NCBI RefSeq assembly: GCF_002210105.1
Contig: NZ_AQQU01000005.1
Location: forward strand, 62,001 to 126,000
Reading direction: 5' to 3'
DNA: 64,000 nucleotides
Origin: Oceanicola sp. 22II-s10i
GTDB taxonomy: Bacteria > Pseudomonadota > Alphaproteobacteria > Rhodobacterales > Rhodobacteraceae
Position 1 is the stretch's first letter, and each line of letters begins with the position of its first letter. A program made the translations under genes and the position numbers. This document shows, piece by piece, positions 1 through 64,000 of this stretch. The notes under the pieces were generated by a model, which saw only the letters and a list, made by a program, of their open reading frames with translations, was not told the DNA's origin and made no database searches.

Positions 1-152
1 CCCGGATCGAGCACGGCGACCAGTTCGACCATCATGTCCCCCGCATCGCGCAGGTCCTGCACCAGACGCGCCTCGGCATCCGACGGGAACGAGGCCGTCA
101 GTAGGTCGGAAATGGTGTCCCGGTCTTCGGGCAGGACAAAACGGAGTAGCAT
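1..152 (-). CDS. GNAT-family N-acetyltransferase, N-terminal fragment
   Basis: The gene starts at the ATG complementary to 150-152 and runs off the left edge, so only about 50 residues are visible. The fragment begins MLLRFVLPEDRDTISDLL and continues with FPSDAEARLVQDLRDAG and a hydrophobic strand MVELVAVLDP. This is the layout of the first strand, helix and second strand of YhbS-like GNAT acetyltransferases (R/P-x-D-x-x-I opening, then a helix with EARLV-LR). The acetyl-CoA loop lies outside the window, so substrate and activity cannot be judged. The family call is an inference from the N-terminal pattern alone. Confidence 0.6.
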   Translation of the reverse strand, partial: MLLRFVLPEDRDTISDLLTASFPSDAEARLVQDLRDAGDMMVELVAVLDP

Positions 153-385
153 CGGCGGGCGGTCCGGATAACATGGCGCAAGATACGCCGCTGCAGATGG
201 TCAGCTAGCCAAAGGGCAGGACCAAGGCGCAAGGGCGGTGCCCTCGATTTTCACGCGGCCCATTGCGGGCATGTCACAATTGTCTGGAAAATAGGCGGAA
301 AGTCCGCTGACGTCAGCGACGTGTCATCGCCCGGATGCTGGTCGCGTCTTGCCGAGGGGCGCGGAACTCAGGACAGGAGAAAGTC

Positions 386-790
386 ATGCACGTCACCGGA
401 CACTGCCATTGCGGCGCCATCCGCTTCGAAGCCGAGATCGACCCGGCCGAGATCCGGATCTGCCACTGCACCGACTGCCAGCGGCTGTCGGGTTCGGCGT
501 TCCGGGTCAACGTCTTCGCCGACGATGACCGGTTCCGGCTGCTCGGCGGCAGTCCGAAGAGCTACGTGAAGATCGCGGACAGCGGCAACCGGCGGCTCCA
601 TGCCTTCTGCGCGGATTGCGGGACGCCGGTCTATGCCACGTCGGAGGGTCCGGGGCCGAAGCGCTTCGGGCTCAGGGTCGGCACGCTGGACAATGCCGCC
701 GACCTGATCCCGTCGCTTCAGATATGGACCCGCTCGGCCCTGCCGTGGCTGGGCGACATCGGCGCCCTGCCCGGCCACGAAGGCCAGTAG
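386..790 (+). CDS. GFA family (glutathione-dependent formaldehyde-activating enzyme-like) protein
   Basis: This 134-residue protein has the cysteine pattern of the GFA/CENP-V zinc fold: C7-x-C9-G, C26-x-C28-x-x-C31 (CHCTDCQ) and C75-x-x-C78 (CADCG). The ATG at 386 is preferred because CAGGAGAA lies just upstream and the GHCHCG zinc motif begins five residues in; an upstream ATG at 335 in the same frame would add an unrelated 17-residue tail. Family members bind zinc, and some act on S-hydroxymethylglutathione, but many in this order have no proven substrate. The length is typical of single-domain members. The gene is convergent with the VOC gene that follows, 21 bases away. Confidence 0.88.
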   Translation: MHVTGHCHCGAIRFEAEIDPAEIRICHCTDCQRLSGSAFRVNVFADDDRFRLLGGSPKSYVKIADSGNRRLHAFCADCGTPVYATSEGPGPKRFGLRVGTLDNAADLIPSLQIWTRSALPWLGDIGALPGHEGQ

Positions 791-811
791 AGCGCCGGGG
801 CCGATGCGCGG

Positions 812-1192
812 TCAGCCGCGATAGAGCGCGCAGAGCTTGTTGCCGTCCGGATCGCGGACATAGGCCAGGTGCATCCCGCTGGGACGCGGGCCGGGGGCCT
901 CCTCGATCGAGGTGCCGCCATTGGCGACGGCGACATCGTGGAACTCCACCACCTGCTCGGGCGAGGTGCATTTGAAGCCGATGGTGCCGCCGTTGGCGCC
1001 GGTCGCGGGCTGGCCGTCGATCGGTTCGGAAATGCCGAAGCTGTTGCCGTCGTGGCGATAGAACAGACGGATGTCGCCCTTGGCATTGGTGTTCTGGACG
1101 GGTTCACCCGCGCCGAGAACGCCGAGCACGGCGTTGTAGAACTTGCGGGACCGCTCGATGTCGTTCGAGCCGACCATGACGTGATTGAACAA
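812..1192 (-). CDS. VOC family (glyoxalase/bleomycin resistance-like) protein
   Basis: This 126-residue protein has the vicinal-oxygen-chelate fold signature: an opening FNHVMVGSNDIERSRKFY, a middle G-x-IGFKC segment, and a closing YVRDPDGNKLCALYRG, which is the usual metal-site strand before the C-terminus. The start is taken as TTG at 1192 because GGAGG lies five bases upstream. ATG codons further upstream would add a low-complexity Arg/Pro tail, and the internal ATG (VMVG) would cut the first strand. The enzyme class (dioxygenase, glyoxalase or antibiotic binding) cannot be told from sequence. It is divergent from the acyl-CoA dehydrogenase. Confidence 0.87.
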   Translation of the reverse strand: MFNHVMVGSNDIERSRKFYNAVLGVLGAGEPVQNTNAKGDIRLFYRHDGNSFGISEPIDGQPATGANGGTIGFKCTSPEQVVEFHDVAVANGGTSIEEAPGPRPSGMHLAYVRDPDGNKLCALYRG

Positions 1193-1432
1193 ACCTGCCT
1201 CCTCCGGGACTGGACCGCGCGTGCTGCGCGGCGGACCGGGATCGGCCCGCACCGAATGGGTAGACCGGCAGGCGAGCGGCGTGAAGGGGCGAGTTGCGGA
1301 ATGCAGGGACCTGTCCCGTCCCGCGGCGGCGGACCGACGCATCCGTATAATCTGCCGCGAAACTATTGGTTGATCCCGGCCCCGCTCTCAGGGTTCCTGT
1401 CCCAACCAGACGAAACGCGGGGAGGCGGGGTC

Positions 1433-2584
1433 ATGAGCGATCGGAACCAGGGCGAGACGGACGAGGCACGGGCGGAGGACCTGCTGCGGCAGGCGCAGGA
1501 CTTTGCCGACCAGGTGATCGCACCGAGGGCTGCGGAGTGGGACCGGACGAACACCTACGACATCGACACCCTGCGCGAGGCGTCGCGCTTCGGCTGGATG
1601 GGCCTGCAGGTGCCGCGCGATCAGGGCGGGCTCGGCCTGCCCTTCTCGGTCAAGTCGCGGCTGAGCGAGGTTCTGGCCGGTGCAGATTTCGGCTTCTCGC
1701 TGTCGCTCATCAACTCGACCAACATCGGTTACAAGCTGTGCCGCGATGCCCCGCATCTGGCGGAACGCTACCTGTCCGACCTGATCAGCGCCCGGCGGCT
1801 CGGCAGCACCGCGCTGACCGAACCCGGCGCGGGGACGGATTTCGCGGCGATCTCCACCACGGCCACTCGCGACGGCGATGGCTGGCGGCTGAACGGGACC
1901 AAGGCGTGGATCATCAACGCCGCGGCCTCGGACCTGATCATCCTTTACGCGCAGACGGAGCCCGGCAGCCGGGGCGCGGGCATCGCCGCCTTCCTGATCG
2001 ACGGGCAGCGCGAGGGGTTCTCGCGGCTCGACCGGTTCGAGCTGTCAGGGCAGCATTCCATCGGCGTCGGCGGGTTCGAGCTGAAGAACTACCACGCGCG
2101 GGACGACGAGATGATGCAGGCGCCCGGTCAGGCGTTCAAATACGCGCTGACCGACATCAACGGGGCGCGGACCTATGTCGGGGCCATGTGCTGCGGCATG
2201 GTGGCCGCGGCGCTGAAGATCGCCGCCGAGTACGGGCGGCGGCGCGAGACCTTCGGGCGCAGGCTGGTGGAGCATCAGGGCTGGCGCTGGTCGCTGGGCG
2301 AGGCGGACATGGACCTCGCCGCCGCGCGGGCGCTGGTGCGTCATGCCGAAGCGCGGATCGACGCGGGGCTGGAAGCGCGGTTCGAATCCGCGCGGGCCAA
2401 GCTCTTCGCGACCCGGATGGCCGAGCGTCACCTGCCCGCGCTCGCGCAGCTCATGGGGGCCGAGGGTCTGAGCGCGAAGTATCCGTTCGGGCGGCACATC
2501 CAGGGGGCGAAGATCTCGGGGTTCGTGGACGGATCGTCGGAGATTCTGCTGGACGGGCTGTCGATGCAATATGCCAAGGGGTGA
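1433..2584 (+). CDS. acyl-CoA dehydrogenase family protein
   Basis: This 383-residue FAD-dependent acyl-CoA dehydrogenase homolog starts at an ATG with GGAGG 8-12 bases upstream. It shows the N-terminal helical domain, the beta-domain signature LTEPGAGTDFAAI with GTKAWIINA, and the C-terminal helical domain with RRETFGRRLVEHQG. Where the catalytic glutamate normally sits (YEGTSEI in short- and medium-chain enzymes) this protein has VDGSSEI, so Asp replaces Glu. It stands alone, without an ETF or thiolase neighbour, so the substrate is unknown. Acyl-CoA oxidation is likely but not assured given the changed base. Confidence 0.9.
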   Translation: MSDRNQGETDEARAEDLLRQAQDFADQVIAPRAAEWDRTNTYDIDTLREASRFGWMGLQVPRDQGGLGLPFSVKSRLSEVLAGADFGFSLSLINSTNIGYKLCRDAPHLAERYLSDLISARRLGSTALTEPGAGTDFAAISTTATRDGDGWRLNGTKAWIINAAASDLIILYAQTEPGSRGAGIAAFLIDGQREGFSRLDRFELSGQHSIGVGGFELKNYHARDDEMMQAPGQAFKYALTDINGARTYVGAMCCGMVAAALKIAAEYGRRRETFGRRLVEHQGWRWSLGEADMDLAAARALVRHAEARIDAGLEARFESARAKLFATRMAERHLPALAQLMGAEGLSAKYPFGRHIQGAKISGFVDGSSEILLDGLSMQYAKG

Positions 2585-2786
2585 AAGCCACAATGGCAGG
2601 TCGTCGGGCGTAGTCTGCGGTTCGCCTTGCATGTTGAGACAGGGCGCGGAGCCGCGCATCGACGGGCCGCCGGTTCGGCGATCCGACGCTTGAACGGCAG
2701 TGATTTATGACAACCAAGTCGGCGCGCAGACCGAGCGTGGCGCTGGCGGTGGCCAAATCGCCGGGCCGAGGGGGCGGCCCGGCGAG

Positions 2787-2850
2787 GCCTCTCGTGCATT
2801 GCGAAGCAATGCACTGCCGGCAGGCGATTGCCACGCAATCGCCGAGAGGC
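2787..2850. repeat. cloverleaf-like nested inverted repeat
   Basis: An outer 8-bp stem GCCTCTCG (2787-2794) / CGAGAGGC (2843-2850) encloses two perfect 9-bp hairpins with 3-base loops: GTGCATTGC-gaa-GCAATGCAC (2794-2814) and GGCGATTGC-cac-GCAATCGCC (2823-2843). The inner hairpins share one end base each with the outer stem. The palindrome TGCCGGCA joins them. The piece CTCTCGGCGATTG recurs in part at about 2952-2964, before the groL end. The structure is seen directly; its function is unknown. Confidence 0.75.
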
Positions 2851-2877
2851 GGCGGCCTTCGGCCTTGATTCCGCGCC
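2851..2877. repeat. extragenic repeat core, copy 1 (see 54782-54806)
   Basis: A GGCGGCC-TTCG-GGCC hairpin leads into TTGATTCCGCGCC. The same block, with one base removed from each arm of the hairpin (a compensatory pair of deletions), occurs at 54782-54806 in another intergenic spacer more than 50 kb away. Confidence 0.65.
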
Positions 2878-2902
2878 TTGGTGCTCTTGCCTCCCAAAAG
2901 AG

Positions 2903-2928
2903 AAGGCCCCCGACGATGCGGGGGCCTT
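2903..2928 (-). terminator. groESL rho-independent terminator (probably bidirectional)
   Basis: A GC-rich stem AAGGCCCCCG (2903-2912) / CGGGGGCCTT (2919-2928) has a 6-base loop. On the minus strand it is followed by TCTCTTTTGG, giving a T-rich tail about 100 bases after the groL stop. It could also stop transcripts arriving from the convergent acyl-CoA dehydrogenase. Confidence 0.8.
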
Positions 2929-2993
2929 TCCAACTTCGTTCAGGCGGTGGCCTCTCGGCGATTGGCCTTGCGGCCATTCGCCTGTCGGCTCCC

Positions 2994-3019
2994 AGTCCAA
3001 ATCGCGGAGCGATTTGGAC

Positions 3020-3020
<1 letters not shown>
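2994..3020. repeat. 12-bp perfect hairpin overlapping the groL stop codon
   Basis: AGTCCAAATCGC (2994-3005) pairs exactly with GCGATTTGGACT (3009-3020) around a 3-base loop. The last base is the final base of the groL TAA on the minus strand. It lies upstream of the true terminator and may stabilise the mRNA 3' end or be another extragenic repeat. Confidence 0.65.
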
Positions 3021-4675
<1,655 letters not shown>

Positions 4676-4698
4676 TCAGGATTTCGGGGAGGAAGCGA

Positions 4699-4986
4699 TC
4701 AGGCGGTGATGCCCAGAATGTCGCTTTCCTTCATGATGAGCAGCTCTTCGCCGTCGATGGTCACTTCGGTGCCGGACCATTTGCCGAACAGGATGCGGTC
4801 GCCGGCCTTGACCGACATCGCGATCAGTTCGCCGGAGTCCTTGCGGGCGCCTTCGCCGCAGGAAACGACTTCGCCTTCCGAGGGCTTTTCTTTCGCGCTG
4901 TCGGGGATGATCAGACCGCCCTTGGTCTTTTCTTCGCTTTCCACGCGGCGGACGAGCACGCGGTCATGAAGCGGTTTGAATGCCAT
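4699..4986 (-). CDS. groS: co-chaperonin GroES (10 kDa)
   Basis: This 95-residue GroES begins [16 protein letters not shown]. The start at 4986 is chosen over an upstream in-frame Met because AAGGAG sits just before it and the family begins at this MAFKPLHD. The mobile loop, with [20 protein letters not shown], binds GroEL; the roof region and the C-terminal [13 protein letters not shown] are present. It is the first gene of the groESL operon, and its promoter region carries an HrcA operator. Confidence 0.99.
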
Positions 4987-5052
4987 GTCTGAGGCTCCTT
5001 GGCTCACAGTTTGTATTCCCTGTCCCCCGGTGCGCTCCTCGGCCCGAGGGCG

Positions 5053-5079
5053 TTATCACTCACCAGTGGCGAGTGCTAA
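5053..5079 (-). promoter_or_regulatory. CIRCE operator (HrcA binding site) upstream of groESL
   Basis: TTATCACTC-N9-GAGTGCTAA matches the CIRCE inverted repeat TTAGCACTC-N9-GAGTGCTAA with a single mismatch in one arm. It lies just downstream of the predicted -10 box and 67 bases before the groS ATG, where bound HrcA would block transcription until heat shock. The hrcA gene itself is not in this window. Confidence 0.93.
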
Positions 5080-5086
5080 CGGCGCG

Positions 5087-5115
5087 TAGGTAAGGAGGTG
5101 GCGGAAGTGTGTCAA
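5087..5115 (-). promoter_or_regulatory. groESL promoter (-35 TTGACA, -10 TACCTA)
   Basis: On the minus strand TTGACA (5110-5115) is followed after exactly 17 bases by TACCTA (5087-5092). The -35 is perfect and the -10 is weak, as is common in this group. Position relative to CIRCE supports a housekeeping-type promoter repressed by HrcA. Confidence 0.7.
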
Positions 5116-5213
5116 GCGCGGGAAGCGGAGAATTTTTCGCTGCTCCGCGGCGGGCCAGATGGAACATTCGGGCTGTTCGGGCGTCCTATCCACTGTGAGC
5201 CGAGGAGTCCACC

Positions 5214-5573
5214 ATGCCCCAGCAAAGCGACATCTGGCAGATCGAGGAATTGCTCTGGACCGGCGGCACCGACGCCTTCCGGCGCAGGATGGCGGATGGT
5301 TGCCTGATGGCGTTTCCCGGCATCGGCACCCTGCAGGGCGAGCAGATTCTGGAGAGCCTCAAGGAAGCGCCCCGCTGGCAGAGCGTCGAGATGGAAGGCC
5401 GCCACGTGTCCGAGACCGACGGGCTGACCGTCCTCAGCTACCGTGCCCGCGCCGTGCGCGAGGGCGATCCGGTCTGCGAGGCGCTGTGCACCTCGACATG
5501 GATCTGGCGCGACGGCGGCTGGCTGCTGGTGCAGCACCAGCAGAGCCCGGTGCACAGCGAAGCGATCGCCTGA
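5214..5573 (+). CDS. nuclear transport factor 2 / DUF4440-like protein
   Basis: This 119-residue protein is likely to adopt the NTF2-like cone fold. It has an N-terminal helix (IWQIEELLWTGGTDAFRRRM), a strand CLMAFPGIGTLQG, then VLSYRARAV and the closing STWIWRDGGWLLVQHQQSP, which is the standard DUF4440/SnoaL pattern of a Trp-rich strand followed by a strand ending in HQQ. Such proteins are often small ligand-binding proteins or isomerases of unknown substrate. The gene is monocistronic and convergent with the DUF2161 gene 10 bases downstream. Confidence 0.8.
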   Translation: MPQQSDIWQIEELLWTGGTDAFRRRMADGCLMAFPGIGTLQGEQILESLKEAPRWQSVEMEGRHVSETDGLTVLSYRARAVREGDPVCEALCTSTWIWRDGGWLLVQHQQSPVHSEAIA

Positions 5574-5583
5574 CTTGGGCGGC

Positions 5584-6264
5584 TCAGGCGTCGTCCGGCA
5601 GCGCGTCCGACCAGTCGGCGAGCCCCCGGCGCCCCTGATCGGTCAGCGCATAGACCCCGCGCTCGACCTTCTCGAACCAGCCGTAGTGATCGTCGGCCAT
5701 GATCCGCGTGGCAGACGTGACCCCGGTCGCCTTCGCGACCGTCGCCCCGCGCTCGGCCCCCGCTCCGGCGAGGAACCGGGCGCAGCGCAGGGCGTCCTGA
5801 CGGTAGCTCGTCACGATGCCATGCCGGGTCGCGCCGCCGTCGTTGGGATCACCCGCCCGGCGGGACCATTCGCGCAGCAGGCGCTGACGCTTCACACCCG
5901 ACTTGCGCGGCGTGTAGGGGCCGGGATCGCACTGCACCTCGACGTGGCCGTCCGACAGCCGCACATGGATCAGCCCCAGCCCGAGCCGACGGCAGAGCGT
6001 CACCTCGGCGGCCAGCGCCTTGCGGCCCTTCCTGGGCTTGGGCACGGCGAGATAGACGGTTTCCGACACCGCCAGCCGCGCCACGCCCTGATGCAGCAGC
6101 GACAGGGTGAACCCGGTCTTCAGTTCGATCACCACCGGATCGTCCGGCGCATCCGGGCGCAGGGCCACGACATCCGCCGCCCCGACCTCGCCCTTCACGT
6201 CGAAGCCACGCGCGGTCAGCCATGCCTTGATCGGCGGATAGAGATCCCGTTCCCGCGTCGCCAC
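5584..6264 (-). CDS. DUF2161 family PD-(D/E)XK-type putative phosphodiesterase
   Basis: The protein is about 226 residues long. The N-terminal half carries a restriction-endonuclease-like core: RERDLYPPIKAWLTARGFDVKGEVGAADVVAL, with Glu in the first helix and strand, then the VVIELKTGF motif supplying E-x-K, then LLHQGVARL. The C-terminal half looks like a winged helix (VAKATGVTSATRIMADDHYGWFEKVERGVYALTDQG). The start is taken as GTG 6264 because family members begin right before the (E)RDLYPP segment; an ATG at 6330 would overlap the divergent ZIP gene. The function is unknown; DNA or RNA cleavage is inferred from the fold only. Confidence 0.8.
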   Translation of the reverse strand: MATRERDLYPPIKAWLTARGFDVKGEVGAADVVALRPDAPDDPVVIELKTGFTLSLLHQGVARLAVSETVYLAVPKPRKGRKALAAEVTLCRRLGLGLIHVRLSDGHVEVQCDPGPYTPRKSGVKRQRLLREWSRRAGDPNDGGATRHGIVTSYRQDALRCARFLAGAGAERGATVAKATGVTSATRIMADDHYGWFEKVERGVYALTDQGRRGLADWSDALPDDA

Positions 6265-6328
6265 GCCTGCCCTGCCCCGTTTTCCCCAGCCTAGCGCCTG
6301 ACGGGCGCGCAACCAATGGTCTTGGCCC

Positions 6329-7027
6329 ATGATGCTGTTCCTCGTCGTCGCCATCGTCTCCGCCGCCCTGATCCTCGGCGCGGTCTGGGGGCTTTACGGT
6401 CCGCTGCCCTCGCCGGTTGAGGGGTTCATGGTGGCGCTGGCTGGCGGGGCGCTGATCGTTTCGGTGACGATCGAACTGATCGAGCCGGCTTCGCACCACC
6501 TCGCGTTTCCATGGCTCGCGGTGGCCACGCTCGGCGGGGCGGCGGGGTTCACGCTGGCCGACCGCTGGCTTGACCACAGCACGGCCGAGAGCGAGGGCAC
6601 CGGCCTGCTGCTGGCGATCACCTTCGACGGGGTGCCCGAGAACCTCGCCCTCGGCGTCGCGCTGATCGGCGCGGGCTGGCAGGAGGTCGCGGCGCTGGCG
6701 GGGGCCATCCTGCTGTCGAACCTGCCCGAGGCGGCGGGCGGCGCGAAGGAGATGCGCGCGGGCGGCATGTCGCGTGGCCGGGCACTTGGGCTCTGGTCCG
6801 CGACGGCGGGGCTGCTGGCGGCGGCGGCCGTCGCGGGGAACCTGCTGCTGCGGGACGCCGGGCCACAGACGCTGGCCGCGATCCGCTGCGTCGCCGCCGG
6901 GGCCGTCACCGCCTCGCTGGCAACCGAGGTCTTTCCGCAGGCGTTCCGCGAGGACCACTACGGCACCGGGATCGCCGTCGCCATCGGGCTGCTTACGGCG
7001 TTCGGGCTGTCATTGCTCGCGGGTTGA
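6329..7027 (+). CDS. ZIP-family metal permease
   Basis: This 232-residue integral membrane protein has about seven to eight hydrophobic segments. The ZIP signature is visible in TM4 (ITFDGVPENLALGVAL, corresponding to the usual H-x-PEG helix) and TM5 (ILLSNLPEAAGGAKEM). The His usually found in TM4 is replaced by Asp, which occurs in a divergent ZIP subgroup and may alter metal choice. Likely role: uptake of Zn2+, Fe2+ or Mn2+ across the inner membrane. Two adjacent ATGs (6329, 6332) could start it. It is divergent from the DUF2161 gene with a very short promoter space. Confidence 0.8.
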   Translation: MMLFLVVAIVSAALILGAVWGLYGPLPSPVEGFMVALAGGALIVSVTIELIEPASHHLAFPWLAVATLGGAAGFTLADRWLDHSTAESEGTGLLLAITFDGVPENLALGVALIGAGWQEVAALAGAILLSNLPEAAGGAKEMRAGGMSRGRALGLWSATAGLLAAAAVAGNLLLRDAGPQTLAAIRCVAAGAVTASLATEVFPQAFREDHYGTGIAVAIGLLTAFGLSLLAG

Positions 7028-7165
7028 TCGGAGCGTCCGCAAAGGCTAGGACAGGGACATCCGACGAGGAGTGCCCTGACGGTGATCAACTGATCCGGCG
7101 ATAGCCACCGCGAACGACTCCGGCCAACGGCACGGGGTCCGTGCACTCTTCCCACAGGATACATC

Positions 7166-7684
7166 ATGAGAGACATCATCTACGACGTGGCCGTCTCGGC
7201 CGACGGCTACATCTGCGCGCCCGGCGGCGACACCTCGGCCTTTCCGTTCGAGGGCGATCACGTGGACGCCTACCTCGCCCGCATGCAGGGCTACGCCACC
7301 GCCATCATGGGCCGCGCGTCCTACGAGGCGGGCTATGCCTTCGGCATGACGCCCGGCGCGAACCCCTACCCATGGATGGACACGCATGTCGTCAGCGAAA
7401 CGCTCGACCTGCCCGCTTCGGGCGAGGTGCGCCGGATCGCGCTGACCGACGTGGCCGCGCTGAAGGAGAGCGACGGAGCGCCCATCTACCTCTGCGGCGG
7501 CGGCAGGCTGGCCGGCGCGCTGCTGAAGGCCGGCCTGATCGACCGCGTGATCCTGAAATGCGCACCGATCCTGCTGGGTGGCGGCGTGCCGGTCTTCGGC
7601 GGCATCCCCCTGCCCGTTTCCGCCCGCGCCGAAGCCGCGACCGACCACGCATCCGGCGTCAGAACGCTGAGTTTCCGGCTCTGA
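7166..7684 (+). CDS. dihydrofolate reductase family (RibD C-terminal-like) protein
   Basis: This 172-residue protein opens with IIYDVAVSADGYICAPGGDTSAFPF, the N-terminal strand and loop of the RibD_C/DHFR-like fold. It continues with TAIMGRASYEAGYAFG and the nucleotide-binding PIYLCGGGRLAGALLKAGLIDRVILKCAPILLGGGVPVFGG. Stand-alone members of this family are NAD(P)H-dependent reductases of unknown substrate, not folate enzymes. It lies upstream of the pyrophosphatase gene with a 99-base gap and is probably separately expressed. Confidence 0.88.
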   Translation: MRDIIYDVAVSADGYICAPGGDTSAFPFEGDHVDAYLARMQGYATAIMGRASYEAGYAFGMTPGANPYPWMDTHVVSETLDLPASGEVRRIALTDVAALKESDGAPIYLCGGGRLAGALLKAGLIDRVILKCAPILLGGGVPVFGGIPLPVSARAEAATDHASGVRTLSFRL

Positions 7685-7783
7685 TCGTCGCACCCGTCCG
7701 GAGTGGCTTCCGGGCGGGTGACAAAGGCGCGGCCCGCCGCTATACCGCGCCGCGACAGACATTCCCATCACGGACGGACAGAC

Positions 7784-8704
7784 ATGACGATCAAGGTTTT
7801 CGGCCACAAATCCCCCGACACCGACTCCACCGGCTCGCCGCTCATCTGGGCGTGGTACCTGAGCGAAATCCGGGGCCAGAAGGCCGAGGCGAAGCTTCTG
7901 GGCGAGCCGAACACCGAAGCGGCCTTCGTTCTGAAGAAATGGGGCTACGACAAGCCCGAGATCATCACGGACGTGGCCGAGGACGACAAGGTCGTCATCG
8001 TCGACACCAACAACCCGGCGGAACTGCCCGCGGGGATCAACGGCGCGGACATCATCCAGATCATCGACCACCACAAGCTGGCCGGCGGGCTGGAGACGAA
8101 AGGCCCGATCGACATCACGATCAAGCCGCTCGCCTGCACCGCGACCATCATGCACAACCTGATGGGCCCGAATGCCGACAAGATGACCGACGGCATCAAG
8201 GGCCTGATGCTGTCGTGCATCCTGTCCGACACGCTGGAATTCCGCTCGCCCACCACGACCGAGCAGGACAAGGCGCTGGCCGAGAAGCTGGCCGGTGAAC
8301 TGGGCGTCGACCTCTCCGCCTATGCGTCGGAAATGTTCGAAGCCAAATCGGACGTCGGCGCGTTCTCGGATGCCGAGCTGCTGCGCATGGACTCCAAGGA
8401 ATACTCGGTCGGCGGCAAGGACTTCCGCGTCTCGGTTCTGGAAACGACTGCGCCCAAGCTGATCCTCGACCGCAAGGACAGCCTGATGGCCTCCATGGTG
8501 GATGTCGCGAAAGAGGACGGCGCGGATCAGGTCCTGCTGTTCGTCGTGGACATCCTGAACGAGGAAGCGACGCTGCTGGTCCCCAACGATCTGGTGAAGG
8601 GCCTGGCCGAGAAGAGCTTTGGCGCGACCGTGTCCGGAAACACCGTGGTGCTGCCGGGGATCATGAGCCGCAAGAAGCAGATCATTCCCTCGCTCAAGGT
8701 CTGA
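7784..8704 (+). CDS. ppaC: manganese-dependent inorganic pyrophosphatase (family II)
   Basis: This 306-residue DHH-family pyrophosphatase hydrolyses PPi to phosphate in the cytosol, pulling biosynthetic reactions forward. The metal ligands are visible: H8 with D12 and D14 in GHKSPDTDS, D74 in VDTNN, and the D95-H96-H97 motif. The C-terminal substrate clamp SRKKQ is at 295-299. No CBS or DRTGG insert is present, so it is the compact catalytic form. It ends in a clear terminator at 8729-8756. Confidence 0.97.
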   Translation: MTIKVFGHKSPDTDSTGSPLIWAWYLSEIRGQKAEAKLLGEPNTEAAFVLKKWGYDKPEIITDVAEDDKVVIVDTNNPAELPAGINGADIIQIIDHHKLAGGLETKGPIDITIKPLACTATIMHNLMGPNADKMTDGIKGLMLSCILSDTLEFRSPTTTEQDKALAEKLAGELGVDLSAYASEMFEAKSDVGAFSDAELLRMDSKEYSVGGKDFRVSVLETTAPKLILDRKDSLMASMVDVAKEDGADQVLLFVVDILNEEATLLVPNDLVKGLAEKSFGATVSGNTVVLPGIMSRKKQIIPSLKV

Positions 8705-8728
8705 GCCTTCGCAGACTCAGGACATTGG

Positions 8729-8756
8729 AAAGGCGCCCCGGCAAGGGCGCCTTTTT
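8729..8756 (+). terminator. rho-independent terminator of ppaC
   Basis: AAAGGCGCCC (8729-8738) pairs with GGGCGCCTTT (8745-8754) around a 6-base loop, followed by TT. It lies 25 bases after the ppaC stop and may also serve the convergent gene ending at 8779. Confidence 0.88.
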
Positions 8757-8778
8757 CGTCAAGATCGTCCGGCGGCGA

Positions 8779-9273
8779 TCAATTCAACCGGATGCTGTTG
8801 TACCATTTGTCGAAATCGGGCCGGTAGGCGTTGAAGACCTCGGGCGTTGTGATCAGGATCAGCAGGTAGCTTCCTCGTTTTCCCACACCATAGCCGCCAA
8901 AGACCAGTCGCCCGCCGTCCTGCGCGCGGACGGTCCGATACCACGACCAGCCCTGCCCCGAGCCCGAGTCGATCTGCGTCCAGCGACCGGCCGGAATGCC
9001 CGTGACGTCGACGCCGAAGGCCTCGATTTCCCGCGCCTCTTCCGGCGCGCCCAGCTTGGCGATACCGATGACCCGGACCCCGTCGCTGTCGCCCACCAGA
9101 CCGCCCCATCCGCTGCCGAACTCTTTCGTCGTGATCTTCGTGTCGTCGGGAACGAGCATCGAGAATCCGTAGTCCGGCGCGGAATAGGTGCGCCACCCCT
9201 GTGCCATGGCTGCCGATGCGGCAGACAGGGTCACCATCAAGATCAGGCCGAATACTAAAGTAACATATTTCAC
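8779..9273 (-). CDS. secreted/periplasmic protein of unknown function
   Basis: I do not recognise this 164-residue protein. A GTG start at 9273, with GGAGG upstream, gives a clean signal peptide: a short basic start (VKY), the hydrophobic stretch VTLVFGLILMVTLSAASAA and an AMA-Q cleavage site. The mature part begins with GWRTYSAPDYGFSMLVPDD and ends FDKWYNSIRLN, a pattern seen in small secreted proteins with a PsbP- or lipoprotein-like fold (an opening Y..GFS..VP). It has no cysteines and no transmembrane helices after the signal. It is divergent from the His-rich secreted protein at 9498, sharing a 224-base promoter region, so the two could be co-regulated. Confidence 0.75.
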   Translation of the reverse strand: MKYVTLVFGLILMVTLSAASAAMAQGWRTYSAPDYGFSMLVPDDTKITTKEFGSGWGGLVGDSDGVRVIGIAKLGAPEEAREIEAFGVDVTGIPAGRWTQIDSGSGQGWSWYRTVRAQDGGRLVFGGYGVGKRGSYLLILITTPEVFNAYRPDFDKWYNSIRLN

Positions 9274-9497
9274 GACACACGCCCTCCAGACCCAAACGTC
9301 GTGTTCGCCGACGGCTCCTCCCGCCTTTCCGCAGGCTGCACCTCGGACACGGAGCGCAGCGTTGGTCAGTTTCCGGATTCCCGCAAACGAAATGTTCAAC
9401 GCCAGGATCCGCGACAGATTGCACCCTCACGGAAATGGCACTTCGTTTCGCATTCGGACCTCTGCATATTACCTCTGACGAACCACGTGAGGACAGG

Positions 9498-10091
9498 ATG
9501 CCGATTTCGACCCGATCGAAGCTGATTGCCGCCATGCTCTGGACGGTCACAATGTGTCTGCCCGTGATTGCGCAGGCCCAGATGACCACCCACGGCGTCA
9601 TGGGCCACGGGGCAGGACACGGGCACGGCGCGGACGGCACCGGCCACGACGAGGTCAACATGCCCGGCCTGCGCGGCGTGGATGCCACGCCCGAGGAAAG
9701 CGCCGAAATGGCCGTGATGTTCCGGAACTTCCGGACCATGAACCGCACCGTCGAGATCCTGCCGGACGGCATCCGCACCGTCACCAGTTCCTCGGACCCT
9801 GAGGTCATGGAGGCGCTGGTCAGCCACGTCACCGGGATGATCGCCCGTGTCGAGGAGGGGCGCGATCCGCAGGTCATCATCCAGTCCCCGACGCTCGACC
9901 TGCTGTTCCAGCGCGGCGACCGGATCAGGACCGAGATCGAGGTGACGGATGCGGGCATCGTCGTGACCCAGACGTCGGACGACCCGGAGGTCGTGGCGAC
10001 GCTGCAGACCCATGCCGAAGAGGTGTCGGACATGGCGGACCGGGGGATGGCCGCCGTGCACGAACGGATGATGCAGCGCCCCCGGAACTGA
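9498..10091 (+). CDS. periplasmic His-rich protein with internal duplication, unknown function
   Basis: This 197-residue protein starts at ATG 9498, after GAGGACAGG. It has a signal peptide (LIAAMLWTVTMCLPVIAQA) and then a His/Gly/Met-rich stretch (MTTHGVMGHGAGHGHGADG) able to bind metal. The rest contains two similar units: EILPDGIRTVTSSSDPEVMEAL with a helix ending RVEEG, and EVTDAGIVVTQTSDDPEVVATL with a helix ending MADRG. Periplasmic metal (Cu/Ni/Zn) handling is a guess from the N-terminus; there is no known metal gene beside it. It is convergent with the SDR gene, 3 bases apart. Confidence 0.7.
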   Translation: MPISTRSKLIAAMLWTVTMCLPVIAQAQMTTHGVMGHGAGHGHGADGTGHDEVNMPGLRGVDATPEESAEMAVMFRNFRTMNRTVEILPDGIRTVTSSSDPEVMEALVSHVTGMIARVEEGRDPQVIIQSPTLDLLFQRGDRIRTEIEVTDAGIVVTQTSDDPEVVATLQTHAEEVSDMADRGMAAVHERMMQRPRN

Positions 10092-10094
10092 GCC

Positions 10095-10898
10095 TCAGTA
10101 GGTCACGATCCCCGGCCGTCCGCCGGTCGCCGTGATCACCTCGCCGTTGATCGAGGACGACAGCGGCGAGGCGAGGAAGGCCACGATATAGGCCATGTCG
10201 TCCGCCGAGGGCACGACACCGTTGATCGTGCCCGCCGCCATCTTCGCCATTTCTTCCTCGAACGAGGTGCCCGCCGCCTTGGCCTTGGCTTCGATCATCG
10301 CATCCACGTTCTCGGTCCGGGTCATGCCGGGGTGCAGGACGCTGGTGGTCACGCCGGTGCCGGCCAGATCCTGCGCGAGGTTCTTGGACATCGCCACCAC
10401 GCCCGCGTTGCGGATGGCGCCCACCGGATCGCCCGCCGCGCGGTACATGCCGGTGCCCGAGATCGAGATGATCCGCCCCCAGCCCTTCGCCACCATGTGC
10501 GGCATCGCCGCCTGCGCCACCCGCAGGTAGCCCATGACCTTGGTGTTGATGTGCTCTTCCAGATGCGCCTGCGTGACCTCAGCACTGTTCGGCGGCTTCT
10601 TCTGCCCCGCCGGTGCGGCGGCGGAGTTCACGACGATGTCCACACCGCCGAGCGCCTCGACCACCCTGGCCACCATCGCGGGCACCGCCGCGTCGTCGCG
10701 CGTGTCGCAGGACAGTCCGACGGCCTTCACGCCGTAGGCCGCGCCGATCCCCGCCGCCGCCTGTTCCGCCGCCGCGCCGTCCCGGCCGATCAGGGCGACA
10801 TGCGCGCCCTCGCCCGCCAGCACCTTGGCCACCGCCAGGCCGATGCCCCGGCTGCCGCCGGTGATCAGCGCGCACTTGCCCTTGAGTTGCAGATCCAT
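10095..10898 (-). CDS. SDR family oxidoreductase lacking the YxxxK motif
   Basis: This 267-residue Rossmann protein has the NAD(P) motif TGGSRGIG at residues 13-20 and VNSAA in place of NNAG. The active-site Ser region is present (ISISGTG), but the Tyr-x-x-x-Lys pair is replaced by GAIRN before AGVVAMSKNLA. This resembles the atypical FabG-like SDRs in which this segment reads LSNALR or similar. The C-terminus GEVITATGGRPGIVTY closes like normal SDRs. Substrate and even activity are uncertain. It is divergent from the MFS gene. Confidence 0.88.
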   Translation of the reverse strand: MDLQLKGKCALITGGSRGIGLAVAKVLAGEGAHVALIGRDGAAAEQAAAGIGAAYGVKAVGLSCDTRDDAAVPAMVARVVEALGGVDIVVNSAAAPAGQKKPPNSAEVTQAHLEEHINTKVMGYLRVAQAAMPHMVAKGWGRIISISGTGMYRAAGDPVGAIRNAGVVAMSKNLAQDLAGTGVTTSVLHPGMTRTENVDAMIEAKAKAAGTSFEEEMAKMAAGTINGVVPSADDMAYIVAFLASPLSSSINGEVITATGGRPGIVTY

Positions 10899-11036
10899 TC
10901 GGGTCTCCTCTTTTCCTGCCGCGCAGGATGGCACGCTCCGCGCGAACGGCAAGGGCACAGGCGCAGATGTCCCGACTGTGCAGGGATGCACGGCGGGTGC
11001 CTTGACCCCGGCCCCCGTTCCCGCGCCTATGGCGCC

Positions 11037-12212
11037 ATGTCCGACAGCCCCGACCGCACCGATTTCGCCCTTGTCGCCGCGCTCTACTGCGCCGGGCTCG
11101 GCGCCGCCGCGCAATACGGCAAGGCGAGCGTCCTGTTCCCCGTCCTGCGCGAGGCCTATCCCGACGCGGGGCCGTCGCTGGGCTTCGTCGTCTCGGCGAT
11201 CGGACTGCTCGGGATCGTGCTGGGGCTGGTGGCCGGTCTGGTCGTGGCCCGGCTGGGGTTCCGGCGGCTGCTGCTGGCGGCGCTGCTGCTCGGGGCGGCG
11301 ATGTCGGCCTACCAGGCCAGCCTGCCGCCCCTGCCCCTGATGATCGCCAGCCGGGTGATCGAGGGGCTGTCGCATCTGGTCATCGTCGTCGCCGCGCCGA
11401 CGCTGATCGCCCAGATCTCGGCCCCGCGTCACCGGGTCCTGACGCTGACGATCTGGAGCACCTTCTTCGGTGTCTCCTTCACCCTGCTGGCATGGATCGG
11501 GCAGCCGCTGGCCATGGCGCAGGGCGCGGGGGCGCTGTTCGGGGCGCATGCGTTCTACATGCTGGTGATGGCGGCGATCCTCGCGCTCGGCCTGCCGCGT
11601 CAGCGGAGCCTGCCCGCGGGCCCGCGCCTGAACCCGGCCGAGGTCGCGCGGCAGCACCTGCGCATCTATGGCTCGGCCCGGATCGCGGCCCCCGGCCTCG
11701 GCTGGCTGTTCTACACGCTCGGTTACGTCTCGCTTGTCACGGTGTTGCCCGACTATGTCGATCCGGCGATGCGCAGCCTCGTGACCGGTGCCATGCCCTT
11801 CGCCGGCATGGCCGTGTCGATGACCATCGGCGTCGTGCTGGTGACGCGGTTCGGTGCGGTGCCGGTGGTGATCGCCGGGTTCCTGCTGGCCGTGCCGCTG
11901 GCCCTGATCTTCGGGCTGTCCGGCGCCAACGGCTGGCTGGCGGTGCTGCTGATCGCCTCGCTGGGGCTGGTGCAGGGGGCGAGCTTCGCCTCGGTCCCGC
12001 AGCTGAACGCCACGCCCGAGACGCAGGCCGAGGCGAACGGCGCGGTGGCCCAGATGGGCAACCTCGGCAACACTTTGGGCACGCCGATCCTGCTGGCGGC
12101 GGCGGGGGCGTTCGGGCTGGCGGGGGTGGCGGGCTTTGCGATCCTCTGTTTCGGAGGCGGCGCGGCGATCCACCTTGCGCTGATGGCGGCAAGACGGAGG
12201 GGCGCGGCATGA
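11037..12212 (+). CDS. MFS transporter
   Basis: This 391-residue protein has about twelve hydrophobic segments split by a cytoplasmic loop near residue 190 (LPRQRSLPAGPRLNPAEVARQHLRIYG), as in the major facilitator superfamily. Motif A is partly visible as GLVVARLGFRRLLL after TM2. Drug or metabolite efflux is plausible, but the substrate is unknown. The stop overlaps the ATG of the SRPBCC gene (ATGA), so the two are translationally coupled. Confidence 0.88.
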   Translation: MSDSPDRTDFALVAALYCAGLGAAAQYGKASVLFPVLREAYPDAGPSLGFVVSAIGLLGIVLGLVAGLVVARLGFRRLLLAALLLGAAMSAYQASLPPLPLMIASRVIEGLSHLVIVVAAPTLIAQISAPRHRVLTLTIWSTFFGVSFTLLAWIGQPLAMAQGAGALFGAHAFYMLVMAAILALGLPRQRSLPAGPRLNPAEVARQHLRIYGSARIAAPGLGWLFYTLGYVSLVTVLPDYVDPAMRSLVTGAMPFAGMAVSMTIGVVLVTRFGAVPVVIAGFLLAVPLALIFGLSGANGWLAVLLIASLGLVQGASFASVPQLNATPETQAEANGAVAQMGNLGNTLGTPILLAAAGAFGLAGVAGFAILCFGGGAAIHLALMAARRRGAA

Positions 12213-12709
12213 TCCGGGTCATCACGATCGAGGCGATCTATCCGGGCGATCCCGATCAGATATTCGCCGAAGCCCTCGACCTGCGCGAGATGAAGCAGGC
12301 CATGGCGGGGATCGCCCGATACGACCGCCTGCCGGACAAGGTGATCGAACAAGGCGACCGCTACGACGTCGACGTCACCATGTGGGGCTGGCTAAAGACC
12401 CGGCACCATGTGATGCAGGTCGTGCGGGTCGACCCCGCCGCCCGCATCGTCCAGAGCCACGAGAGCAACCCGCAGGTCCGAAGGTGGGACCACAGGCTGA
12501 GCTTTGGGCCCCATCCCGAGGGCGCGCTGTGGACCGATCGGATCGTTCTGGACGCGGGATGGCAGACGCCGATCACGGCGCGGTTCTGCCGCCATGTCTA
12601 TCGTCAACGCCACATCGCGCGCCGGGCGCTGCGGATCGCGACGCGGATCCGGCGCGGCGGAGAGGATGACGGGGATGCGACTGGCCTTGGCCCCGGCGAT
12701 CGGGCATGA
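12209..12709 (+). CDS. SRPBCC (START-like) family protein
   Basis: This 166-residue protein begins MIRVITIEAIYPGDPDQIFAEALD, the first strand and helices of the polyketide cyclase/START-like fold. It continues with RYDVDVTMWGWLKTRHHVMQVVRVDP, SHESNPQVRRWDHRLSFGPH and a C-terminal helix RFCRHVYRQRHIARRALRIA. SRPBCC proteins bind hydrophobic ligands. It overlaps the MFS gene by four bases, which hints that both act on the same small molecule, but this is inference only. Confidence 0.75.
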   Translation: MIRVITIEAIYPGDPDQIFAEALDLREMKQAMAGIARYDRLPDKVIEQGDRYDVDVTMWGWLKTRHHVMQVVRVDPAARIVQSHESNPQVRRWDHRLSFGPHPEGALWTDRIVLDAGWQTPITARFCRHVYRQRHIARRALRIATRIRRGGEDDGDATGLGPGDRA

Positions 12710-12762
12710 AAGCCCCGACATGCGAAGGCGGCGCCGACTCGCCGCGGTTACGAGGACCCGGA

Positions 12763-13635
12763 ATGAACCAGATCATCACCGCCCTGTCCGACATCTCGGA
12801 CCGCTACGACGCGCTTTTCGTGGACCTCTGGGGCTGCGTGCATGACGGGCGGAAGGCCCTGCCGGACGCCGTCAAGGCCCTTCAGAAGTATCGCGAGGGC
12901 GGCGGCGCGGTGATCCTCGTCACCAACTCCCCCCGCCCCCGCGCGGCGGTGGAGCGGCAGCTGGAGAGCTTCGGCGTGCCGACCGATGCGTGGGACACCA
13001 TCGCCACCTCGGGCGACAGCGCGCGCAAGGCGATGTTCGAGGGCGTGGTCGGCGAGGCGGTCTTTTGTATCGGCGAGCGCGAGGAAGTCGGGTTCTTCAC
13101 GCCGCTGAAGATCATGGAGAACCCGGCCGAGATCGTCCGCGTCCCGCTGGACGAGGCCGAGGGGATCGTCTGCCTCGGGCCGTTCGATCCCATGGCCGAT
13201 CCCTCGGTGCTGCGGCCCGAACTGCTCTATGCCAAGCAGAAAGGGATGAAGCTGCTCTGCGCCAACCCCGACATCGTCGTGGACCGGGGCGAGACGCGGG
13301 AATGGTGCGCGGGCGCCGTGGCGCAGCTCTATACCGAGATGGGGGGCGAGAGCCTCTATTTCGGCAAGCCGCATCCGCCGATCTACGACCTCGCCCGGCG
13401 CCGCCTTGCCTCGCTCGGACTTGACGTGCCGGCCGAGGGGATCCTGTGCATCGGCGATGGAATCGGCACCGACATCGCCGGCGCCGTCGGCGAGGATTAC
13501 GATTCGCTCTTCATCACCGGGGGGCTTGCGGCGGCTGAGACGGGCACGGTGACGCAGCCCGATCCGGAAAAGCTGCAAGCCTTTCTGCAGGCTACGGAAA
13601 TGGGGCCGACCTTCTGCATCGGAAAGCTGCGGTGA
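12763..13635 (+). CDS. TIGR01459 family HAD-type hydrolase
   Basis: This 290-residue HAD phosphatase of the class IIA (NagD-like) layout has motif I at D21 (FVDLWGCVHDG), motif II at VTNSPRPRAAV, a C2-type cap in the middle, motif III at YFGKPHPPIYDLA, and motif IV at CIGDGIGTDIAGA. This subfamily is common in alphaproteobacteria with no assigned substrate. The usual second Asp of motif I is replaced (DLWG), as is normal in this subgroup. It is probably a single-gene unit. Confidence 0.92.
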   Translation: MNQIITALSDISDRYDALFVDLWGCVHDGRKALPDAVKALQKYREGGGAVILVTNSPRPRAAVERQLESFGVPTDAWDTIATSGDSARKAMFEGVVGEAVFCIGEREEVGFFTPLKIMENPAEIVRVPLDEAEGIVCLGPFDPMADPSVLRPELLYAKQKGMKLLCANPDIVVDRGETREWCAGAVAQLYTEMGGESLYFGKPHPPIYDLARRRLASLGLDVPAEGILCIGDGIGTDIAGAVGEDYDSLFITGGLAAAETGTVTQPDPEKLQAFLQATEMGPTFCIGKLR

Positions 13636-13668
13636 CTCACATTCGGGGTTGATTTTCTGCGTCCGCGA

Positions 13669-13714
13669 AGTAATTAAGTTGCCTACGACGCCAGTCAGGC
13701 GTCCGAAAATTACT
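13669..13714. promoter_or_regulatory. compound inverted repeat upstream of the MaoC gene
   Basis: AGTAATT (13669-13675) pairs with AATTACT (13708-13714), and inside it GACGCC (13687-13692) pairs with GGCGTC (13698-13703). It lies 26 bases before the MaoC ATG and just after the HAD gene. It could be a regulator site or a weak terminator; there is no T-run. Confidence 0.35.
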
Positions 13715-13739
13715 CGCCCGATGACGAAGGAAGGCCCGG

Positions 13740-14183
13740 ATGTTGGACAACCTGCCCCGCGGAACGATCTGCATCGAAGATATCGAGATGGGCATGACCC
13801 GCTATCTGCGGAAAGTCGTGACCGACCGCGATATCGAGCTCTTTGCCGAGGTCTCGACCGACCGTAACCCGGTGCATCTGGACGACGCCTATGCGCAGGA
13901 CACGATCTTCGAGGGCCGAATCGCGCATGGCATGCTGACCGCCGGGCTGATCTCGGCCGTGATCGGGGAACAGCTGCCGGGCCACGGCACGGTCTACATG
14001 GGCCAGTCGCTGAAGTTCCTCGGGCCGGTCCGGCCCGGCGACACCGTGATCGCAGAGGTCGAGGTCACCGGCATCGACCACGCCAAGCGCCGCGTGCAGC
14101 TGGACACCCGCTGCACGGTCAACGGCAAGAAGGTCCTGATCGGCGAGGCCACCGTCCTCGCCCCGTCGCGCAAGTTCGACTGA
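13740..14183 (+). CDS. MaoC family (R)-specific enoyl-CoA hydratase-like protein
   Basis: This 147-residue hotdog-fold protein has the hydratase-2 motif EVSTDRNPVHLDDAYAQ, in which Asp and His are the catalytic pair, followed by FEGRIAHGMLTAGL. The size fits single-domain PhaJ-type enzymes, which hydrate trans-2-enoyl-CoA to (R)-3-hydroxyacyl-CoA for polyhydroxyalkanoate or fatty-acid routes. No pha genes are nearby, so the pathway is not shown. It is followed by a strong GC hairpin at 14192-14209. Confidence 0.9.
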   Translation: MLDNLPRGTICIEDIEMGMTRYLRKVVTDRDIELFAEVSTDRNPVHLDDAYAQDTIFEGRIAHGMLTAGLISAVIGEQLPGHGTVYMGQSLKFLGPVRPGDTVIAEVEVTGIDHAKRRVQLDTRCTVNGKKVLIGEATVLAPSRKFD

Positions 14184-14191
14184 CGCGCTCT

Positions 14192-14277
14192 CCCGCCCTT
14201 CCGGGCGGGGCTCGCGGGGGACAGGTGTGAGGCCGTCCGTCAGGACGGATGAACGGCCCCTCTTGCACCCCCCCGCC
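14192..14277 (+). promoter_or_regulatory. structured spacer with alternative hairpins before ribF
   Basis: A 7-bp hairpin CCCGCCC-ttcc-GGGCGGG (14192-14209) could end MaoC transcription. Downstream, CCGTCC-gtca-GGACGG (14233-14248) competes with a longer fold pairing GGCCGT (14231-14236) with ACGGCC (14253-14258). GGCGGGG (14204-14210) can also pair with CCCCGCC (14271-14277). The conserved blocks of the FMN riboswitch are absent, so I do not call it one. Confidence 0.35.
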
Positions 14278-14298
14278 CCCGGAGATACGCCTTCGCCC

Positions 14299-15237
14299 AT
14301 GCGGATCGTGCGCGACTATACCTTCGTTTCCGAAGCCGACCGGGGCGCCAGCGCCGCCATCGGCAATTTCGACGGCGTCCATCTGGGCCATCAGGCGGTG
14401 ATCGACCTCGCCCGAAAGGCGGGGGCCGAGATCGGCGCGCCGCTCGGCGTGATGACCTTCGAACCCCACCCCCGGCAGGTCTTCGCGCCGGATGCACCGC
14501 CCTTCCGGCTGACCGGCCCCGAGGCGCGGGCACACCGGCTGGAGAAGCTGGGCGTCGACGTGCTCTACGAGATCACCTTCAACCGCGCGCTGGCCGGGCT
14601 GTCGCCCGAGGATTTCGCGCGGAAGGTCATCGTCGACGGACTGGGCCTGCGCCATGTCGTCGTCGGCTCGGATTTCCATTTCGGCAAGGGCCGCGCCGGT
14701 GACACCGAGAGCCTCAAGCGCTTCGGCGCGGAAATGGGCTTCGGCGTGACCGTGGCCGAACTGCTGGAGGGCGACGGCATCCGCGTCTCCTCCACCGCCA
14801 TCCGCGAGGCGCTGGCCGAGGGCCGCCCCCGCGACGCCGCCGCAATGCTGGGCCACTGGCACCGGATCGAGGGCCCCGTCGTGCGCGGCGACCAGCGCGG
14901 CCGGGACCTGGGCTATCCGACGGCGAACCTGAACATCGAGGGGCTGCACCTGCCGAAATTCGGCGTCTATGCCGTCTTCATCGACGTGCTGGAAGGGCCG
15001 CATGCGGGCAGCTACCGGGGCGCCGCCAGCCTCGGCATCCGGCCCCAGTTCGACGGCGAGGTGCCGAACCTCGAAACCTTCATCTTCGACTTCAAGGGCG
15101 ACCTTTACGGCAAGCATGTCTCGGTCGCGCTGGTCGACTACCTGCGCCCCGAGGCGAAGTTCGACGGGCTGGATGCGCTGATCGCCCAGATGGACGCCGA
15201 CTGCGCCCGCGCCCGAGACATCCTGGCGGCGGAATGA
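14299..15237 (+). CDS. ribF: bifunctional riboflavin kinase / FAD synthetase
   Basis: This 312-residue RibF makes FMN from riboflavin plus ATP and then FAD from FMN plus ATP. The N-terminal nucleotidyltransferase domain shows IGNFDGVHLGHQAVI, FEPHPRQVF and the closing RVSSTAIREAL. The C-terminal kinase domain shows the GRDLGYPTANL motif, FGVYAV and NLETFIFDF. Length is normal. Its stop overlaps the ATG of the YcgN-like gene (ATGA), and ltaE begins directly after that, suggesting a three-gene unit. Confidence 0.97.
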   Translation: MRIVRDYTFVSEADRGASAAIGNFDGVHLGHQAVIDLARKAGAEIGAPLGVMTFEPHPRQVFAPDAPPFRLTGPEARAHRLEKLGVDVLYEITFNRALAGLSPEDFARKVIVDGLGLRHVVVGSDFHFGKGRAGDTESLKRFGAEMGFGVTVAELLEGDGIRVSSTAIREALAEGRPRDAAAMLGHWHRIEGPVVRGDQRGRDLGYPTANLNIEGLHLPKFGVYAVFIDVLEGPHAGSYRGAASLGIRPQFDGEVPNLETFIFDFKGDLYGKHVSVALVDYLRPEAKFDGLDALIAQMDADCARARDILAAE

Positions 15238-15707
15238 CCGAGGATCCGATCGACCGGACCCGCCTGCGCCCCCGCTACTGGGAGAGCGTGCCGCTGAACC
15301 GCATGACCCAGCGGGAGTGGGAAGCGCTCTGCGACGGCTGCGGCAAGTGCTGCATGAACAAGCTCGAGGACGAGGACACCGGCGAGGTCGCCCTGACCTG
15401 CGTCGCCTGCCGCCTGTTCGACGACAGCGACTGCCGCTGTTCGCAATACCCGATCCGCCACCAGTTCGTGCCGGAATGCATATCGCTGAAGCCCGGCGAT
15501 CTGGACAAGCACATGTACTGGCTGCCGCAGACCTGCGCCTACCGGCTGGTGCACCTCGGACTGCCGCTGTTCGACTGGCATCCGCTGATCTCGGGCACGC
15601 CGGACAGCGTGCACGAGGCCGGTGTCTCGATGCAGGGCATCACGGTGCCCGAGTTCGAGATCGGCGAGGACGACTGGGAGGATCACATCATAGAGGAGCC
15701 TGTCTGA
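15234..15707 (+). CDS. YcgN/UPF0260 family cysteine-cluster protein
   Basis: This 157-residue protein has many conserved cysteines: CDGCGKCCMNKLED near residue 33, CVACRLF, CRCSQYP, ECISL and the Cys of LPQTCAYRL. This is the UPF0260 signature, probably a metal- or Fe-S-binding fold of the zinc/iron-chelating (CxxCxxCC) type. The function is not known. Its start overlaps the ribF stop by four bases, and it ends one base before the ltaE ATG. Confidence 0.93.
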   Translation: MTEDPIDRTRLRPRYWESVPLNRMTQREWEALCDGCGKCCMNKLEDEDTGEVALTCVACRLFDDSDCRCSQYPIRHQFVPECISLKPGDLDKHMYWLPQTCAYRLVHLGLPLFDWHPLISGTPDSVHEAGVSMQGITVPEFEIGEDDWEDHIIEEPV

Positions 15708-16757
15708 ATGCAGTTCCGGTCCGACAACTACGGTCCCGCCCATCCCAAGGTCATGGAGGCGGTCGTCGCCGCGAATTCTGGCTATGACGTGTCCTACGGG
15801 GCCGATGCCCCGATGGAGCGGGTGACGGCCCTTGTGCGCGAGATTTTCGGGGCGCCCGAGGCGGCGGTCTACCTCGTCGCGACGGGGACGGCGGCGAACG
15901 TGCTGGCCCTCGGGACGCTGACGCAGCCTTGGCAGACGGTGTTCTGCACCCCGCATGCGCATATCGCGGTGGACGAGTGCAACGCGCCGGAATTCTTCAC
16001 CGGCGGGGCCAAGCTGACGCTGGTCGGCGAGGCGGACAAGATGAGCGCCGAGGGTCTCCGCGAGGTCATGGCGCCGGTCGAGAACCGGGGCGTGCACGGC
16101 GCGCAGCGCGGGCCGGTGTCGATCACCAACACGACCGAGCTGGGGCGCTGCTACTCGGTGGACGAGGTGGCGGCGATCGCCAAGGTCGCGCATGGGTTCG
16201 ATCAGCCGCTCTACATGGACGGCGCGCGGCTCGGGAACGCGGTCGCGGCGCTTGGCTGTTCGCCCGCGGATCTGACCACCAGGGCGGGCGTGGATGCGGT
16301 CAGCATCGGCGGGACCAAGAACGGCTGCCTCGGGGTCGAGGCGGTGGTGTTCTTCGACCCGGCCAAGGCGTGGGAGTTCGAGCTGCGCCGCAAGCGGGGC
16401 GCGCACCTGTTCTCCAAGCACCGGTTCCTTGCCGCGCAGATGGAGGCCTACCTCTTGGACGGCCTGTGGCTGGAGACGGCGGCCGAGGCGAATGCCCGCT
16501 GCGCGCGACTGGCCGAGGGGCTGGACACCGTGCCGGGCGCCGAGTTCCTGCACCGGCCCGAGGCCAACGCGGCCTTCGTCAGCCTGCCGCGCGAGACGCA
16601 CCGGCGGCTGCGCGCGGGCGGCGGGCATTACTACCTGTGGGATGCGGACGACGCGGAACTGGCGCAGGACGGCGGGCCGCTGCTGGCGCGGATGGTCTGT
16701 GACTGGTCGCTGCCGGAAAGCGAGATCGACCGGTTCGTCGCGCTGGCCCGCGGGTAG
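15708..16757 (+). CDS. ltaE: low-specificity L-threonine aldolase (PLP-dependent)
   Basis: This 349-residue fold-type I PLP enzyme of the beta-eliminating lyase family cleaves L-threonine and L-allo-threonine to glycine and acetaldehyde. It shows FRSDNYGPAHPKVM at the start, YLVATGTAANVLAL, a substrate His region (TPHAHIAVDE), LYMDGARLGNA with the PLP-ring Asp, and the Schiff-base Lys at 204 in SIGGTKNG. It is coupled directly to the preceding gene and ends with a strong terminator. The exact stereopreference cannot be read from sequence. Confidence 0.93.
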   Translation: MQFRSDNYGPAHPKVMEAVVAANSGYDVSYGADAPMERVTALVREIFGAPEAAVYLVATGTAANVLALGTLTQPWQTVFCTPHAHIAVDECNAPEFFTGGAKLTLVGEADKMSAEGLREVMAPVENRGVHGAQRGPVSITNTTELGRCYSVDEVAAIAKVAHGFDQPLYMDGARLGNAVAALGCSPADLTTRAGVDAVSIGGTKNGCLGVEAVVFFDPAKAWEFELRRKRGAHLFSKHRFLAAQMEAYLLDGLWLETAAEANARCARLAEGLDTVPGAEFLHRPEANAAFVSLPRETHRRLRAGGGHYYLWDADDAELAQDGGPLLARMVCDWSLPESEIDRFVALARG

Positions 16758-16775
16758 AGCTGGCGGCGGGGACGC

Positions 16776-16798
16776 AAGGGGGCTGTCTGCCCCCTTTT
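16776..16798 (+). terminator. rho-independent terminator after ltaE
   Basis: AAGGGGGC (16776-16783) pairs with GCCCCCTT (16789-16796) around TGTCT, followed by TT. A second hairpin GCGGCC-tgcg-GGCCGC follows directly at 16799-16814, and then the repeat motif at 16821. Confidence 0.85.
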
Positions 16799-16820
16799 GC
16801 GGCCTGCGGGCCGCAATTCA

Positions 16821-16849
16821 CCCCCGAGGATATTTTCAGCCAGAGGAAG
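16821..16849 (+). repeat. gene-end motif CCCCCGAGG-ATATTTTC, copy 1
   Basis: CCCCCGAGGATATTTTC followed by AGCCAGAGGAAG recurs with one inserted base and a few changes at 56942-56970. At both sites it follows a GC hairpin behind a plus-strand gene. Here its 3' part also encodes the last codons of the opposite hydrolase gene. I recall similar blocks behind many genes in Rhodobacterales, but cannot verify frequency here. Confidence 0.6.
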
Positions 16850-17672
16850 CTGGAACGCGGGCCTCGGTGACGAGGGTGCGGATCGCCTCGGCCACCGGGT
16901 CCGGGTGGGTGATGGGGGCCATGTGACCTGCCCCCTCGACCACCAGACGGCGGCTGTCGCGGATGCGGCGGGCGAGGCCGCCGTTGATGATCGCGATATG
17001 CGGCGGGCTGTCGCCGCCCTCGACCAGAAGGGTCGGCATCGGCAGGCGCTCGATCGCGCCGCTCGAGACGATGTCGCCGGGATCGCCGTTGTTGGTCAGC
17101 TGAACCGCGGCGATCATGGGCATGCGGCGCGCGAGGCCGTCGCGTTGGCGTTCCGACATCTCATCCCAAGCGCGCCCGTCGCCCCATTTGGCGTGGAATT
17201 CGCGGGCGGCGGTGACGAGGTCGCCCTTATCCAGCGCCTCGCGGAAGGTCGAGGTGTTCGACACGCCCTCGGGCGTGGCGTCGGGCGCATCGACGCGGGC
17301 GACGGTGAAGAGCACCGGTTCGACCAGCGTCAGGGTCGCGATCCGTTCCGGCATCTCGCAGGCGAGGCGCAGGGCCGTCACCGCGCCGAAGCTGTGCGCG
17401 ATCAGGTGCTGCGGGCGGTTGCTGTCGGTCAGGAAATCGCGGCCGACATTGGCCACCGCCTCGGCGTAGTCGCCGGTGCCGTCCCAGTCGGCGGAGAGCC
17501 CATGCCCGACCATGTCGAAGGCGCGCATCGCCAGCAGGTCATCCAGCCGTTCGGCCACGCCGGACCACGCGCCGGAATGGGCGAGCGAGCAGTGGATCAT
17601 CACGGCGGGCTCCGCCCCCTGCCCCATTACGCGCCAATGGGTGTCGTGGCCGCCCCGGATCGCCTGTGGCAT
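16836..17672 (-). CDS. alpha/beta hydrolase
   Basis: This 278-residue alpha/beta-hydrolase has its nucleophile Ser in LIAHSFGAVTAL (AHSFG in place of the usual GHS-x-G), a probable acid in PTLLVEGGDSPPH, and the His in VVEGAGHMAPITHP. The oxyanion region is MIHCSLAHSGAW. Its ATG overlaps the stop of the upstream isomerase gene (TGATG), so the two are coupled. Substrate unknown; the pairing with a DsbA-family isomerase could mean a shared aromatic-compound or thioester pathway, but this is only inferred. Confidence 0.88.
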   Translation of the reverse strand: MPQAIRGGHDTHWRVMGQGAEPAVMIHCSLAHSGAWSGVAERLDDLLAMRAFDMVGHGLSADWDGTGDYAEAVANVGRDFLTDSNRPQHLIAHSFGAVTALRLACEMPERIATLTLVEPVLFTVARVDAPDATPEGVSNTSTFREALDKGDLVTAAREFHAKWGDGRAWDEMSERQRDGLARRMPMIAAVQLTNNGDPGDIVSSGAIERLPMPTLLVEGGDSPPHIAIINGGLARRIRDSRRLVVEGAGHMAPITHPDPVAEAIRTLVTEARVPASSG

Positions 17673-18271
17673 CAGAGTTTCCCCGCCAGATGCGCCTCGA
17701 GATCGTCGAGCCGGTCCTGCCCCCAGAACCGCTGGCCGCTGTCGACGATGTAGAAGGGCGAGCCGAAAGCACCCACCTGGATCGCCTCTTCGGTATTGGC
17801 CTCGTATTGCGTGGCGCCGGACAGCAGGCCGCTGTCGGCCAGTCCGGGATCGAAACCAGCCGCCGTCAGGCAGGCCCGGATCACGTCATCCTCGGCGATG
17901 TTCTTCTCCTCGGCCCAGCACGACCGCAGGACGTTCTGCACCAGCGCGCCCACATCGCCGCCGCCCGCCTTCTGCGCGGCGATGATCGCGTAGGAGGCCG
18001 GGGCCGGGTTGGCCGGGAAATGCGCGGGATGGATGTTCAGCGGCAGTCCGGTCTTCTTCCGGGTGCGCTCCAGTTCCTGCAGGCGATAGGCCTGCCGCGC
18101 CTCGGAGCGCTGGTTCAGGGGCAGCCCGCCGGTCGCGGAAAACACCCGGCCCATGTCGACCGGCTTGTAGGTGATCGTCGCGCCGTGCCGCCCGGCCATC
18201 TCTTCCAGCCGGTTGCCCGCCAGATAGGCCCAGGGCGAAACGGCGACGAAGTAATAATCTATGTGCGGCAT
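17672..18271 (-). CDS. 2-hydroxychromene-2-carboxylate isomerase family (DsbA-like, kappa-GST) protein
   Basis: This 199-residue protein opens with IDYYFVAVSPWAYLAGNRLEEM, where the active Ser of SPW/SPY in kappa-class GSTs is visible. It continues with YKPVDMGRVFSATGGLPL and ends with the family motif VGAFGSPFYIVDSGQRFWGQDRLDDLE. HCCA isomerases use glutathione in naphthalene breakdown, but most homologs have no known role. No naphthalene genes are near. It is the first gene of a two-gene operon with the hydrolase and is divergent from prs. Confidence 0.92.
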   Translation of the reverse strand: MPHIDYYFVAVSPWAYLAGNRLEEMAGRHGATITYKPVDMGRVFSATGGLPLNQRSEARQAYRLQELERTRKKTGLPLNIHPAHFPANPAPASYAIIAAQKAGGGDVGALVQNVLRSCWAEEKNIAEDDVIRACLTAAGFDPGLADSGLLSGATQYEANTEEAIQVGAFGSPFYIVDSGQRFWGQDRLDDLEAHLAGKL

Positions 18272-18367
18272 CCGGCCCTCCCTCGTGCCCGTTCGGTTTG
18301 CAAGACGGTATCGGGGTGGTAAGCGGTGTCAACGTCACGATTCCGTCACTCTCCGGGAAACACATAT

Positions 18368-19384
18368 ATGCCCACCGTCGTCGACCCCAAGCTTATCTCC
18401 GGCAATTCCAACATGCCCCTCGCCAATGCGATCGCACGGCGGATGTCGATGCACCGGGGGATGACCGTCGGACTGGTCGATGCGCGGGTGGAACGGTTCA
18501 ACGACGGCGAAATCTTCGTCGAGGTGTTCGAGAACGTCCGCGGCGAGGACATGTTCGTCATCCAGTCGACGTCGAACCCGGCGAACGACAACCTGATGGA
18601 GCTGCTGATCATCGCGGACGCGCTGCGCCGGTCCTCGGCCCAGCGGGTGACTGCGGTGATCCCCTATTTCGGCTATGCCCGTCAGGACCGCCGCACCAAG
18701 GCGCGGACCCCGATCACCGCCAAGCTCGTCGCCAACATGCTGGTCGAGGCGGGCATTGCGCGGGTGCTGACGATGGACCTGCATGCGGCGCAGATCCAGG
18801 GCTTCTTCGACATCCCCGTCGACAACCTTTATGCCAGCCCGATCTTCGCGCTGGACATCATGCACAAGTTCAAGGACCGCATGGGCGACCTGATGATCGT
18901 GTCGCCGGACGTGGGCGGCGTGGCGCGGGCGCGGGAACTGGCGAAGCGGATTAATGCCCCGCTCGCCATCGTGGACAAGCGGCGCGAGAAGCCGGGCGAA
19001 GTGGCCGAGATGACGGTCATCGGCGAGGTCGCGGGCAAGACCTGCATCATCGTGGACGACATCGTCGACACCGCGGGCACGCTGTGCAAGGCGGCGGAAC
19101 TGTTGTCGTCGAACGGCGCGACCGAGGTGCATGCCTACATCTCGCACGGGGTCCTGTCCGGTCCGGCGGTCGAGCGGGTGGAAAGCTCGGTCATGAAATC
19201 GCTGGTCATCACCGACAGCATCGCCGCGCCGGGGCCCGTGGCGCAGGCCAAGAACATCCGCGTGGTCCCGACCGCACCGATGTTCGCGCAGGCGATCCTG
19301 AACATCTGGAACGGCACCTCCGTTTCCTCGCTGTTCGAGACCGAGACGCTGGAGCCGATCTACGAAGGCTTCTTCAAGGACTGA
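18368..19384 (+). CDS. prs: ribose-phosphate pyrophosphokinase (PRPP synthetase)
   Basis: This 338-residue enzyme makes PRPP from ribose-5-phosphate and ATP, feeding purine, pyrimidine, His and Trp synthesis. It has [14 protein letters not shown], the ATP-binding [10 protein letters not shown], the Mg site [12 protein letters not shown], and the PRPP loop [13 protein letters not shown]. The start region lacks a strong Shine-Dalgarno sequence (only GGGAAA before ATATATG). An N-terminal [13 protein letters not shown] is slightly longer than in enterobacteria, as usual in alphaproteobacteria. A small monooxygenase-like gene follows after two bases. Confidence 0.98.
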
Positions 19385-19386
19385 GT

Positions 19387-19719
19387 ATGATCGTCGCGCT
19401 GGTCCAGATCCCCCTGCCCGGCCCCAAGCGGCCCGAGGCCGAGGTGATCGCCCAGTCGGTCGAGTCGGCGGAGCGCATCTTTCGGGATGTGCCGGGACTG
19501 CTGCGCAAATATTACCTGAACAGCGAGGCAGGCGGCGGCGGGGTCTATGTCTTCGACACAGAGGATTCAGCCCGCGCGTGGTTCAACGATGGCTGGGCCG
19601 ACTGGATGGAGGGCCGCTTCGGTGCGCGGCCGACGCTGACGCTGTTCGACAGCCCGGTTCTGCTGGACAATGTCACCGGCGATATCCGGATTGACGCGAA
19701 TGCGGCGCAGGATGGCTGA
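19387..19719 (+). CDS. small YdhR/monooxygenase-like (dimeric alpha-beta barrel) protein
   Basis: This 110-residue protein is likely a ferredoxin-like alpha+beta barrel: MIVALVQIPLPGP (strand), a helix VIAQSVESAERIFRDVPG, GLLRKYYLNSEAGGGGVYVFDTEDSARAWFNDGWADWM, and a final strand. The L-x-R/K-K-Y-x-L...G-x-x-V-F-x-x-x-x-x-A-x-x-W pattern is typical of YdhR and ABM monooxygenase relatives. It begins two bases after the prs stop, so is probably co-transcribed. Catalysis is unproven. Confidence 0.72.
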   Translation: MIVALVQIPLPGPKRPEAEVIAQSVESAERIFRDVPGLLRKYYLNSEAGGGGVYVFDTEDSARAWFNDGWADWMEGRFGARPTLTLFDSPVLLDNVTGDIRIDANAAQDG

Positions 19720-19728
19720 GCGCGGCCG

Positions 19729-20079
19729 TCAGTAGATGTCCCATTCGTCCGCATGGCGCAATTCGCCGATGGCGGTCCAGCGAATACGGGCACGGGCGAT
19801 GCGGCTGTCGGCCCAGGTCTTGAAGACCAGTTCGAAGCCGTCCGCCTCGATCCTTTCCGCCGAAATATCGCCACGCTGGAAGGTGGTATTGTCGGTGTCC
19901 CACATCGACAGGGCGCACTGGATCACCGGCGGGGTCCGAAAGCTCTCGCGGAACTTGATGCGCCGACGTTTCTCGCGCGGGCCGTGGCCGGTCCACATCT
20001 CGCCGCCGTCCTCGAAGTCCGAAAACATCACGGTATCGCCCTGGTCTATCCCTATCCAGTGGTTGCGCAGTCTCTTCAT
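19729..20079 (-). CDS. H-type lectin domain protein
   Basis: This 116-residue protein matches the H-type lectin (discoidin/Helix agglutinin C-terminal) pattern: GDTVMFSDFEDGGEMWTGHGPREKRRRIKFRESFRTPPVIQCAL, then MWDTDNTTFQRGDISAERI, then FELVFKTWADSRIARARIRWTAIG. No signal peptide is seen, so it is cytosolic or exported by an unknown route. These domains bind sugars such as GalNAc in animals; the role in bacteria is unclear. It is convergent with the preceding gene, 9 bases apart. Confidence 0.85.
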   Translation of the reverse strand: MKRLRNHWIGIDQGDTVMFSDFEDGGEMWTGHGPREKRRRIKFRESFRTPPVIQCALSMWDTDNTTFQRGDISAERIEADGFELVFKTWADSRIARARIRWTAIGELRHADEWDIY

Positions 20080-20441
20080 GGTCTTCCAGTCCTGTTCTTG
20101 CGGTGAGGACTAAATCTGAAATCCGGCGGGATTGTGGACCAATCGGGGAAAATACCGTGTAACTATATGGAAAAAGGCAAAACCGCATTTGCCATTTTCC
20201 CGCCGGACCCGCCGTTCCGGCTGACGCCGCGGCGCGGCAATACATGATTTTCGCATATAATCAATAACTTCGCATATGTGATACCCGGCTTGTGATGCCG
20301 TCAGGGGCCGGGAATCTGTTGATTCGCGAAGCGACTCACCATTAGGCTGTCTGGCACGAAGCGGTCATGTGGGCCGCGGGGCCGGTGAATAAAGTGCGGA
20401 GAAACCGCCAAACCGGCACGCTTCTTTGGGAGGAAGATAAC
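20080..20441. promoter_or_regulatory. regulatory spacer upstream of the TRAP transporter genes
   Basis: No gene is seen in these 362 bases. It includes the most AT-rich patch nearby, with a perfect direct repeat TTCGCATAT at 20250-20258 and 20269-20277 (19 bases apart). A TATAAT hexamer lies within the first copy and its flank (20256-20261). This looks like a promoter with an operator, perhaps for an unlinked GntR- or IclR-type regulator. The Shine-Dalgarno GGGAGGAAG stands just before the ATG at 20442. Confidence 0.45.
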
Positions 20442-21545
20442 ATGAAATTCACGTCGCTGCCCGTGGCAGCTGTGACAGCGGTGACGCTGGGTCTTGCCGG
20501 AACTCAGGCCGGTGCGGTCGACCTGACCTTCGGGACCTATGTCGGACCGACGACGACCACTTTCCGTGAAGGCACCGAACCTTTGCTGAAACGGCTCGAA
20601 GAGCAATCGGGCGGTGACATGAAATGGGAGGCATTCACCGGTGGCGCCATGGGCGGCCCGAAAGAGCTTCTGGGCAACGCCGGCTCGGGCGTGCTGGATG
20701 CGTCCGGCGTGGTCGACATCTACGTCAAGGCGTCGGTCCCGCACTCCGCGATGGTTTCGGGGATGCTGATCGTCGGCGAGGACCCCAAGGTCATGGCCGC
20801 CGCCATGAACGAATGGCAGCTGCTTAACTGCCCCGAATGCCTTGAGGATCACGAAAAGAACAACGTGATCGCAATGGGTTTCACCGCCACCGGCACGTAT
20901 CACCTGATCTGCAAGGACGAGGTGCACACCGCCGAGCAGCTCAAGGGCAAGAAGGTCCGCGCGGTCGGCGGGATGGGCCGTGCCATCCAGGAACTGGGCG
21001 GCACCGCTGTGTCGATCACGACCGCCGAGATGTACGAAGCGATGCAGCGCGGTCAGATGGACTGTGCCACCGGTTCGATCGCCTGGCTCGACACCTATGC
21101 GCTCAAGGACTTCTCCAAGTCCGTCGTTCTGGACAGCATGGGGTCCTACTTCGGCATCATGGGCTTCGTGATGAACAAGCAGGTCTGGGAGGAGCTTTCG
21201 GACTCCAACAAGCAGATCATCAAGGACAACATGGCGCGCCTCGTGGCCGACATCGTCTTTGCCTACGGGCCTGAAGGCGACGAAGCCCTCAAGAACTTCG
21301 AAGCCTCCGGCGGCAAGGCCTACGAATTCGATGACGAGCTGAAGGAAGGTGTCGCCCGGATCCGCGCTGCGGAATACGAGACGACGGCGAAGATCAACAA
21401 GGATGCCGGCATGGAAAATGCCGAAGAGCTGGTCAACGCCTACAAGACGCTGGTCGACAAATGGACCAAGATCGTGGCCGAGGTCGGCGACGACAAGGAG
21501 GCCTATATCCAGGCGCTCCAGACCGAGGTCTACGACAAGCTCTGA
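20442..21545 (+). CDS. TRAP transporter substrate-binding protein (DctP-type), paralog 1
   Basis: This 367-residue periplasmic binding protein has a signal peptide ending near TQAGAVDLTFG. The mature fold shows the TRAP P-subunit pattern: GGAMGGPKELLGNAGSGVLDASGV, KVRAVGGMGRAIQELGGTAVSITTAEMYEAMQRGQ, and GIMGFVMNKQVWEELSD, where the conserved Arg (KVRA) binds the carboxylate of the ligand. Cys130 and Cys133 (NCPEC), Cys157 and Cys208 are also shared with paralog 2. It has its own terminator, so its mRNA may be more abundant than that of the permease genes. Ligand unknown. Confidence 0.93.
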   Translation: MKFTSLPVAAVTAVTLGLAGTQAGAVDLTFGTYVGPTTTTFREGTEPLLKRLEEQSGGDMKWEAFTGGAMGGPKELLGNAGSGVLDASGVVDIYVKASVPHSAMVSGMLIVGEDPKVMAAAMNEWQLLNCPECLEDHEKNNVIAMGFTATGTYHLICKDEVHTAEQLKGKKVRAVGGMGRAIQELGGTAVSITTAEMYEAMQRGQMDCATGSIAWLDTYALKDFSKSVVLDSMGSYFGIMGFVMNKQVWEELSDSNKQIIKDNMARLVADIVFAYGPEGDEALKNFEASGGKAYEFDDELKEGVARIRAAEYETTAKINKDAGMENAEELVNAYKTLVDKWTKIVAEVGDDKEAYIQALQTEVYDKL

Positions 21546-21558
21546 CGGCTTGAACGAG

Positions 21559-21585
21559 CGGCGGCAGGGATCCCTGCCGCCGTTT
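21559..21585 (+). terminator. terminator or stabilising hairpin after TRAP binding protein 1
   Basis: CGGCGGCAGGGA (21559-21570) and TCCCTGCCGCCG (21571-21582) form a perfect 24-base palindrome followed by TTT. It would end or trim the transcript of the first binding-protein gene. Confidence 0.8.
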
Positions 21586-21840
21586 CAGATGCCCGGCAAA
21601 GGGGCCTGGATACCCCCGACCGACCGGCTGCACCGCTGCATCGCAGCACCGCGTATGCAAGCACACTCTTCCGAAAAAATGGTACGACCAAGCCTCGGAA
21701 CGGCGTGGAATCTCTTGCTTACCTGCCGGTCAAATAATAGTCTGCCGATACAAGAGGCGTGAAACATCAGCCTCGGACGCCACGCACCAAAAGGGGAGAG
21801 GTGCGGGCAATCCAAAAATCCGGTTCCAGGGAGGAAACCA

Positions 21841-22944
21841 ATGAAACTTCGCAATGCAGCCCTCTGCGCAACCGCCGCACTGGCCCTGACGGCCGGTCTG
21901 GCGCAAGCCGAACCGCGCGAGCTGACCTACGGCGCCTATACCTCGCCGACGCACACGACCAACGTCTACGGCATCCGGCCCTCGCAGGAGCGGATCACCA
22001 AGGACACCAACGGCGAGATCACCTTCGAAAACTTCGCCGGCGGCGCCATGGGCGGTCCGAAGGACCTGCTGAGCAACGTGGGCAGCGGCATTCTGGATGC
22101 GGCCTCGGTCGTGGACATCTACGTGAAATCCTCGCTGCCGACCGCCGCGATGGTGTCGTCGATGCTGGCCATCGGCCACAACCCCAAGGTCATGGCCGCC
22201 GCGACCAACGAGTTCCAGCTTCTGCACTGCCCGCAGTGCATCGAAGAGCGGACCGAAAACAACGTGATCGGCCTGTCGTGGTCCGCCACCGGCGCGTATC
22301 ACGTGATCTGCAAGGAGCCGATCAAGACCCTCGCCGATCTGCAGGGCAAGAAGATCCGCGCGACGTCGGGCGTCGGCATCGCCATGCTGAACATCGGCGC
22401 GGCGCCGGTGTCGATCACCACCGCCGAGATGTATGAAGCCATGCAGCGCGGCCAGATCGACTGCGCCGTCGGCGCGGCCGCCTGGCTCGACACCTACAAC
22501 CTCAAGGACTACGCCAAGGGCATCTGGTCGAACCCGGTCGGGTCCTACTTCGGCACCATGAACTGGGCGATCAACCTCGACGTCTGGAACGAGCTGACCG
22601 AAGAGCAGCGCGGCGCCTTCAAGATGGAAATGGCGCAGAACGTGGCTGACATCATGTGGGCCTATGTCGACGACAACGACAAGGCGCTGGAATGGCTCGC
22701 CAACAACGGCGGCGTGGTCGAGGAATCGGATCAGGCGTTCAAGGACGCGTGGGCCGCGGAGGAAGCCAAGGCCTATGAAACCGCTCTGGCAGGCGCGCAG
22801 AAGGACGGCATCGAGAATGCCGAGGCGCTTCTGAACACCTACAAGGAACTGGTCGCCAAGTGGACGGCCAAGATGGAAGAGATCGGCAACGACAAGGACG
22901 CGTATCGCCAGGCTCTCCAGGACGAGATCTTCTCCAAGATCTAA
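21841..22944 (+). CDS. TRAP transporter substrate-binding protein (DctP-type), paralog 2
   Basis: This is a second 367-residue binding protein, the same length as the one before it and alignable without evident gaps: signal peptide ending near LAQA-EPRELTYG, GGAMGGPKDLLSNVGSGILDAASV, KIRATSGVGIAMLNIGAAPVSITTAEMYEAMQRGQ. Cys130, Cys133 (HCPQC), Cys157 and Cys208 sit at identical positions. The two clearly come from a tandem duplication and then diverged, for example in NWAINLDVWNEL versus GFVMNKQVWEEL. GGGAGGAAA precedes the ATG. The permease genes follow after another hairpin. Confidence 0.93.
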   Translation: MKLRNAALCATAALALTAGLAQAEPRELTYGAYTSPTHTTNVYGIRPSQERITKDTNGEITFENFAGGAMGGPKDLLSNVGSGILDAASVVDIYVKSSLPTAAMVSSMLAIGHNPKVMAAATNEFQLLHCPQCIEERTENNVIGLSWSATGAYHVICKEPIKTLADLQGKKIRATSGVGIAMLNIGAAPVSITTAEMYEAMQRGQIDCAVGAAAWLDTYNLKDYAKGIWSNPVGSYFGTMNWAINLDVWNELTEEQRGAFKMEMAQNVADIMWAYVDDNDKALEWLANNGGVVEESDQAFKDAWAAEEAKAYETALAGAQKDGIENAEALLNTYKELVAKWTAKMEEIGNDKDAYRQALQDEIFSKI

Positions 22945-22959
22945 AGTCTCGTGATCATG

Positions 22960-22990
22960 GCCGGGGCATCATCAGATCGCCCCGGCTTCT
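22960..22990 (+). terminator. attenuating hairpin between TRAP binding protein 2 and permease genes
   Basis: GCCGGGGC (22960-22967) pairs with GCCCCGGC (22979-22986), followed by TTCTTT. A partial terminator here would give more binding protein than membrane subunits, which is usual in TRAP and ABC operons. Confidence 0.65.
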
Positions 22991-23015
22991 TTCCCTCTGA
23001 ATTACGGGTGACTTC

Positions 23016-23657
23016 ATGCTGCGCGCAATCGAATCCGTCGCATCCCGTGTTTCCGGCGCTGTCGCCGCGATCGGTGGCATCATCCTTTTCGTGATGATGG
23101 TTCAGGTCTCTCTCGACGTGGCTCTGAAATACACAATCAACAAGCCCATCCCTTCCACGCTGGAAATCGTGTCCGCCTACTACATGGTGGCGCTGGTCTT
23201 CCTGCCGCTCGGTGCCGTGACCCGCGATCACGAACATCTGGAAGTGGAATTGTTTACCCAGCACCTCTCGCCAAGGCCGCTGTCGTTCTTCAAGTTCCTC
23301 GGCTGTCTGATCGGCGCGGTCTACGCGTTCTTCCTGCTGCTCGAAGGGGTCGAGGAAGCGCTGCACAAGACGCATATCGGCGAAGTCTGGGAAACCGCGA
23401 CGTTCGACATCCCCGTCTGGGGTGCGCGCTGGTTCTATCCGGTTGGGGCGTTCCTGACGACGGTCTACCTGACGCTCTACGCCATCGACAACCTGTCCTT
23501 CCTTCTGCGCGGCACACGTCCGCTTCCTGACCGCAGCCTGAAATCGGCGGTCGAGGCAGCCGTGGCCGAAGCCGAGGCGATCGAGAAACGCCGCGGCAAG
23601 ACCAGCGGCGACGATGGATCGCTCGGGGTCGGCAAGGGCGGATCGTCAGCAGACTGA
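23016..23657 (+). CDS. TRAP transporter small permease subunit (DctQ-type)
   Basis: This 213-residue inner-membrane protein has four hydrophobic segments: about 18-42 (AAIGGIILFVMMVQVSLDVAL), 50-75 (ending VSAYYMVALVFLPLG), 93-118 (FFKFLGCLIGAVYAFFLLLEG) and 142-165 (FYPVGAFLTTVYLTLYAIDN). This fits DctQ, which pairs with DctM for Na+-driven uptake. The tail after residue 170 is a charged Ala/Glu/Lys-rich extension (VEAAVAEAEAIEKRRGK) that may be cytoplasmic. It lies between binding protein 2 and the large permease gene. Confidence 0.9.
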   Translation: MLRAIESVASRVSGAVAAIGGIILFVMMVQVSLDVALKYTINKPIPSTLEIVSAYYMVALVFLPLGAVTRDHEHLEVELFTQHLSPRPLSFFKFLGCLIGAVYAFFLLLEGVEEALHKTHIGEVWETATFDIPVWGARWFYPVGAFLTTVYLTLYAIDNLSFLLRGTRPLPDRSLKSAVEAAVAEAEAIEKRRGKTSGDDGSLGVGKGGSSAD

Positions 23658-23723
23658 ACGGACAACTCCCGCACCGGCGTGCCGCGTAGACGGCATACGG
23701 AACGGGTACAGGGATAAAATCAA

Positions 23724-25037
23724 ATGGACTCTCTCACTATCGGTTTCATGGGCGTTGGCGCGATCCTCGTGCTGCTCGCCGCGCGGGTGCCTATCGCATT
23801 CGCCCTCGGTTCGGTGTCGCTGATCGGGATCATGATCGTGCGGAACACCCGCGCCGCCTTCGCGATGATCGGCGGCCTGCCGCATGAATTCGCCTCATCC
23901 TGGGAACTCTCGGCGATCCCGATGTTCCTTCTGATGGGCGCCATCGCCTACAAGACGGGCCTGACCTCCAGCCTCTACGCCGCCGCGCGGGTGTGGCTGA
24001 ACAACCTGCCCGGCGGTCTGGCCGTAGCCACCAACTTCACCGCCGCGGGTTTTGCCGCCGCGTCGGGGTCGTCGGTCGCCACCTCGGCCGCCGTCGGACG
24101 GCTCGCCATCCCGGAGATGCTGAAATACGGCTACGACAAGTCGCTGGCGACGGGCACCGTGGCGGCGTCCGGCACGCTCGGCGCGCTGATCCCGCCGTCC
24201 ATCGCCTTCGTGATCTACGGCTTCTTCACCGAGCAGTCGGTGGGCCGCCTTCTGATCGCGGGGATCATTCCCGGCCTGATGACCGCCGGCGCCTACACGA
24301 TCATGATCGTCGGCCGCTGCATGGTCTGGCCGGAACTGGCGCCCAAGGTCGCCTTGACGGTGACGTGGCGCGAGCGCTGGATCGCCATCCGCGAAGTGTG
24401 GCCGCTGCCCCTGCTGGTGCTGGGTGTGATCGGCTCCATCTACGCCGGTGTCGCCACGCCGACCGAGGCGGGTGCACTGGGCGCGGTGTTCGCGATCCTG
24501 ATCGGCGCGGCGCAGGGACGAACCAACTACGAGGTGCTGAAGGACTCCGTCATGGACGCCCTGAGGACCACATCGTCGCTGTTCTTCCTCGCCATCGGGG
24601 CGGTCCTGCTGACCCGCTTCCTCGCTCTGGCGGGCGTGCCGACCTACATCGCGAACCTAGTGTCCGACATGCAGCTGAACGAGCTCGAGCTGGTGATCGC
24701 GCTGGCGATCATCTACCTGATCCTCGGCATGTTCCTCGACCCGCTGGGTGTGATGCTGCTGACCCTGCCGGTCTTCCTGCCTGCGTTCGACGCGCTGAAC
24801 GTCGACCTGATCTGGATCGGCGTGATCGTGGTCAAGATGATCGAGATCGGTCTTCTGACGCCACCTGTCGGACTAAACGTGTATATTGTGAAGAACGTGG
24901 TCGGGGACGCCGTCCCGCTCTCGACCATCTTCAAGGGCGTGGGCTGGTTCCTCGTCTGCGAGTTCTTCATCATGTGGGCGCTCATCACCAACCAGAGCTT
25001 CTCTCTCTGGCTGCCGAGCCTGATGATGGGCCAGTAA
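23724..25037 (+). CDS. TRAP transporter large permease subunit (DctM-type)
   Basis: This 437-residue DctM has around twelve membrane segments and carries the Na+-coupled transport path. Typical blocks are SLTIGFMGVGAILVLLAARVPIAFALG, the conserved FAAASGSSVATSAAVGRLAIPEMLKYGYDKSLATGTVAASGTLGALIPPSI, and the C-terminal MIEIGLLTPPVGLNVYIVKNV. GMFLDPLGVMLLTLPVFLP is also diagnostic. It forms one transporter with the small permease and presumably with both binding proteins. It ends in a strong terminator at 25061. Confidence 0.95.
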   Translation: MDSLTIGFMGVGAILVLLAARVPIAFALGSVSLIGIMIVRNTRAAFAMIGGLPHEFASSWELSAIPMFLLMGAIAYKTGLTSSLYAAARVWLNNLPGGLAVATNFTAAGFAAASGSSVATSAAVGRLAIPEMLKYGYDKSLATGTVAASGTLGALIPPSIAFVIYGFFTEQSVGRLLIAGIIPGLMTAGAYTIMIVGRCMVWPELAPKVALTVTWRERWIAIREVWPLPLLVLGVIGSIYAGVATPTEAGALGAVFAILIGAAQGRTNYEVLKDSVMDALRTTSSLFFLAIGAVLLTRFLALAGVPTYIANLVSDMQLNELELVIALAIIYLILGMFLDPLGVMLLTLPVFLPAFDALNVDLIWIGVIVVKMIEIGLLTPPVGLNVYIVKNVVGDAVPLSTIFKGVGWFLVCEFFIMWALITNQSFSLWLPSLMMGQ

Positions 25038-25060
25038 GGTCCGCGTCATCGCGTAACATC

Positions 25061-25098
25061 GCGGCCCGCCCCCGAAAGGAGGCGGGCCGCTTTCGTTT
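25061..25098 (+). terminator. terminator after the TRAP large permease gene
   Basis: GCGGCCCGCC (25061-25070) pairs with GGCGGGCCGC (25081-25090), followed by TTTCGTTT. It separates the TRAP operon from the enoyl-CoA hydratase-like gene, which begins 14 bases later. Confidence 0.88.
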
Positions 25099-25111
25099 AG
25101 GGAGGTTGAAC

Positions 25112-26104
25112 ATGTCGAACGAAGCACCTCTGGACGCCGCAGGGCTGCGCGACACCGCGCGGCTGGTGCGGGAGTGGCGCGATGTGGCGCGGCTCTGGGA
25201 TGTCGGGGCCGATGCCGCGGTCTTCGAGTTCTGCGGCGACATGGCGCTGGTCACGCCGCCGTCGATCGAGGCGCTGGATGCCGCATTCGACCGCGCGGGG
25301 ATGGAGTTCGGCGGGCTGGTCCTGACCTCGGATTCGCCGCGCTGTTTCGTCTTTGGCGCGGGCGGGCCGTTCCGCGACACCATCCTGACCGGCGACGCGG
25401 GCCCCAGCCTGCGGTTCCTGATCGACGGCCAGTCCACCCTGATGCGCCTGCGCGACGCCCCCTGCCCCGTCGTGGCGGCGATCCACGGCGGCGCCTATTC
25501 GGGCGGATGCGAGATCGCGCTCTTCGCCAACGGTCTGGCGATGGAGCGCGACGCCACCTTCGCGCTGCGCGAGATATGGATGGGGCTGATCCCCGGCTGG
25601 GGCGGCGTCTGCCAGTTGATGCTGCGGCGGCAGGCGGCCGGCGACCGCCCGTGGGACGCGCTGGAGGGCGCGCTGACGGCCTATGCGCGCGGTGTGGTGT
25701 CCGAAGGCGCAGCCGCCGCCAGAGCCGCCCATGTGCTGCGTGCGGGCGACAGGGACGTGGCCGGGCGCGCGGACCTGATCCCCGCCGCTCTGGCGCGCTG
25801 CGAGGAACTGGCGGGCATGGAATGGTCGGAGCAGGCGCTCGCCCTGCCCGGCCCGGAAGACGCGGACCGGCTGAGCGCGCTGGAGGCGCGGCTGACCGCC
25901 GAACTCGACCTGCACCCGTGGGAATGCGCGGCTCTGGCTGTGATGACCGGCCTGATCCGCGACCACCTTGGCCAGCAGGTCCCGGAAAGCACGTGGATGT
26001 CGCGCGAGGCGGCGGTGTTTCCGCCCCTGCTCTCCCCCGCCCTCGGCGCGCGCTTCGCGCATGTCGCGGCCAAGGGCACCCGGCCCCCGCGCGACACCGG
26101 CTGA
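25112..26104 (+). CDS. enoyl-CoA hydratase/isomerase family protein
   Basis: This 330-residue crotonase-fold protein begins right after the terminator with GGGAGGTTG as the Shine-Dalgarno sequence. It shows the oxyanion-hole region CPVVAAIHGGAYSGGCEIALFANGLAMERDATFALREIWMGLIPGWGG, in which a Glu precedes the PGxGG turn as in true hydratases. The long C-terminal part (residues about 190-330) is helical. This is the layout of crotonase domains found alone with an extended C-terminus, near 3-hydroxyacyl-CoA dehydrogenase-type fusions. Substrate unknown; a link to the TRAP ligand is possible but not shown. Confidence 0.85.
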   Translation: MSNEAPLDAAGLRDTARLVREWRDVARLWDVGADAAVFEFCGDMALVTPPSIEALDAAFDRAGMEFGGLVLTSDSPRCFVFGAGGPFRDTILTGDAGPSLRFLIDGQSTLMRLRDAPCPVVAAIHGGAYSGGCEIALFANGLAMERDATFALREIWMGLIPGWGGVCQLMLRRQAAGDRPWDALEGALTAYARGVVSEGAAAARAAHVLRAGDRDVAGRADLIPAALARCEELAGMEWSEQALALPGPEDADRLSALEARLTAELDLHPWECAALAVMTGLIRDHLGQQVPESTWMSREAAVFPPLLSPALGARFAHVAAKGTRPPRDTG

Positions 26105-26114
26105 GCGCAACGCA

Positions 26115-26141
26115 AAAGGCCCCGGCAGTGCCGGGGCCTTT
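26115..26141. terminator. bidirectional terminator between hydratase gene and atpC
   Basis: AAAGGCCCCGG (26115-26125) pairs with CCGGGGCCTTT (26131-26141). The stem starts with A-runs and ends with T-runs on both strands, so it can stop both the hydratase transcript and the convergent atp operon, 18 bases past the atpC stop. Confidence 0.9.
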
Positions 26142-26158
26142 CGCAAACTGTCAGTGCC

Positions 26159-26578
26159 TCAGAGGCTCGCCTGGTTCGGGTCCAGCCCGATGTGCGTCCC
26201 CATGGCCACCATGTCGGCCAGAAGCTTTGCCGCCGAGTCAGCGACGTCCGGATGGGCGTTCTGCTTGGCTTCGTGTGCTTCCTTGACCCAGTCATTCAGG
26301 ATGTCCTGGGTCATTTCCTTCTGGTGCAGGGCCCGTTCGGCCAGGACCGAGACGCCGTCGGCGTTGATCTCGGCAAAGCCGCCGGACACGACATACTGAT
26401 CCTCGCCCTGCGGTCCCTGAACCTTGAGAACGCCGGGACGCAGGGTGGTGATGAGGGGCGCGTGCCCCTGCATCGCCGTCAGGTCGCCGTCGGCCCCCGG
26501 AATCTGGACCGCAGACGCCTCTCCGGAGACGAGGCTCCGTTCCGGCGACACGAGGTCGAATTTCATGTTCTCAGCCAT
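26159..26578 (-). CDS. atpC: F1 ATP synthase epsilon subunit
   Basis: This 139-residue epsilon subunit of the central stalk begins [36 protein letters not shown] and has the beta-sandwich motif [14 protein letters not shown] with [21 protein letters not shown] short C-terminal helical part ([26 protein letters not shown]) follows. It couples rotation to catalysis and can inhibit ATP hydrolysis. It is the last gene of the operon, 12 bases after atpD. Confidence 0.97.
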
Positions 26579-26590
26579 CAGTTCAGCCCC

Positions 26591-28910
<2,320 letters not shown>

Positions 28911-28922
28911 GTCTCCCCCCTC

Positions 28923-30461
<1,539 letters not shown>

Positions 30462-30462
30462 C

Positions 30463-31023
30463 TTATCCGACCTCTTTCATGGCATTCTGGAGTGAGTTGA
30501 GCTTGGACCGGATCGACGTGTCGATCATCCGAGAGCCCACCTTGACGACAAGACCGCCGATAAGGGCTTCATCGACGGTCGCATTGATTTTCACGTCCTT
30601 GCCGACCGCAGCGGCCAGCGTCTTGGACAGTTTGTCAGACTGGGTCTTGGTCAGCGCCTTCGCGCTCACGACCTCGGCGGTCACCTCGCCCTTGTGCTCT
30701 GCAATGGCGGCGCGCAGGGCGGCGACCAGTTGCGGCAGGACGAAAAGGCGCCGTTTGGAGGCCATCAGCCCCAGCGTGCTTTTCATGGTGGCCGAAAGGC
30801 CCATCTTGTCGGCCAGCGCGGCGACGGCCTTGCCCTGGGCATCGCGCGAGTAGACCGGCGAGGAGATCAGCGCACGGAAATCCGCGCTGTCGTTCAGCGC
30901 GGCTTCGAGTGTGTCGATGTCTGTCTCGAGGGCGTCGAGCCCGTTGTCACCCTTGGCGATGTCGAAAACGGCAGTCGCATAACGCGCGGCGATGCCGGAT
31001 GAGATCGAAGCTGGTTCGGACAC
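30463..31023 (-). CDS. atpH: F1 ATP synthase delta subunit
   Basis: This 186-residue peripheral-stalk subunit (OSCP homolog) begins [24 protein letters not shown] and ends [23 protein letters not shown], both conserved. Two in-frame GTG codons could start it: 31029 and 31023. GGAAGG lies six bases before the second and directly abuts the first, so 31023 is preferred; this also gives the usual opening (M)SEPASIS. It is the first gene of the atpHAGDC operon. The F0 genes are elsewhere, as is standard in alphaproteobacteria. Confidence 0.95.
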
Positions 31024-31439
31024 GTCCACCCTTCCGCGTTCGGGCCCCGGTCTCCGCGCAAGCGAACGCGGCCCCGGGGCGTGGGAGCCTTGATAGTTGT
31101 CAAAGCATCAAAATCGGCGTGGGTGTAGCAGAGGCCCATGATGCGGGCAACCTGCTATAAAGCCTTTTGTGACGGGTTTTTCACCCTTGTTTTCCTGCCC
31201 GCGCCGCGCTGCGGCGGTTTCGCCCAAACTGTTAGCGCTCGCGTTCGCGTTACCGGTCGCCGCGCACGATTCTCGGGACGAGCCGGCCGTTGCCCCGCTA
31301 TCGTCCGCAGGCAATTTGGTAGCGCTATGGAAACAGTGTGTTTCCTCATGAGCAATAGGTGGCCATTCCCTGCCCGACAGTCCACCCTCGGCATTGCGGA
31401 GCCGGCAGACCCGGCATCCGTATTGCTGTGGGGGCATTG
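31024..31439. promoter_or_regulatory. divergent control region between atp operon and RTX-like gene
   Basis: These 416 bases hold no convincing gene. Near atpH there is an FNR-like palindrome at 31090-31103 overlapping a TTGACA hexamer on the minus strand. Two similar TGTTAGCGCT / TGGTAGCGCT words (31230 and 31315, 85 bases apart) look like half or degenerate LacI-family operators. TATAAA occurs at 31155 on the plus strand. The region should serve both the atp promoter and the promoter of the RTX-like gene. Confidence 0.4.
31090..31103. promoter_or_regulatory. FNR/FnrL-like box upstream of atpH
   Basis: TTGAT-AGTT-GTCAA differs from the FNR consensus TTGAT-N4-ATCAA at one base. It lies 67 bases before the atpH start. 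Read on the minus strand it also contains TTGACA. Control of the ATP synthase by oxygen is possible but unproven. Confidence 0.35.
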
Positions 31440-32798
31440 ATGGAACTTTTCGCGATATTCGGCCTCGCCATAATCGGCGGGCTTCTGATCGGCTTTGATG
31501 TTTTTGATGACGACGACGATCCGGAGCAGGACGTTGCCACGCCCGAGCCCGAAACGCCCGAAGGTCCGGGCCAGCCGGACCCCTCGGGCATCCTTTTCGG
31601 CAGCGGGACGCAGGTCGTCTCCGGCACCGGCGGCGCCGACACCTTCTCGCTGACCGATGACAGCCTTGGCCTTGGCGGTGCGGGCGACGACAGCGCGGAA
31701 CTTAGCGAGGATGTGATATTCCGCGGTGGCGAGGGCGATGACGACATCCTCGCCATGAACCGGTCCGAAGCCTTTGGCGAGGCCGGCCAGGACACGCTGG
31801 TCAGCCGTGGCAATGCGACGGTGCATGGCGGATCGGGCGACGACACCCTGACCGTGCGCGACACCGGCCTTGCCGAAGGTGGCGCTGGCGCGGACGAGAT
31901 CACGGTCCGAGGCGCGGGCACCGGGTTCGGGGGCAACGGCGACGACATGGTTCAGGCCTATGGCGAGACGGGGCCCGGCACCGTTTCAGGCGGGGATGGC
32001 GACGACTATGTCAGCGCACTGCGCGGCGGCACCGCGTCGGGCGACGCGGGCGACGACACCGTAGTCGCGGGCAACGGATCGACCGCCGACGGCGGCACCG
32101 GCAACGACCTGGCCGAGGCGATCTATTCCCCGAGCTACGACACCACGCTGGACGCCGCCACCGTCACGGGCGGCGACGGGGACGACACCGTGGGCGCCAT
32201 CAACGGCGGGTTGGCGCAGGGCGAGGCGGGCGATGACCTGATGTATGCCCGCAGGATGGGCGATCCGGGCGACCCCGATGCGGCAGAGCAGAGATGGGAC
32301 ATCGCGCTGGAGGGCGGCGAAGGCGACGACACGCTGATGTTCATCGATTCCTCCTACAGCGCGGTCTACGGGTCGGACATTCTGGCGACCGGAGGCGACG
32401 GTGCGGATACATTCCTGCTGAGCAATGACGTCTATGGCCAGGCAGGGATGTATGACTTTATCGACACGGATTCCGGCGCACCGACCCTGTCGCCGGATTT
32501 CCCGCTGTCCGCCGATATCGGCACGATCACCGACTTCGATCCGGCCGAGGACATGCTGGTGATCGAAATGTCGGATGCCGAGGTGTCGCCATACGTCGTG
32601 ACCCGGACGGAAGCCGTGGCGACCGCGACCGGCACCGACCTGATCCTGACCGCCGAGAACACCGAGGACAGCAATGCGCCGGTCATCACGCGGACCCTGC
32701 ATGTCACCGGCGCCACGCCCGACGATCTGGACGGTCTGGTGATGATCGAGGACTACGACCACTTCGCCGCGATCTACCGTCCCGCGTCAGCCGCCTGA
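31440..32798 (+). CDS. membrane-anchored RTX-like calcium-binding repeat protein
   Basis: This 452-residue protein begins with a single membrane anchor ([21 protein letters not shown]), then a run of acidic residues (DDDDDPEQ) and a Pro/Glu linker. Residues about 60-310 are repeats of GGxGDD with 10-11 residues between them, for example [17 protein letters not shown] then [10 protein letters not shown], giving a 17-residue period instead of the 9-residue RTX unit. A C-terminal part with [17 protein letters not shown] is typical of hemolysin-type proteins. It is very acidic and probably Ca2+-binding at the cell surface or periplasm. No type I secretion genes are adjacent. Its end overlaps the opposite methyltransferase by 25 bases. 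Confidence 0.85.
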
Positions 32799-33574
32799 CC
32801 GGTCCGGCGATCCGGGGCGGCGCCGACGCGCGCCGTCTCGGGCTTGCCCGCGCCCAGGCCCTCCAGCACTTTAAGTCCACGCGGCTGATGCACCTTCACG
32901 CCGGGGCCCGACGGCATCTGCACCCGCTTGGTCGCCTCGACCATGATGACGCCGCCGTTCATCACCATCGAGAACTTGCGCCCGAACTTTTCGACCGTGA
33001 CACCCGACTTGAGCCAGAACCGTTTCGACGAAGGCGGCTGGTAGAGCAGCGAGACATGGGTCTCGGGGATGAACCCGTGTCGCCGCAGCTGCGTCTCGAG
33101 CTGGCTCTGGCTGTAGGGACGCCCGTGCCCGAAGGGCGTCCGGTCGTTCCGCGCCCAGAGCCCCGACCGGTTCGGCACGACAAAGATCGCCCGCCCGCCG
33201 GGGCCGAGCACGCGGAAGCATTCCTGCATCAGGTCCGAGGGCCGTTCGCTGACCTCCAGCCCGTGCATGACCACCAGCTTGTCGACATGCCCCGTCTCGA
33301 CCGGCCACTCCGTTTCCTCGCACAGCACCGACACGTTGGGCATCCCGGCGGGCCACGGCATCGCGCCCTGCGCCGCGGGCATCAGCCCGATCACCCGGCG
33401 CGCGTCGGCAAGGTAGGGGCGCAGCAGCGGCACGGCGAAGCCGTAGCCCGCCACGGTCTGGCCCTTCGCCTCGGGCCAGAGCTTCAGGAGATTGTCGCGG
33501 ACATGCTGCTGCACCGCCCGACCGAGCATCGACCGGTAGTAGAAATTCCGCAGATCCGTCACATCCTGATGCAT
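32774..33574 (-). CDS. class I SAM-dependent methyltransferase
   Basis: This 266-residue protein has an altered SAM loop ([27 protein letters not shown] in place of D-x-GxGxG), then [67 protein letters not shown], which is the motif post I to III pattern of UbiE/Methyltransf_11 proteins. C-terminal residues 195-266 are basic and Pro-rich. The target is unknown. It is divergent from gloB (59 bases apart), an arrangement I believe is common in Rhodobacterales. Confidence 0.88.
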
Positions 33575-33633
33575 TGCACCTCAGCCGCGCATGGGGTTCC
33601 ATGAAGACAATAGCAACGGAAAGGCCATTTGCC

Positions 33634-34395
33634 ATGCCCCTGGACATCGTCACGATCCCCTGCCGCACCGACAACTATGCCTATCTGGTCAAGGGTCCGG
33701 ACGGGGTCTGCATCATCGACGCGCCCGAAGCGGGGCCGATCATCGCCGCCGCCGAGGAACGCGGATGGACACCGGGGGTGCTGATGATCACCCACCACCA
33801 CGGCGACCACACCGCCGGAACGGACGAGCTGAAAGCGCGTTTCGGCGTCAAGGTCATGGGACCGAAAGCCGAGGAGGCCAAGCTGCCGCCGCTCGACATG
33901 GCGCTGACCGAGGGGATGAACGGTGGCGAGGGCGAAGGCTATACCGTGCCGCTCGACGTGCCGGGCCACACGCTGGGCCACATGGCGTTCCACTTCCCCA
34001 ACGGCGGCGCGATCTTTACCGCCGACAGCCTGATGGCATGGGGCTGCGGCCGCGTGTTCGAGGGCACGATGGAGATGCAGTACGCCACCATGTGCAAGCT
34101 GGCCGCCCTGCCCCCCGAGACGATGATCTACTCCGGCCACGAATACACGACGGCGAACGGAAAGTTCGCGCTGTCCATTGAACCGGAGAACGCGAAACTT
34201 ATCTCTCGCATGAAAGAGGTCGAAGCCGCGCGGGCCGCGGGCCGTCCCACAGTCCCCGTTCCGCTGTCCGTGGAACTTGAAACCAACCCCTTCCTGCGCT
34301 GTCACACGCCGGAACTGCAGGCCGCCATGAACATGGCGGGCGCCGACCCGGCAGAGGTGTTTGCGGCCGTCCGAAAGGCCAAGGACAACTTCTGA
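33634..34395 (+). CDS. gloB: hydroxyacylglutathione hydrolase (glyoxalase II)
   Basis: This 253-residue metallo-beta-lactamase-fold enzyme hydrolyses S-lactoylglutathione to D-lactate and glutathione, completing methylglyoxal detoxification. Metal ligands are in the T-HHHGDHTAG motif, VPGHTLGHMAFH, the Asp of IFTADSLMAWGCGRVFEG, and the His of YSGHEYTTANGKFAL. The substrate-binding C-terminal part has FLRCHTPELQAAM. The ATG at 33634 is preferred to 33601 since MPLDIVTIPCRTDNYAY is the family opening. A hairpin (34394-34422) overlaps the stop. Confidence 0.96.
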   Translation: MPLDIVTIPCRTDNYAYLVKGPDGVCIIDAPEAGPIIAAAEERGWTPGVLMITHHHGDHTAGTDELKARFGVKVMGPKAEEAKLPPLDMALTEGMNGGEGEGYTVPLDVPGHTLGHMAFHFPNGGAIFTADSLMAWGCGRVFEGTMEMQYATMCKLAALPPETMIYSGHEYTTANGKFALSIEPENAKLISRMKEVEAARAAGRPTVPVPLSVELETNPFLRCHTPELQAAMNMAGADPAEVFAAVRKAKDNF

Positions 34396-34563
34396 TGCGT
34401 GAAAGTCGCGCGCGGACGCATCGGTTTCGGGAAATGTGAACGGTAAATCACAAATAACCCTTGAAGCCCCACGGATATCGACCAAACTTTCATACTATGA
34501 GGCCATGGTCGGGACCGGGGCCCTCGGCGCCCCGCCCCTTCCCCAATCAGAAGGAGCATCCAG

Positions 34564-36894
<2,331 letters not shown>

Positions 36895-36921
36895 TCCGGA
36901 AACGGATCGCAAGGAAATCGG

Positions 36922-36949
36922 AAAGGCCCGGCCCCGCGCCGGGCCTTTT
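36922..36949 (+). terminator. rho-independent terminator of clpA
   Basis: AAAGGCCCGGC (36922-36932) pairs with GCCGGGCCTTT (36938-36948) around a 5-base loop, followed by T and a T-rich stretch. It lies 27 bases after the clpA stop. Confidence 0.9.
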
Positions 36950-37014
36950 CCTTTGTGATCGGGCAGATGGGTCAGCGCGCTTGCTTTCCAACACCGAACG
37001 AAGAAGATGCCGGC

Positions 37015-37977
37015 ATGCGCCACATCCTTCCCCTGCTCGTCCTCGCCCTGCCCTTTCCCGCCGCGGCACAGCCAGTCCTGCAACTGCCCGCCGACTGCTC
37101 GCTGGGTGAAACCTGCTACATCCAGAACTACGTCGACACCGACCCGACCGAGGGCGCCGTCGACTATGCCTGCGGCGTGCTCTCCTACGACCGGCACAAG
37201 GGCACCGACGTCGCCCTGCCCTCGCTGGCCGCGATGGAGGCGGGCGTGAACGTCGTCGCCTCGGCCGCCGGGCTGGTGCGCGGGGTGCGGGACGGTATGG
37301 AGGACCGCGTCTTCACCGCCGAGTCCGAGGCCGAGATCGACGGACGGGATTGCGGCAACGGCGTGGTTATCCGCCACGAGGACGGCTGGGAAACCCAGTA
37401 CTGCCATATGAAGCAGGGCAGTGTGACCGTGAAGGCCGGCGACAGGGTCGAGGCGGGAGCGGTGCTTGGCCAGATCGGCCTGAGCGGGCGCACCCAGTTC
37501 CCGCATGTCCACCTGTCGGTCCGCTACAACGACGCCGTGGTCGACCCGTTCCGCCCTGAGGCGGAGCCGGGCCAGTGCGGGCTGGCGGCGGGTGAAACGC
37601 TCTGGTCCGATCCCCCGGCCTACCAGGCGGGCGGGCTGCTGAGCGCCGGCTTCGCCGCGGCCATCCCGGACTATGACGCGGTCAAGGCCGGAACCGCGCA
37701 CAGTGCCGAGATGTCGTCGACCACCCCGGCCATCGTCGTCTGGGCGTTTGGGTTCGGCAGCCGGATGGGGGATATCCTGTCCATGCGGATCACAGGACCC
37801 GAAGGCGAGATCTTCGCCACGGAGACCGAACTGGAGAAGGCGCAGGCCCAGTATTTCCGGGCGGGAGGCAAGCGGAACCGGGGCGCCCTGCCCCCCGGCA
37901 CCTACACCGGCGATCTGACCCTGACTCGCGACGGCAAGGAAATCAGCCGGATCGCGACGGAAATGACCGTCCGCTGA
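37015..37977 (+). CDS. secreted M23 family metallopeptidase (LytM-type)
   Basis: This 320-residue protein has a signal peptide (RHILPLLVLALPFPAAAQ) and a zinc peptidase domain of the LytM class: H-x-x-x-D in YDRHKGTDVALPS and the HxH site in FPHVHLSVRY, with QYCHMKQGSVTVKAGDRV between them. Residues about 220-320 form a beta-rich domain of unknown role. M23 enzymes cut peptidoglycan peptides in the periplasm. It is convergent, with a 3-base gap, with the OmpA-type protein, which also binds peptidoglycan, although they are on opposite strands. Confidence 0.9.
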   Translation: MRHILPLLVLALPFPAAAQPVLQLPADCSLGETCYIQNYVDTDPTEGAVDYACGVLSYDRHKGTDVALPSLAAMEAGVNVVASAAGLVRGVRDGMEDRVFTAESEAEIDGRDCGNGVVIRHEDGWETQYCHMKQGSVTVKAGDRVEAGAVLGQIGLSGRTQFPHVHLSVRYNDAVVDPFRPEAEPGQCGLAAGETLWSDPPAYQAGGLLSAGFAAAIPDYDAVKAGTAHSAEMSSTTPAIVVWAFGFGSRMGDILSMRITGPEGEIFATETELEKAQAQYFRAGGKRNRGALPPGTYTGDLTLTRDGKEISRIATEMTVR

Positions 37978-37980
37978 GCC

Positions 37981-40236
37981 TCAGCGCTCGGTCAGCTTGA
38001 GCTCGATCCGCCGGTTCTGCGCGCGCGCCTCGGGCGAGGAGCCTTCCGTGATCGGCTGATACTGACCGAACCCGTTGGCAGACAGCCGGGACGGCGGCAC
38101 ATTGAGCTCGTCGGTCATAAACCGCACCACGGACAAGGCCCGCGCCTGGCTCAGTTCCCAGTTATCGGCAAACTCGGCGTTGCGCGTCAGCGGCACGTCG
38201 TCCGTGTGACCGTCCACACGCAGGATCCAGTCGATTCCCTGCGGGATCTCGGAGGCGATATCCCCGATCAGCAGGGCGACCTTGGCGATCTCGTTCCGGC
38301 CCTCGGTCGACAGTTCCGCCTGACCGGGCGCGAAGAGGACCTCGGAGGAGAAGACAAAGCGGTCGCCGACGATCTTCACGCCCTCGCGGTTGCCGAGGAT
38401 CTCGCGCATGCGGCCAAAAAATTCCGACCGGTAGCGTTCGAGGTCCTTGGCCTGCGCCTCCAGCCGCTTGCGCTCGGCCTCTTCCAGCTCGGCGCGCTTG
38501 CGCTGCTCGGATGCAGCGCGGGCCAGCGCGGTGTTCAGGTCCTGCCCGAGGCTCGCGATCTCGACCTTCGCGGCGGCGTCGCGCTCCTTGGCGTCGTCCA
38601 GCAGCGCCTGCAGCGAGCCGAGCTGCGACCGAAGGGCGGCGACCTGCTGGTTCAGCAGCGTCGCGCGGCGGGCGGCTTCGGCGGAATGGGACTGTTCCTC
38701 GGCCAGTTGCGCCTTGGCCTGCCGCAGCAGGACCTCGCGCTGCTCGGCCTCGGACAGCTGCGCCTGCGCGGATTGTTCGGCCTTCAGCTTGGCGGCCAGC
38801 GCGGCGGCCAGCTGGCGCTCGATCTCTTCGCGGTCCATCGTCGCGGCCTCGGCCGCCTGACGTGCGGCCAGCGCGGCGGCGAGCTGTCGCTCGGCCTCGG
38901 CCTTGTCCTCGGTCAGCGCGGCAAGCCTGTTCTCGGCCTCGACCGTGGCGGCTTCGGCAGCGTCGATCCGGGCGTTCAGTGCGGCCTCGGCCTCGGCCCG
39001 TTCTGCGGCGGCGCGGGTCAGTTCCTGCTGAAGCCCGGCCACCTCGCGGCTGCGTCCTTCGGTGGCGGCGGTCAGTTCGGATTCGGTCCGGGCGACGGCA
39101 GCCTGCAGACCGGCGACTTCCGAGCGGGCTTCGGCCAGCTGTGCCTCGGCCTCTTCGGCGCGGGCGCGGGCGGTGTCGAGTTCCGCGTTCAGCGCGGCGC
39201 GGCCCTGATCGCCCGCCAGCAGCGCGGCGGCGAGCTGAGCGGACAGGTCATCCCGACGCGCCTGCGCGGCGGCGAGCATGGTCAGCGTCTCCTCGGCCTT
39301 CTTGCGCTGTTCCTCCAGCGCCAGCGTCATCGCGGTCAGTTCGTCATCCGCGTTCTTCAGCCGTTCGCGCAGCGCCTCGGCGGCGGCGGCTTCGGCCAGA
39401 CGGGCCTGTTCCTGCTCGGTCAGGCTGGATTCCAGATCGGCGATCCGCGCCGTCAGCCCCGAATTGGCGTCCGCCGCGTCGGCATTCGCCGTCTCAAGCC
39501 GCGCGATGGTGGCGGCAAGGCTCTCGTTCGTCTCGGCGGCGTCGGCGTTCTTTGTCCTGAGATCCGCGATCAGCGCCTCCAGCGCCTCGCGCCGGGCGGC
39601 GGCGAGGCGTGCTGTTTCCACGCCTGCGTCAATCTCGCTCCGCGCCTGCGCCAGCGCCAGTTGCAGCGCCTCCTGATCCGTAATCAGCCGCGCCTGCGCC
39701 TGTTCCAGCGCCTCCTTATCGGCGACCAGCCCCTGCCGCGTCTCCTCAAGCGAGGCCACCTGATCGCGGGCATCGTCGCGTTCGCCGGTCAGCGTGGCGA
39801 TCTGGGCCTGCGCACGGTTCTGCGCGGCCAGAAGGCTGGCGACCTGCGACTCGAAATCGGTGATCCGCGCCTCGGCGGCGCGCAGGTCGCGGCTGGTCTG
39901 GTCCCGCTCGGCGGTCAGGGCCGTCAGCAGGGCGGTCTGCTGCTCGGCCTCGGATCGCGCCTCGGCCAGCGTGGCGTTCAGGGTGTCGAGGTCGGAGGTC
40001 AGGCGGCTGGTCCGCGTCCGCTCCAGCCCGAGGGCCTGAGCGAGGGCCGCGACCTCGGTCGTCAGCTCGTCAAGCTCGGTCTCCTGCCCGGTGATGGTTT
40101 CCTTCAGCACGAACTGCACGACCATGAAGATCGTCAGCACGAACATCAGGACCAGCAGCAGCCCCGTCATCGCGTCGACGAAGCCGGGCCAGATCGACCC
40201 CTGGAACCGGTTGCCGGTGCGCCGTGAAAGCGCCAT
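37981..40236 (-). CDS. MotB/OmpA-type envelope protein with very long coiled coil
   Basis: This 751-residue protein has an N-terminal membrane helix with the MotB-type ion-site pattern (WPGFVDAMTGLLLVLMFVL, Asp21). A coiled coil of about 550 residues (48-600) follows, extremely rich in Ala, Glu, Arg and Gln. The C-terminal OmpA/MotB peptidoglycan-binding domain (about 604-751) includes VDGHTDDVPL, LSQARALSVVRF and NRRIELKLTER. MotB proteins are normally near 300 residues. The partner MotA/ExbB-like gene lies three bases upstream, so the two probably form an ion-driven complex spanning the periplasm. The role is unknown. Confidence 0.9.
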   Translation of the reverse strand: MALSRRTGNRFQGSIWPGFVDAMTGLLLVLMFVLTIFMVVQFVLKETITGQETELDELTTEVAALAQALGLERTRTSRLTSDLDTLNATLAEARSEAEQQTALLTALTAERDQTSRDLRAAEARITDFESQVASLLAAQNRAQAQIATLTGERDDARDQVASLEETRQGLVADKEALEQAQARLITDQEALQLALAQARSEIDAGVETARLAAARREALEALIADLRTKNADAAETNESLAATIARLETANADAADANSGLTARIADLESSLTEQEQARLAEAAAAEALRERLKNADDELTAMTLALEEQRKKAEETLTMLAAAQARRDDLSAQLAAALLAGDQGRAALNAELDTARARAEEAEAQLAEARSEVAGLQAAVARTESELTAATEGRSREVAGLQQELTRAAAERAEAEAALNARIDAAEAATVEAENRLAALTEDKAEAERQLAAALAARQAAEAATMDREEIERQLAAALAAKLKAEQSAQAQLSEAEQREVLLRQAKAQLAEEQSHSAEAARRATLLNQQVAALRSQLGSLQALLDDAKERDAAAKVEIASLGQDLNTALARAASEQRKRAELEEAERKRLEAQAKDLERYRSEFFGRMREILGNREGVKIVGDRFVFSSEVLFAPGQAELSTEGRNEIAKVALLIGDIASEIPQGIDWILRVDGHTDDVPLTRNAEFADNWELSQARALSVVRFMTDELNVPPSRLSANGFGQYQPITEGSSPEARAQNRRIELKLTER

Positions 40237-40239
40237 GCC

Positions 40240-41466
40240 TCAGCCCTCCTGGCCCCCGCCGGATCGCTTGATCGGCGCGGGCGTGCCCGCCAGCGGACCG
40301 GGCCGCCGCTGCGACGCCTGAACCGCGCGGGACAGAGCCGCGAGATCGGTCCGCAGCTCGGTCATGGTTTCCTGCCGGCCCGCCGAGATTTCTTCCAGGA
40401 TGCGCAGCAGCTGCACGTCGATCGAGCGCAGGCGCATCCGGCTCTCGGCATCGAGCCCTTCTCCGGCCTCTTGCCGGGACAGCTGATCCAACAGCCTTTC
40501 CTGCCCCTCGGCCACCCTCAGAAGAGGGGGTATAACGGGGTTGTGTTCGGCCTGTTCGTTCAGCCGCGCGGCCAGTGCGCTGACCGCGTCGGTCAGGTGG
40601 CCGATCCGTTCATCCAGCATCGACCGGTTGATGTCGGACTGCGTGAACATGGTCTGCAGGCTTTCCATCTGCTCGGCCATGTGGTCCATGACGCCCGCCA
40701 GCGCGCCCGCCTCGCCGCCCTCGCCGTCGCCGCTGGCAAAGCTGACGCGGGTGATGGTCGACAGCCATTCCTCCAGCTCGCGGTAGAACCGGTTCTGACC
40801 GTGGCCCGCGAACAGCTCCAGCAGGCCCACGACGAGCGACCCGGTCAGGCCGAGCAGCGAGGATGAGAACGCCACCCCCATGCCGCCGAGCTGGCTTTCG
40901 AGGCCGGTCATCAGCCGGTTGAACACCTCCACCCCGCCCTCGCCGTCACGCGGCGCGAGGCCGCGGATCGTGTCGACCACCGCCGGGACGGTGGTGGCGA
41001 GGCCATAGAAGGTGCCCAGAAGGCCAAGGAAGATCAGCAGGTTGACGATGTAGCGCGTGATTTCACGCGCCTCGTCGATGCGGGTGGCGACGGATTCGAG
41101 GATCGACGTGGCCGAGGTCGAGGATATCTGCATCCGCGACCGCCGCGACCGGAGCAGCGTGGCAAGCGGCGTCAGCAGGCGCGGCGCCTCGACGTCGTCG
41201 ACCTCGTTCCGGTCGGCGGCGAAAGCCTCGATCCAGCGGACCGAGGCGATCAGCTGCACCACCTGCCAGAAGCACGCGATGATCCCGAGCGCGAAGACGA
41301 AGGCGATGAAGCCGTTCAGGTAGAGGTTGGCGACAAAGACGGGCAGGACCCGTGGCGCGGCGATGAACATGCCTGCGGCGGTCAGCCCAAGCACGATCAG
41401 CATGAGCATGATCTGGCGCACGGGCTGGGAGAACTGCGTATGGGCCTCGCGGTCCGGCTGGTCCAT
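40240..41466 (-). CDS. MotA/TolQ/ExbB-type proton channel family protein
   Basis: This 408-residue protein (ATG 41466; an in-frame GTG at 41484 is less likely) has membrane segments at about 20-45 (IMLMLIVLGLTAAGMFIAAP), 50-75, 140-165 (IVNLLIFLGLLGTFYGLATTVPAV) and 190-215 (GMGVAFSSSLLGLTGSLVVGLLEL). The last two match the MotA/TolQ/ExbB channel helices. A long cytoplasmic helical tail follows (MDHMAEQMESLQTMFTQSDINRS to the end). It is co-transcribed with and overlaps in function with the MotB-like protein. It lacks the flagellar FliG-binding charged loop that I would expect of a true MotA. Confidence 0.88.
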   Translation of the reverse strand: MDQPDREAHTQFSQPVRQIMLMLIVLGLTAAGMFIAAPRVLPVFVANLYLNGFIAFVFALGIIACFWQVVQLIASVRWIEAFAADRNEVDDVEAPRLLTPLATLLRSRRSRMQISSTSATSILESVATRIDEAREITRYIVNLLIFLGLLGTFYGLATTVPAVVDTIRGLAPRDGEGGVEVFNRLMTGLESQLGGMGVAFSSSLLGLTGSLVVGLLELFAGHGQNRFYRELEEWLSTITRVSFASGDGEGGEAGALAGVMDHMAEQMESLQTMFTQSDINRSMLDERIGHLTDAVSALAARLNEQAEHNPVIPPLLRVAEGQERLLDQLSRQEAGEGLDAESRMRLRSIDVQLLRILEEISAGRQETMTELRTDLAALSRAVQASQRRPGPLAGTPAPIKRSGGGQEG

Positions 41467-41519
41467 TCGGACGGATCCTGACACTGGTTTGTTTGGCCGA
41501 TTCTACGGGTTCGGCCCGT

Positions 41520-42062
41520 TCAAGCCAAGGACTTATCTGTTATTTCGCGCACGCGGGCGGACAGGTCTTCCAGTTCCGCATCACGAATTCCGAGTTCGAT
41601 CAAGTGCGATACGGTCGACCAGAGGTAATCCCGGTTCGGACCCCGCCCGCCATGCGCCCCGGCGATGATGCCGGCCTGCTCCTCCAGCGGCAGGCCGCCG
41701 CAGTATTGCACGTGATCGCGATCGACCACATAGGCCAGCGCCTGCACCGCGCGCCCGTCGTCCAGCATCAGCGGCACGACCTCCTCGCGATAGGCCGAGG
41801 ACACCAGTTCCCGTTCGCGCAGCGCGGCGAGGATATCCGCCTGCCCCGCCTCGGGCAGGCGCAGGGCGATGCCCCGGCACACCTCGCCCGGCGCGTGGTC
41901 CAGCGCCAGCACGAGGCCGGGCGCCTCGGGGCTGCCGCGATGGTGGATCGAGCGCATGCAGAAGGTGCGGGCATAGCCGTCGATCCGGGCCAGCGCCCGT
42001 TCGGCCGGATCGAACTCGGGGTTCCACATCAGCGACCCGTATCCGAACACCCACGTTTCCAT
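41520..42062 (-). CDS. gamma-glutamylcyclotransferase (ChaC-like)
   Basis: This 180-residue enzyme begins METWVFGYGSLMWNPEFDPAERALARIDGYARTFCM, the ChaC motif YGSLxW, and has GIALRLPEAGQADILAALRERELVSSAYREEVVPLML with the catalytic Glu region, then AYVVDRDHVQYCGGLPLEEQAGIIAGAHGGRGPNRDYL. ChaC enzymes break glutathione to 5-oxoproline and Cys-Gly. It is just upstream (53 bases) of the MotA-like gene on the same strand, which might be incidental. Confidence 0.92.
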   Translation of the reverse strand: METWVFGYGSLMWNPEFDPAERALARIDGYARTFCMRSIHHRGSPEAPGLVLALDHAPGEVCRGIALRLPEAGQADILAALRERELVSSAYREEVVPLMLDDGRAVQALAYVVDRDHVQYCGGLPLEEQAGIIAGAHGGRGPNRDYLWSTVSHLIELGIRDAELEDLSARVREITDKSLA

Positions 42063-42181
42063 CTCACCCCCGGCTCGCGCGCAATTCACTGGCCCGCGCC
42101 GGGCGGGGCTTGTATTCCCCGGACGGCGCGCCATGTGCCCCGACTATCATCTCGGCCCCCCAGTTACAAAGAGACCCCGCA

Positions 42182-43177
42182 GTGAAGAAGCTTCTCGCCC
42201 TCGTCCTGATCCTCGCCCTCGGCTGGTCCGCCTACTGGGTGATCGGATCGCGTTCGGCCAAGGGCGCGTTCGAGGGCTGGTTCGCCGACCGCCGCGCGGA
42301 AGGCTGGCAGGCGGATTACGCGGACCTGAGCGTCCGGGGGTTCCCCAACCGCTTCGACACCACCTTCACCGACCTCGCTATCGCGGACCCGGCCACCGGA
42401 TGGGCATGGGAGGCGCCGTTCTTCCAGCTGCTGGCGCTGTCCTACCAGCCGACCCGCGTGATCGCCGTCTTTCCGCCGGAAAGCACCGTGGCCACCCCGA
42501 TCGAACGGCTGGCGGTCACGGCAGGCGACCTGAAGGCCAGCCTATCGCTGTCCCCTGCCCCGCGCCTGCCGCTGGAACGCGCGACCTTCGTGGGCTCGGA
42601 CATCACCGTCGGCGGCGAGGCCGGCGCCTCGGTCGGCACCCTGCGGCTGGCGACGGAGCTGAAGGCCGAGACCGAGGCGACCTATCGCTACGGCGTTCTG
42701 ACCGAGGGGGTCACGGTGCCCGACGTTCTGCTGTCCCGGCTGGCACAGGGGATCTCGCTGCCGCCGGTGCTGACCCGGCTGGAACTGGACATGGACACGG
42801 CCTTCGACCGCCCGTGGGATCTGGACGCGCTGGAACGCGCCCGGCCGCAGCCACAGCAGATCGTCCTGCGCAAGGCCGAGGGGGTCTGGGGCGAACTGCA
42901 ACTGGCGGCGACCGGCACGCTGGATATCGACGCGCTCGGCCAGCCCGAGGGCGAGATCGCGATCAAGGCCGAACGCTGGCGCGAGATGCTGGGCGTCGCG
43001 GTCAACGCGGGCGTCCTGCCCGGCGGGGTGGCGGACCAGGTCGAGAAGGGGCTGAGCTTTCTCGCCAACCTGACGGGCCGTCCCGACAGCCTGAACGTGA
43101 CGCTGACATTCTCGGGCGGGCGGGTCTATCTGGGGCCGGTCCCGCTGGGTCCCGCCCCCATCATCCGCCTGCGCTGA
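42182..43177 (+). CDS. DUF2125 domain-containing envelope protein
   Basis: This 331-residue protein starts with GTG at 42182, directly before a signal-anchor (KKLLALVLILALGWSAYWVIGS). It has DUF2125 features: AFEGWFADRRAEGWQADYADLSVRGFPNRFDTTFTDLAIADP and, near the end, SGGRVYLGPVPLGPAPIIRLR. These proteins are probably periplasmic beta-sheet structures of AsmA/YdbH-like kind with no known role. It is divergent from the ChaC gene and followed by parE 129 bases later. Confidence 0.85.
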   Translation: MKKLLALVLILALGWSAYWVIGSRSAKGAFEGWFADRRAEGWQADYADLSVRGFPNRFDTTFTDLAIADPATGWAWEAPFFQLLALSYQPTRVIAVFPPESTVATPIERLAVTAGDLKASLSLSPAPRLPLERATFVGSDITVGGEAGASVGTLRLATELKAETEATYRYGVLTEGVTVPDVLLSRLAQGISLPPVLTRLELDMDTAFDRPWDLDALERARPQPQQIVLRKAEGVWGELQLAATGTLDIDALGQPEGEIAIKAERWREMLGVAVNAGVLPGGVADQVEKGLSFLANLTGRPDSLNVTLTFSGGRVYLGPVPLGPAPIIRLR

Positions 43178-43306
43178 GGGCATCCGCCCCGATCTTGCGT
43201 GCCGCAGCGGCGAAACGCCCCTTATCTTGTGGACAAAGCCGCCGAAGGTCTTTTCCCGCGTGGCCCGAGATGCCATAGTGTCCGACAACCAAGAAGAGCA
43301 GACGAC

Positions 43307-45265
<1,959 letters not shown>

Positions 45266-45514
45266 GGCCCTCCGCCACGGATAACGCCCGGATCTTAATC
45301 ACTTGGGGCCGAGCGAATCGGCGCAACTCAAAGTTGCATTCTCATTACTTTATTCACAGGCCTCCCCATTTTCGGCGGATTCCCGCCTGTGCCGACACGC
45401 TCCGAACACTTTGAGGCAATTGCGCCAACAAGTGCCCAAGTCTCGCCCCGATCGGTCAAATTCACGCCCGGTTTCCCAAGCTTGTTAAGGAGGTAGCAAG
45501 TAAGGAAGCCAGCA

Positions 45515-45916
45515 ATGCGCCAGCTGTTGTCACGAGTGGGGGCTTTCACGAGGGACGAACGGGGATCGGCCACGGTCGAATCCGTCATCTGGATACCGAT
45601 CTTTGTCTGGGTCCTCGCGCTGATCATCAACGTTTCGATGATCGTGTTCGAAAAGAACCAGGCCTACCGCATCGTGCAGAACGCGAACCGCATTCTCAGC
45701 ACCGGCAACATGTCCTCCACGACCCAGGTCGAGGAATACATCCAGGCCGAACTCGCCTCCTTCGCGCCGAACGCGCAGGTCAACACCTCGATCGAGAACG
45801 GCGTCGTCACCAGCCGCGTCTACTACCAGATCTCCGACCTGCTCCTACCCAACGTGATCGAACAGCTTGCCAATATAGGCATCACGATCTCGGCCAAGCA
45901 CTACGTGGAATACTGA
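45515..45916 (+). CDS. TadE-like pilus assembly protein
   Basis: This 133-residue pseudopilin-like protein has a TadE cleavage-type start: RDERGSATVESVIWIPIFVWVLALIINVSMIVFEKNQAYRIVQNANR, where ATVE at the membrane edge matches the TadE motif (G-x-x-x-VE). One transmembrane helix with a periplasmic tail. AAGGAAGCC precedes the ATG. It forms a pair with the TadG-like gene, but no tad secretion genes (tadA/B/C, rcpA/cpaB) lie in the window. Confidence 0.85.
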   Translation: MRQLLSRVGAFTRDERGSATVESVIWIPIFVWVLALIINVSMIVFEKNQAYRIVQNANRILSTGNMSSTTQVEEYIQAELASFAPNAQVNTSIENGVVTSRVYYQISDLLLPNVIEQLANIGITISAKHYVEY

Positions 45917-45917
45917 C

Positions 45918-47234
45918 ATGACCGCATCCCGGCTGATCGCCGCCCGCCTTCGCCGCACCGCGCGCGAGGAACAGGGCGCAATGACCATCCTCGCCCTCTA
46001 TGTCCTTGCCGGCGCCCTGCTCATCAGCGCCTTTGCCGTGGACTTTGCCTATCTGCAATCCGCCCGCACCCAGTTGCAGGTCGCCGCCGACAGCGCGGCC
46101 CACGCGGCGCTCTATTTCCGCGAAACGCACAGCCCGGATCAGGCCAAGCAGAAGGCGCTGGAAATCGCGCGCAGCGACATGCCGGAAGCCAGCTACGGCA
46201 AGATCCTGAGCGTGGAGGATGTCGAGTTCGGGTACTGGAACAGCGCCACCAAGACCTTCGTCGCCAATCCCTACGGCGTCGATGCCGTCCGTGTCCGTCC
46301 GTCCCGCGCGCAGGAAAGCGGCAATCCGGTCTACACCTACCTGTTCCGCCTGATGAACCATGCGGAGTGGGACGTGCGCACCTCGGCCATCTTCACCACC
46401 TACCAGCCCCCATGCATGCGCGAAGGCTTCGTCGCGCAGGGCGTGGTCGATATCCAGTCGAACAACAGCTATTTCAACGGCTTCTGCATCCATTCGAACA
46501 CCTACGTCTCGATCAACTCGAACAACTTCTTCGAGCAGGGAACGGTGGTGTCGATGCCGGACCTGTCGCTGCTGGACCTCCCCAATTCGGGGCTCGAAAC
46601 CAACGAAGGCCTGCAGCTGGCGCTGCGCCGGGGCTACTACCGCCTGCGCGTCCTGAACAAGATCGAGGCGATCAAGGACGATCTGGACTGGGGTGCCGGC
46701 AAATACGTGCCCGACTACATCTATGGCACCGCGCATTACCAGCTGACCGGCACGCGTCTGGTCGCCGCCGATTTCCTGCCCAACCGGATCAACGACCTGA
46801 ACTGCTCGGGCGGAAAGGCCACGATCGAGGCCGGAGAGCACCTCAAGGACATGGTGCTTCTGGTGAACTGCGAACTGAAATTCGGTCAGGGCGTGCTGCT
46901 CGAGAACGTGATGATCTTCAACTCGGACACGTCGGCCAACTCGTTCAACTCGCCCTCGGGGTTCCAGATCGGCATTAACGACGGGTGCGGCGAGGGCGGC
47001 GGCGCACAGCTGATCACCATGGGCGGGTTCAGCGTGGCGTCGGACCTGCAGATCTACGGGGGCCAGATCATCGCCAAGGGCGACATCGAATTCGCGGCCC
47101 GCGCCGACGGCATTCAGGGTGCCTCGCTGATCGCGGGGGGGATCATCAGCGGGACGTCGAACATGAACATGGGTTTCTGCGGGTCCGGGATGGAGGGGAA
47201 TATCGAAGCCCCCTACTTCCGCATGGCTCTCTGA
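45918..47234 (+). CDS. TadG-like pilus-associated protein with beta-rich C-terminus
   Basis: This 438-residue protein starts with a basic stretch and a TadG N-motif: EEQGAMTILALYVLAGALLISAFAVDFAYLQSARTQLQVAADSAAHAALYFRE, one helix plus ADSAAHAAL, the standard Tad_G opening. The usual vWA domain is absent. The C-terminal ~250 residues are rich in repeating SNN and NGxC motifs (GVVDIQSNNSYFNGFCIHSN, VSINSNNFFEQG) and later GGQIIAKGDIEFAARADGIQGASLIAGGIISGTSN, suggesting a beta-helix or beta-roll. Probably surface-exposed. Ends with a strong terminator at 47258-47288. Confidence 0.8.
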   Translation: MTASRLIAARLRRTAREEQGAMTILALYVLAGALLISAFAVDFAYLQSARTQLQVAADSAAHAALYFRETHSPDQAKQKALEIARSDMPEASYGKILSVEDVEFGYWNSATKTFVANPYGVDAVRVRPSRAQESGNPVYTYLFRLMNHAEWDVRTSAIFTTYQPPCMREGFVAQGVVDIQSNNSYFNGFCIHSNTYVSINSNNFFEQGTVVSMPDLSLLDLPNSGLETNEGLQLALRRGYYRLRVLNKIEAIKDDLDWGAGKYVPDYIYGTAHYQLTGTRLVAADFLPNRINDLNCSGGKATIEAGEHLKDMVLLVNCELKFGQGVLLENVMIFNSDTSANSFNSPSGFQIGINDGCGEGGGAQLITMGGFSVASDLQIYGGQIIAKGDIEFAARADGIQGASLIAGGIISGTSNMNMGFCGSGMEGNIEAPYFRMAL

Positions 47235-47257
47235 CCGGCCGCATCCGGTCGGACCTG

Positions 47258-47288
47258 ACGGCGCGGGAAGAGGAGCCCGCGCCGTTTT
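47258..47288 (+). terminator. rho-independent terminator after TadG-like gene
   Basis: ACGGCGCGGG (47258-47267) pairs with CCCGCGCCGT (47276-47285) around an 8-base loop, followed by TTT. It lies 23 bases after the stop, between convergent genes. Confidence 0.87.
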
Positions 47289-47304
47289 CACGTCCGTTGG
47301 CCGC

Positions 47305-48285
47305 TCAGCCCGATCCGAGCGCGACGACCGTGTCCCACAGGTCCTGCGGCACCCCGACCGGATCGCGCGGCGCGCGTCCCTGACCCGGCAGCCGCGCGCC
47401 CTCGTCCGCCGCGACCGCCGCCGCGATCTGGCCGAAGGCTCCGGCGAAGTCCGGCGCGGTGGCGGGGTCGATCAGCAGGTAGAACTGCCCGAAGTCATGC
47501 GGCGGCCCGCTGTCCTCGCGCAGCGGGTGGACGTTCTGGCTCAGCACCGAGCCGGTCATCGCCGCCGCCAGCAGCTCCGCCATCAGGCCGAAACCCCAGC
47601 CCTTGTAGCCCCCCGCCGACGACAGCGCGCCCTTCAGCGCCGCCTGCGGGTCGGTCGTGGGCCGGCCCTCGGCATCGACCGCCCAGCCCTCCGGAATCGC
47701 CTCGCCCGCCTCCGCCGCCATGGTGATGCTGCCGAGCGCGGTGGCCGAGGTCGAGAAATCGAACTGCATCGCCACCCCGCCCTGCCCGTCCGGCACCGAG
47801 AACGCGATCGGATTGGTCCCGATCACCCGTTTCCGCCCGCCCGGCGCGGCGACCGTGGGCGAGGCGTTGGTCAGCCCCAGCCCCACCATCCCCGCCCGCG
47901 CGATCTGGCCGGTGAAATATCCCATGGCCGTCGCCGTGTGCGAATGCGCCACCGTCAGCGCCGCGACGCCGTTAGCCCGCGCGGCCTCCAGCGCGGCGGG
48001 GAACCCCGCGGCGAAGGCGGGCTGCGCGAAGCCATAGGCCGCGTCGACCGCCACAAGCCCCGGACGCGGGCGAGTCACGACCGGCACCGCCTGCCCCTGC
48101 ACCCGCCCGGTGCCAAGCTGCCGGCAGTAGCTTTCGACGTAGTAGAGCCCGCAGATCCGGTTCCCCGTCGCCTCGGCCTCGCGCACCGCATCCGCGACGC
48201 TGGCCGCGACCTCGGGCGCAGCGCCGTGGCGGGTCAGCGCGGCGATGGTGCGCGCTTCGATCTCGTCGAGTGAAACATCGGGCAT
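47305..48285 (-). CDS. Ldh family oxidoreductase (malate/L-lactate dehydrogenase type)
   Basis: This 326-residue NAD(P)-dependent dehydrogenase of the Ldh2/MDH2 family (distinct from Rossmann LDH) has RPGLVAVDAAYGFAQPAFAAGFPAALE, VAHSHTATAMGYF holding the catalytic His, VGLGLTNASPTVAAPGGRKRVIGTNPIAFSVP, and GYKGWGFGLMAELLAAAMTGS. Substrates in the family include malate, sulfolactate, ureidoglycolate and delta-1-piperideine-2-carboxylate, so the exact one is open. It lies 44 bases downstream of lolD on the same strand. Confidence 0.92.
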   Translation of the reverse strand: MPDVSLDEIEARTIAALTRHGAAPEVAASVADAVREAEATGNRICGLYYVESYCRQLGTGRVQGQAVPVVTRPRPGLVAVDAAYGFAQPAFAAGFPAALEAARANGVAALTVAHSHTATAMGYFTGQIARAGMVGLGLTNASPTVAAPGGRKRVIGTNPIAFSVPDGQGGVAMQFDFSTSATALGSITMAAEAGEAIPEGWAVDAEGRPTTDPQAALKGALSSAGGYKGWGFGLMAELLAAAMTGSVLSQNVHPLREDSGPPHDFGQFYLLIDPATAPDFAGAFGQIAAAVAADEGARLPGQGRAPRDPVGVPQDLWDTVVALGSG

Positions 48286-48328
48286 GGCCACCCCCTTTCG
48301 CCAACCGTGGCGAGGGGGCGGCGTCCGG

Positions 48329-49004
<676 letters not shown>

Positions 49005-49012
<8 letters not shown>

Positions 49013-50291
49013 AACGCAGCGCCTCCACCGGGTTCATCCGCGCCGCGCGGCGGGCGGGAAAGATCGTCACGACGAAGGACAGGCCCAGCGACAGTGCCAC
49101 GGCGGACAGCACGTCGCCGAACTGCAGCTTGGCGGGCAACTGGTAGATCCCCCGCACCGAGGGGTCCCAGACCCCGCCGCCGGCCACGTAGTTCACGAAG
49201 GAGAAGATCGGGTCGATCCAGATCGCGAAGGCGCAGCCGAGGATCACCCCCGCCACGGTTCCGATCACCCCGGTGAAGGCCCCGCAGATGAAGAACACCC
49301 GCAGCACCGAGCCTTCGGTCAGGCCCATGGTGCGCAGGATGCCGATGTCGCGGCCCTTGTTCTTGACCAGCATGATCAGCCCCGAGACGATGTTCATCGC
49401 CGCGATCAGCACGAGGATCGACAGGATGACGAACATCACGTTGTCCTCGATATCCAGCGCGCGCAGGAAGGCCCCCGAGGCATCGCGCCAGGTCCAGGTC
49501 AGGACCCCGTCCCCGGCGGCGACCGCCAGCGGGATGGCCATCTGGTCGACCCTGTCGGGCTGTTCGACCATCACTTCAAGTTCGTCCGCCACACCCTCGC
49601 GGTTGAAGTAGATCTGAGCCTCGGAGAACGGCATGTAGACCCGCGTCCGGTCGATGTCGTAGCGCCCGGCGGTGAAGACATAGACGACCTCGTAGGCCGA
49701 GACGCGCGGGCTGGTGCCGAAGGCGGTCTTGACCCCGTCGGGCGAGATCAGCCGGACCTTGTCGCCGATGGTCACGCCCAGTTCGCGGGCCACGCCGGAC
49801 CCGATGGCGATCCCCTCGTCGAAGCGTGCGATGTCGCCCCACGAGTCCTCGGGCGTCGCGACGCGCGGGATGGTCATGAGGTCGGCCTGCGCAATGCCGA
49901 AGACCTCGACCCCCGCGTTGCTGCCGCGCGCATTGGCCATCACCTGCCCGCGCACCAGCGGCGCGACGCGGGTGACGCCGTCCACCGCGCGGACCCGTTC
50001 GGCCATCGCATCGTAGTCCGCGATCACCCGGCTGATCCGCCCGTTCTCGTCCGCCACAGCCTGCGGGTAGAGCGTCACATGGGCATTCGCGCCAAGGATC
50101 GTGTCCACGAATTCCGCCCGGAAACCCGAGCGCACCGCCAGCGTGGCGATCAGGGCGAAGACGGCCAGCGCGATCCCGATCAGCGAGATCCACGTCATCA
50201 CCGACACGCCGCCCTCGGCCCGGCGCGCGCGCAGGTAGCGCCAGGCGATCAGGAACTCGAACGGCGCGAAGGGGGGCGTGCGTCCTGCCAT
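49005..50291 (-). CDS. lolC: lipoprotein-releasing ABC transporter permease LolC/E
   Basis: This 428-residue permease starts FAPFEFLIAWRYLRARRAEGGVSVMTWISLIGIALAVFALIATLAVRSGFRAEF, the LolC/E N-terminus with a first transmembrane helix. A large periplasmic MacB-PCD-like domain follows, then three helices near the C-terminus (MFVILSILVLIAAMNIVSGLIMLVKNK..., FICGAFTGVIGTVAGVILGCAFAIW, and the last ending RRAARMNPVEALRYE). A single permease with LolD fits the alphaproteobacterial LolCD type. AGGAAGC precedes the ATG. Confidence 0.92.
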
Positions 50292-50355
50292 GCTGCTTCC
50301 TCGGTGTTTTTCGTTGCGCGGGACGTTGGGCGAGGCGCGCGGCGGCGTCAAGGTT

Positions 50356-51882
50356 TCAGACCGCCTCACCCCGCGACATCCGCGTGAGGAAGTCGTCGGC
50401 CTCTTCGAGGATCGTCTCGCGCCTCGCCTCGTCCATCCGGTCCCATGACGCATAGATCGCGCCCATCCGGTGGTTCTTTTCGAACCGGTCGCGGTGGCGG
50501 TTCAGGAAATGCCAGTAGAGCAGGTTGAACGGGCACGCCCCCTTGCCGGTCTTCTTCTCGGCGAAATAATCGCAGCCGGTGCAGTAGTCGGACATCCTGT
50601 CGATGTAATTGGCCGACGAGGCATAGGGCTTGGACCCCACCACGCCGCCATCCGCGAACTGGCTCATGCCCACGGTGTTCGGCGCCTCGACCCATTCGAA
50701 GGCGTCGGCATAGACCGACAGATACCACTCATGCACCTCGGCCGGGTCGATGCCCGCGATCAGGGCGAAGTTGCCCGTCACCATCAGCCGCTGGATGTGA
50801 TGCGCATAGGCGTTGTCGCGGGTCTGGGCGACGACCTCGCGCAGGCAGGCCATCCTGGTCTCGGCCCCCCAGTAGAGCGGCGGCAGCTTGCGCTGGTGGT
50901 TCAGCGCGTTGCGGTGCGGGTAGTCCGGTCCTTCGAGGAAATAGACCCCGCGCACGAACTCGCGCCAGCCGATGATCTGGCGGATGAAGCCCTCGGCCGA
51001 CTGGATCGGCACCTCGCCCGCCTCCCACGCCGCCTGCACGGCGTCGCAGACCTCCTGCGGGGAGAGGAGGCCGACGTTCAGGTAGGGCGAGATCAGGGCG
51101 TGGTTCAGGTAGGGCTCGCCCGTCAGCATCGCGTCCTGGTAGGGCCCGAACTCCGGCAGCAGGCGGCGCACGAAATGTGACAGCGCCCGGCGTGCGTCCC
51201 CCCGCGTGACCGCGAAATCGAAGGGGCGGAGGCTGCCGAAATTGTCCGGGAATTCCCGTTGGACGAGGGCCAGCACCTCCTCCGTGATGTCGTCCGGCGT
51301 GAAGGACATCGGCGCGGAGCGCAGCAGGTCGCGCGCGGCGGGTTTGCGGTTGAGCTTGTCGTAGTTCCACTTGCCGCCCGCCGGGTCGTCGCCTTTCATC
51401 AGGTAGCCGGTCCGCCGCCGCATTTCGCGATAGAACCACTCCATCCTGAGTTCCTTGCGGCCCTCCGCCCATGCCTCGAAGTCCTTTCGGGAACAGACGA
51501 ACCGGTCGTCCGGCAGCAGCTTCACCTCCAGCGGACAGTCCCGCATCGCCTCGATCAGCCGCCATTCCCCCGGCTCGGTCGCGATGACCTCGGTCGCGCC
51601 CGTCTCATCGGCCCGGCGCAGCAGTTCGCCGGGGATCGACCCGGCGTTCTCCGGATCGTCGTAGCGCGTGTAGGCGACCGTCCAGCCATCGCCGCGCAGC
51701 TCCTCGGCGAAGTGGCGCATGGCGGAGAAGATCAGCGCGATCTTCTTGGGGTGGTGCGGGGCATAGGTCGCCTCGCTCCGCACCTCGGCCATGACCACGG
51801 TGTCGCGCGCGCGGTCGGCATCTCGCAGGCAGGCCATGTCGGGCGACAGCTGGTCACCGAGGATCAGGACAAGTCGACTCAC
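50356..51882 (-). CDS. cryptochrome/photolyase family protein, FeS-BCP (PhrB/CryB) type
   Basis: This 508-residue protein matches the iron-sulfur bacterial cryptochrome/photolyase group. The four cluster Cys are at 346 (TRMACLREV), 434 and 437 (DYCTGCDYF) and 450 (GKGACPF). The spacing equals that known for Agrobacterium PhrB (350, 438, 441, 454). It has the FAD pocket YAHHIQRLMVTGNFALIAGIDP and VHEWYLSVYADAFEWVEAPNTVGMSQFADGG. Members repair (6-4) photoproducts or sense light (CryB). It is coupled to the upstream SDR by an ATGA overlap. Confidence 0.95.
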   Translation of the reverse strand: MSRLVLILGDQLSPDMACLRDADRARDTVVMAEVRSEATYAPHHPKKIALIFSAMRHFAEELRGDGWTVAYTRYDDPENAGSIPGELLRRADETGATEVIATEPGEWRLIEAMRDCPLEVKLLPDDRFVCSRKDFEAWAEGRKELRMEWFYREMRRRTGYLMKGDDPAGGKWNYDKLNRKPAARDLLRSAPMSFTPDDITEEVLALVQREFPDNFGSLRPFDFAVTRGDARRALSHFVRRLLPEFGPYQDAMLTGEPYLNHALISPYLNVGLLSPQEVCDAVQAAWEAGEVPIQSAEGFIRQIIGWREFVRGVYFLEGPDYPHRNALNHQRKLPPLYWGAETRMACLREVVAQTRDNAYAHHIQRLMVTGNFALIAGIDPAEVHEWYLSVYADAFEWVEAPNTVGMSQFADGGVVGSKPYASSANYIDRMSDYCTGCDYFAEKKTGKGACPFNLLYWHFLNRHRDRFEKNHRMGAIYASWDRMDEARRETILEEADDFLTRMSRGEAV

Positions 51883-52544
51883 CAGACCACCCGGTCGCCG
51901 CGCCAGTCGAAGAAACCGCCGGTATGTTCCGTCGTCAGCCCTTCGACAACGCCGAGCAGGTTCTCCGCCGCCTCGTCGGGCGTGACCGAGGGATGCCGCC
52001 CGAGGTATCGCCGGGTCAGGTCGGTCTGGACAGTGCCGGGATGCAGCGCGACGCAGATCGCCTGCCTGTGGGTCCGCGCGATCTCGATCGCCCCGGTGTG
52101 CACCAGCTGGTTCAGCGCCGCCTTGGCCGCGCGGTAGCCGTACCAGCCGCCCAGCCGGTTGTCCCCGATCGACCCGACCCGCGCCGACAGCGCCGCGAAC
52201 ACGGCCCGCCGGTCGCGCGGTATGAGGCGCGGCAGATGGCGCATCACCAGCGCGGGACCGATGGCGTTCAGCGCGAACTGAGCGGCCAGCGTTTCGGCCT
52301 CGATGTCGGACAGCGCCTTTTCCGGTCCCTGCCCCGCGATCTCCAGCCCGCCGGTGGCGACGAAGATCAGGTCGAACCCCGGCTCGAGACCGTCCAGCGC
52401 GGCTTCGATAGAGGCAGGATCGGTCAGGTCCAGCCCGTCGCCCGACCGCGACAGGCCGGTGACGGCGACCTGGCGGGCCTCCAGCGCGGATGCCAGCGCC
52501 GCGCCGATCCCGCCGGAGCTGCCGATGATGAGTGCACGTTTCAT
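51879..52544 (-). CDS. SDR family oxidoreductase (C-factor/CsgA-like)
   Basis: This 221-residue short SDR starts MKRALIIGSSGGIGAALASALEARQVAVTGLSRSG, with the GxxxGIG motif. It has FALNAIGPALVMRHL, a Ser in FAALSARVGSIGDNR, and the Tyr-x-x-x-Lys pair in YGYRAAKAALN, so it should be active, unlike the SDR at 10095. Size and pattern fit the CsgA/C-factor-like group. Coupling to the photolyase suggests joint control, but a functional link is unknown. Confidence 0.9.
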   Translation of the reverse strand: MKRALIIGSSGGIGAALASALEARQVAVTGLSRSGDGLDLTDPASIEAALDGLEPGFDLIFVATGGLEIAGQGPEKALSDIEAETLAAQFALNAIGPALVMRHLPRLIPRDRRAVFAALSARVGSIGDNRLGGWYGYRAAKAALNQLVHTGAIEIARTHRQAICVALHPGTVQTDLTRRYLGRHPSVTPDEAAENLLGVVEGLTTEHTGGFFDWRGDRVVW

Positions 52545-52621
52545 GACGGCAATACGCGCGAGGCCGGAAGGTGGTTCATCCTTTAACCGCATTACCCCGC
52601 GCAACGGCCCCTCCCCGCCCC

Positions 52622-52699
52622 GTCATCCTCGGGCCTGACCCGAGGACCTCCACACGAAGCGCCGCCCTCCGAGGTCCTCGGGTCAAGCCCGAGGATGAC
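52622..52699. repeat. REP-like inverted repeat (two 29-base arms)
   Basis: Arms 52622-52650 and 52671-52699 are 29 bases each and complementary except for one C/T position, separated by a 20-base loop. Each arm is itself a hairpin of type CCTCGGG-N5-CCCGAGG, and GTCATCCTCGGG starts one. Elements with GTCATCCTCGGGCTTGACCCGAGGA are, to my knowledge, abundant between genes in many alphaproteobacteria. Here it lies between the SDR and leuA promoters. Confidence 0.85.
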
Positions 52700-52752
52700 C
52701 GCTCCCCTGCCGCCGCCACACACCATGCTGCACGCGCAGCGAAATTGCCGGG

Positions 52753-52781
52753 TTTTCAACGCGGATGACGCGGCGTATAGA
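52753..52781 (+). promoter_or_regulatory. predicted leuA promoter
   Basis: TTTTCA (52753-52758) and TATAGA (52776-52781) are 17 bases apart. The likely transcription start, about seven bases on, falls at or next to the ATG of the leader peptide (52789), so the transcript could be leaderless. Confidence 0.55.
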
Positions 52782-52788
52782 AGGCCGC

Positions 52789-52878
52789 ATGATGACCATG
52801 GGCCCCATCACTTCCGCAGACGCACGCCGCTCCACCGGCGCGCTTTGCCTTGGCCTGATTCTCCTAATCCGCCTCTGA
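52789..52878 (+). CDS. leucine-rich leader peptide (leuA attenuation)
   Basis: This 29-residue reading frame starts with two ATGs and ends GALCLGLILLIRL followed by TGA. Six of the last eleven codons are Leu (CTT, CTT, CTG, CTC, CTA, CTC) and two are Ile, including a CTA, which should be rare in such GC-rich DNA. It ends 76 bases before leuA. Two competing hairpins begin at its stop. This is the classic layout of amino-acid attenuation leaders such as LeuL. AGAAGG lies upstream but may be outside the transcript if it is leaderless. Confidence 0.8.
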   Translation: MMTMGPITSADARRSTGALCLGLILLIRL

Positions 52879-52929
52879 GCGTGCCATCCGGCGCGACCGC
52901 TCAGAGGGCAAGCCGTTCCGCGCCATGGC
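52872..52929 (+). promoter_or_regulatory. leuA leader: two mutually exclusive hairpins
   Basis: Hairpin I: CCTCTGAGCG (52872-52881, covering the last Leu codon and stop) pairs perfectly with CGCTCAGAGG (52898-52907). Hairpin II: GCCAT-cc-GGCGCG (52883-52895) pairs with CGCGCC-ATGGC (52919-52929), an 11-bp stem with a 2-base bulge. The stems interlock, so only one can form. Hairpin II ends three bases before CAGGAG. There is no T-run, so control may act by translation or a Rho-type route. Confidence 0.65.
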
Positions 52930-52954
52930 TTCAGGAGAAAAGAGAGATTTACAG

Positions 52955-54520
52955 ATGAACACCACATCCAAACAGGACCGCGTCCTGATATTCGACACGA
53001 CCCTCCGCGACGGCGAACAGAGCCCCGGCGCGACCATGTCCCACGAGGAAAAGCTCGAGATCGCGGCGCTTCTGGACGAGATGGGCGTCGACATCATCGA
53101 GGCCGGGTTCCCGATCGCCTCCGAAGGCGACTTCCGCGCCGTGTCCGAGATCGCGAAGAACGCCAAGACCTCGGTGATCTGCGGGCTGTCCCGCGCGCAG
53201 CTGCCCGACATCGACCGGAACTGGGAGGCGATCAAGCACGCCAAGCGGCCCCGGATCCACACCTTCATCGGCACCTCGCCGCTGCACCGGGCGATCCCGA
53301 ACCTCGACATGGACCAGATGGCCGAGCGGATCCACCAGACCGTGAGCCATGCCCGCAACCTCTGCGAGGACGTGCAGTGGTCGCCGATGGACGCCACCCG
53401 GACCGAGCGTGACTACCTCTGCCGCGTGGTCGAGATCGCGATCAAGGCCGGCGCCTCGACCATCAACATCCCCGACACCGTGGGCTACACCGCCCCGCGT
53501 GAGAGCGCGGAGATCATCCGCGAACTGCTGGAGCGGGTGCCGGGCGCGGAAACGGTCGTGTTCTCGACCCACTGCCACAACGACCTCGGCATGGCGACGG
53601 CGAACAGCCTTGCCGCCGTCGAGGCCGGCGCGCGTCAGATCGAATGCACGATCAACGGCCTCGGCGAACGGGCGGGCAACACCGCGCTCGAGGAAGTCGT
53701 GATGGCGCTGAAGGTGCGCAACGACATCATGCCCTACTCCACTGGCATCGACACCACCAAGATCATGAACCTGTCGCGCCGCGTGGCGGCCGTGTCGGGC
53801 TTCTCGGTCCAGTTCAACAAGGCCGTCGTCGGCAAGAACGCCTTCCTCCACGAGAGCGGCATTCACCAGGACGGCGTGCTGAAGAACGTCGAGACCTTCG
53901 AGATCATGAAGCCCGAGGACATCGGCCTGAACGCCGACAACATCGTGCTGGGCAAGCATTCGGGCCGCGCCGCGCTGCGCTCCAAGCTCAAGGGGCTCGG
54001 GATCGAGCTCGGGGACAACCAGCTCAAGGACGTCTTCGTCCGGTTCAAGGACCTCGCCGACCGCAAGAAGGAGGTCTACGACGAGGACCTCATCGCGCTG
54101 GTGCAGGTGGCCGAGGACGCGGGTGCGGACCGGCTGTCGCTCAAGCGGCTCCGCGTGGTCTGCGGGACCGAGGGCCAGTCGGCCGAGATGACGATGGTCG
54201 TGGATGGCGAGGAGAAGTCCTGCGAATCCACCGGCGACGGTCCGGTCGACGCGGCCTTCAACTGCGTGAAGCAGCTGTTCCCGCATGCCGCCCGGCTCCA
54301 GCTCTACCAGGTCGCGGCCGTGACCGAGGGCACCGACGCGCAGGCGACGGTGTCGGTGCGGCTGGCCGAGGACGGACGGATCGTGACCGGGTCGTCGGCG
54401 GATACCGACACGGTGGTGGCCAGCGTGAAGGCCTACATCCACGCGCTGAACCGCCTGCTGGTGCGGCGCGGGAAGAGCGGGTCGGACCAGAAGGAAATCT
54501 CGTACAAGGACGTGTCCTGA
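52955..54520 (+). CDS. leuA: 2-isopropylmalate synthase
   Basis: This 521-residue enzyme condenses acetyl-CoA with 2-oxoisovalerate, the first step of leucine synthesis. The DRE-TIM motif FDTTLRDGEQSPGATM and the metal His pair in FSTHCHNDLGMAT are present, as are ECTINGLGERAGN and FLHESGIHQDG. The C-terminal regulatory LeuA dimer domain (about 390-521), with SVRLAEDGRIVTGSSADTD, binds leucine for feedback inhibition. Its expression is probably also controlled by the leader peptide upstream. A GAGAG-type ribosome site lies seven to eleven bases before the ATG, with CAGGAG further off. Confidence 0.98.
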   Translation: MNTTSKQDRVLIFDTTLRDGEQSPGATMSHEEKLEIAALLDEMGVDIIEAGFPIASEGDFRAVSEIAKNAKTSVICGLSRAQLPDIDRNWEAIKHAKRPRIHTFIGTSPLHRAIPNLDMDQMAERIHQTVSHARNLCEDVQWSPMDATRTERDYLCRVVEIAIKAGASTINIPDTVGYTAPRESAEIIRELLERVPGAETVVFSTHCHNDLGMATANSLAAVEAGARQIECTINGLGERAGNTALEEVVMALKVRNDIMPYSTGIDTTKIMNLSRRVAAVSGFSVQFNKAVVGKNAFLHESGIHQDGVLKNVETFEIMKPEDIGLNADNIVLGKHSGRAALRSKLKGLGIELGDNQLKDVFVRFKDLADRKKEVYDEDLIALVQVAEDAGADRLSLKRLRVVCGTEGQSAEMTMVVDGEEKSCESTGDGPVDAAFNCVKQLFPHAARLQLYQVAAVTEGTDAQATVSVRLAEDGRIVTGSSADTDTVVASVKAYIHALNRLLVRRGKSGSDQKEISYKDVS

Positions 54521-54546
54521 CGGGTCTTCCTGTGTGACGGAATATG

Positions 54547-54574
54547 CCCCCGGTCAGCGATGGCCGGGGGTTTT
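54547..54574 (+). terminator. rho-independent terminator of leuA
   Basis: CCCCCGG (54547-54553) pairs with CCGGGGG (54564-54570), followed by TTTT. It lies 26 bases past the leuA stop. Confidence 0.88.
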
Positions 54575-54652
54575 CTGTTGTGGGTGGTGCGGTTGTGCGC
54601 TGAGAGCTTGTGTTCGGTCTGGCACCCCTCAACGCAAGTGCCCGGTGTGCGA

Positions 54653-54772
54653 GCCTGCCCGTGGGTAGGCGCAGCCAACGACTGAACGATGCGCTTTATC
54701 CCGACCACACCCCTCCTCTGCCAAAGCTCATCGCGCGGGCGACACGGCGCCTACCCGCCGGGACGGGCAGGC
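54653..54772. repeat. long interrupted inverted repeat
   Basis: GCCTGCCCG-T-GGGTAGGCGC (54653-54672) is complementary to GCGCCTACCC (54747-54756) and CGGGCAGGC (54764-54772), with a short offset in the second arm (crossed order of the two blocks). The 74-base centre is not obviously structured. It may be a remnant of an extragenic element. Confidence 0.5.
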
Positions 54773-54781
54773 GCCAGGCGC

Positions 54782-54806
54782 GGCGGCTTCGCCTTGATTC
54801 CGCGCC
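54782..54806. repeat. extragenic repeat core, copy 2 (see 2851-2877)
   Basis: GGCGGC-TTCG-CC followed by TTGATTCCGCGCC. It equals copy 1 except for one base lost from each side of the TTCG hairpin, a compensatory change that keeps the stem. A second hairpin GGTGCGTG-ctcgc-CACGCACC follows at 54831-54851. Confidence 0.65.
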
Positions 54807-54867
54807 CGGTCGGGAAAGCATCCGGCGTAGGGTGCGTGCTCGCCACGCACCGCCCCGCCGCCCCAAT

Positions 54868-56367
54868 TCAATCGAACGCGTGCTGCGTCAGCCTCCGGTC
54901 CCGCCGCTCGGTCATCCGGTCGAGCAGCCGCCGCGCCATGCGCGACACCTCGTCCGCATAGGCCGGATCCCCGGCGAGGTTCACCGTCTCGCCCGGATCG
55001 CTCTCAAGATCGAACAGCATCGGCGGCACACCCCCGCCGAAATGCACGTATTTCCACCGCGACTCGCGCAGCATGGACACCCCGGACGCATTCAGCGGCA
55101 GGCCCATGTGCTCCATGAACCGGGTCGGATCCTTGGGATGCCCGAAATCCGCCTCCAGCAGCACCGCGTCACGCCAAGCCTCCGGCGCCTCGCCCCGCGT
55201 GAAGGGCAGCAGCGACCGCCCGTCCATCGCCTCGGGCACCTCGGCGCCGATCCAGTCCAGCACCGTGGGCGCGACATCCACGCTCTCGGTCAGCGCGCTG
55301 ACCCGGCCACCGCCCGCCTGCCCCGGCACCCGGACGATCATCGGCACGTGGAACGCGGCTTCGAAGACGCTTTCCTTGCCCCACATGAACTTGTCGCCCA
55401 GCATCTCGCCATGATCGGCGGTGGCGACGATCAGCGTGCTGTCCGCCTGCCCGGTCTCCTCCAGCCAGTCCAGCACGCGACCGAGGTGATGGTCCACCTC
55501 CGCCACCAGCCCGAGATACACGGCGATCAGGTCGCGGGTCATCGCATCCGACAGGCCCCGGTTGTCGCCGTCATGGCCATGGAACAGGTGCCGGTTCACG
55601 GGACGCGAAAACCACGCATCCACAAAGGGATGATCCGGCGCGGCCCGTTCCGGCAGCGGCAGTCCGGCCGGGTCGATCATCCGGTTGTAGGGCGCGGGCG
55701 CCACGAGGGGCGGATGCGGGCGGATCCATGTCAGATGCGCGAACCACGGCCCGAACTCGCGCCAGTAATCGAGCGATTCCAGCGTCTTGTCGGTCAGATA
55801 GGCGGTGTCCGAATGCTCCGCCGCGAAAATCGCGGGATCACGCGGCCCGCCATTGCCGGCGGGAACGTAGTAGCTGGGCCAGCCATCCGTGCGCAGGTGG
55901 ATGTCGTAGCCCTGTTTGCGCAGGAAGGCCGGCCATTCGCGCCCGACTTCCATCCGCATCTCGACCACCTCGCGGAACCCCGGCGCGACGCCCTCGTAGA
56001 CGCTGAGATCGGGATCCTCCGGAGCCATCCCGGTCGGGTCCGGCGATGTGTCGGTATAGCCGAAGAGCAGCGGCTCGTATCCCGCCTTGCGCGCCTCGGT
56101 CGCCAGCGTCGCGTGATGCCGCGCCAGCGGCGTACCGTTGCGGATCGAGCGGTGGTTCATCGCGTAGAGCCCGGTCAGCAGCGAGGCGCGGGCGGGACCA
56201 CAGGGCACGGTGACGGTGAAGTGCTTCTCGAACAGCGTGCCGGAGGCCGCCAGCCGGTCGAGATTCGGCGTCGGCACATGCGGCGCGAGCGGCCCGGTCA
56301 GCACCGAGGCCACGCATTGATCGAGCGTGATGAAGAGGACGTTGCCGGGGCGGGTCTTTGCTGTCAT
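54868..56367 (-). CDS. sulfatase superfamily, phosphonate monoester hydrolase/arylsulfatase-like
   Basis: This 499-residue enzyme has the formylglycine site Cys56 in VPCGPARASLLTGLYAMNHR (C-x-P-x-R). Metal ligands are in FITLDQ (a DQ in place of DD, as in phosphonate monoester hydrolases) and ATADHGEMLGD. The stretches GYTDTSPDPTG, WIRPHPPLVAPAPYN and YVHFGGGVPPMLFDLESDPGETVNLAGDP resemble Rhizobium-type PMH. Substrates may be phosphonate or phosphate diesters or sulfate esters. Cys56 must be oxidised by a formylglycine-generating enzyme, not in this window. ATG 56367 is chosen; 56379 is also possible. Confidence 0.88.
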   Translation of the reverse strand: MTAKTRPGNVLFITLDQCVASVLTGPLAPHVPTPNLDRLAASGTLFEKHFTVTVPCGPARASLLTGLYAMNHRSIRNGTPLARHHATLATEARKAGYEPLLFGYTDTSPDPTGMAPEDPDLSVYEGVAPGFREVVEMRMEVGREWPAFLRKQGYDIHLRTDGWPSYYVPAGNGGPRDPAIFAAEHSDTAYLTDKTLESLDYWREFGPWFAHLTWIRPHPPLVAPAPYNRMIDPAGLPLPERAAPDHPFVDAWFSRPVNRHLFHGHDGDNRGLSDAMTRDLIAVYLGLVAEVDHHLGRVLDWLEETGQADSTLIVATADHGEMLGDKFMWGKESVFEAAFHVPMIVRVPGQAGGGRVSALTESVDVAPTVLDWIGAEVPEAMDGRSLLPFTRGEAPEAWRDAVLLEADFGHPKDPTRFMEHMGLPLNASGVSMLRESRWKYVHFGGGVPPMLFDLESDPGETVNLAGDPAYADEVSRMARRLLDRMTERRDRRLTQHAFD

Positions 56368-56415
56368 GGCTGGCACCATGCCTCAGATTTTCGCCGCCCG
56401 CACGGGGCATTCCGC

Positions 56416-56898
56416 ATGACACGGCAGCTTCTTTTCCGCCCCGTGAACGAGGGCGACCTGGACTTCATGGCCGACCTCTTTTCCCGCCCCGAAGTGGTCG
56501 CGCACCGCCCCGATCCCACGCCCGACAGCCGGGCGATCTGCGCCGACAAGCTGGAGCGGGACATGGCGCACTGGGACGCGCACGGATTTGGCCGCTGGAC
56601 CGTGCTGGACGGTGGCGCGCCGGTCGGGTTCGGCGGTCTGACGGTGGTCGAAGACGCGGATGATCTGAACATCTCCTACCATGTCCATCCGGACAGTTGG
56701 GGCCGCGGCCTGGCCTCGGCCATCGCGGCGCGGGCGGTGGCGCATGGGTTCGGGCAACTCCGCGCTCCGGGGATCAGGGGGCTGGTGCGCCGGGCGAACC
56801 CGGCCTCGGCGCGGGTGCTGGTGAAGCTGGGGTTCCGCGAGGACGGTGAGGTCACGCTGCATGGGGCGCCGACGGTGAGGTATCTGCTGGAGCGGTGA
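56416..56898 (+). CDS. GNAT family N-acetyltransferase
   Basis: This 160-residue RimJ/RimL-type acetyltransferase has MTRQLLFRPVNEGDLDFMADLFSRPEV, GFGRWTVLDGGAPVGFGGLTVVED, the acetyl-CoA loop VHPDSWGRGLASAIAARAVAHGF (W-G-R-G-L-A), and the closing NPASARVLVKLGFREDGEVTLHGAPTVRYLLER. It could acetylate an N-terminus or small amine. It is divergent from the sulfatase, 48 bases apart. Confidence 0.92.
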   Translation: MTRQLLFRPVNEGDLDFMADLFSRPEVVAHRPDPTPDSRAICADKLERDMAHWDAHGFGRWTVLDGGAPVGFGGLTVVEDADDLNISYHVHPDSWGRGLASAIAARAVAHGFGQLRAPGIRGLVRRANPASARVLVKLGFREDGEVTLHGAPTVRYLLER

Positions 56899-56919
56899 GG
56901 TGTGTGTTGGCGGTGAGCG

Positions 56920-56970
56920 CCGGGGGTTTCACACCCCCGGACCCCCGTGGCATATTTTCGGCAAGATGAA
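56920..56970 (+). repeat. hairpin plus gene-end motif CCCCCGTGG-CATATTTTC, copy 2
   Basis: A hairpin CCGGGGGT-ttcac-ACCCCCGG (56920-56940) is followed directly by CCCCCGTGGCATATTTTCGGC and AAGATGAA (56942-56970), matching the block at 16821-16849. It lies 22 bases after the GNAT stop and 18 bases before the convergent ABC gene end. The hairpin may serve as terminator. Confidence 0.65.
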
Positions 56971-56987
56971 AGGGGAGCCCGTTCGCG

Positions 56988-58007
56988 TCATGCCGAGGCG
57001 GCGGCCGAGCGGGTGAAGTCGAACTCCTCGGCGAAGTGGCAGGCGGCCCGGTGGCCGGGGGCGATTTCGCGCAGGGCGGGGACGGTGGTCTTGCATTCGG
57101 CGCGGGCGAAGCGGCAGCGGGTGTGGAACTTGCAACCGGGCGGCGGGTTCGCGGGGCTGGGGATTTCGCCTTCGAGCTTTTCCGCCGTCTTCGGCGCGTC
57201 GGGGTCGAGCGCCGGAATCGCCGAGAGCAGCGCCGAGGTGTAGGGGTGGCGCGGGCGCGCGAAGAGCTGGCGCGTCGGGGCGGTTTCCACGATCTGGCCG
57301 AGGTAGAGCACCGCGACCTCGTCGCAGACATGGGCGACGACGCTCAGGTCGTGGCTGATGAAGAGGAAGCCGATCCCCATGTCCTTCTGGATCTGCTTGA
57401 GCAGGTTCAGCACATCCGCCTGGATCGACACGTCGAGCGCCGCGACGCTTTCGTCGGCGACGATGAAGCGCGGCCCCGAGACCAGCGCGCGGGCGATCGA
57501 GATCCGCTGGCGCTGCCCGCCCGAGAAGGCATGCGGGAAGCGCCGCAGGTGTTCGAGGTTCAGCCGGCATTTTGCCGCGATCTCGCGCACGCGGGCGTCG
57601 GTTTCGGCGCGGTTCCTGGTGATCCCCATGACCTCGAGCGGTTCGGCGATGATGTCGCGCACGGTCATGCGCGGGGACAGCGCGGCATAGGGGTCCTGGA
57701 AGATCAGCTGCGCCCGCTTGCGGTAGTCCTTGAGCGCCGCGCCCTTCAGACCGTTCAGGTCAAAGCCCTTTTCGCCGTCGTGATAGGTCACCTCGCCTTC
57801 GGAGATCGGCGCGGCCTTGAGCAGCGCGCGCCCGAGCGTGGTCTTGCCGGAGCCGCTTTCGCCCACGAGGCCGAAGAACGATCCCTTGCGGATCGAGAGC
57901 GAGACGTTGTCGACCGCGTTCAGGAAGGCCTTGGCGCCGAACATGGAGCGCCCGAGCGGGTAGCGGACCGAGAGGTTCTTCGCTTCGATCAGCGTGTCGC
58001 GGTTCAT
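56988..58007 (-). CDS. peptide/opine ABC transporter ATP-binding protein (DppF-type)
   Basis: This 339-residue ATPase has Walker A GESGSGKTTLGRA, Q-loop LIFQDPYAALSPRMTV, signature FSGGQRQRISIARAL, and Walker B FIVADESVAALDVSIQ. The C-terminal oligopeptide domain with C-x-FHTRCRFARAEC-K is typical of DppF/OppF and its 4 Cys may bind an Fe-S cluster. Its start overlaps the DppD-like gene by four bases. It is last of the five-gene importer operon. Confidence 0.93.
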   Translation of the reverse strand: MNRDTLIEAKNLSVRYPLGRSMFGAKAFLNAVDNVSLSIRKGSFFGLVGESGSGKTTLGRALLKAAPISEGEVTYHDGEKGFDLNGLKGAALKDYRKRAQLIFQDPYAALSPRMTVRDIIAEPLEVMGITRNRAETDARVREIAAKCRLNLEHLRRFPHAFSGGQRQRISIARALVSGPRFIVADESVAALDVSIQADVLNLLKQIQKDMGIGFLFISHDLSVVAHVCDEVAVLYLGQIVETAPTRQLFARPRHPYTSALLSAIPALDPDAPKTAEKLEGEIPSPANPPPGCKFHTRCRFARAECKTTVPALREIAPGHRAACHFAEEFDFTRSAAASA

Positions 58008-59011
58008 GCGGGCTCCTCCGCTGCGGGCAGTCCGGGGGCGTAGTGGCAGGCGACCGCGTGGCCTTCGCCGGTGCTGCGCATCTCGGGGACCACCCGGTTG
58101 CAATGGCCCGCGCGGGCGATGCCGCAGCGGGTGTGGAACACGCAGCCCGCCGGGCGGTTCAGCGGCGAGGGGATGTCGCCCGGCACCGGGGTGAGCGGTG
58201 CGTCGAGATCCTCGAGCTTGGGCAGCGCGTCGATCAGGCCGCGCGTGTAGGGATGGCGCGGGTCGCGGATGACCTGCCGGACGGTGCCGGTTTCCACGAT
58301 CCGGCCGAGATACATCACCGCCACGCGGTCCGCCGTCTGGGCGATCACGCCGAGGTCGTGGGTGATGAACAGGATTCCCATGCCGAATTCGGTCACGAGG
58401 TCCTTCATCAGGTCGATCACCTGCGCCTGGATCGTGACGTCGAGCGCGGTGGTCGGTTCGTCCGCGATCAGCAGCTTGGGCGAGGTCGAAAGCGCCATGG
58501 CGATCATCGCGCGCTGGCGCATCCCGCCCGAGAATTCGAAGGCGAACTGGTCGAACCGCTTGTCCGGCGCGGGGATGCCGACGCGGGCGAGCATGTCGAT
58601 CGCATGCGCTTTGGCCTGCGCCTTGGTCATGTCGGTGTGGATCAGCAGCTGTTCGACCATCTGCTCGCCCACCGTGATCGCGGGGGCGAAGCTGGCCATC
58701 GGCTCCTGGAAGATCATCGAGACGGAGCCGCCGCGCACCTGCTCCATATCGCGTTCACGGCGCAGGGCGAGGACGTCGATGGGGCCGTTGCCGGCGTCGA
58801 GTGTGATCTTGGACGTGTCGCCGTAGACGGTGTTGTCGCCGTTCAGGCGCATCAGCGACTTGGCGGTGACCGACTTGCCGGAGCCGGATTCGCCGACGAG
58901 GCCCAGCACCTCGCCGGGGGCGATGTCGAAGGAGACGTCCTCGACGGCGGTGATCAGGCCCTCGTCGGTGCGGAAGCGGATGGCGAGGTCGCGGACGGAG
59001 ATCAGGGGCAT
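58004..59011 (-). CDS. peptide ABC transporter ATP-binding protein (DppD-type)
   Basis: This 335-residue ATPase has Walker A GESGSGKSVTAKSL, signature FSGGMRQRAMIAMAL, Walker B LLIADEPTTALDVTIQ, and the C-terminal G-C-x-FHTRCGIARAGHC domain (Fe-S-type Cys). With the DppF-like partner it powers the two permeases. It lies 157 bases after the DppC-like gene, a longer gap than elsewhere in the operon, with no gene in between. Confidence 0.93.
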   Translation of the reverse strand: MPLISVRDLAIRFRTDEGLITAVEDVSFDIAPGEVLGLVGESGSGKSVTAKSLMRLNGDNTVYGDTSKITLDAGNGPIDVLALRRERDMEQVRGGSVSMIFQEPMASFAPAITVGEQMVEQLLIHTDMTKAQAKAHAIDMLARVGIPAPDKRFDQFAFEFSGGMRQRAMIAMALSTSPKLLIADEPTTALDVTIQAQVIDLMKDLVTEFGMGILFITHDLGVIAQTADRVAVMYLGRIVETGTVRQVIRDPRHPYTRGLIDALPKLEDLDAPLTPVPGDIPSPLNRPAGCVFHTRCGIARAGHCNRVVPEMRSTGEGHAVACHYAPGLPAAEEPA

Positions 59012-59168
59012 GGGCGGGTCTTCGACTTGGACTGGCAGGCAGGTGCGGGACGGTCGTCACAGGCGTTGGCGCGGAGCGGACAGCCGTGCGCCGTGCCCGC
59101 CCCTCTCCTCGGCAGCGTCCTCATCGTTCGGCCGTGAAGCGGGGATCGGGACTGAACTGACGTTACAT

Positions 59169-60356
59169 TCACTTCTTCGACCCCCCGTAGGGATCCGCCG
59201 CGTCCCGCAGCCCGTCGCCCACGTAGACGAAGGCCATCACCAGCGCGATGAAGAAGAATACCGGGATGAAATACCACTGGTAGTTCAGCAGCACGTCGGC
59301 GGAGGTCGTGTTTTGCAGCATCACCCCCAGCGAGTTCACCGGGTCCTTCAGCCCCAGCCCGATGAAGGACAGCGCGGTTTCCGACAGCACGATGTAGGGG
59401 AAGGAGATCACAAGGTCGACGATGATGTAGGATGTGAACGACGGCAGCAGATGCCGCCGGATGATGTGCCCCGCGCCCGCGCCCTGAAGCTGGGCCGCCA
59501 GCACGTATTCCTGGTTCCGCTCGACCAGCAGGTGCGTCCTGACCCGCCGCGCCAGTGTCGGCCAGTTGATGAAGCCGATGATGATCGAGATGAAGAAGAA
59601 CCTCGTCTCGGAGGACCATTCCTGAGGGATGAAGGCGGCGATGGCCATGAACAGCGGGATGATGGGGATCGTCCGTATCGCGTCCGTCACCATCTGGATC
59701 ACCCCGTCGATCCAGCCGCCGAAATAGCCGGCCACACCCCCGATGATCAGCGCCATGACGAAGGAGATGAGAACCCCCAGGGTCCCGACCGCCAGCGAGG
59801 TGTAGATCGCGTGCAGCGTGCGACTGAAGATGTCCTTGCCGGTGTCGTCGGTGCCGAAGAGGTGGATAAACCCCTTGTCCACGCCGAAGAGATGGATGTC
59901 GGAGCTGATCGGCCCGATGGAATAATCCCAGTCCCGGACGAAGAACTGGACATAGCGCCGGTCCTCGGTGTCGATGGTCGTCACCCAGCGGAAGTTGGTG
60001 GCCATCGACCGCTCGCGCTTCACGCCATAGATGAAGGGCCGCCACGAACAGCCCGCGTCGTCGCAGAAACGCGGGATCTGGGGCGCGCCGTTGGTATAGT
60101 CCTTGTCACGCCCCGCGATGGTCGGATTGTGCGGCGACAGGAAGGGCGCGAGGATGCCGATCACAATCAGCCCGACGAGGATCGTCGCCGCGACCATGGC
60201 GCTGGTGTTGCGGCGGAAGCGGGCCCAGATCAGCTGGTATTGCGAGGCGGTGAAATAGGCCTCGCGGGCGCGGCGGCTGACCGCGTCCTCGGTCTCGACC
60301 ACATCGACATGGGGGCCGGTGGTGGCGGGAACGCCCTCGGGCGGGGTCATGCTCAT
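59169..60356 (-). CDS. peptide ABC transporter permease (DppC/OppC-type) with periplasmic insert
   Basis: This 395-residue permease has one helix near residues 55-75 (AATILVGLIVIGILAPFLSP), then about 100 residues before the core domain, including DNPx-like CDDAGCSWRPFIYGVKRERSMATNFRWVT and a WDYSIGPISSDIHLFGVDKG segment, and the usual LFGTDDTGKDIFSR opening. The core has five further helices and the EAA-type loop ILVERNQEYVLAAQLQGAGAGHIIRRHLLPS. The insert with two Cys is longer than in E. coli DppC (about 300 residues). GGAGG precedes the ATG. Confidence 0.92.
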   Translation of the reverse strand: MSMTPPEGVPATTGPHVDVVETEDAVSRRAREAYFTASQYQLIWARFRRNTSAMVAATILVGLIVIGILAPFLSPHNPTIAGRDKDYTNGAPQIPRFCDDAGCSWRPFIYGVKRERSMATNFRWVTTIDTEDRRYVQFFVRDWDYSIGPISSDIHLFGVDKGFIHLFGTDDTGKDIFSRTLHAIYTSLAVGTLGVLISFVMALIIGGVAGYFGGWIDGVIQMVTDAIRTIPIIPLFMAIAAFIPQEWSSETRFFFISIIIGFINWPTLARRVRTHLLVERNQEYVLAAQLQGAGAGHIIRRHLLPSFTSYIIVDLVISFPYIVLSETALSFIGLGLKDPVNSLGVMLQNTTSADVLLNYQWYFIPVFFFIALVMAFVYVGDGLRDAADPYGGSKK

Positions 60357-60465
60357 GCCTTGTCCTCCGCTTGGTGGCGGGGCCGCGCGTCGGCCCCTTG
60401 CGCGTCCGTCTCGCGAGGCCCGCGCGTCAGGGCGGGACGAGTGACCGGGGTGTGGATCGCCGCCC

Positions 60466-61476
60466 TCATCCGCCCATCACCGACTTGCGGACCCGCGGGT
60501 CGATCAGGGCCAGCGCGATGTCGGTCAGGAAGTTCAGCCCGACGATGGTCGCCGTCAGCAGAAAGATGATCGCCCCCGCCAGCTGCTGGTCGTTCGACCG
60601 GGCGAGGCTTTCCAGCAGCAGCGATCCGGCCTCGGTCAGCGTCAGGATCACCGCCACGATGGGCAGTTCGTTGAAGATGCGGTTCAAGTCGAAGCCGAGC
60701 GAGTTGATGATCGGCCCGAGCGCATGCCGCGCGGGATAGCGCCACAGCAGGCGGCGGCCATAGAGGCCCCGCGCCCGCGCCGCCGTGACGTAGAGCTTGC
60801 CGTTCTCGTCCAGCATCAGGGCCCGGACGGTCTGCAGCGCGAAGGCGGTGGCGGACCAGCCGAGGATGAAGACGGGCAGCCACGCCCGGCTGAGGAAGTC
60901 GAGCAGCTTGTCGAAGGACCACGGCGCATCGCGATACTGGTTCGAGAAGAGCCCGGTCAGGCTGTCCCCCCAGACCACCGTCGATACCAGCATGATGATC
61001 AGCGCCAGCAGGAAGTTCGGCATGGCGAGGCCGAGGTAGCTGACGAACCTGAGCGATCCGTTCAGCAGCGCGGATTTCGACGAGGCCGCGATGATCCCCA
61101 CCGGGATCGCGATCAGGTAGGCGAGGATCAGCGCCGCCACGCAGATACCCGCCGAGATCAGGAATTTGTCGCCCAGAAGGTCGTTGATGTTCAGCCGCAG
61201 GATGCAGCTGTCACCGAATTCCCCCTTGAGGAACACGTTGCCGACCCACGATCCCCAGCGGACGACGAAGGGCCGGTCGAGGCCGAGGCGCTTTTCCTCG
61301 GCCGCGATGTCCGCGACCGAGATGCCCGAGCCCTGGGTGTTCTTGAAGGCGAGGTAGCGTTCGGCGCAGGTGCCCGGCACCAGCTCCATCAGCGAGAAGA
61401 CGATGAACGACACCAAGAGCAGCGTGAACAGCGCCATCGCGGCGCGGATCGCGGCGAACCTTGCGAATTGCAGCAT
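60466..61476 (-). CDS. peptide ABC transporter permease (DppB/OppB-type)
   Basis: This 336-residue permease has six helices: FAAIRAAMALFTLLLVSFIVFSL first, later ISAGICVAALILAYLIAIPVGIIAA, YLGLAMPNFLLALIIMLVS, and LAGAIIFLLTATIVGLNFLTDI. The EAA loop MLDENGKLYVTAARARGLYGRRLLWRYPARH is present. The periplasmic loop with PGTCAERYLAFKNTQG and EFGDSCILRLNINDLL is longer than usual, and holds two Cys. It is the partner of the DppC-like permease. It follows the binding-protein gene after a hairpin. Confidence 0.93.
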   Translation of the reverse strand: MLQFARFAAIRAAMALFTLLLVSFIVFSLMELVPGTCAERYLAFKNTQGSGISVADIAAEEKRLGLDRPFVVRWGSWVGNVFLKGEFGDSCILRLNINDLLGDKFLISAGICVAALILAYLIAIPVGIIAASSKSALLNGSLRFVSYLGLAMPNFLLALIIMLVSTVVWGDSLTGLFSNQYRDAPWSFDKLLDFLSRAWLPVFILGWSATAFALQTVRALMLDENGKLYVTAARARGLYGRRLLWRYPARHALGPIINSLGFDLNRIFNELPIVAVILTLTEAGSLLLESLARSNDQQLAGAIIFLLTATIVGLNFLTDIALALIDPRVRKSVMGG

Positions 61477-61525
61477 GTCGTCCCTGTCTTCCCCCGGCCG
61501 GTTGTCCGGCGCTTGTGGTGTGGAT

Positions 61526-61550
61526 CCGGGCGGCGGTCTGCGCCGCCCGG
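61526..61550 (-). terminator. hairpin between binding-protein gene and permease gene
   Basis: CCGGGCGGCG (61526-61535) pairs perfectly with CGCCGCCCGG (61541-61550) around a 5-base loop. It lies 31 bases past the stop of the binding-protein gene. With no T-run it probably stabilises the upstream mRNA rather than ending it. Confidence 0.65.
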
Positions 61551-61580
61551 TCCGGTGTCGTCAGGCCCGAAGGCCCGGTG

Positions 61581-63632
61581 TCATTCCTGGATGAACCACT
61601 GTGCCGGAAGGTACGGGAACGTCCGGTAGTATTCGTAGGACTGCGTCTTGAACTCGGTGAAGTTCTTCACGGCGTTGCGGTGATAGATCACGTTCGGCGC
61701 CTGCACCGTGCCGATGAACAGCACGTTCTCGGCCGTGGCCTTGGCTAGCTTCGCGCCCGCCGCCGCCTGCTCGTCCGACCCGGGCATCGCGCCCTGGAAC
61801 GCATCCGCATCCGCCATCATGGTCTTGACCCATTCCGGCGGCTCGACACCGCTTGCGCCGTTGCTGTCGACCCATTCGGCCCAGAGCATGCCCGTGCGGT
61901 GCGCGAAGTAGTTCTCGAACGGCGGAACGAACAGTTCCTTGTTGCCCATGATGATCGCGGTCGGCTGACCCTTTTCCCATGCGCCCACGTCGAGCTGGTT
62001 CGAGGACTGGGCCGAGCGGTATTCGTCCGGCGTCACTTCCTTGACCGTGGTCTGCACGCCCACGTCCGACCAGTATTGCGCGACCAGTTCGACGACTTCG
62101 CCGCCGATGCCCTGCGTGGCGAACTGGACGTTCAGCACGAACTTGGCGCCGCCCGGCAGTTCCCGGAACCCGTCGCCGTCAGTGTCCACCATGCCGATCC
62201 CGTCCAGCATCGCCTTGGCGCCGTCGGGGTCATATTCGGTGTACATCTTCTCGGTCTCGGGATCGACGAAGCTCGGCGTCGGCGAGAAGGCGATGAACTG
62301 CTTCGGCACGCCCTGGCCGAAGAAGGCCGTCTCGTTCAGCTCGTCCCGGTTGATGGCGACGGACATCGCCTTGCGGAACTCGACATTGCCGAACAGCTCG
62401 CGCTTGGCCATGTCCTCGCTCGTCACGTTGAAGCTGAAGGTCGGCATCGCGATGGTCGGCGCCAGCTGGACGGTGAAGTTCCCCTTCTCCTGGTTCTCCA
62501 GCAGGATCGGCGCGGCGGCCAGCGTCAGCGACTGGGACTTGTAGTCGACCTCGCCGTTCACGAGCTTGAGGATACGCACCTCGTTGTCGTTGGCATAGGT
62601 CTCGTCCTGGCGGCTGATGTAGGGCAGCTGCTGGCCGGTCGGGTCCACCATGAAGAAGTAGGGGTTGGCGACCAGCTTGCGGCCTTCCGTCGTCTCGGCC
62701 GTGTAGATGTGCGACTCGAGCGTCGGGTAGGTCGATTTCGGCAGGCAGTCGACCTGGTCCGGGTTCTTCAGCATCGGCGTCGGCGTGTCGGTCCAGTCCG
62801 AGTTGCCGTAATAGGCCGAGATCACCTCGAGCCCCGTGGCGAACCCGCATTCCGCCGCCAGCGTGTCGGCATCGGCGTTCAGATCCGGGTGGTATTCGCC
62901 GAGGAAATGCTTGGGCAGGAAGGGCTGCGCGTAGACGGTCGCGAAGCTGGCCAGCAGGCCGGGCTTGGGCGACGGCAGGTTGAAGACCACCGTCTCGTCA
63001 TCCGGCGTGTCGACGGTCATCGGCTTGTCGGCGACCAGCGCATAGCCCTTGGGCTTTTCGATGACTTTCGAGTCCAGCGCGATGTTGTCGTACCAGAACT
63101 TCACATCGGCCGAGGTGAACGGCGCGCCGTCGGACCATTTGTGGCCCTTGCGCAGCTTGAAGGTCAGCTGGGTGAAATCGTCGTTCCATTCCCAGGACTT
63201 CGCCACGTTCGGCACGATGGTCTGCAGGTCGTCGGCATAGCGCACGAGGTTGACGTGGCGCACCGACAGGAAGTCGGAGGTGCCCGCCTCGGTCGCGTTC
63301 GAGATCGCGCGCAGCGTGCCGCCATAGGTGCCGATCGCATCGTAGGGCACCACGACGAGCGGCTCTTCCGGCAGGCGCTCTTCGAGCGGCGGCAGGTCGG
63401 GGTTGCCCTTGATCTCGGCATTGAGGGTTTCGATTTCGGGGTTCGCGGAGAAGGTCATCTCGCAGCCCGCCGCCGCCTCGAAGGCGCTCAGGTCGTATTG
63501 CTGCGGGAAGTCTCCGGGGGCCACGCCGCCCATGTCCGCCATGGTGACGGGCTTGCATTCGGCCCATGCCGTCCCCGCCATCAGGCAGGTGGCGGCCGCC
63601 GAAAGCAGCAGCGTTCTGGTGTGTCTGGTCAT
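61581..63632 (-). CDS. peptide-type ABC transporter substrate-binding protein (family 5)
   Basis: This 683-residue periplasmic protein has the signal peptide RHTRTLLLSAAATCLMAGTAWA and then CKPVTMADMGGVAPGDFPQQ. The family-5 (DppA/OppA) fold shows LTFKLRKGHKWSDGAPFTSADVKFWYDN and later EFRKAMSVAINRDELNETAFFGQGVPK. It is longer than DppA (about 535), with large linkers near residues 50-110 and 300-380. It is the first gene of the operon with DppB, C, D and F-like parts. The ligand could be a peptide, a sugar oligomer or something else. Confidence 0.93.
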   Translation of the reverse strand: MTRHTRTLLLSAAATCLMAGTAWAECKPVTMADMGGVAPGDFPQQYDLSAFEAAAGCEMTFSANPEIETLNAEIKGNPDLPPLEERLPEEPLVVVPYDAIGTYGGTLRAISNATEAGTSDFLSVRHVNLVRYADDLQTIVPNVAKSWEWNDDFTQLTFKLRKGHKWSDGAPFTSADVKFWYDNIALDSKVIEKPKGYALVADKPMTVDTPDDETVVFNLPSPKPGLLASFATVYAQPFLPKHFLGEYHPDLNADADTLAAECGFATGLEVISAYYGNSDWTDTPTPMLKNPDQVDCLPKSTYPTLESHIYTAETTEGRKLVANPYFFMVDPTGQQLPYISRQDETYANDNEVRILKLVNGEVDYKSQSLTLAAAPILLENQEKGNFTVQLAPTIAMPTFSFNVTSEDMAKRELFGNVEFRKAMSVAINRDELNETAFFGQGVPKQFIAFSPTPSFVDPETEKMYTEYDPDGAKAMLDGIGMVDTDGDGFRELPGGAKFVLNVQFATQGIGGEVVELVAQYWSDVGVQTTVKEVTPDEYRSAQSSNQLDVGAWEKGQPTAIIMGNKELFVPPFENYFAHRTGMLWAEWVDSNGASGVEPPEWVKTMMADADAFQGAMPGSDEQAAAGAKLAKATAENVLFIGTVQAPNVIYHRNAVKNFTEFKTQSYEYYRTFPYLPAQWFIQE

Positions 63633-63877
63633 TCTTCGCTCCGTTCCTGTCGTAAACGGCCCGGCTCTACCCCGGCCTTGTTTATGGTTTTATGACACCA
63701 CCCGCGCCTCAAGCGGGATGTTGGACGGCGATCCGTTCGCGCGTCAAGCGCGCGCTTCGCAAATCGGCAGGCCGCCGGGGAAGCGATTATTGATTGGGCA
63801 GTCAAATTCCGGCGGCACTGGCGGAGCCCCCTGCCCGGCGCTAGGCTCCGCCCCGGAGCGAGGAGAGGACCCCGAGA

Positions 63878-64000
63878 ATGCAGCGCACGATCACCTACGA
63901 TTTCCGGGCGGTCAGCCGCCCCTGCCGGATCCACAGCGGCGAGAACGCGCTGGACCGGCTGGGCGAGGAACTCAAGCGCGCCGGCGTGTCCCGCGCGCTG
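63878..64000 (+). CDS. iron-containing alcohol dehydrogenase / maleylacetate reductase family, N-terminal fragment
   Basis: The start is clear (GAGGAGAGGAC upstream of ATG 63878) but the gene leaves the window after 41 codons. The visible part, with PCRIHSGENALDRLGEELKRAGVSRAL, has the Fe-ADH opening (I-x-x-G-x-xALxxLGxELxxxG-x-xRAL). The nucleotide loop GGGS and metal ligands are outside. It is divergent from the ABC operon, and could belong with it or be separate. Confidence 0.75.
   Translation, partial: MQRTITYDFRAVSRPCRIHSGENALDRLGEELKRAGVSRAL

Follow-up and report, generated by a model that had tools for sequence, protein, structure and literature searches.

A LEU-type leader in front of alphaproteobacterial leuA, a putative leucine-responsive translational attenuator

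The leuA gene of Oceanicola sp. 22II-s10i is preceded by a short leader whose leucine codons can pair with the SD-like sequence just upstream of the gene, and we propose, with a probability of roughly 0.7, that this leader is a leucine-responsive translational attenuator of leuA with the layout of the LEU element. The LEU-type leader is known from actinobacteria; going by sequence comparison, it also stands before leuA in many alphaproteobacteria. We read the leader as a leucine switch because of its conservation, the pairing of its helices P0, P1, P2 and S2, covariation that is clear for P0 and modest for S2, and the apparent selection on its leucine codons. The window, i.e., the whole stretch of DNA analysed, comprises 64,000 nt, and its relevant features are listed here in window coordinates.

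52753-52758, forward strand: candidate -35 box TTTTCA, 17 bp upstream of the -10 box
52776-52781, forward strand: candidate -10 box TATAGA, 7 nt upstream of the leader ATG
52789-52878, forward strand: leader ORF of 29 aa, probably leaderless
52843-52866, forward strand: stretch rich in Leu codons, whose conserved run comprises codons -7 to -4 counted from the stop
52859-52865, forward strand: 5' arm of P0, TTCTCCT, within the Leu codons, forming the base stem with 52933-52939
52872-52881, forward strand: 5' arm of P1 (hairpin I), spanning the leader stop codon at 52876-52878
52881-52885, forward strand: 5' arm of P2, GTGCC, pairing with 52890-52894 as an alternative to S2 (98.2% of cells paired in 79 rows)
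52890-52895, forward strand: 5' arm of S2, GGCGCG, shared with the 3' arm of P2
52898-52907, forward strand: 3' arm of P1, pairing with 52872-52881
52919-52924, forward strand: 3' arm of S2, CGCGCC; P1 and S2 together would form an H-type pseudoknot
52933-52939, forward strand: 3' arm of P0, AGGAGAA, the SD-like sequence upstream of leuA
52955-54520, forward strand: leuA, 2-isopropylmalate synthase (TIGR00973 / NF002087), start set by comparison with relatives

The leader frame, which an earlier note on this DNA had placed correctly, reads MMTMGPITSADARRSTGALCLGLILLIRL and ends in LCLGLILLIRL before the stop, with six Leu among the final 11 codons. The same note had guessed at a leaderless transcript, and the relatives bear this out as probable: the -10-like box sits 7 nt upstream of the ATG, suggesting a leaderless leader, and a box with at least four of the six TATAAT bases was found 6-8 nt upstream of an in-frame leader ATG in 69 of 83 loci (the best of several in-frame ATGs tried per locus), compared with 3.6% of random upstream positions. 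At least four of the six bases of TTTTCA, a motif picked after the sequences had been inspected and run without a background, were present at 16-18 bp in 64 of the 69 relatives having a -10 box. The strict TANNNT rule was satisfied in 45 of the 83 loci, with the window (TATAGA) outside these, and a generic sigma-70 scan detected nothing. Overall, the leader is likely translated from a leaderless transcript starting at or next to its ATG. Separately, we noticed that the sixth and seventh leader codons (+16 to +21, counted from the ATG) encode His-Ile in 46 of 82 Rhodobacterales leaders, from which the window differs; the constraint looks nucleotide-level because these codons are spelled CATATC in 41 of the 46. 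The pattern of -10 box, ATG and CATATC, scanned in 20 genomes, matched six of them and was not found in the genome of the window.

Several familiar explanations were discarded early. There are no terminator-like sites in 52600-53000, in line with the lack of a T-run that had been remarked on before, and classical terminator attenuation was rejected on this ground. A known riboswitch or leader family was rejected because the Rfam scan of the window yielded no family at gathering score; at E values up to 10, the region 52550-53100 attracted only miRNA and snoRNA models, all of them upstream of the leader. Frameshifting from the leader into leuA was rejected because many relatives have stops in the upstream leuA frame (judged by eye). 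The ATG at 52955 is the leuA start conserved among relatives. The sequence CAGGAG, taken as the SD in the earlier note, stands 17 nt upstream of this ATG, and a second purine stretch at 52942-52947 is nearer.

The comparison drew on leuA loci of the genus, present in 21 of 22 genomes at E<=1e-150 (own genome included), and on those of named genomes (80 loci kept out of at least 595). Of these, 93 loci were anchored in leuA, leaving 91 after removal of L088 and L092, which are without the core; in the 91, the leader stop lies 102-516 nt upstream of the conserved DTTLRDGEQ codons of leuA. The central element is the base stem P0, which we tested by comparing the best ungapped helix of each leader with its own downstream region against exchanged regions. 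In 88 loci (the 91 minus L027, L039 and L098), own arms scored -13.07 and permuted arms -11.10 (sd 0.22), and none of 20,000 permutations was as low. The test was repeated on 39 loci, nearly all from outside Rhodobacterales, with the same outcome (-12.57 versus -10.71, sd 0.36; 0 of 20,000 permutations); from the 48 loci available, six had been omitted here (the near-duplicates L100, L104, L106, L158 and L160, and L153, where P1 was mis-called), as had L090, L161 and L197, which were without an anchor. A gapped duplex scan, which the ungapped test replaced, was noisy but agreed with it (-16.4 for own arms, -14.6 for permuted ones, sd 0.27). Matching changes in both arms can be followed by eye, with the pairs TCCTTAGCC/GGCTAAGGA in L051, TCCTAAGCC/GGCTTAGGA in L050, TTCTTACGCT/AGCGTAAGAA in L041 and L044, CTACTAAGC/GCTTAGTAG in L033 and TCCTAGCCC/GGCCTAGGA in L087.

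Forty-two leaders, preselected for the P0 helix and cut at its end, were aligned on sequence only and gave a consistent picture. Six of the nine P0 pairs were changed on both sides and 67.5% of the P0 cells were paired, while the whole structure was 84.7% paired, compared with 80.2% after shuffling (reached by 0 of 500 shuffles) and at most 47.4% when slid. Double-change cells numbered 43 versus 20.2 in shuffled alignments (0/500), and the covariation score was likewise reached by none of the 500 shuffles; pairs with double changes numbered 8 versus 6.0, a value that 31 of the 500 shuffles reach. Judged by permutation and alignment, the covariation of the P0 arms is clear. In 66 of the 83 loci, a P0 helix with an energy of -9 kcal/mol or lower was present within 75 nt, whereas none was found in 14 and it was too distant in 3; the 83-locus counts (P0 helix, promoter, Leu and CTA) additionally omit L099 and L013, L022, L024 and L026 from the 88. 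In L060, L080, L087 and L091 we observed by eye an insert between S2 and the P0 3' arm, partly hairpin-capable, with the P0 arm retained, as if P0 closed a multi-branch loop.

Inside the base stem lie the hairpins. The MFE fold of the window leader consists of P1, the inner hairpin P2 (52881-52885/52890-52894) and P0, and among 200 shuffles of the whole leader 5 folded equally well (z -2.29); the stretch of hairpin II, our S2, taken alone gave z -0.34, with 67 of 200 equally good. Both hairpins of the earlier note are present: hairpin I exactly as drawn, its nine pairs 98.6% paired across 79 aligned relatives, and hairpin II as GGCGCG 52890-52895 with CGCGCC 52919-52924, a core kept in relatives, followed past a 2-nt bulge by GCCAT/ATGGC. 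The 79-row alignment omits L098 and L099, L027 and L039 as duplicates, and eight loci that a long gap separates from leuA (L034, L049, L063, L068, L077, L082, L093 and L097). In it, P2 is nearly without double changes, and the five core pairs of S2 are formed in every row having both letters (79 rows, 75 at one pair), with T-A in place of C-G at one pair in 6 of 75 rows. The sixth S2 pair is formed at 65%, and the six-pair S2 is 94% paired versus at most 70% when slid. Growth of S2 past its core amounted to 1.01 pairs with the own partner versus 0.64 with others (sd 0.10) in 84 loci (L027, L039, L098, L013, L022, L024 and L026 omitted), where the best of 20,000 permutations equalled the own value and the arm was chosen in a few rows by a loose motif; the effect comes from the first added pair only (45% versus 31%), the next three showing none. 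These counts suggest modest covariation of S2 in Rhodobacterales. P2 and S2 vie for 52890-52895, whereas P1 and S2 are compatible and, as read from their positions, could form an H-type pseudoknot inside the base stem. Outside Rhodobacterales the scan gave no support for S2, with 7,708 of 20,000 permutations equally good (39 loci).

We built a covariance model, R1, from 42 leaders picked from the 66 P0-helix loci for clean length and register, and ran it on 96 loci plus the window, omitting the near-duplicates L024, L026, L027 and L039, the paralogues L002-L006 and the truncated L096. With L098, L100, L101 and L103-L106 set aside, 87 of the 89 Rhodobacterales-type loci matched upstream of leuA at E<1e-5; among the 89, L088 matched weakly (0.027) and L092 did not match. 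Of the loci held out from training, which are nevertheless related to the training set, 45 of 47 matched. We make no claim for L108-L110, three further loci of the own genome that R1 matched at E 0.19-0.5. A cupin-like gene of ~118 aa (cupin by eye) stands between the element and leuA in L034, L063, L077, L111 and L113 (partial in L113), and L049 and L068 may carry decayed remnants of it; when 26 residues of the protein were scanned against Pfam, nothing was found.

Run on 289 genomes of the class under stricter filters, R1 gave matches at E<=0.01 in 28, of which 4 belong to the own family and 24 do not; in 16 of these 24 the match stood in front of leuA and in 8 elsewhere. A second model, R2, was built from 98 chosen loci that R1 had matched and was applied in a less biased survey, in which 38 of 96 alphaproteobacterial genomes had the window's LeuA class at E<=1e-140, 36 of them outside the own family. 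R2 matched just upstream of leuA, on the coding strand, in 24 of these 36 genomes (22 at E<=0.01), made up of 21 of 28 (weakest E 0.028) and 3 of 8 (one at E 0.014). Eight of the 24 matched genomes had fed R2; held out, 16 of 28 matched. The remaining R2 matches at E<=0.03 in the 36-genome survey were three antisense ones overlapping the element itself. Leaders outside Rhodobacterales typically read CTNCTNCTTA or CTTCGACTTA, followed by GCCCCTGAG. In many of them (e.g., L117, L118 and L129) we noticed a strikingly fixed CTTCGACTTA, with the Arg codon CGA between two Leu codons. Across the phylum, R2 matched 35 of 299 genomes at E<=0.01, three of them outside the class; LeuA lies downstream in 23 of the 25 new loci from this search, and the sole non-class locus among them has none within 1.9 kb. 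These searches gave no support for the element in the phylum's other classes.

The element appears in front of more than one class of LeuA. In L161, an alphaproteobacterial locus matched by R2, LeuA shares 52.5% identity with the Sinorhizobium enzyme and 24.9% with the window's. The LeuA of the Sinorhizobium locus L172 scores above the TIGR00970 cut-off; its leader was not matched by R2, ends in LLLLGLIRGCRVR before the stop, and in the MFE fold its Leu run pairs with the SD sequence GACGAAGAGAAG, whose end is 6 nt upstream of the leuA ATG. Among the matches listed in a search of the open literature, judged by title and start of abstract and with subscription papers outside its scope, we found no description of such a leader for alphaproteobacterial leuA.

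The leucine codons appear to be retained beyond what the base stem needs. Counted back from the stop, codons -7, -6, -5 and -4 encode Leu in 63, 76, 78 and 83 of the 83 loci (codon -6 of the window is Ile), and codon -1 in 69. Among the 66 loci for which P0 is defined, codon -7 never falls within the stem, being excluded by the limits set on P0 itself, and is Leu in 52; codon -6 lies outside P0 in 44 of the 66 and is Leu in 42 of the 44. These unpaired codons use all four CTN codons. Furthermore, CTA, which makes up 0.7% of the 2,833 Leu codons in leuA, is the spelling of 10 of the 63 leucines encoded at leader codon -7, of 16 of the 76 at codon -6, and of 12 of the 42 at codon -6 where that codon is outside P0. 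Since Leu is kept synonymously outside P0 and the rare CTA is enriched, selection seems to act on Leu decoding in the leader itself. Pairing alone would not predict such retention and enrichment, and the Leu run as a mere anti-SD by-product was rejected for the same reasons. Conservation of the leucine codons and of both stems in relatives, which the earlier note had set as one check of its idea, came out in favour of it. Its claim that leucine codons in a leader control leuA is supported, whereas the switch between hairpins I and II as it drew them is not, and the main stem P0 had been missed.

This organization resembles the LEU element described in passages of Seliverstov et al. (2005, PMC1262725) for actinobacterial leuA, namely a run of Leu codons in a leader ORF that pairs with the leuA SD as a base stem, together with a pseudoknot and an alternative hairpin. 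As far as those passages go, the window shares the Leu-run leader, the base stem of Leu run and SD-like sequence, the probable pseudoknot and the alternative hairpin on that stem; it differs in belonging to another phylum and in its LeuA, which is of TIGR00973 and not of TIGR00970. Among five actinobacterial regions upstream of leuA (L167-L171), L167-L170 each have a Leu leader, an 11-16 bp P1 and a possible S2 helix of 5-8 bp, and by eye L171 has no such leader. The best Leu-run helix reaches the region upstream of leuA in L167, L168 and L170, and another helix is best in L169, in a comparison made without a shuffled control. Alphaproteobacterial leaders have their stop codon within the 5' arm of P1, the four actinobacterial ones have it within the P1 loop, and the P1 sequence differs. 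R2, trained on alphaproteobacteria only, matched L168, L169 and L167 weakly at the leader (approximate E 0.0025, 0.015 and 0.044), and did not match L170, L171 or L140, the others of the six actinobacterial loci scanned. The features tested, all read from sequence, place the element of the window with the LEU type, as an alphaproteobacterial form of it. Among other actinobacterial leaders, leuL of Streptomyces lividans (MRFGLLLLSCRGEGL) is reported to be leaderless and to lack a typical terminator (PMC8079986), and Corynebacterium glutamicum to have a presumed four-Leu leader upstream of leuA (PMC4046766).

In the proposed mechanism, transcription would start at or next to the leader ATG, and by default the Leu codons would pair with the SD-like arm, closing P0 over P1 and either P2 or S2 and keeping leuA initiation low. 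Upon a lack of Leu-tRNA, a ribosome would wait on the Leu codons and cover the P0 5' arm, the leuA initiation region would be freed and LeuA synthesis would presumably rise. With ample leucine, the ribosome would get to the UGA inside P1 and depart, allowing P0 to re-form; Rho-dependent polarity on untranslated leuA may contribute. We folded the leaders of 65 loci, preselected for P0 (L032 lost from the 66), with ribosome positions from codon -9 to just past the stop and with pseudoknots ignored, and obtained a mean unpaired fraction of the P0 3' arm of 0.18 without a ribosome versus 0.45-0.53 with one on the leader. For the window, the values were 0.10 without a ribosome, 0.42-0.75 up to the stop and 0.23 just past it. 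P0 opens to a similar extent whether the ribosome is at the stop or at the Leu codons, so that the model rests on dwell time; the predicted folds support opening of P0 by an occupying ribosome, without singling out the Leu codons.

One unlikely alternative is that the element is the binding site of a regulatory protein and the Leu run only its anti-SD strand. Such a partner was proposed for the LEU element, whose mechanism was called unclear, in a passage of PMC1262725 citing an effect of Leu-codon mutations in Streptomyces coelicolor leuA inconsistent with classical attenuation; elsewhere the same paper has these mutations without influence on regulation. The P1/P2 sequence is almost invariant in Rhodobacterales, beyond pairing needs, as a protein site might demand. 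The synonymous retention of Leu outside P0 and the CTA enrichment speak against a protein site, and nothing points to a given protein.

The spacing between P0 and leuA bears on a further, similarly improbable reading, in which leader folding sets Rho access or polymerase pausing instead of leuA initiation. From the end of the P0 arm to the leuA ATG there are 15 nt in the window and a median of 18 nt in 60 relatives, which is long for an SD. For the median, 6 of the 66 loci were skipped and, among several in-frame ATGs, the one nearest to 14 nt was taken, a choice biased toward short gaps. Control at the level of transcription could accommodate this distance, and Rho needs no U-run. However, in L034, L063 and L077 the P0 arm is the SD of the intervening cupin-like gene, 7 nt from its start, so that the pairing appears aimed at the SD of the first gene; the Sinorhizobium arm mentioned above is similarly close to its ATG, and by eye many P0 arms of other alphaproteobacteria stand at normal SD spacing. 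The 15-18 nt spacing also counts against the translational attenuator, as do the accounts of the Streptomyces coelicolor Leu-codon mutants, the 17 of 83 loci without a P0 helix within the limits and the many other alphaproteobacteria that read CTN-CGA-CTT with few Leu codons.

The switch of the earlier note, in which hairpins I and II would exclude each other and hairpin II would close the SD, is very improbable: both hairpins are real and the window's genus has a GCC/GGC extension of hairpin II near the SD-like arm (by eye), but the two share no bases, both pairings are kept in the same RNAs, and hairpin II can sit far from the leuA start in relatives (e.g., L060).

The translational attenuator we favour can be placed beside better-known systems. 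The classical leu and trp attenuators of enterobacteria are ribosome-mediated, with stalling logic and a leader peptide in which the amino acid under control is abundant; the window has the Leu-rich leader and would share this logic, but is without a T-run terminator-like site and without an Rfam match. In translational attenuators of the ermC type, the RBS is closed by default and opened by a ribosome stalled on the leader ORF. The closed-RBS logic would be common to both, whereas in the window the signal would be a lack of Leu-tRNA and not an antibiotic, with the regulatory codons doubling as the anti-SD strand. The trpL leader of Sinorhizobium, which is leaderless and acts in tryptophan-dependent transcription attenuation, is alphaproteobacterial and of the leaderless type, as the window's leader probably is, but has a terminator.

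More tentatively, and with doubt outweighing confidence, we consider that one ancient leucine-leader RNA is common to Alphaproteobacteria and Actinobacteria and was retained while the gene behind it was exchanged, its Leu codons serving as both tRNA sensor and anti-SD strand and the pseudoknot, a few bases further downstream, possibly holding the ribosome there. An exchange of genes is suggested because the element precedes leuA genes of either class, TIGR00973 in the window and TIGR00970-type in L172 (and in L161, going by similarity), as well as the cupin-leuA pair. The LEU-type layout in many alphaproteobacterial families, together with selection on unpaired Leu codons and CTA, favours sensing by the ribosome and brings tractable laboratory hosts into play for testing it. 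A leader of this kind would give the leucine pathway in much of the class a further regulatory RNA, one that no Rfam family matched here.

Upstream of the leader, we observed a long imperfect palindrome at 52618-52704, a REP-like repeat. It has 20 matches, on both strands, in 11 places of the own genome including 52618-52704 itself, and attracts the miRNA family hits below gathering score.
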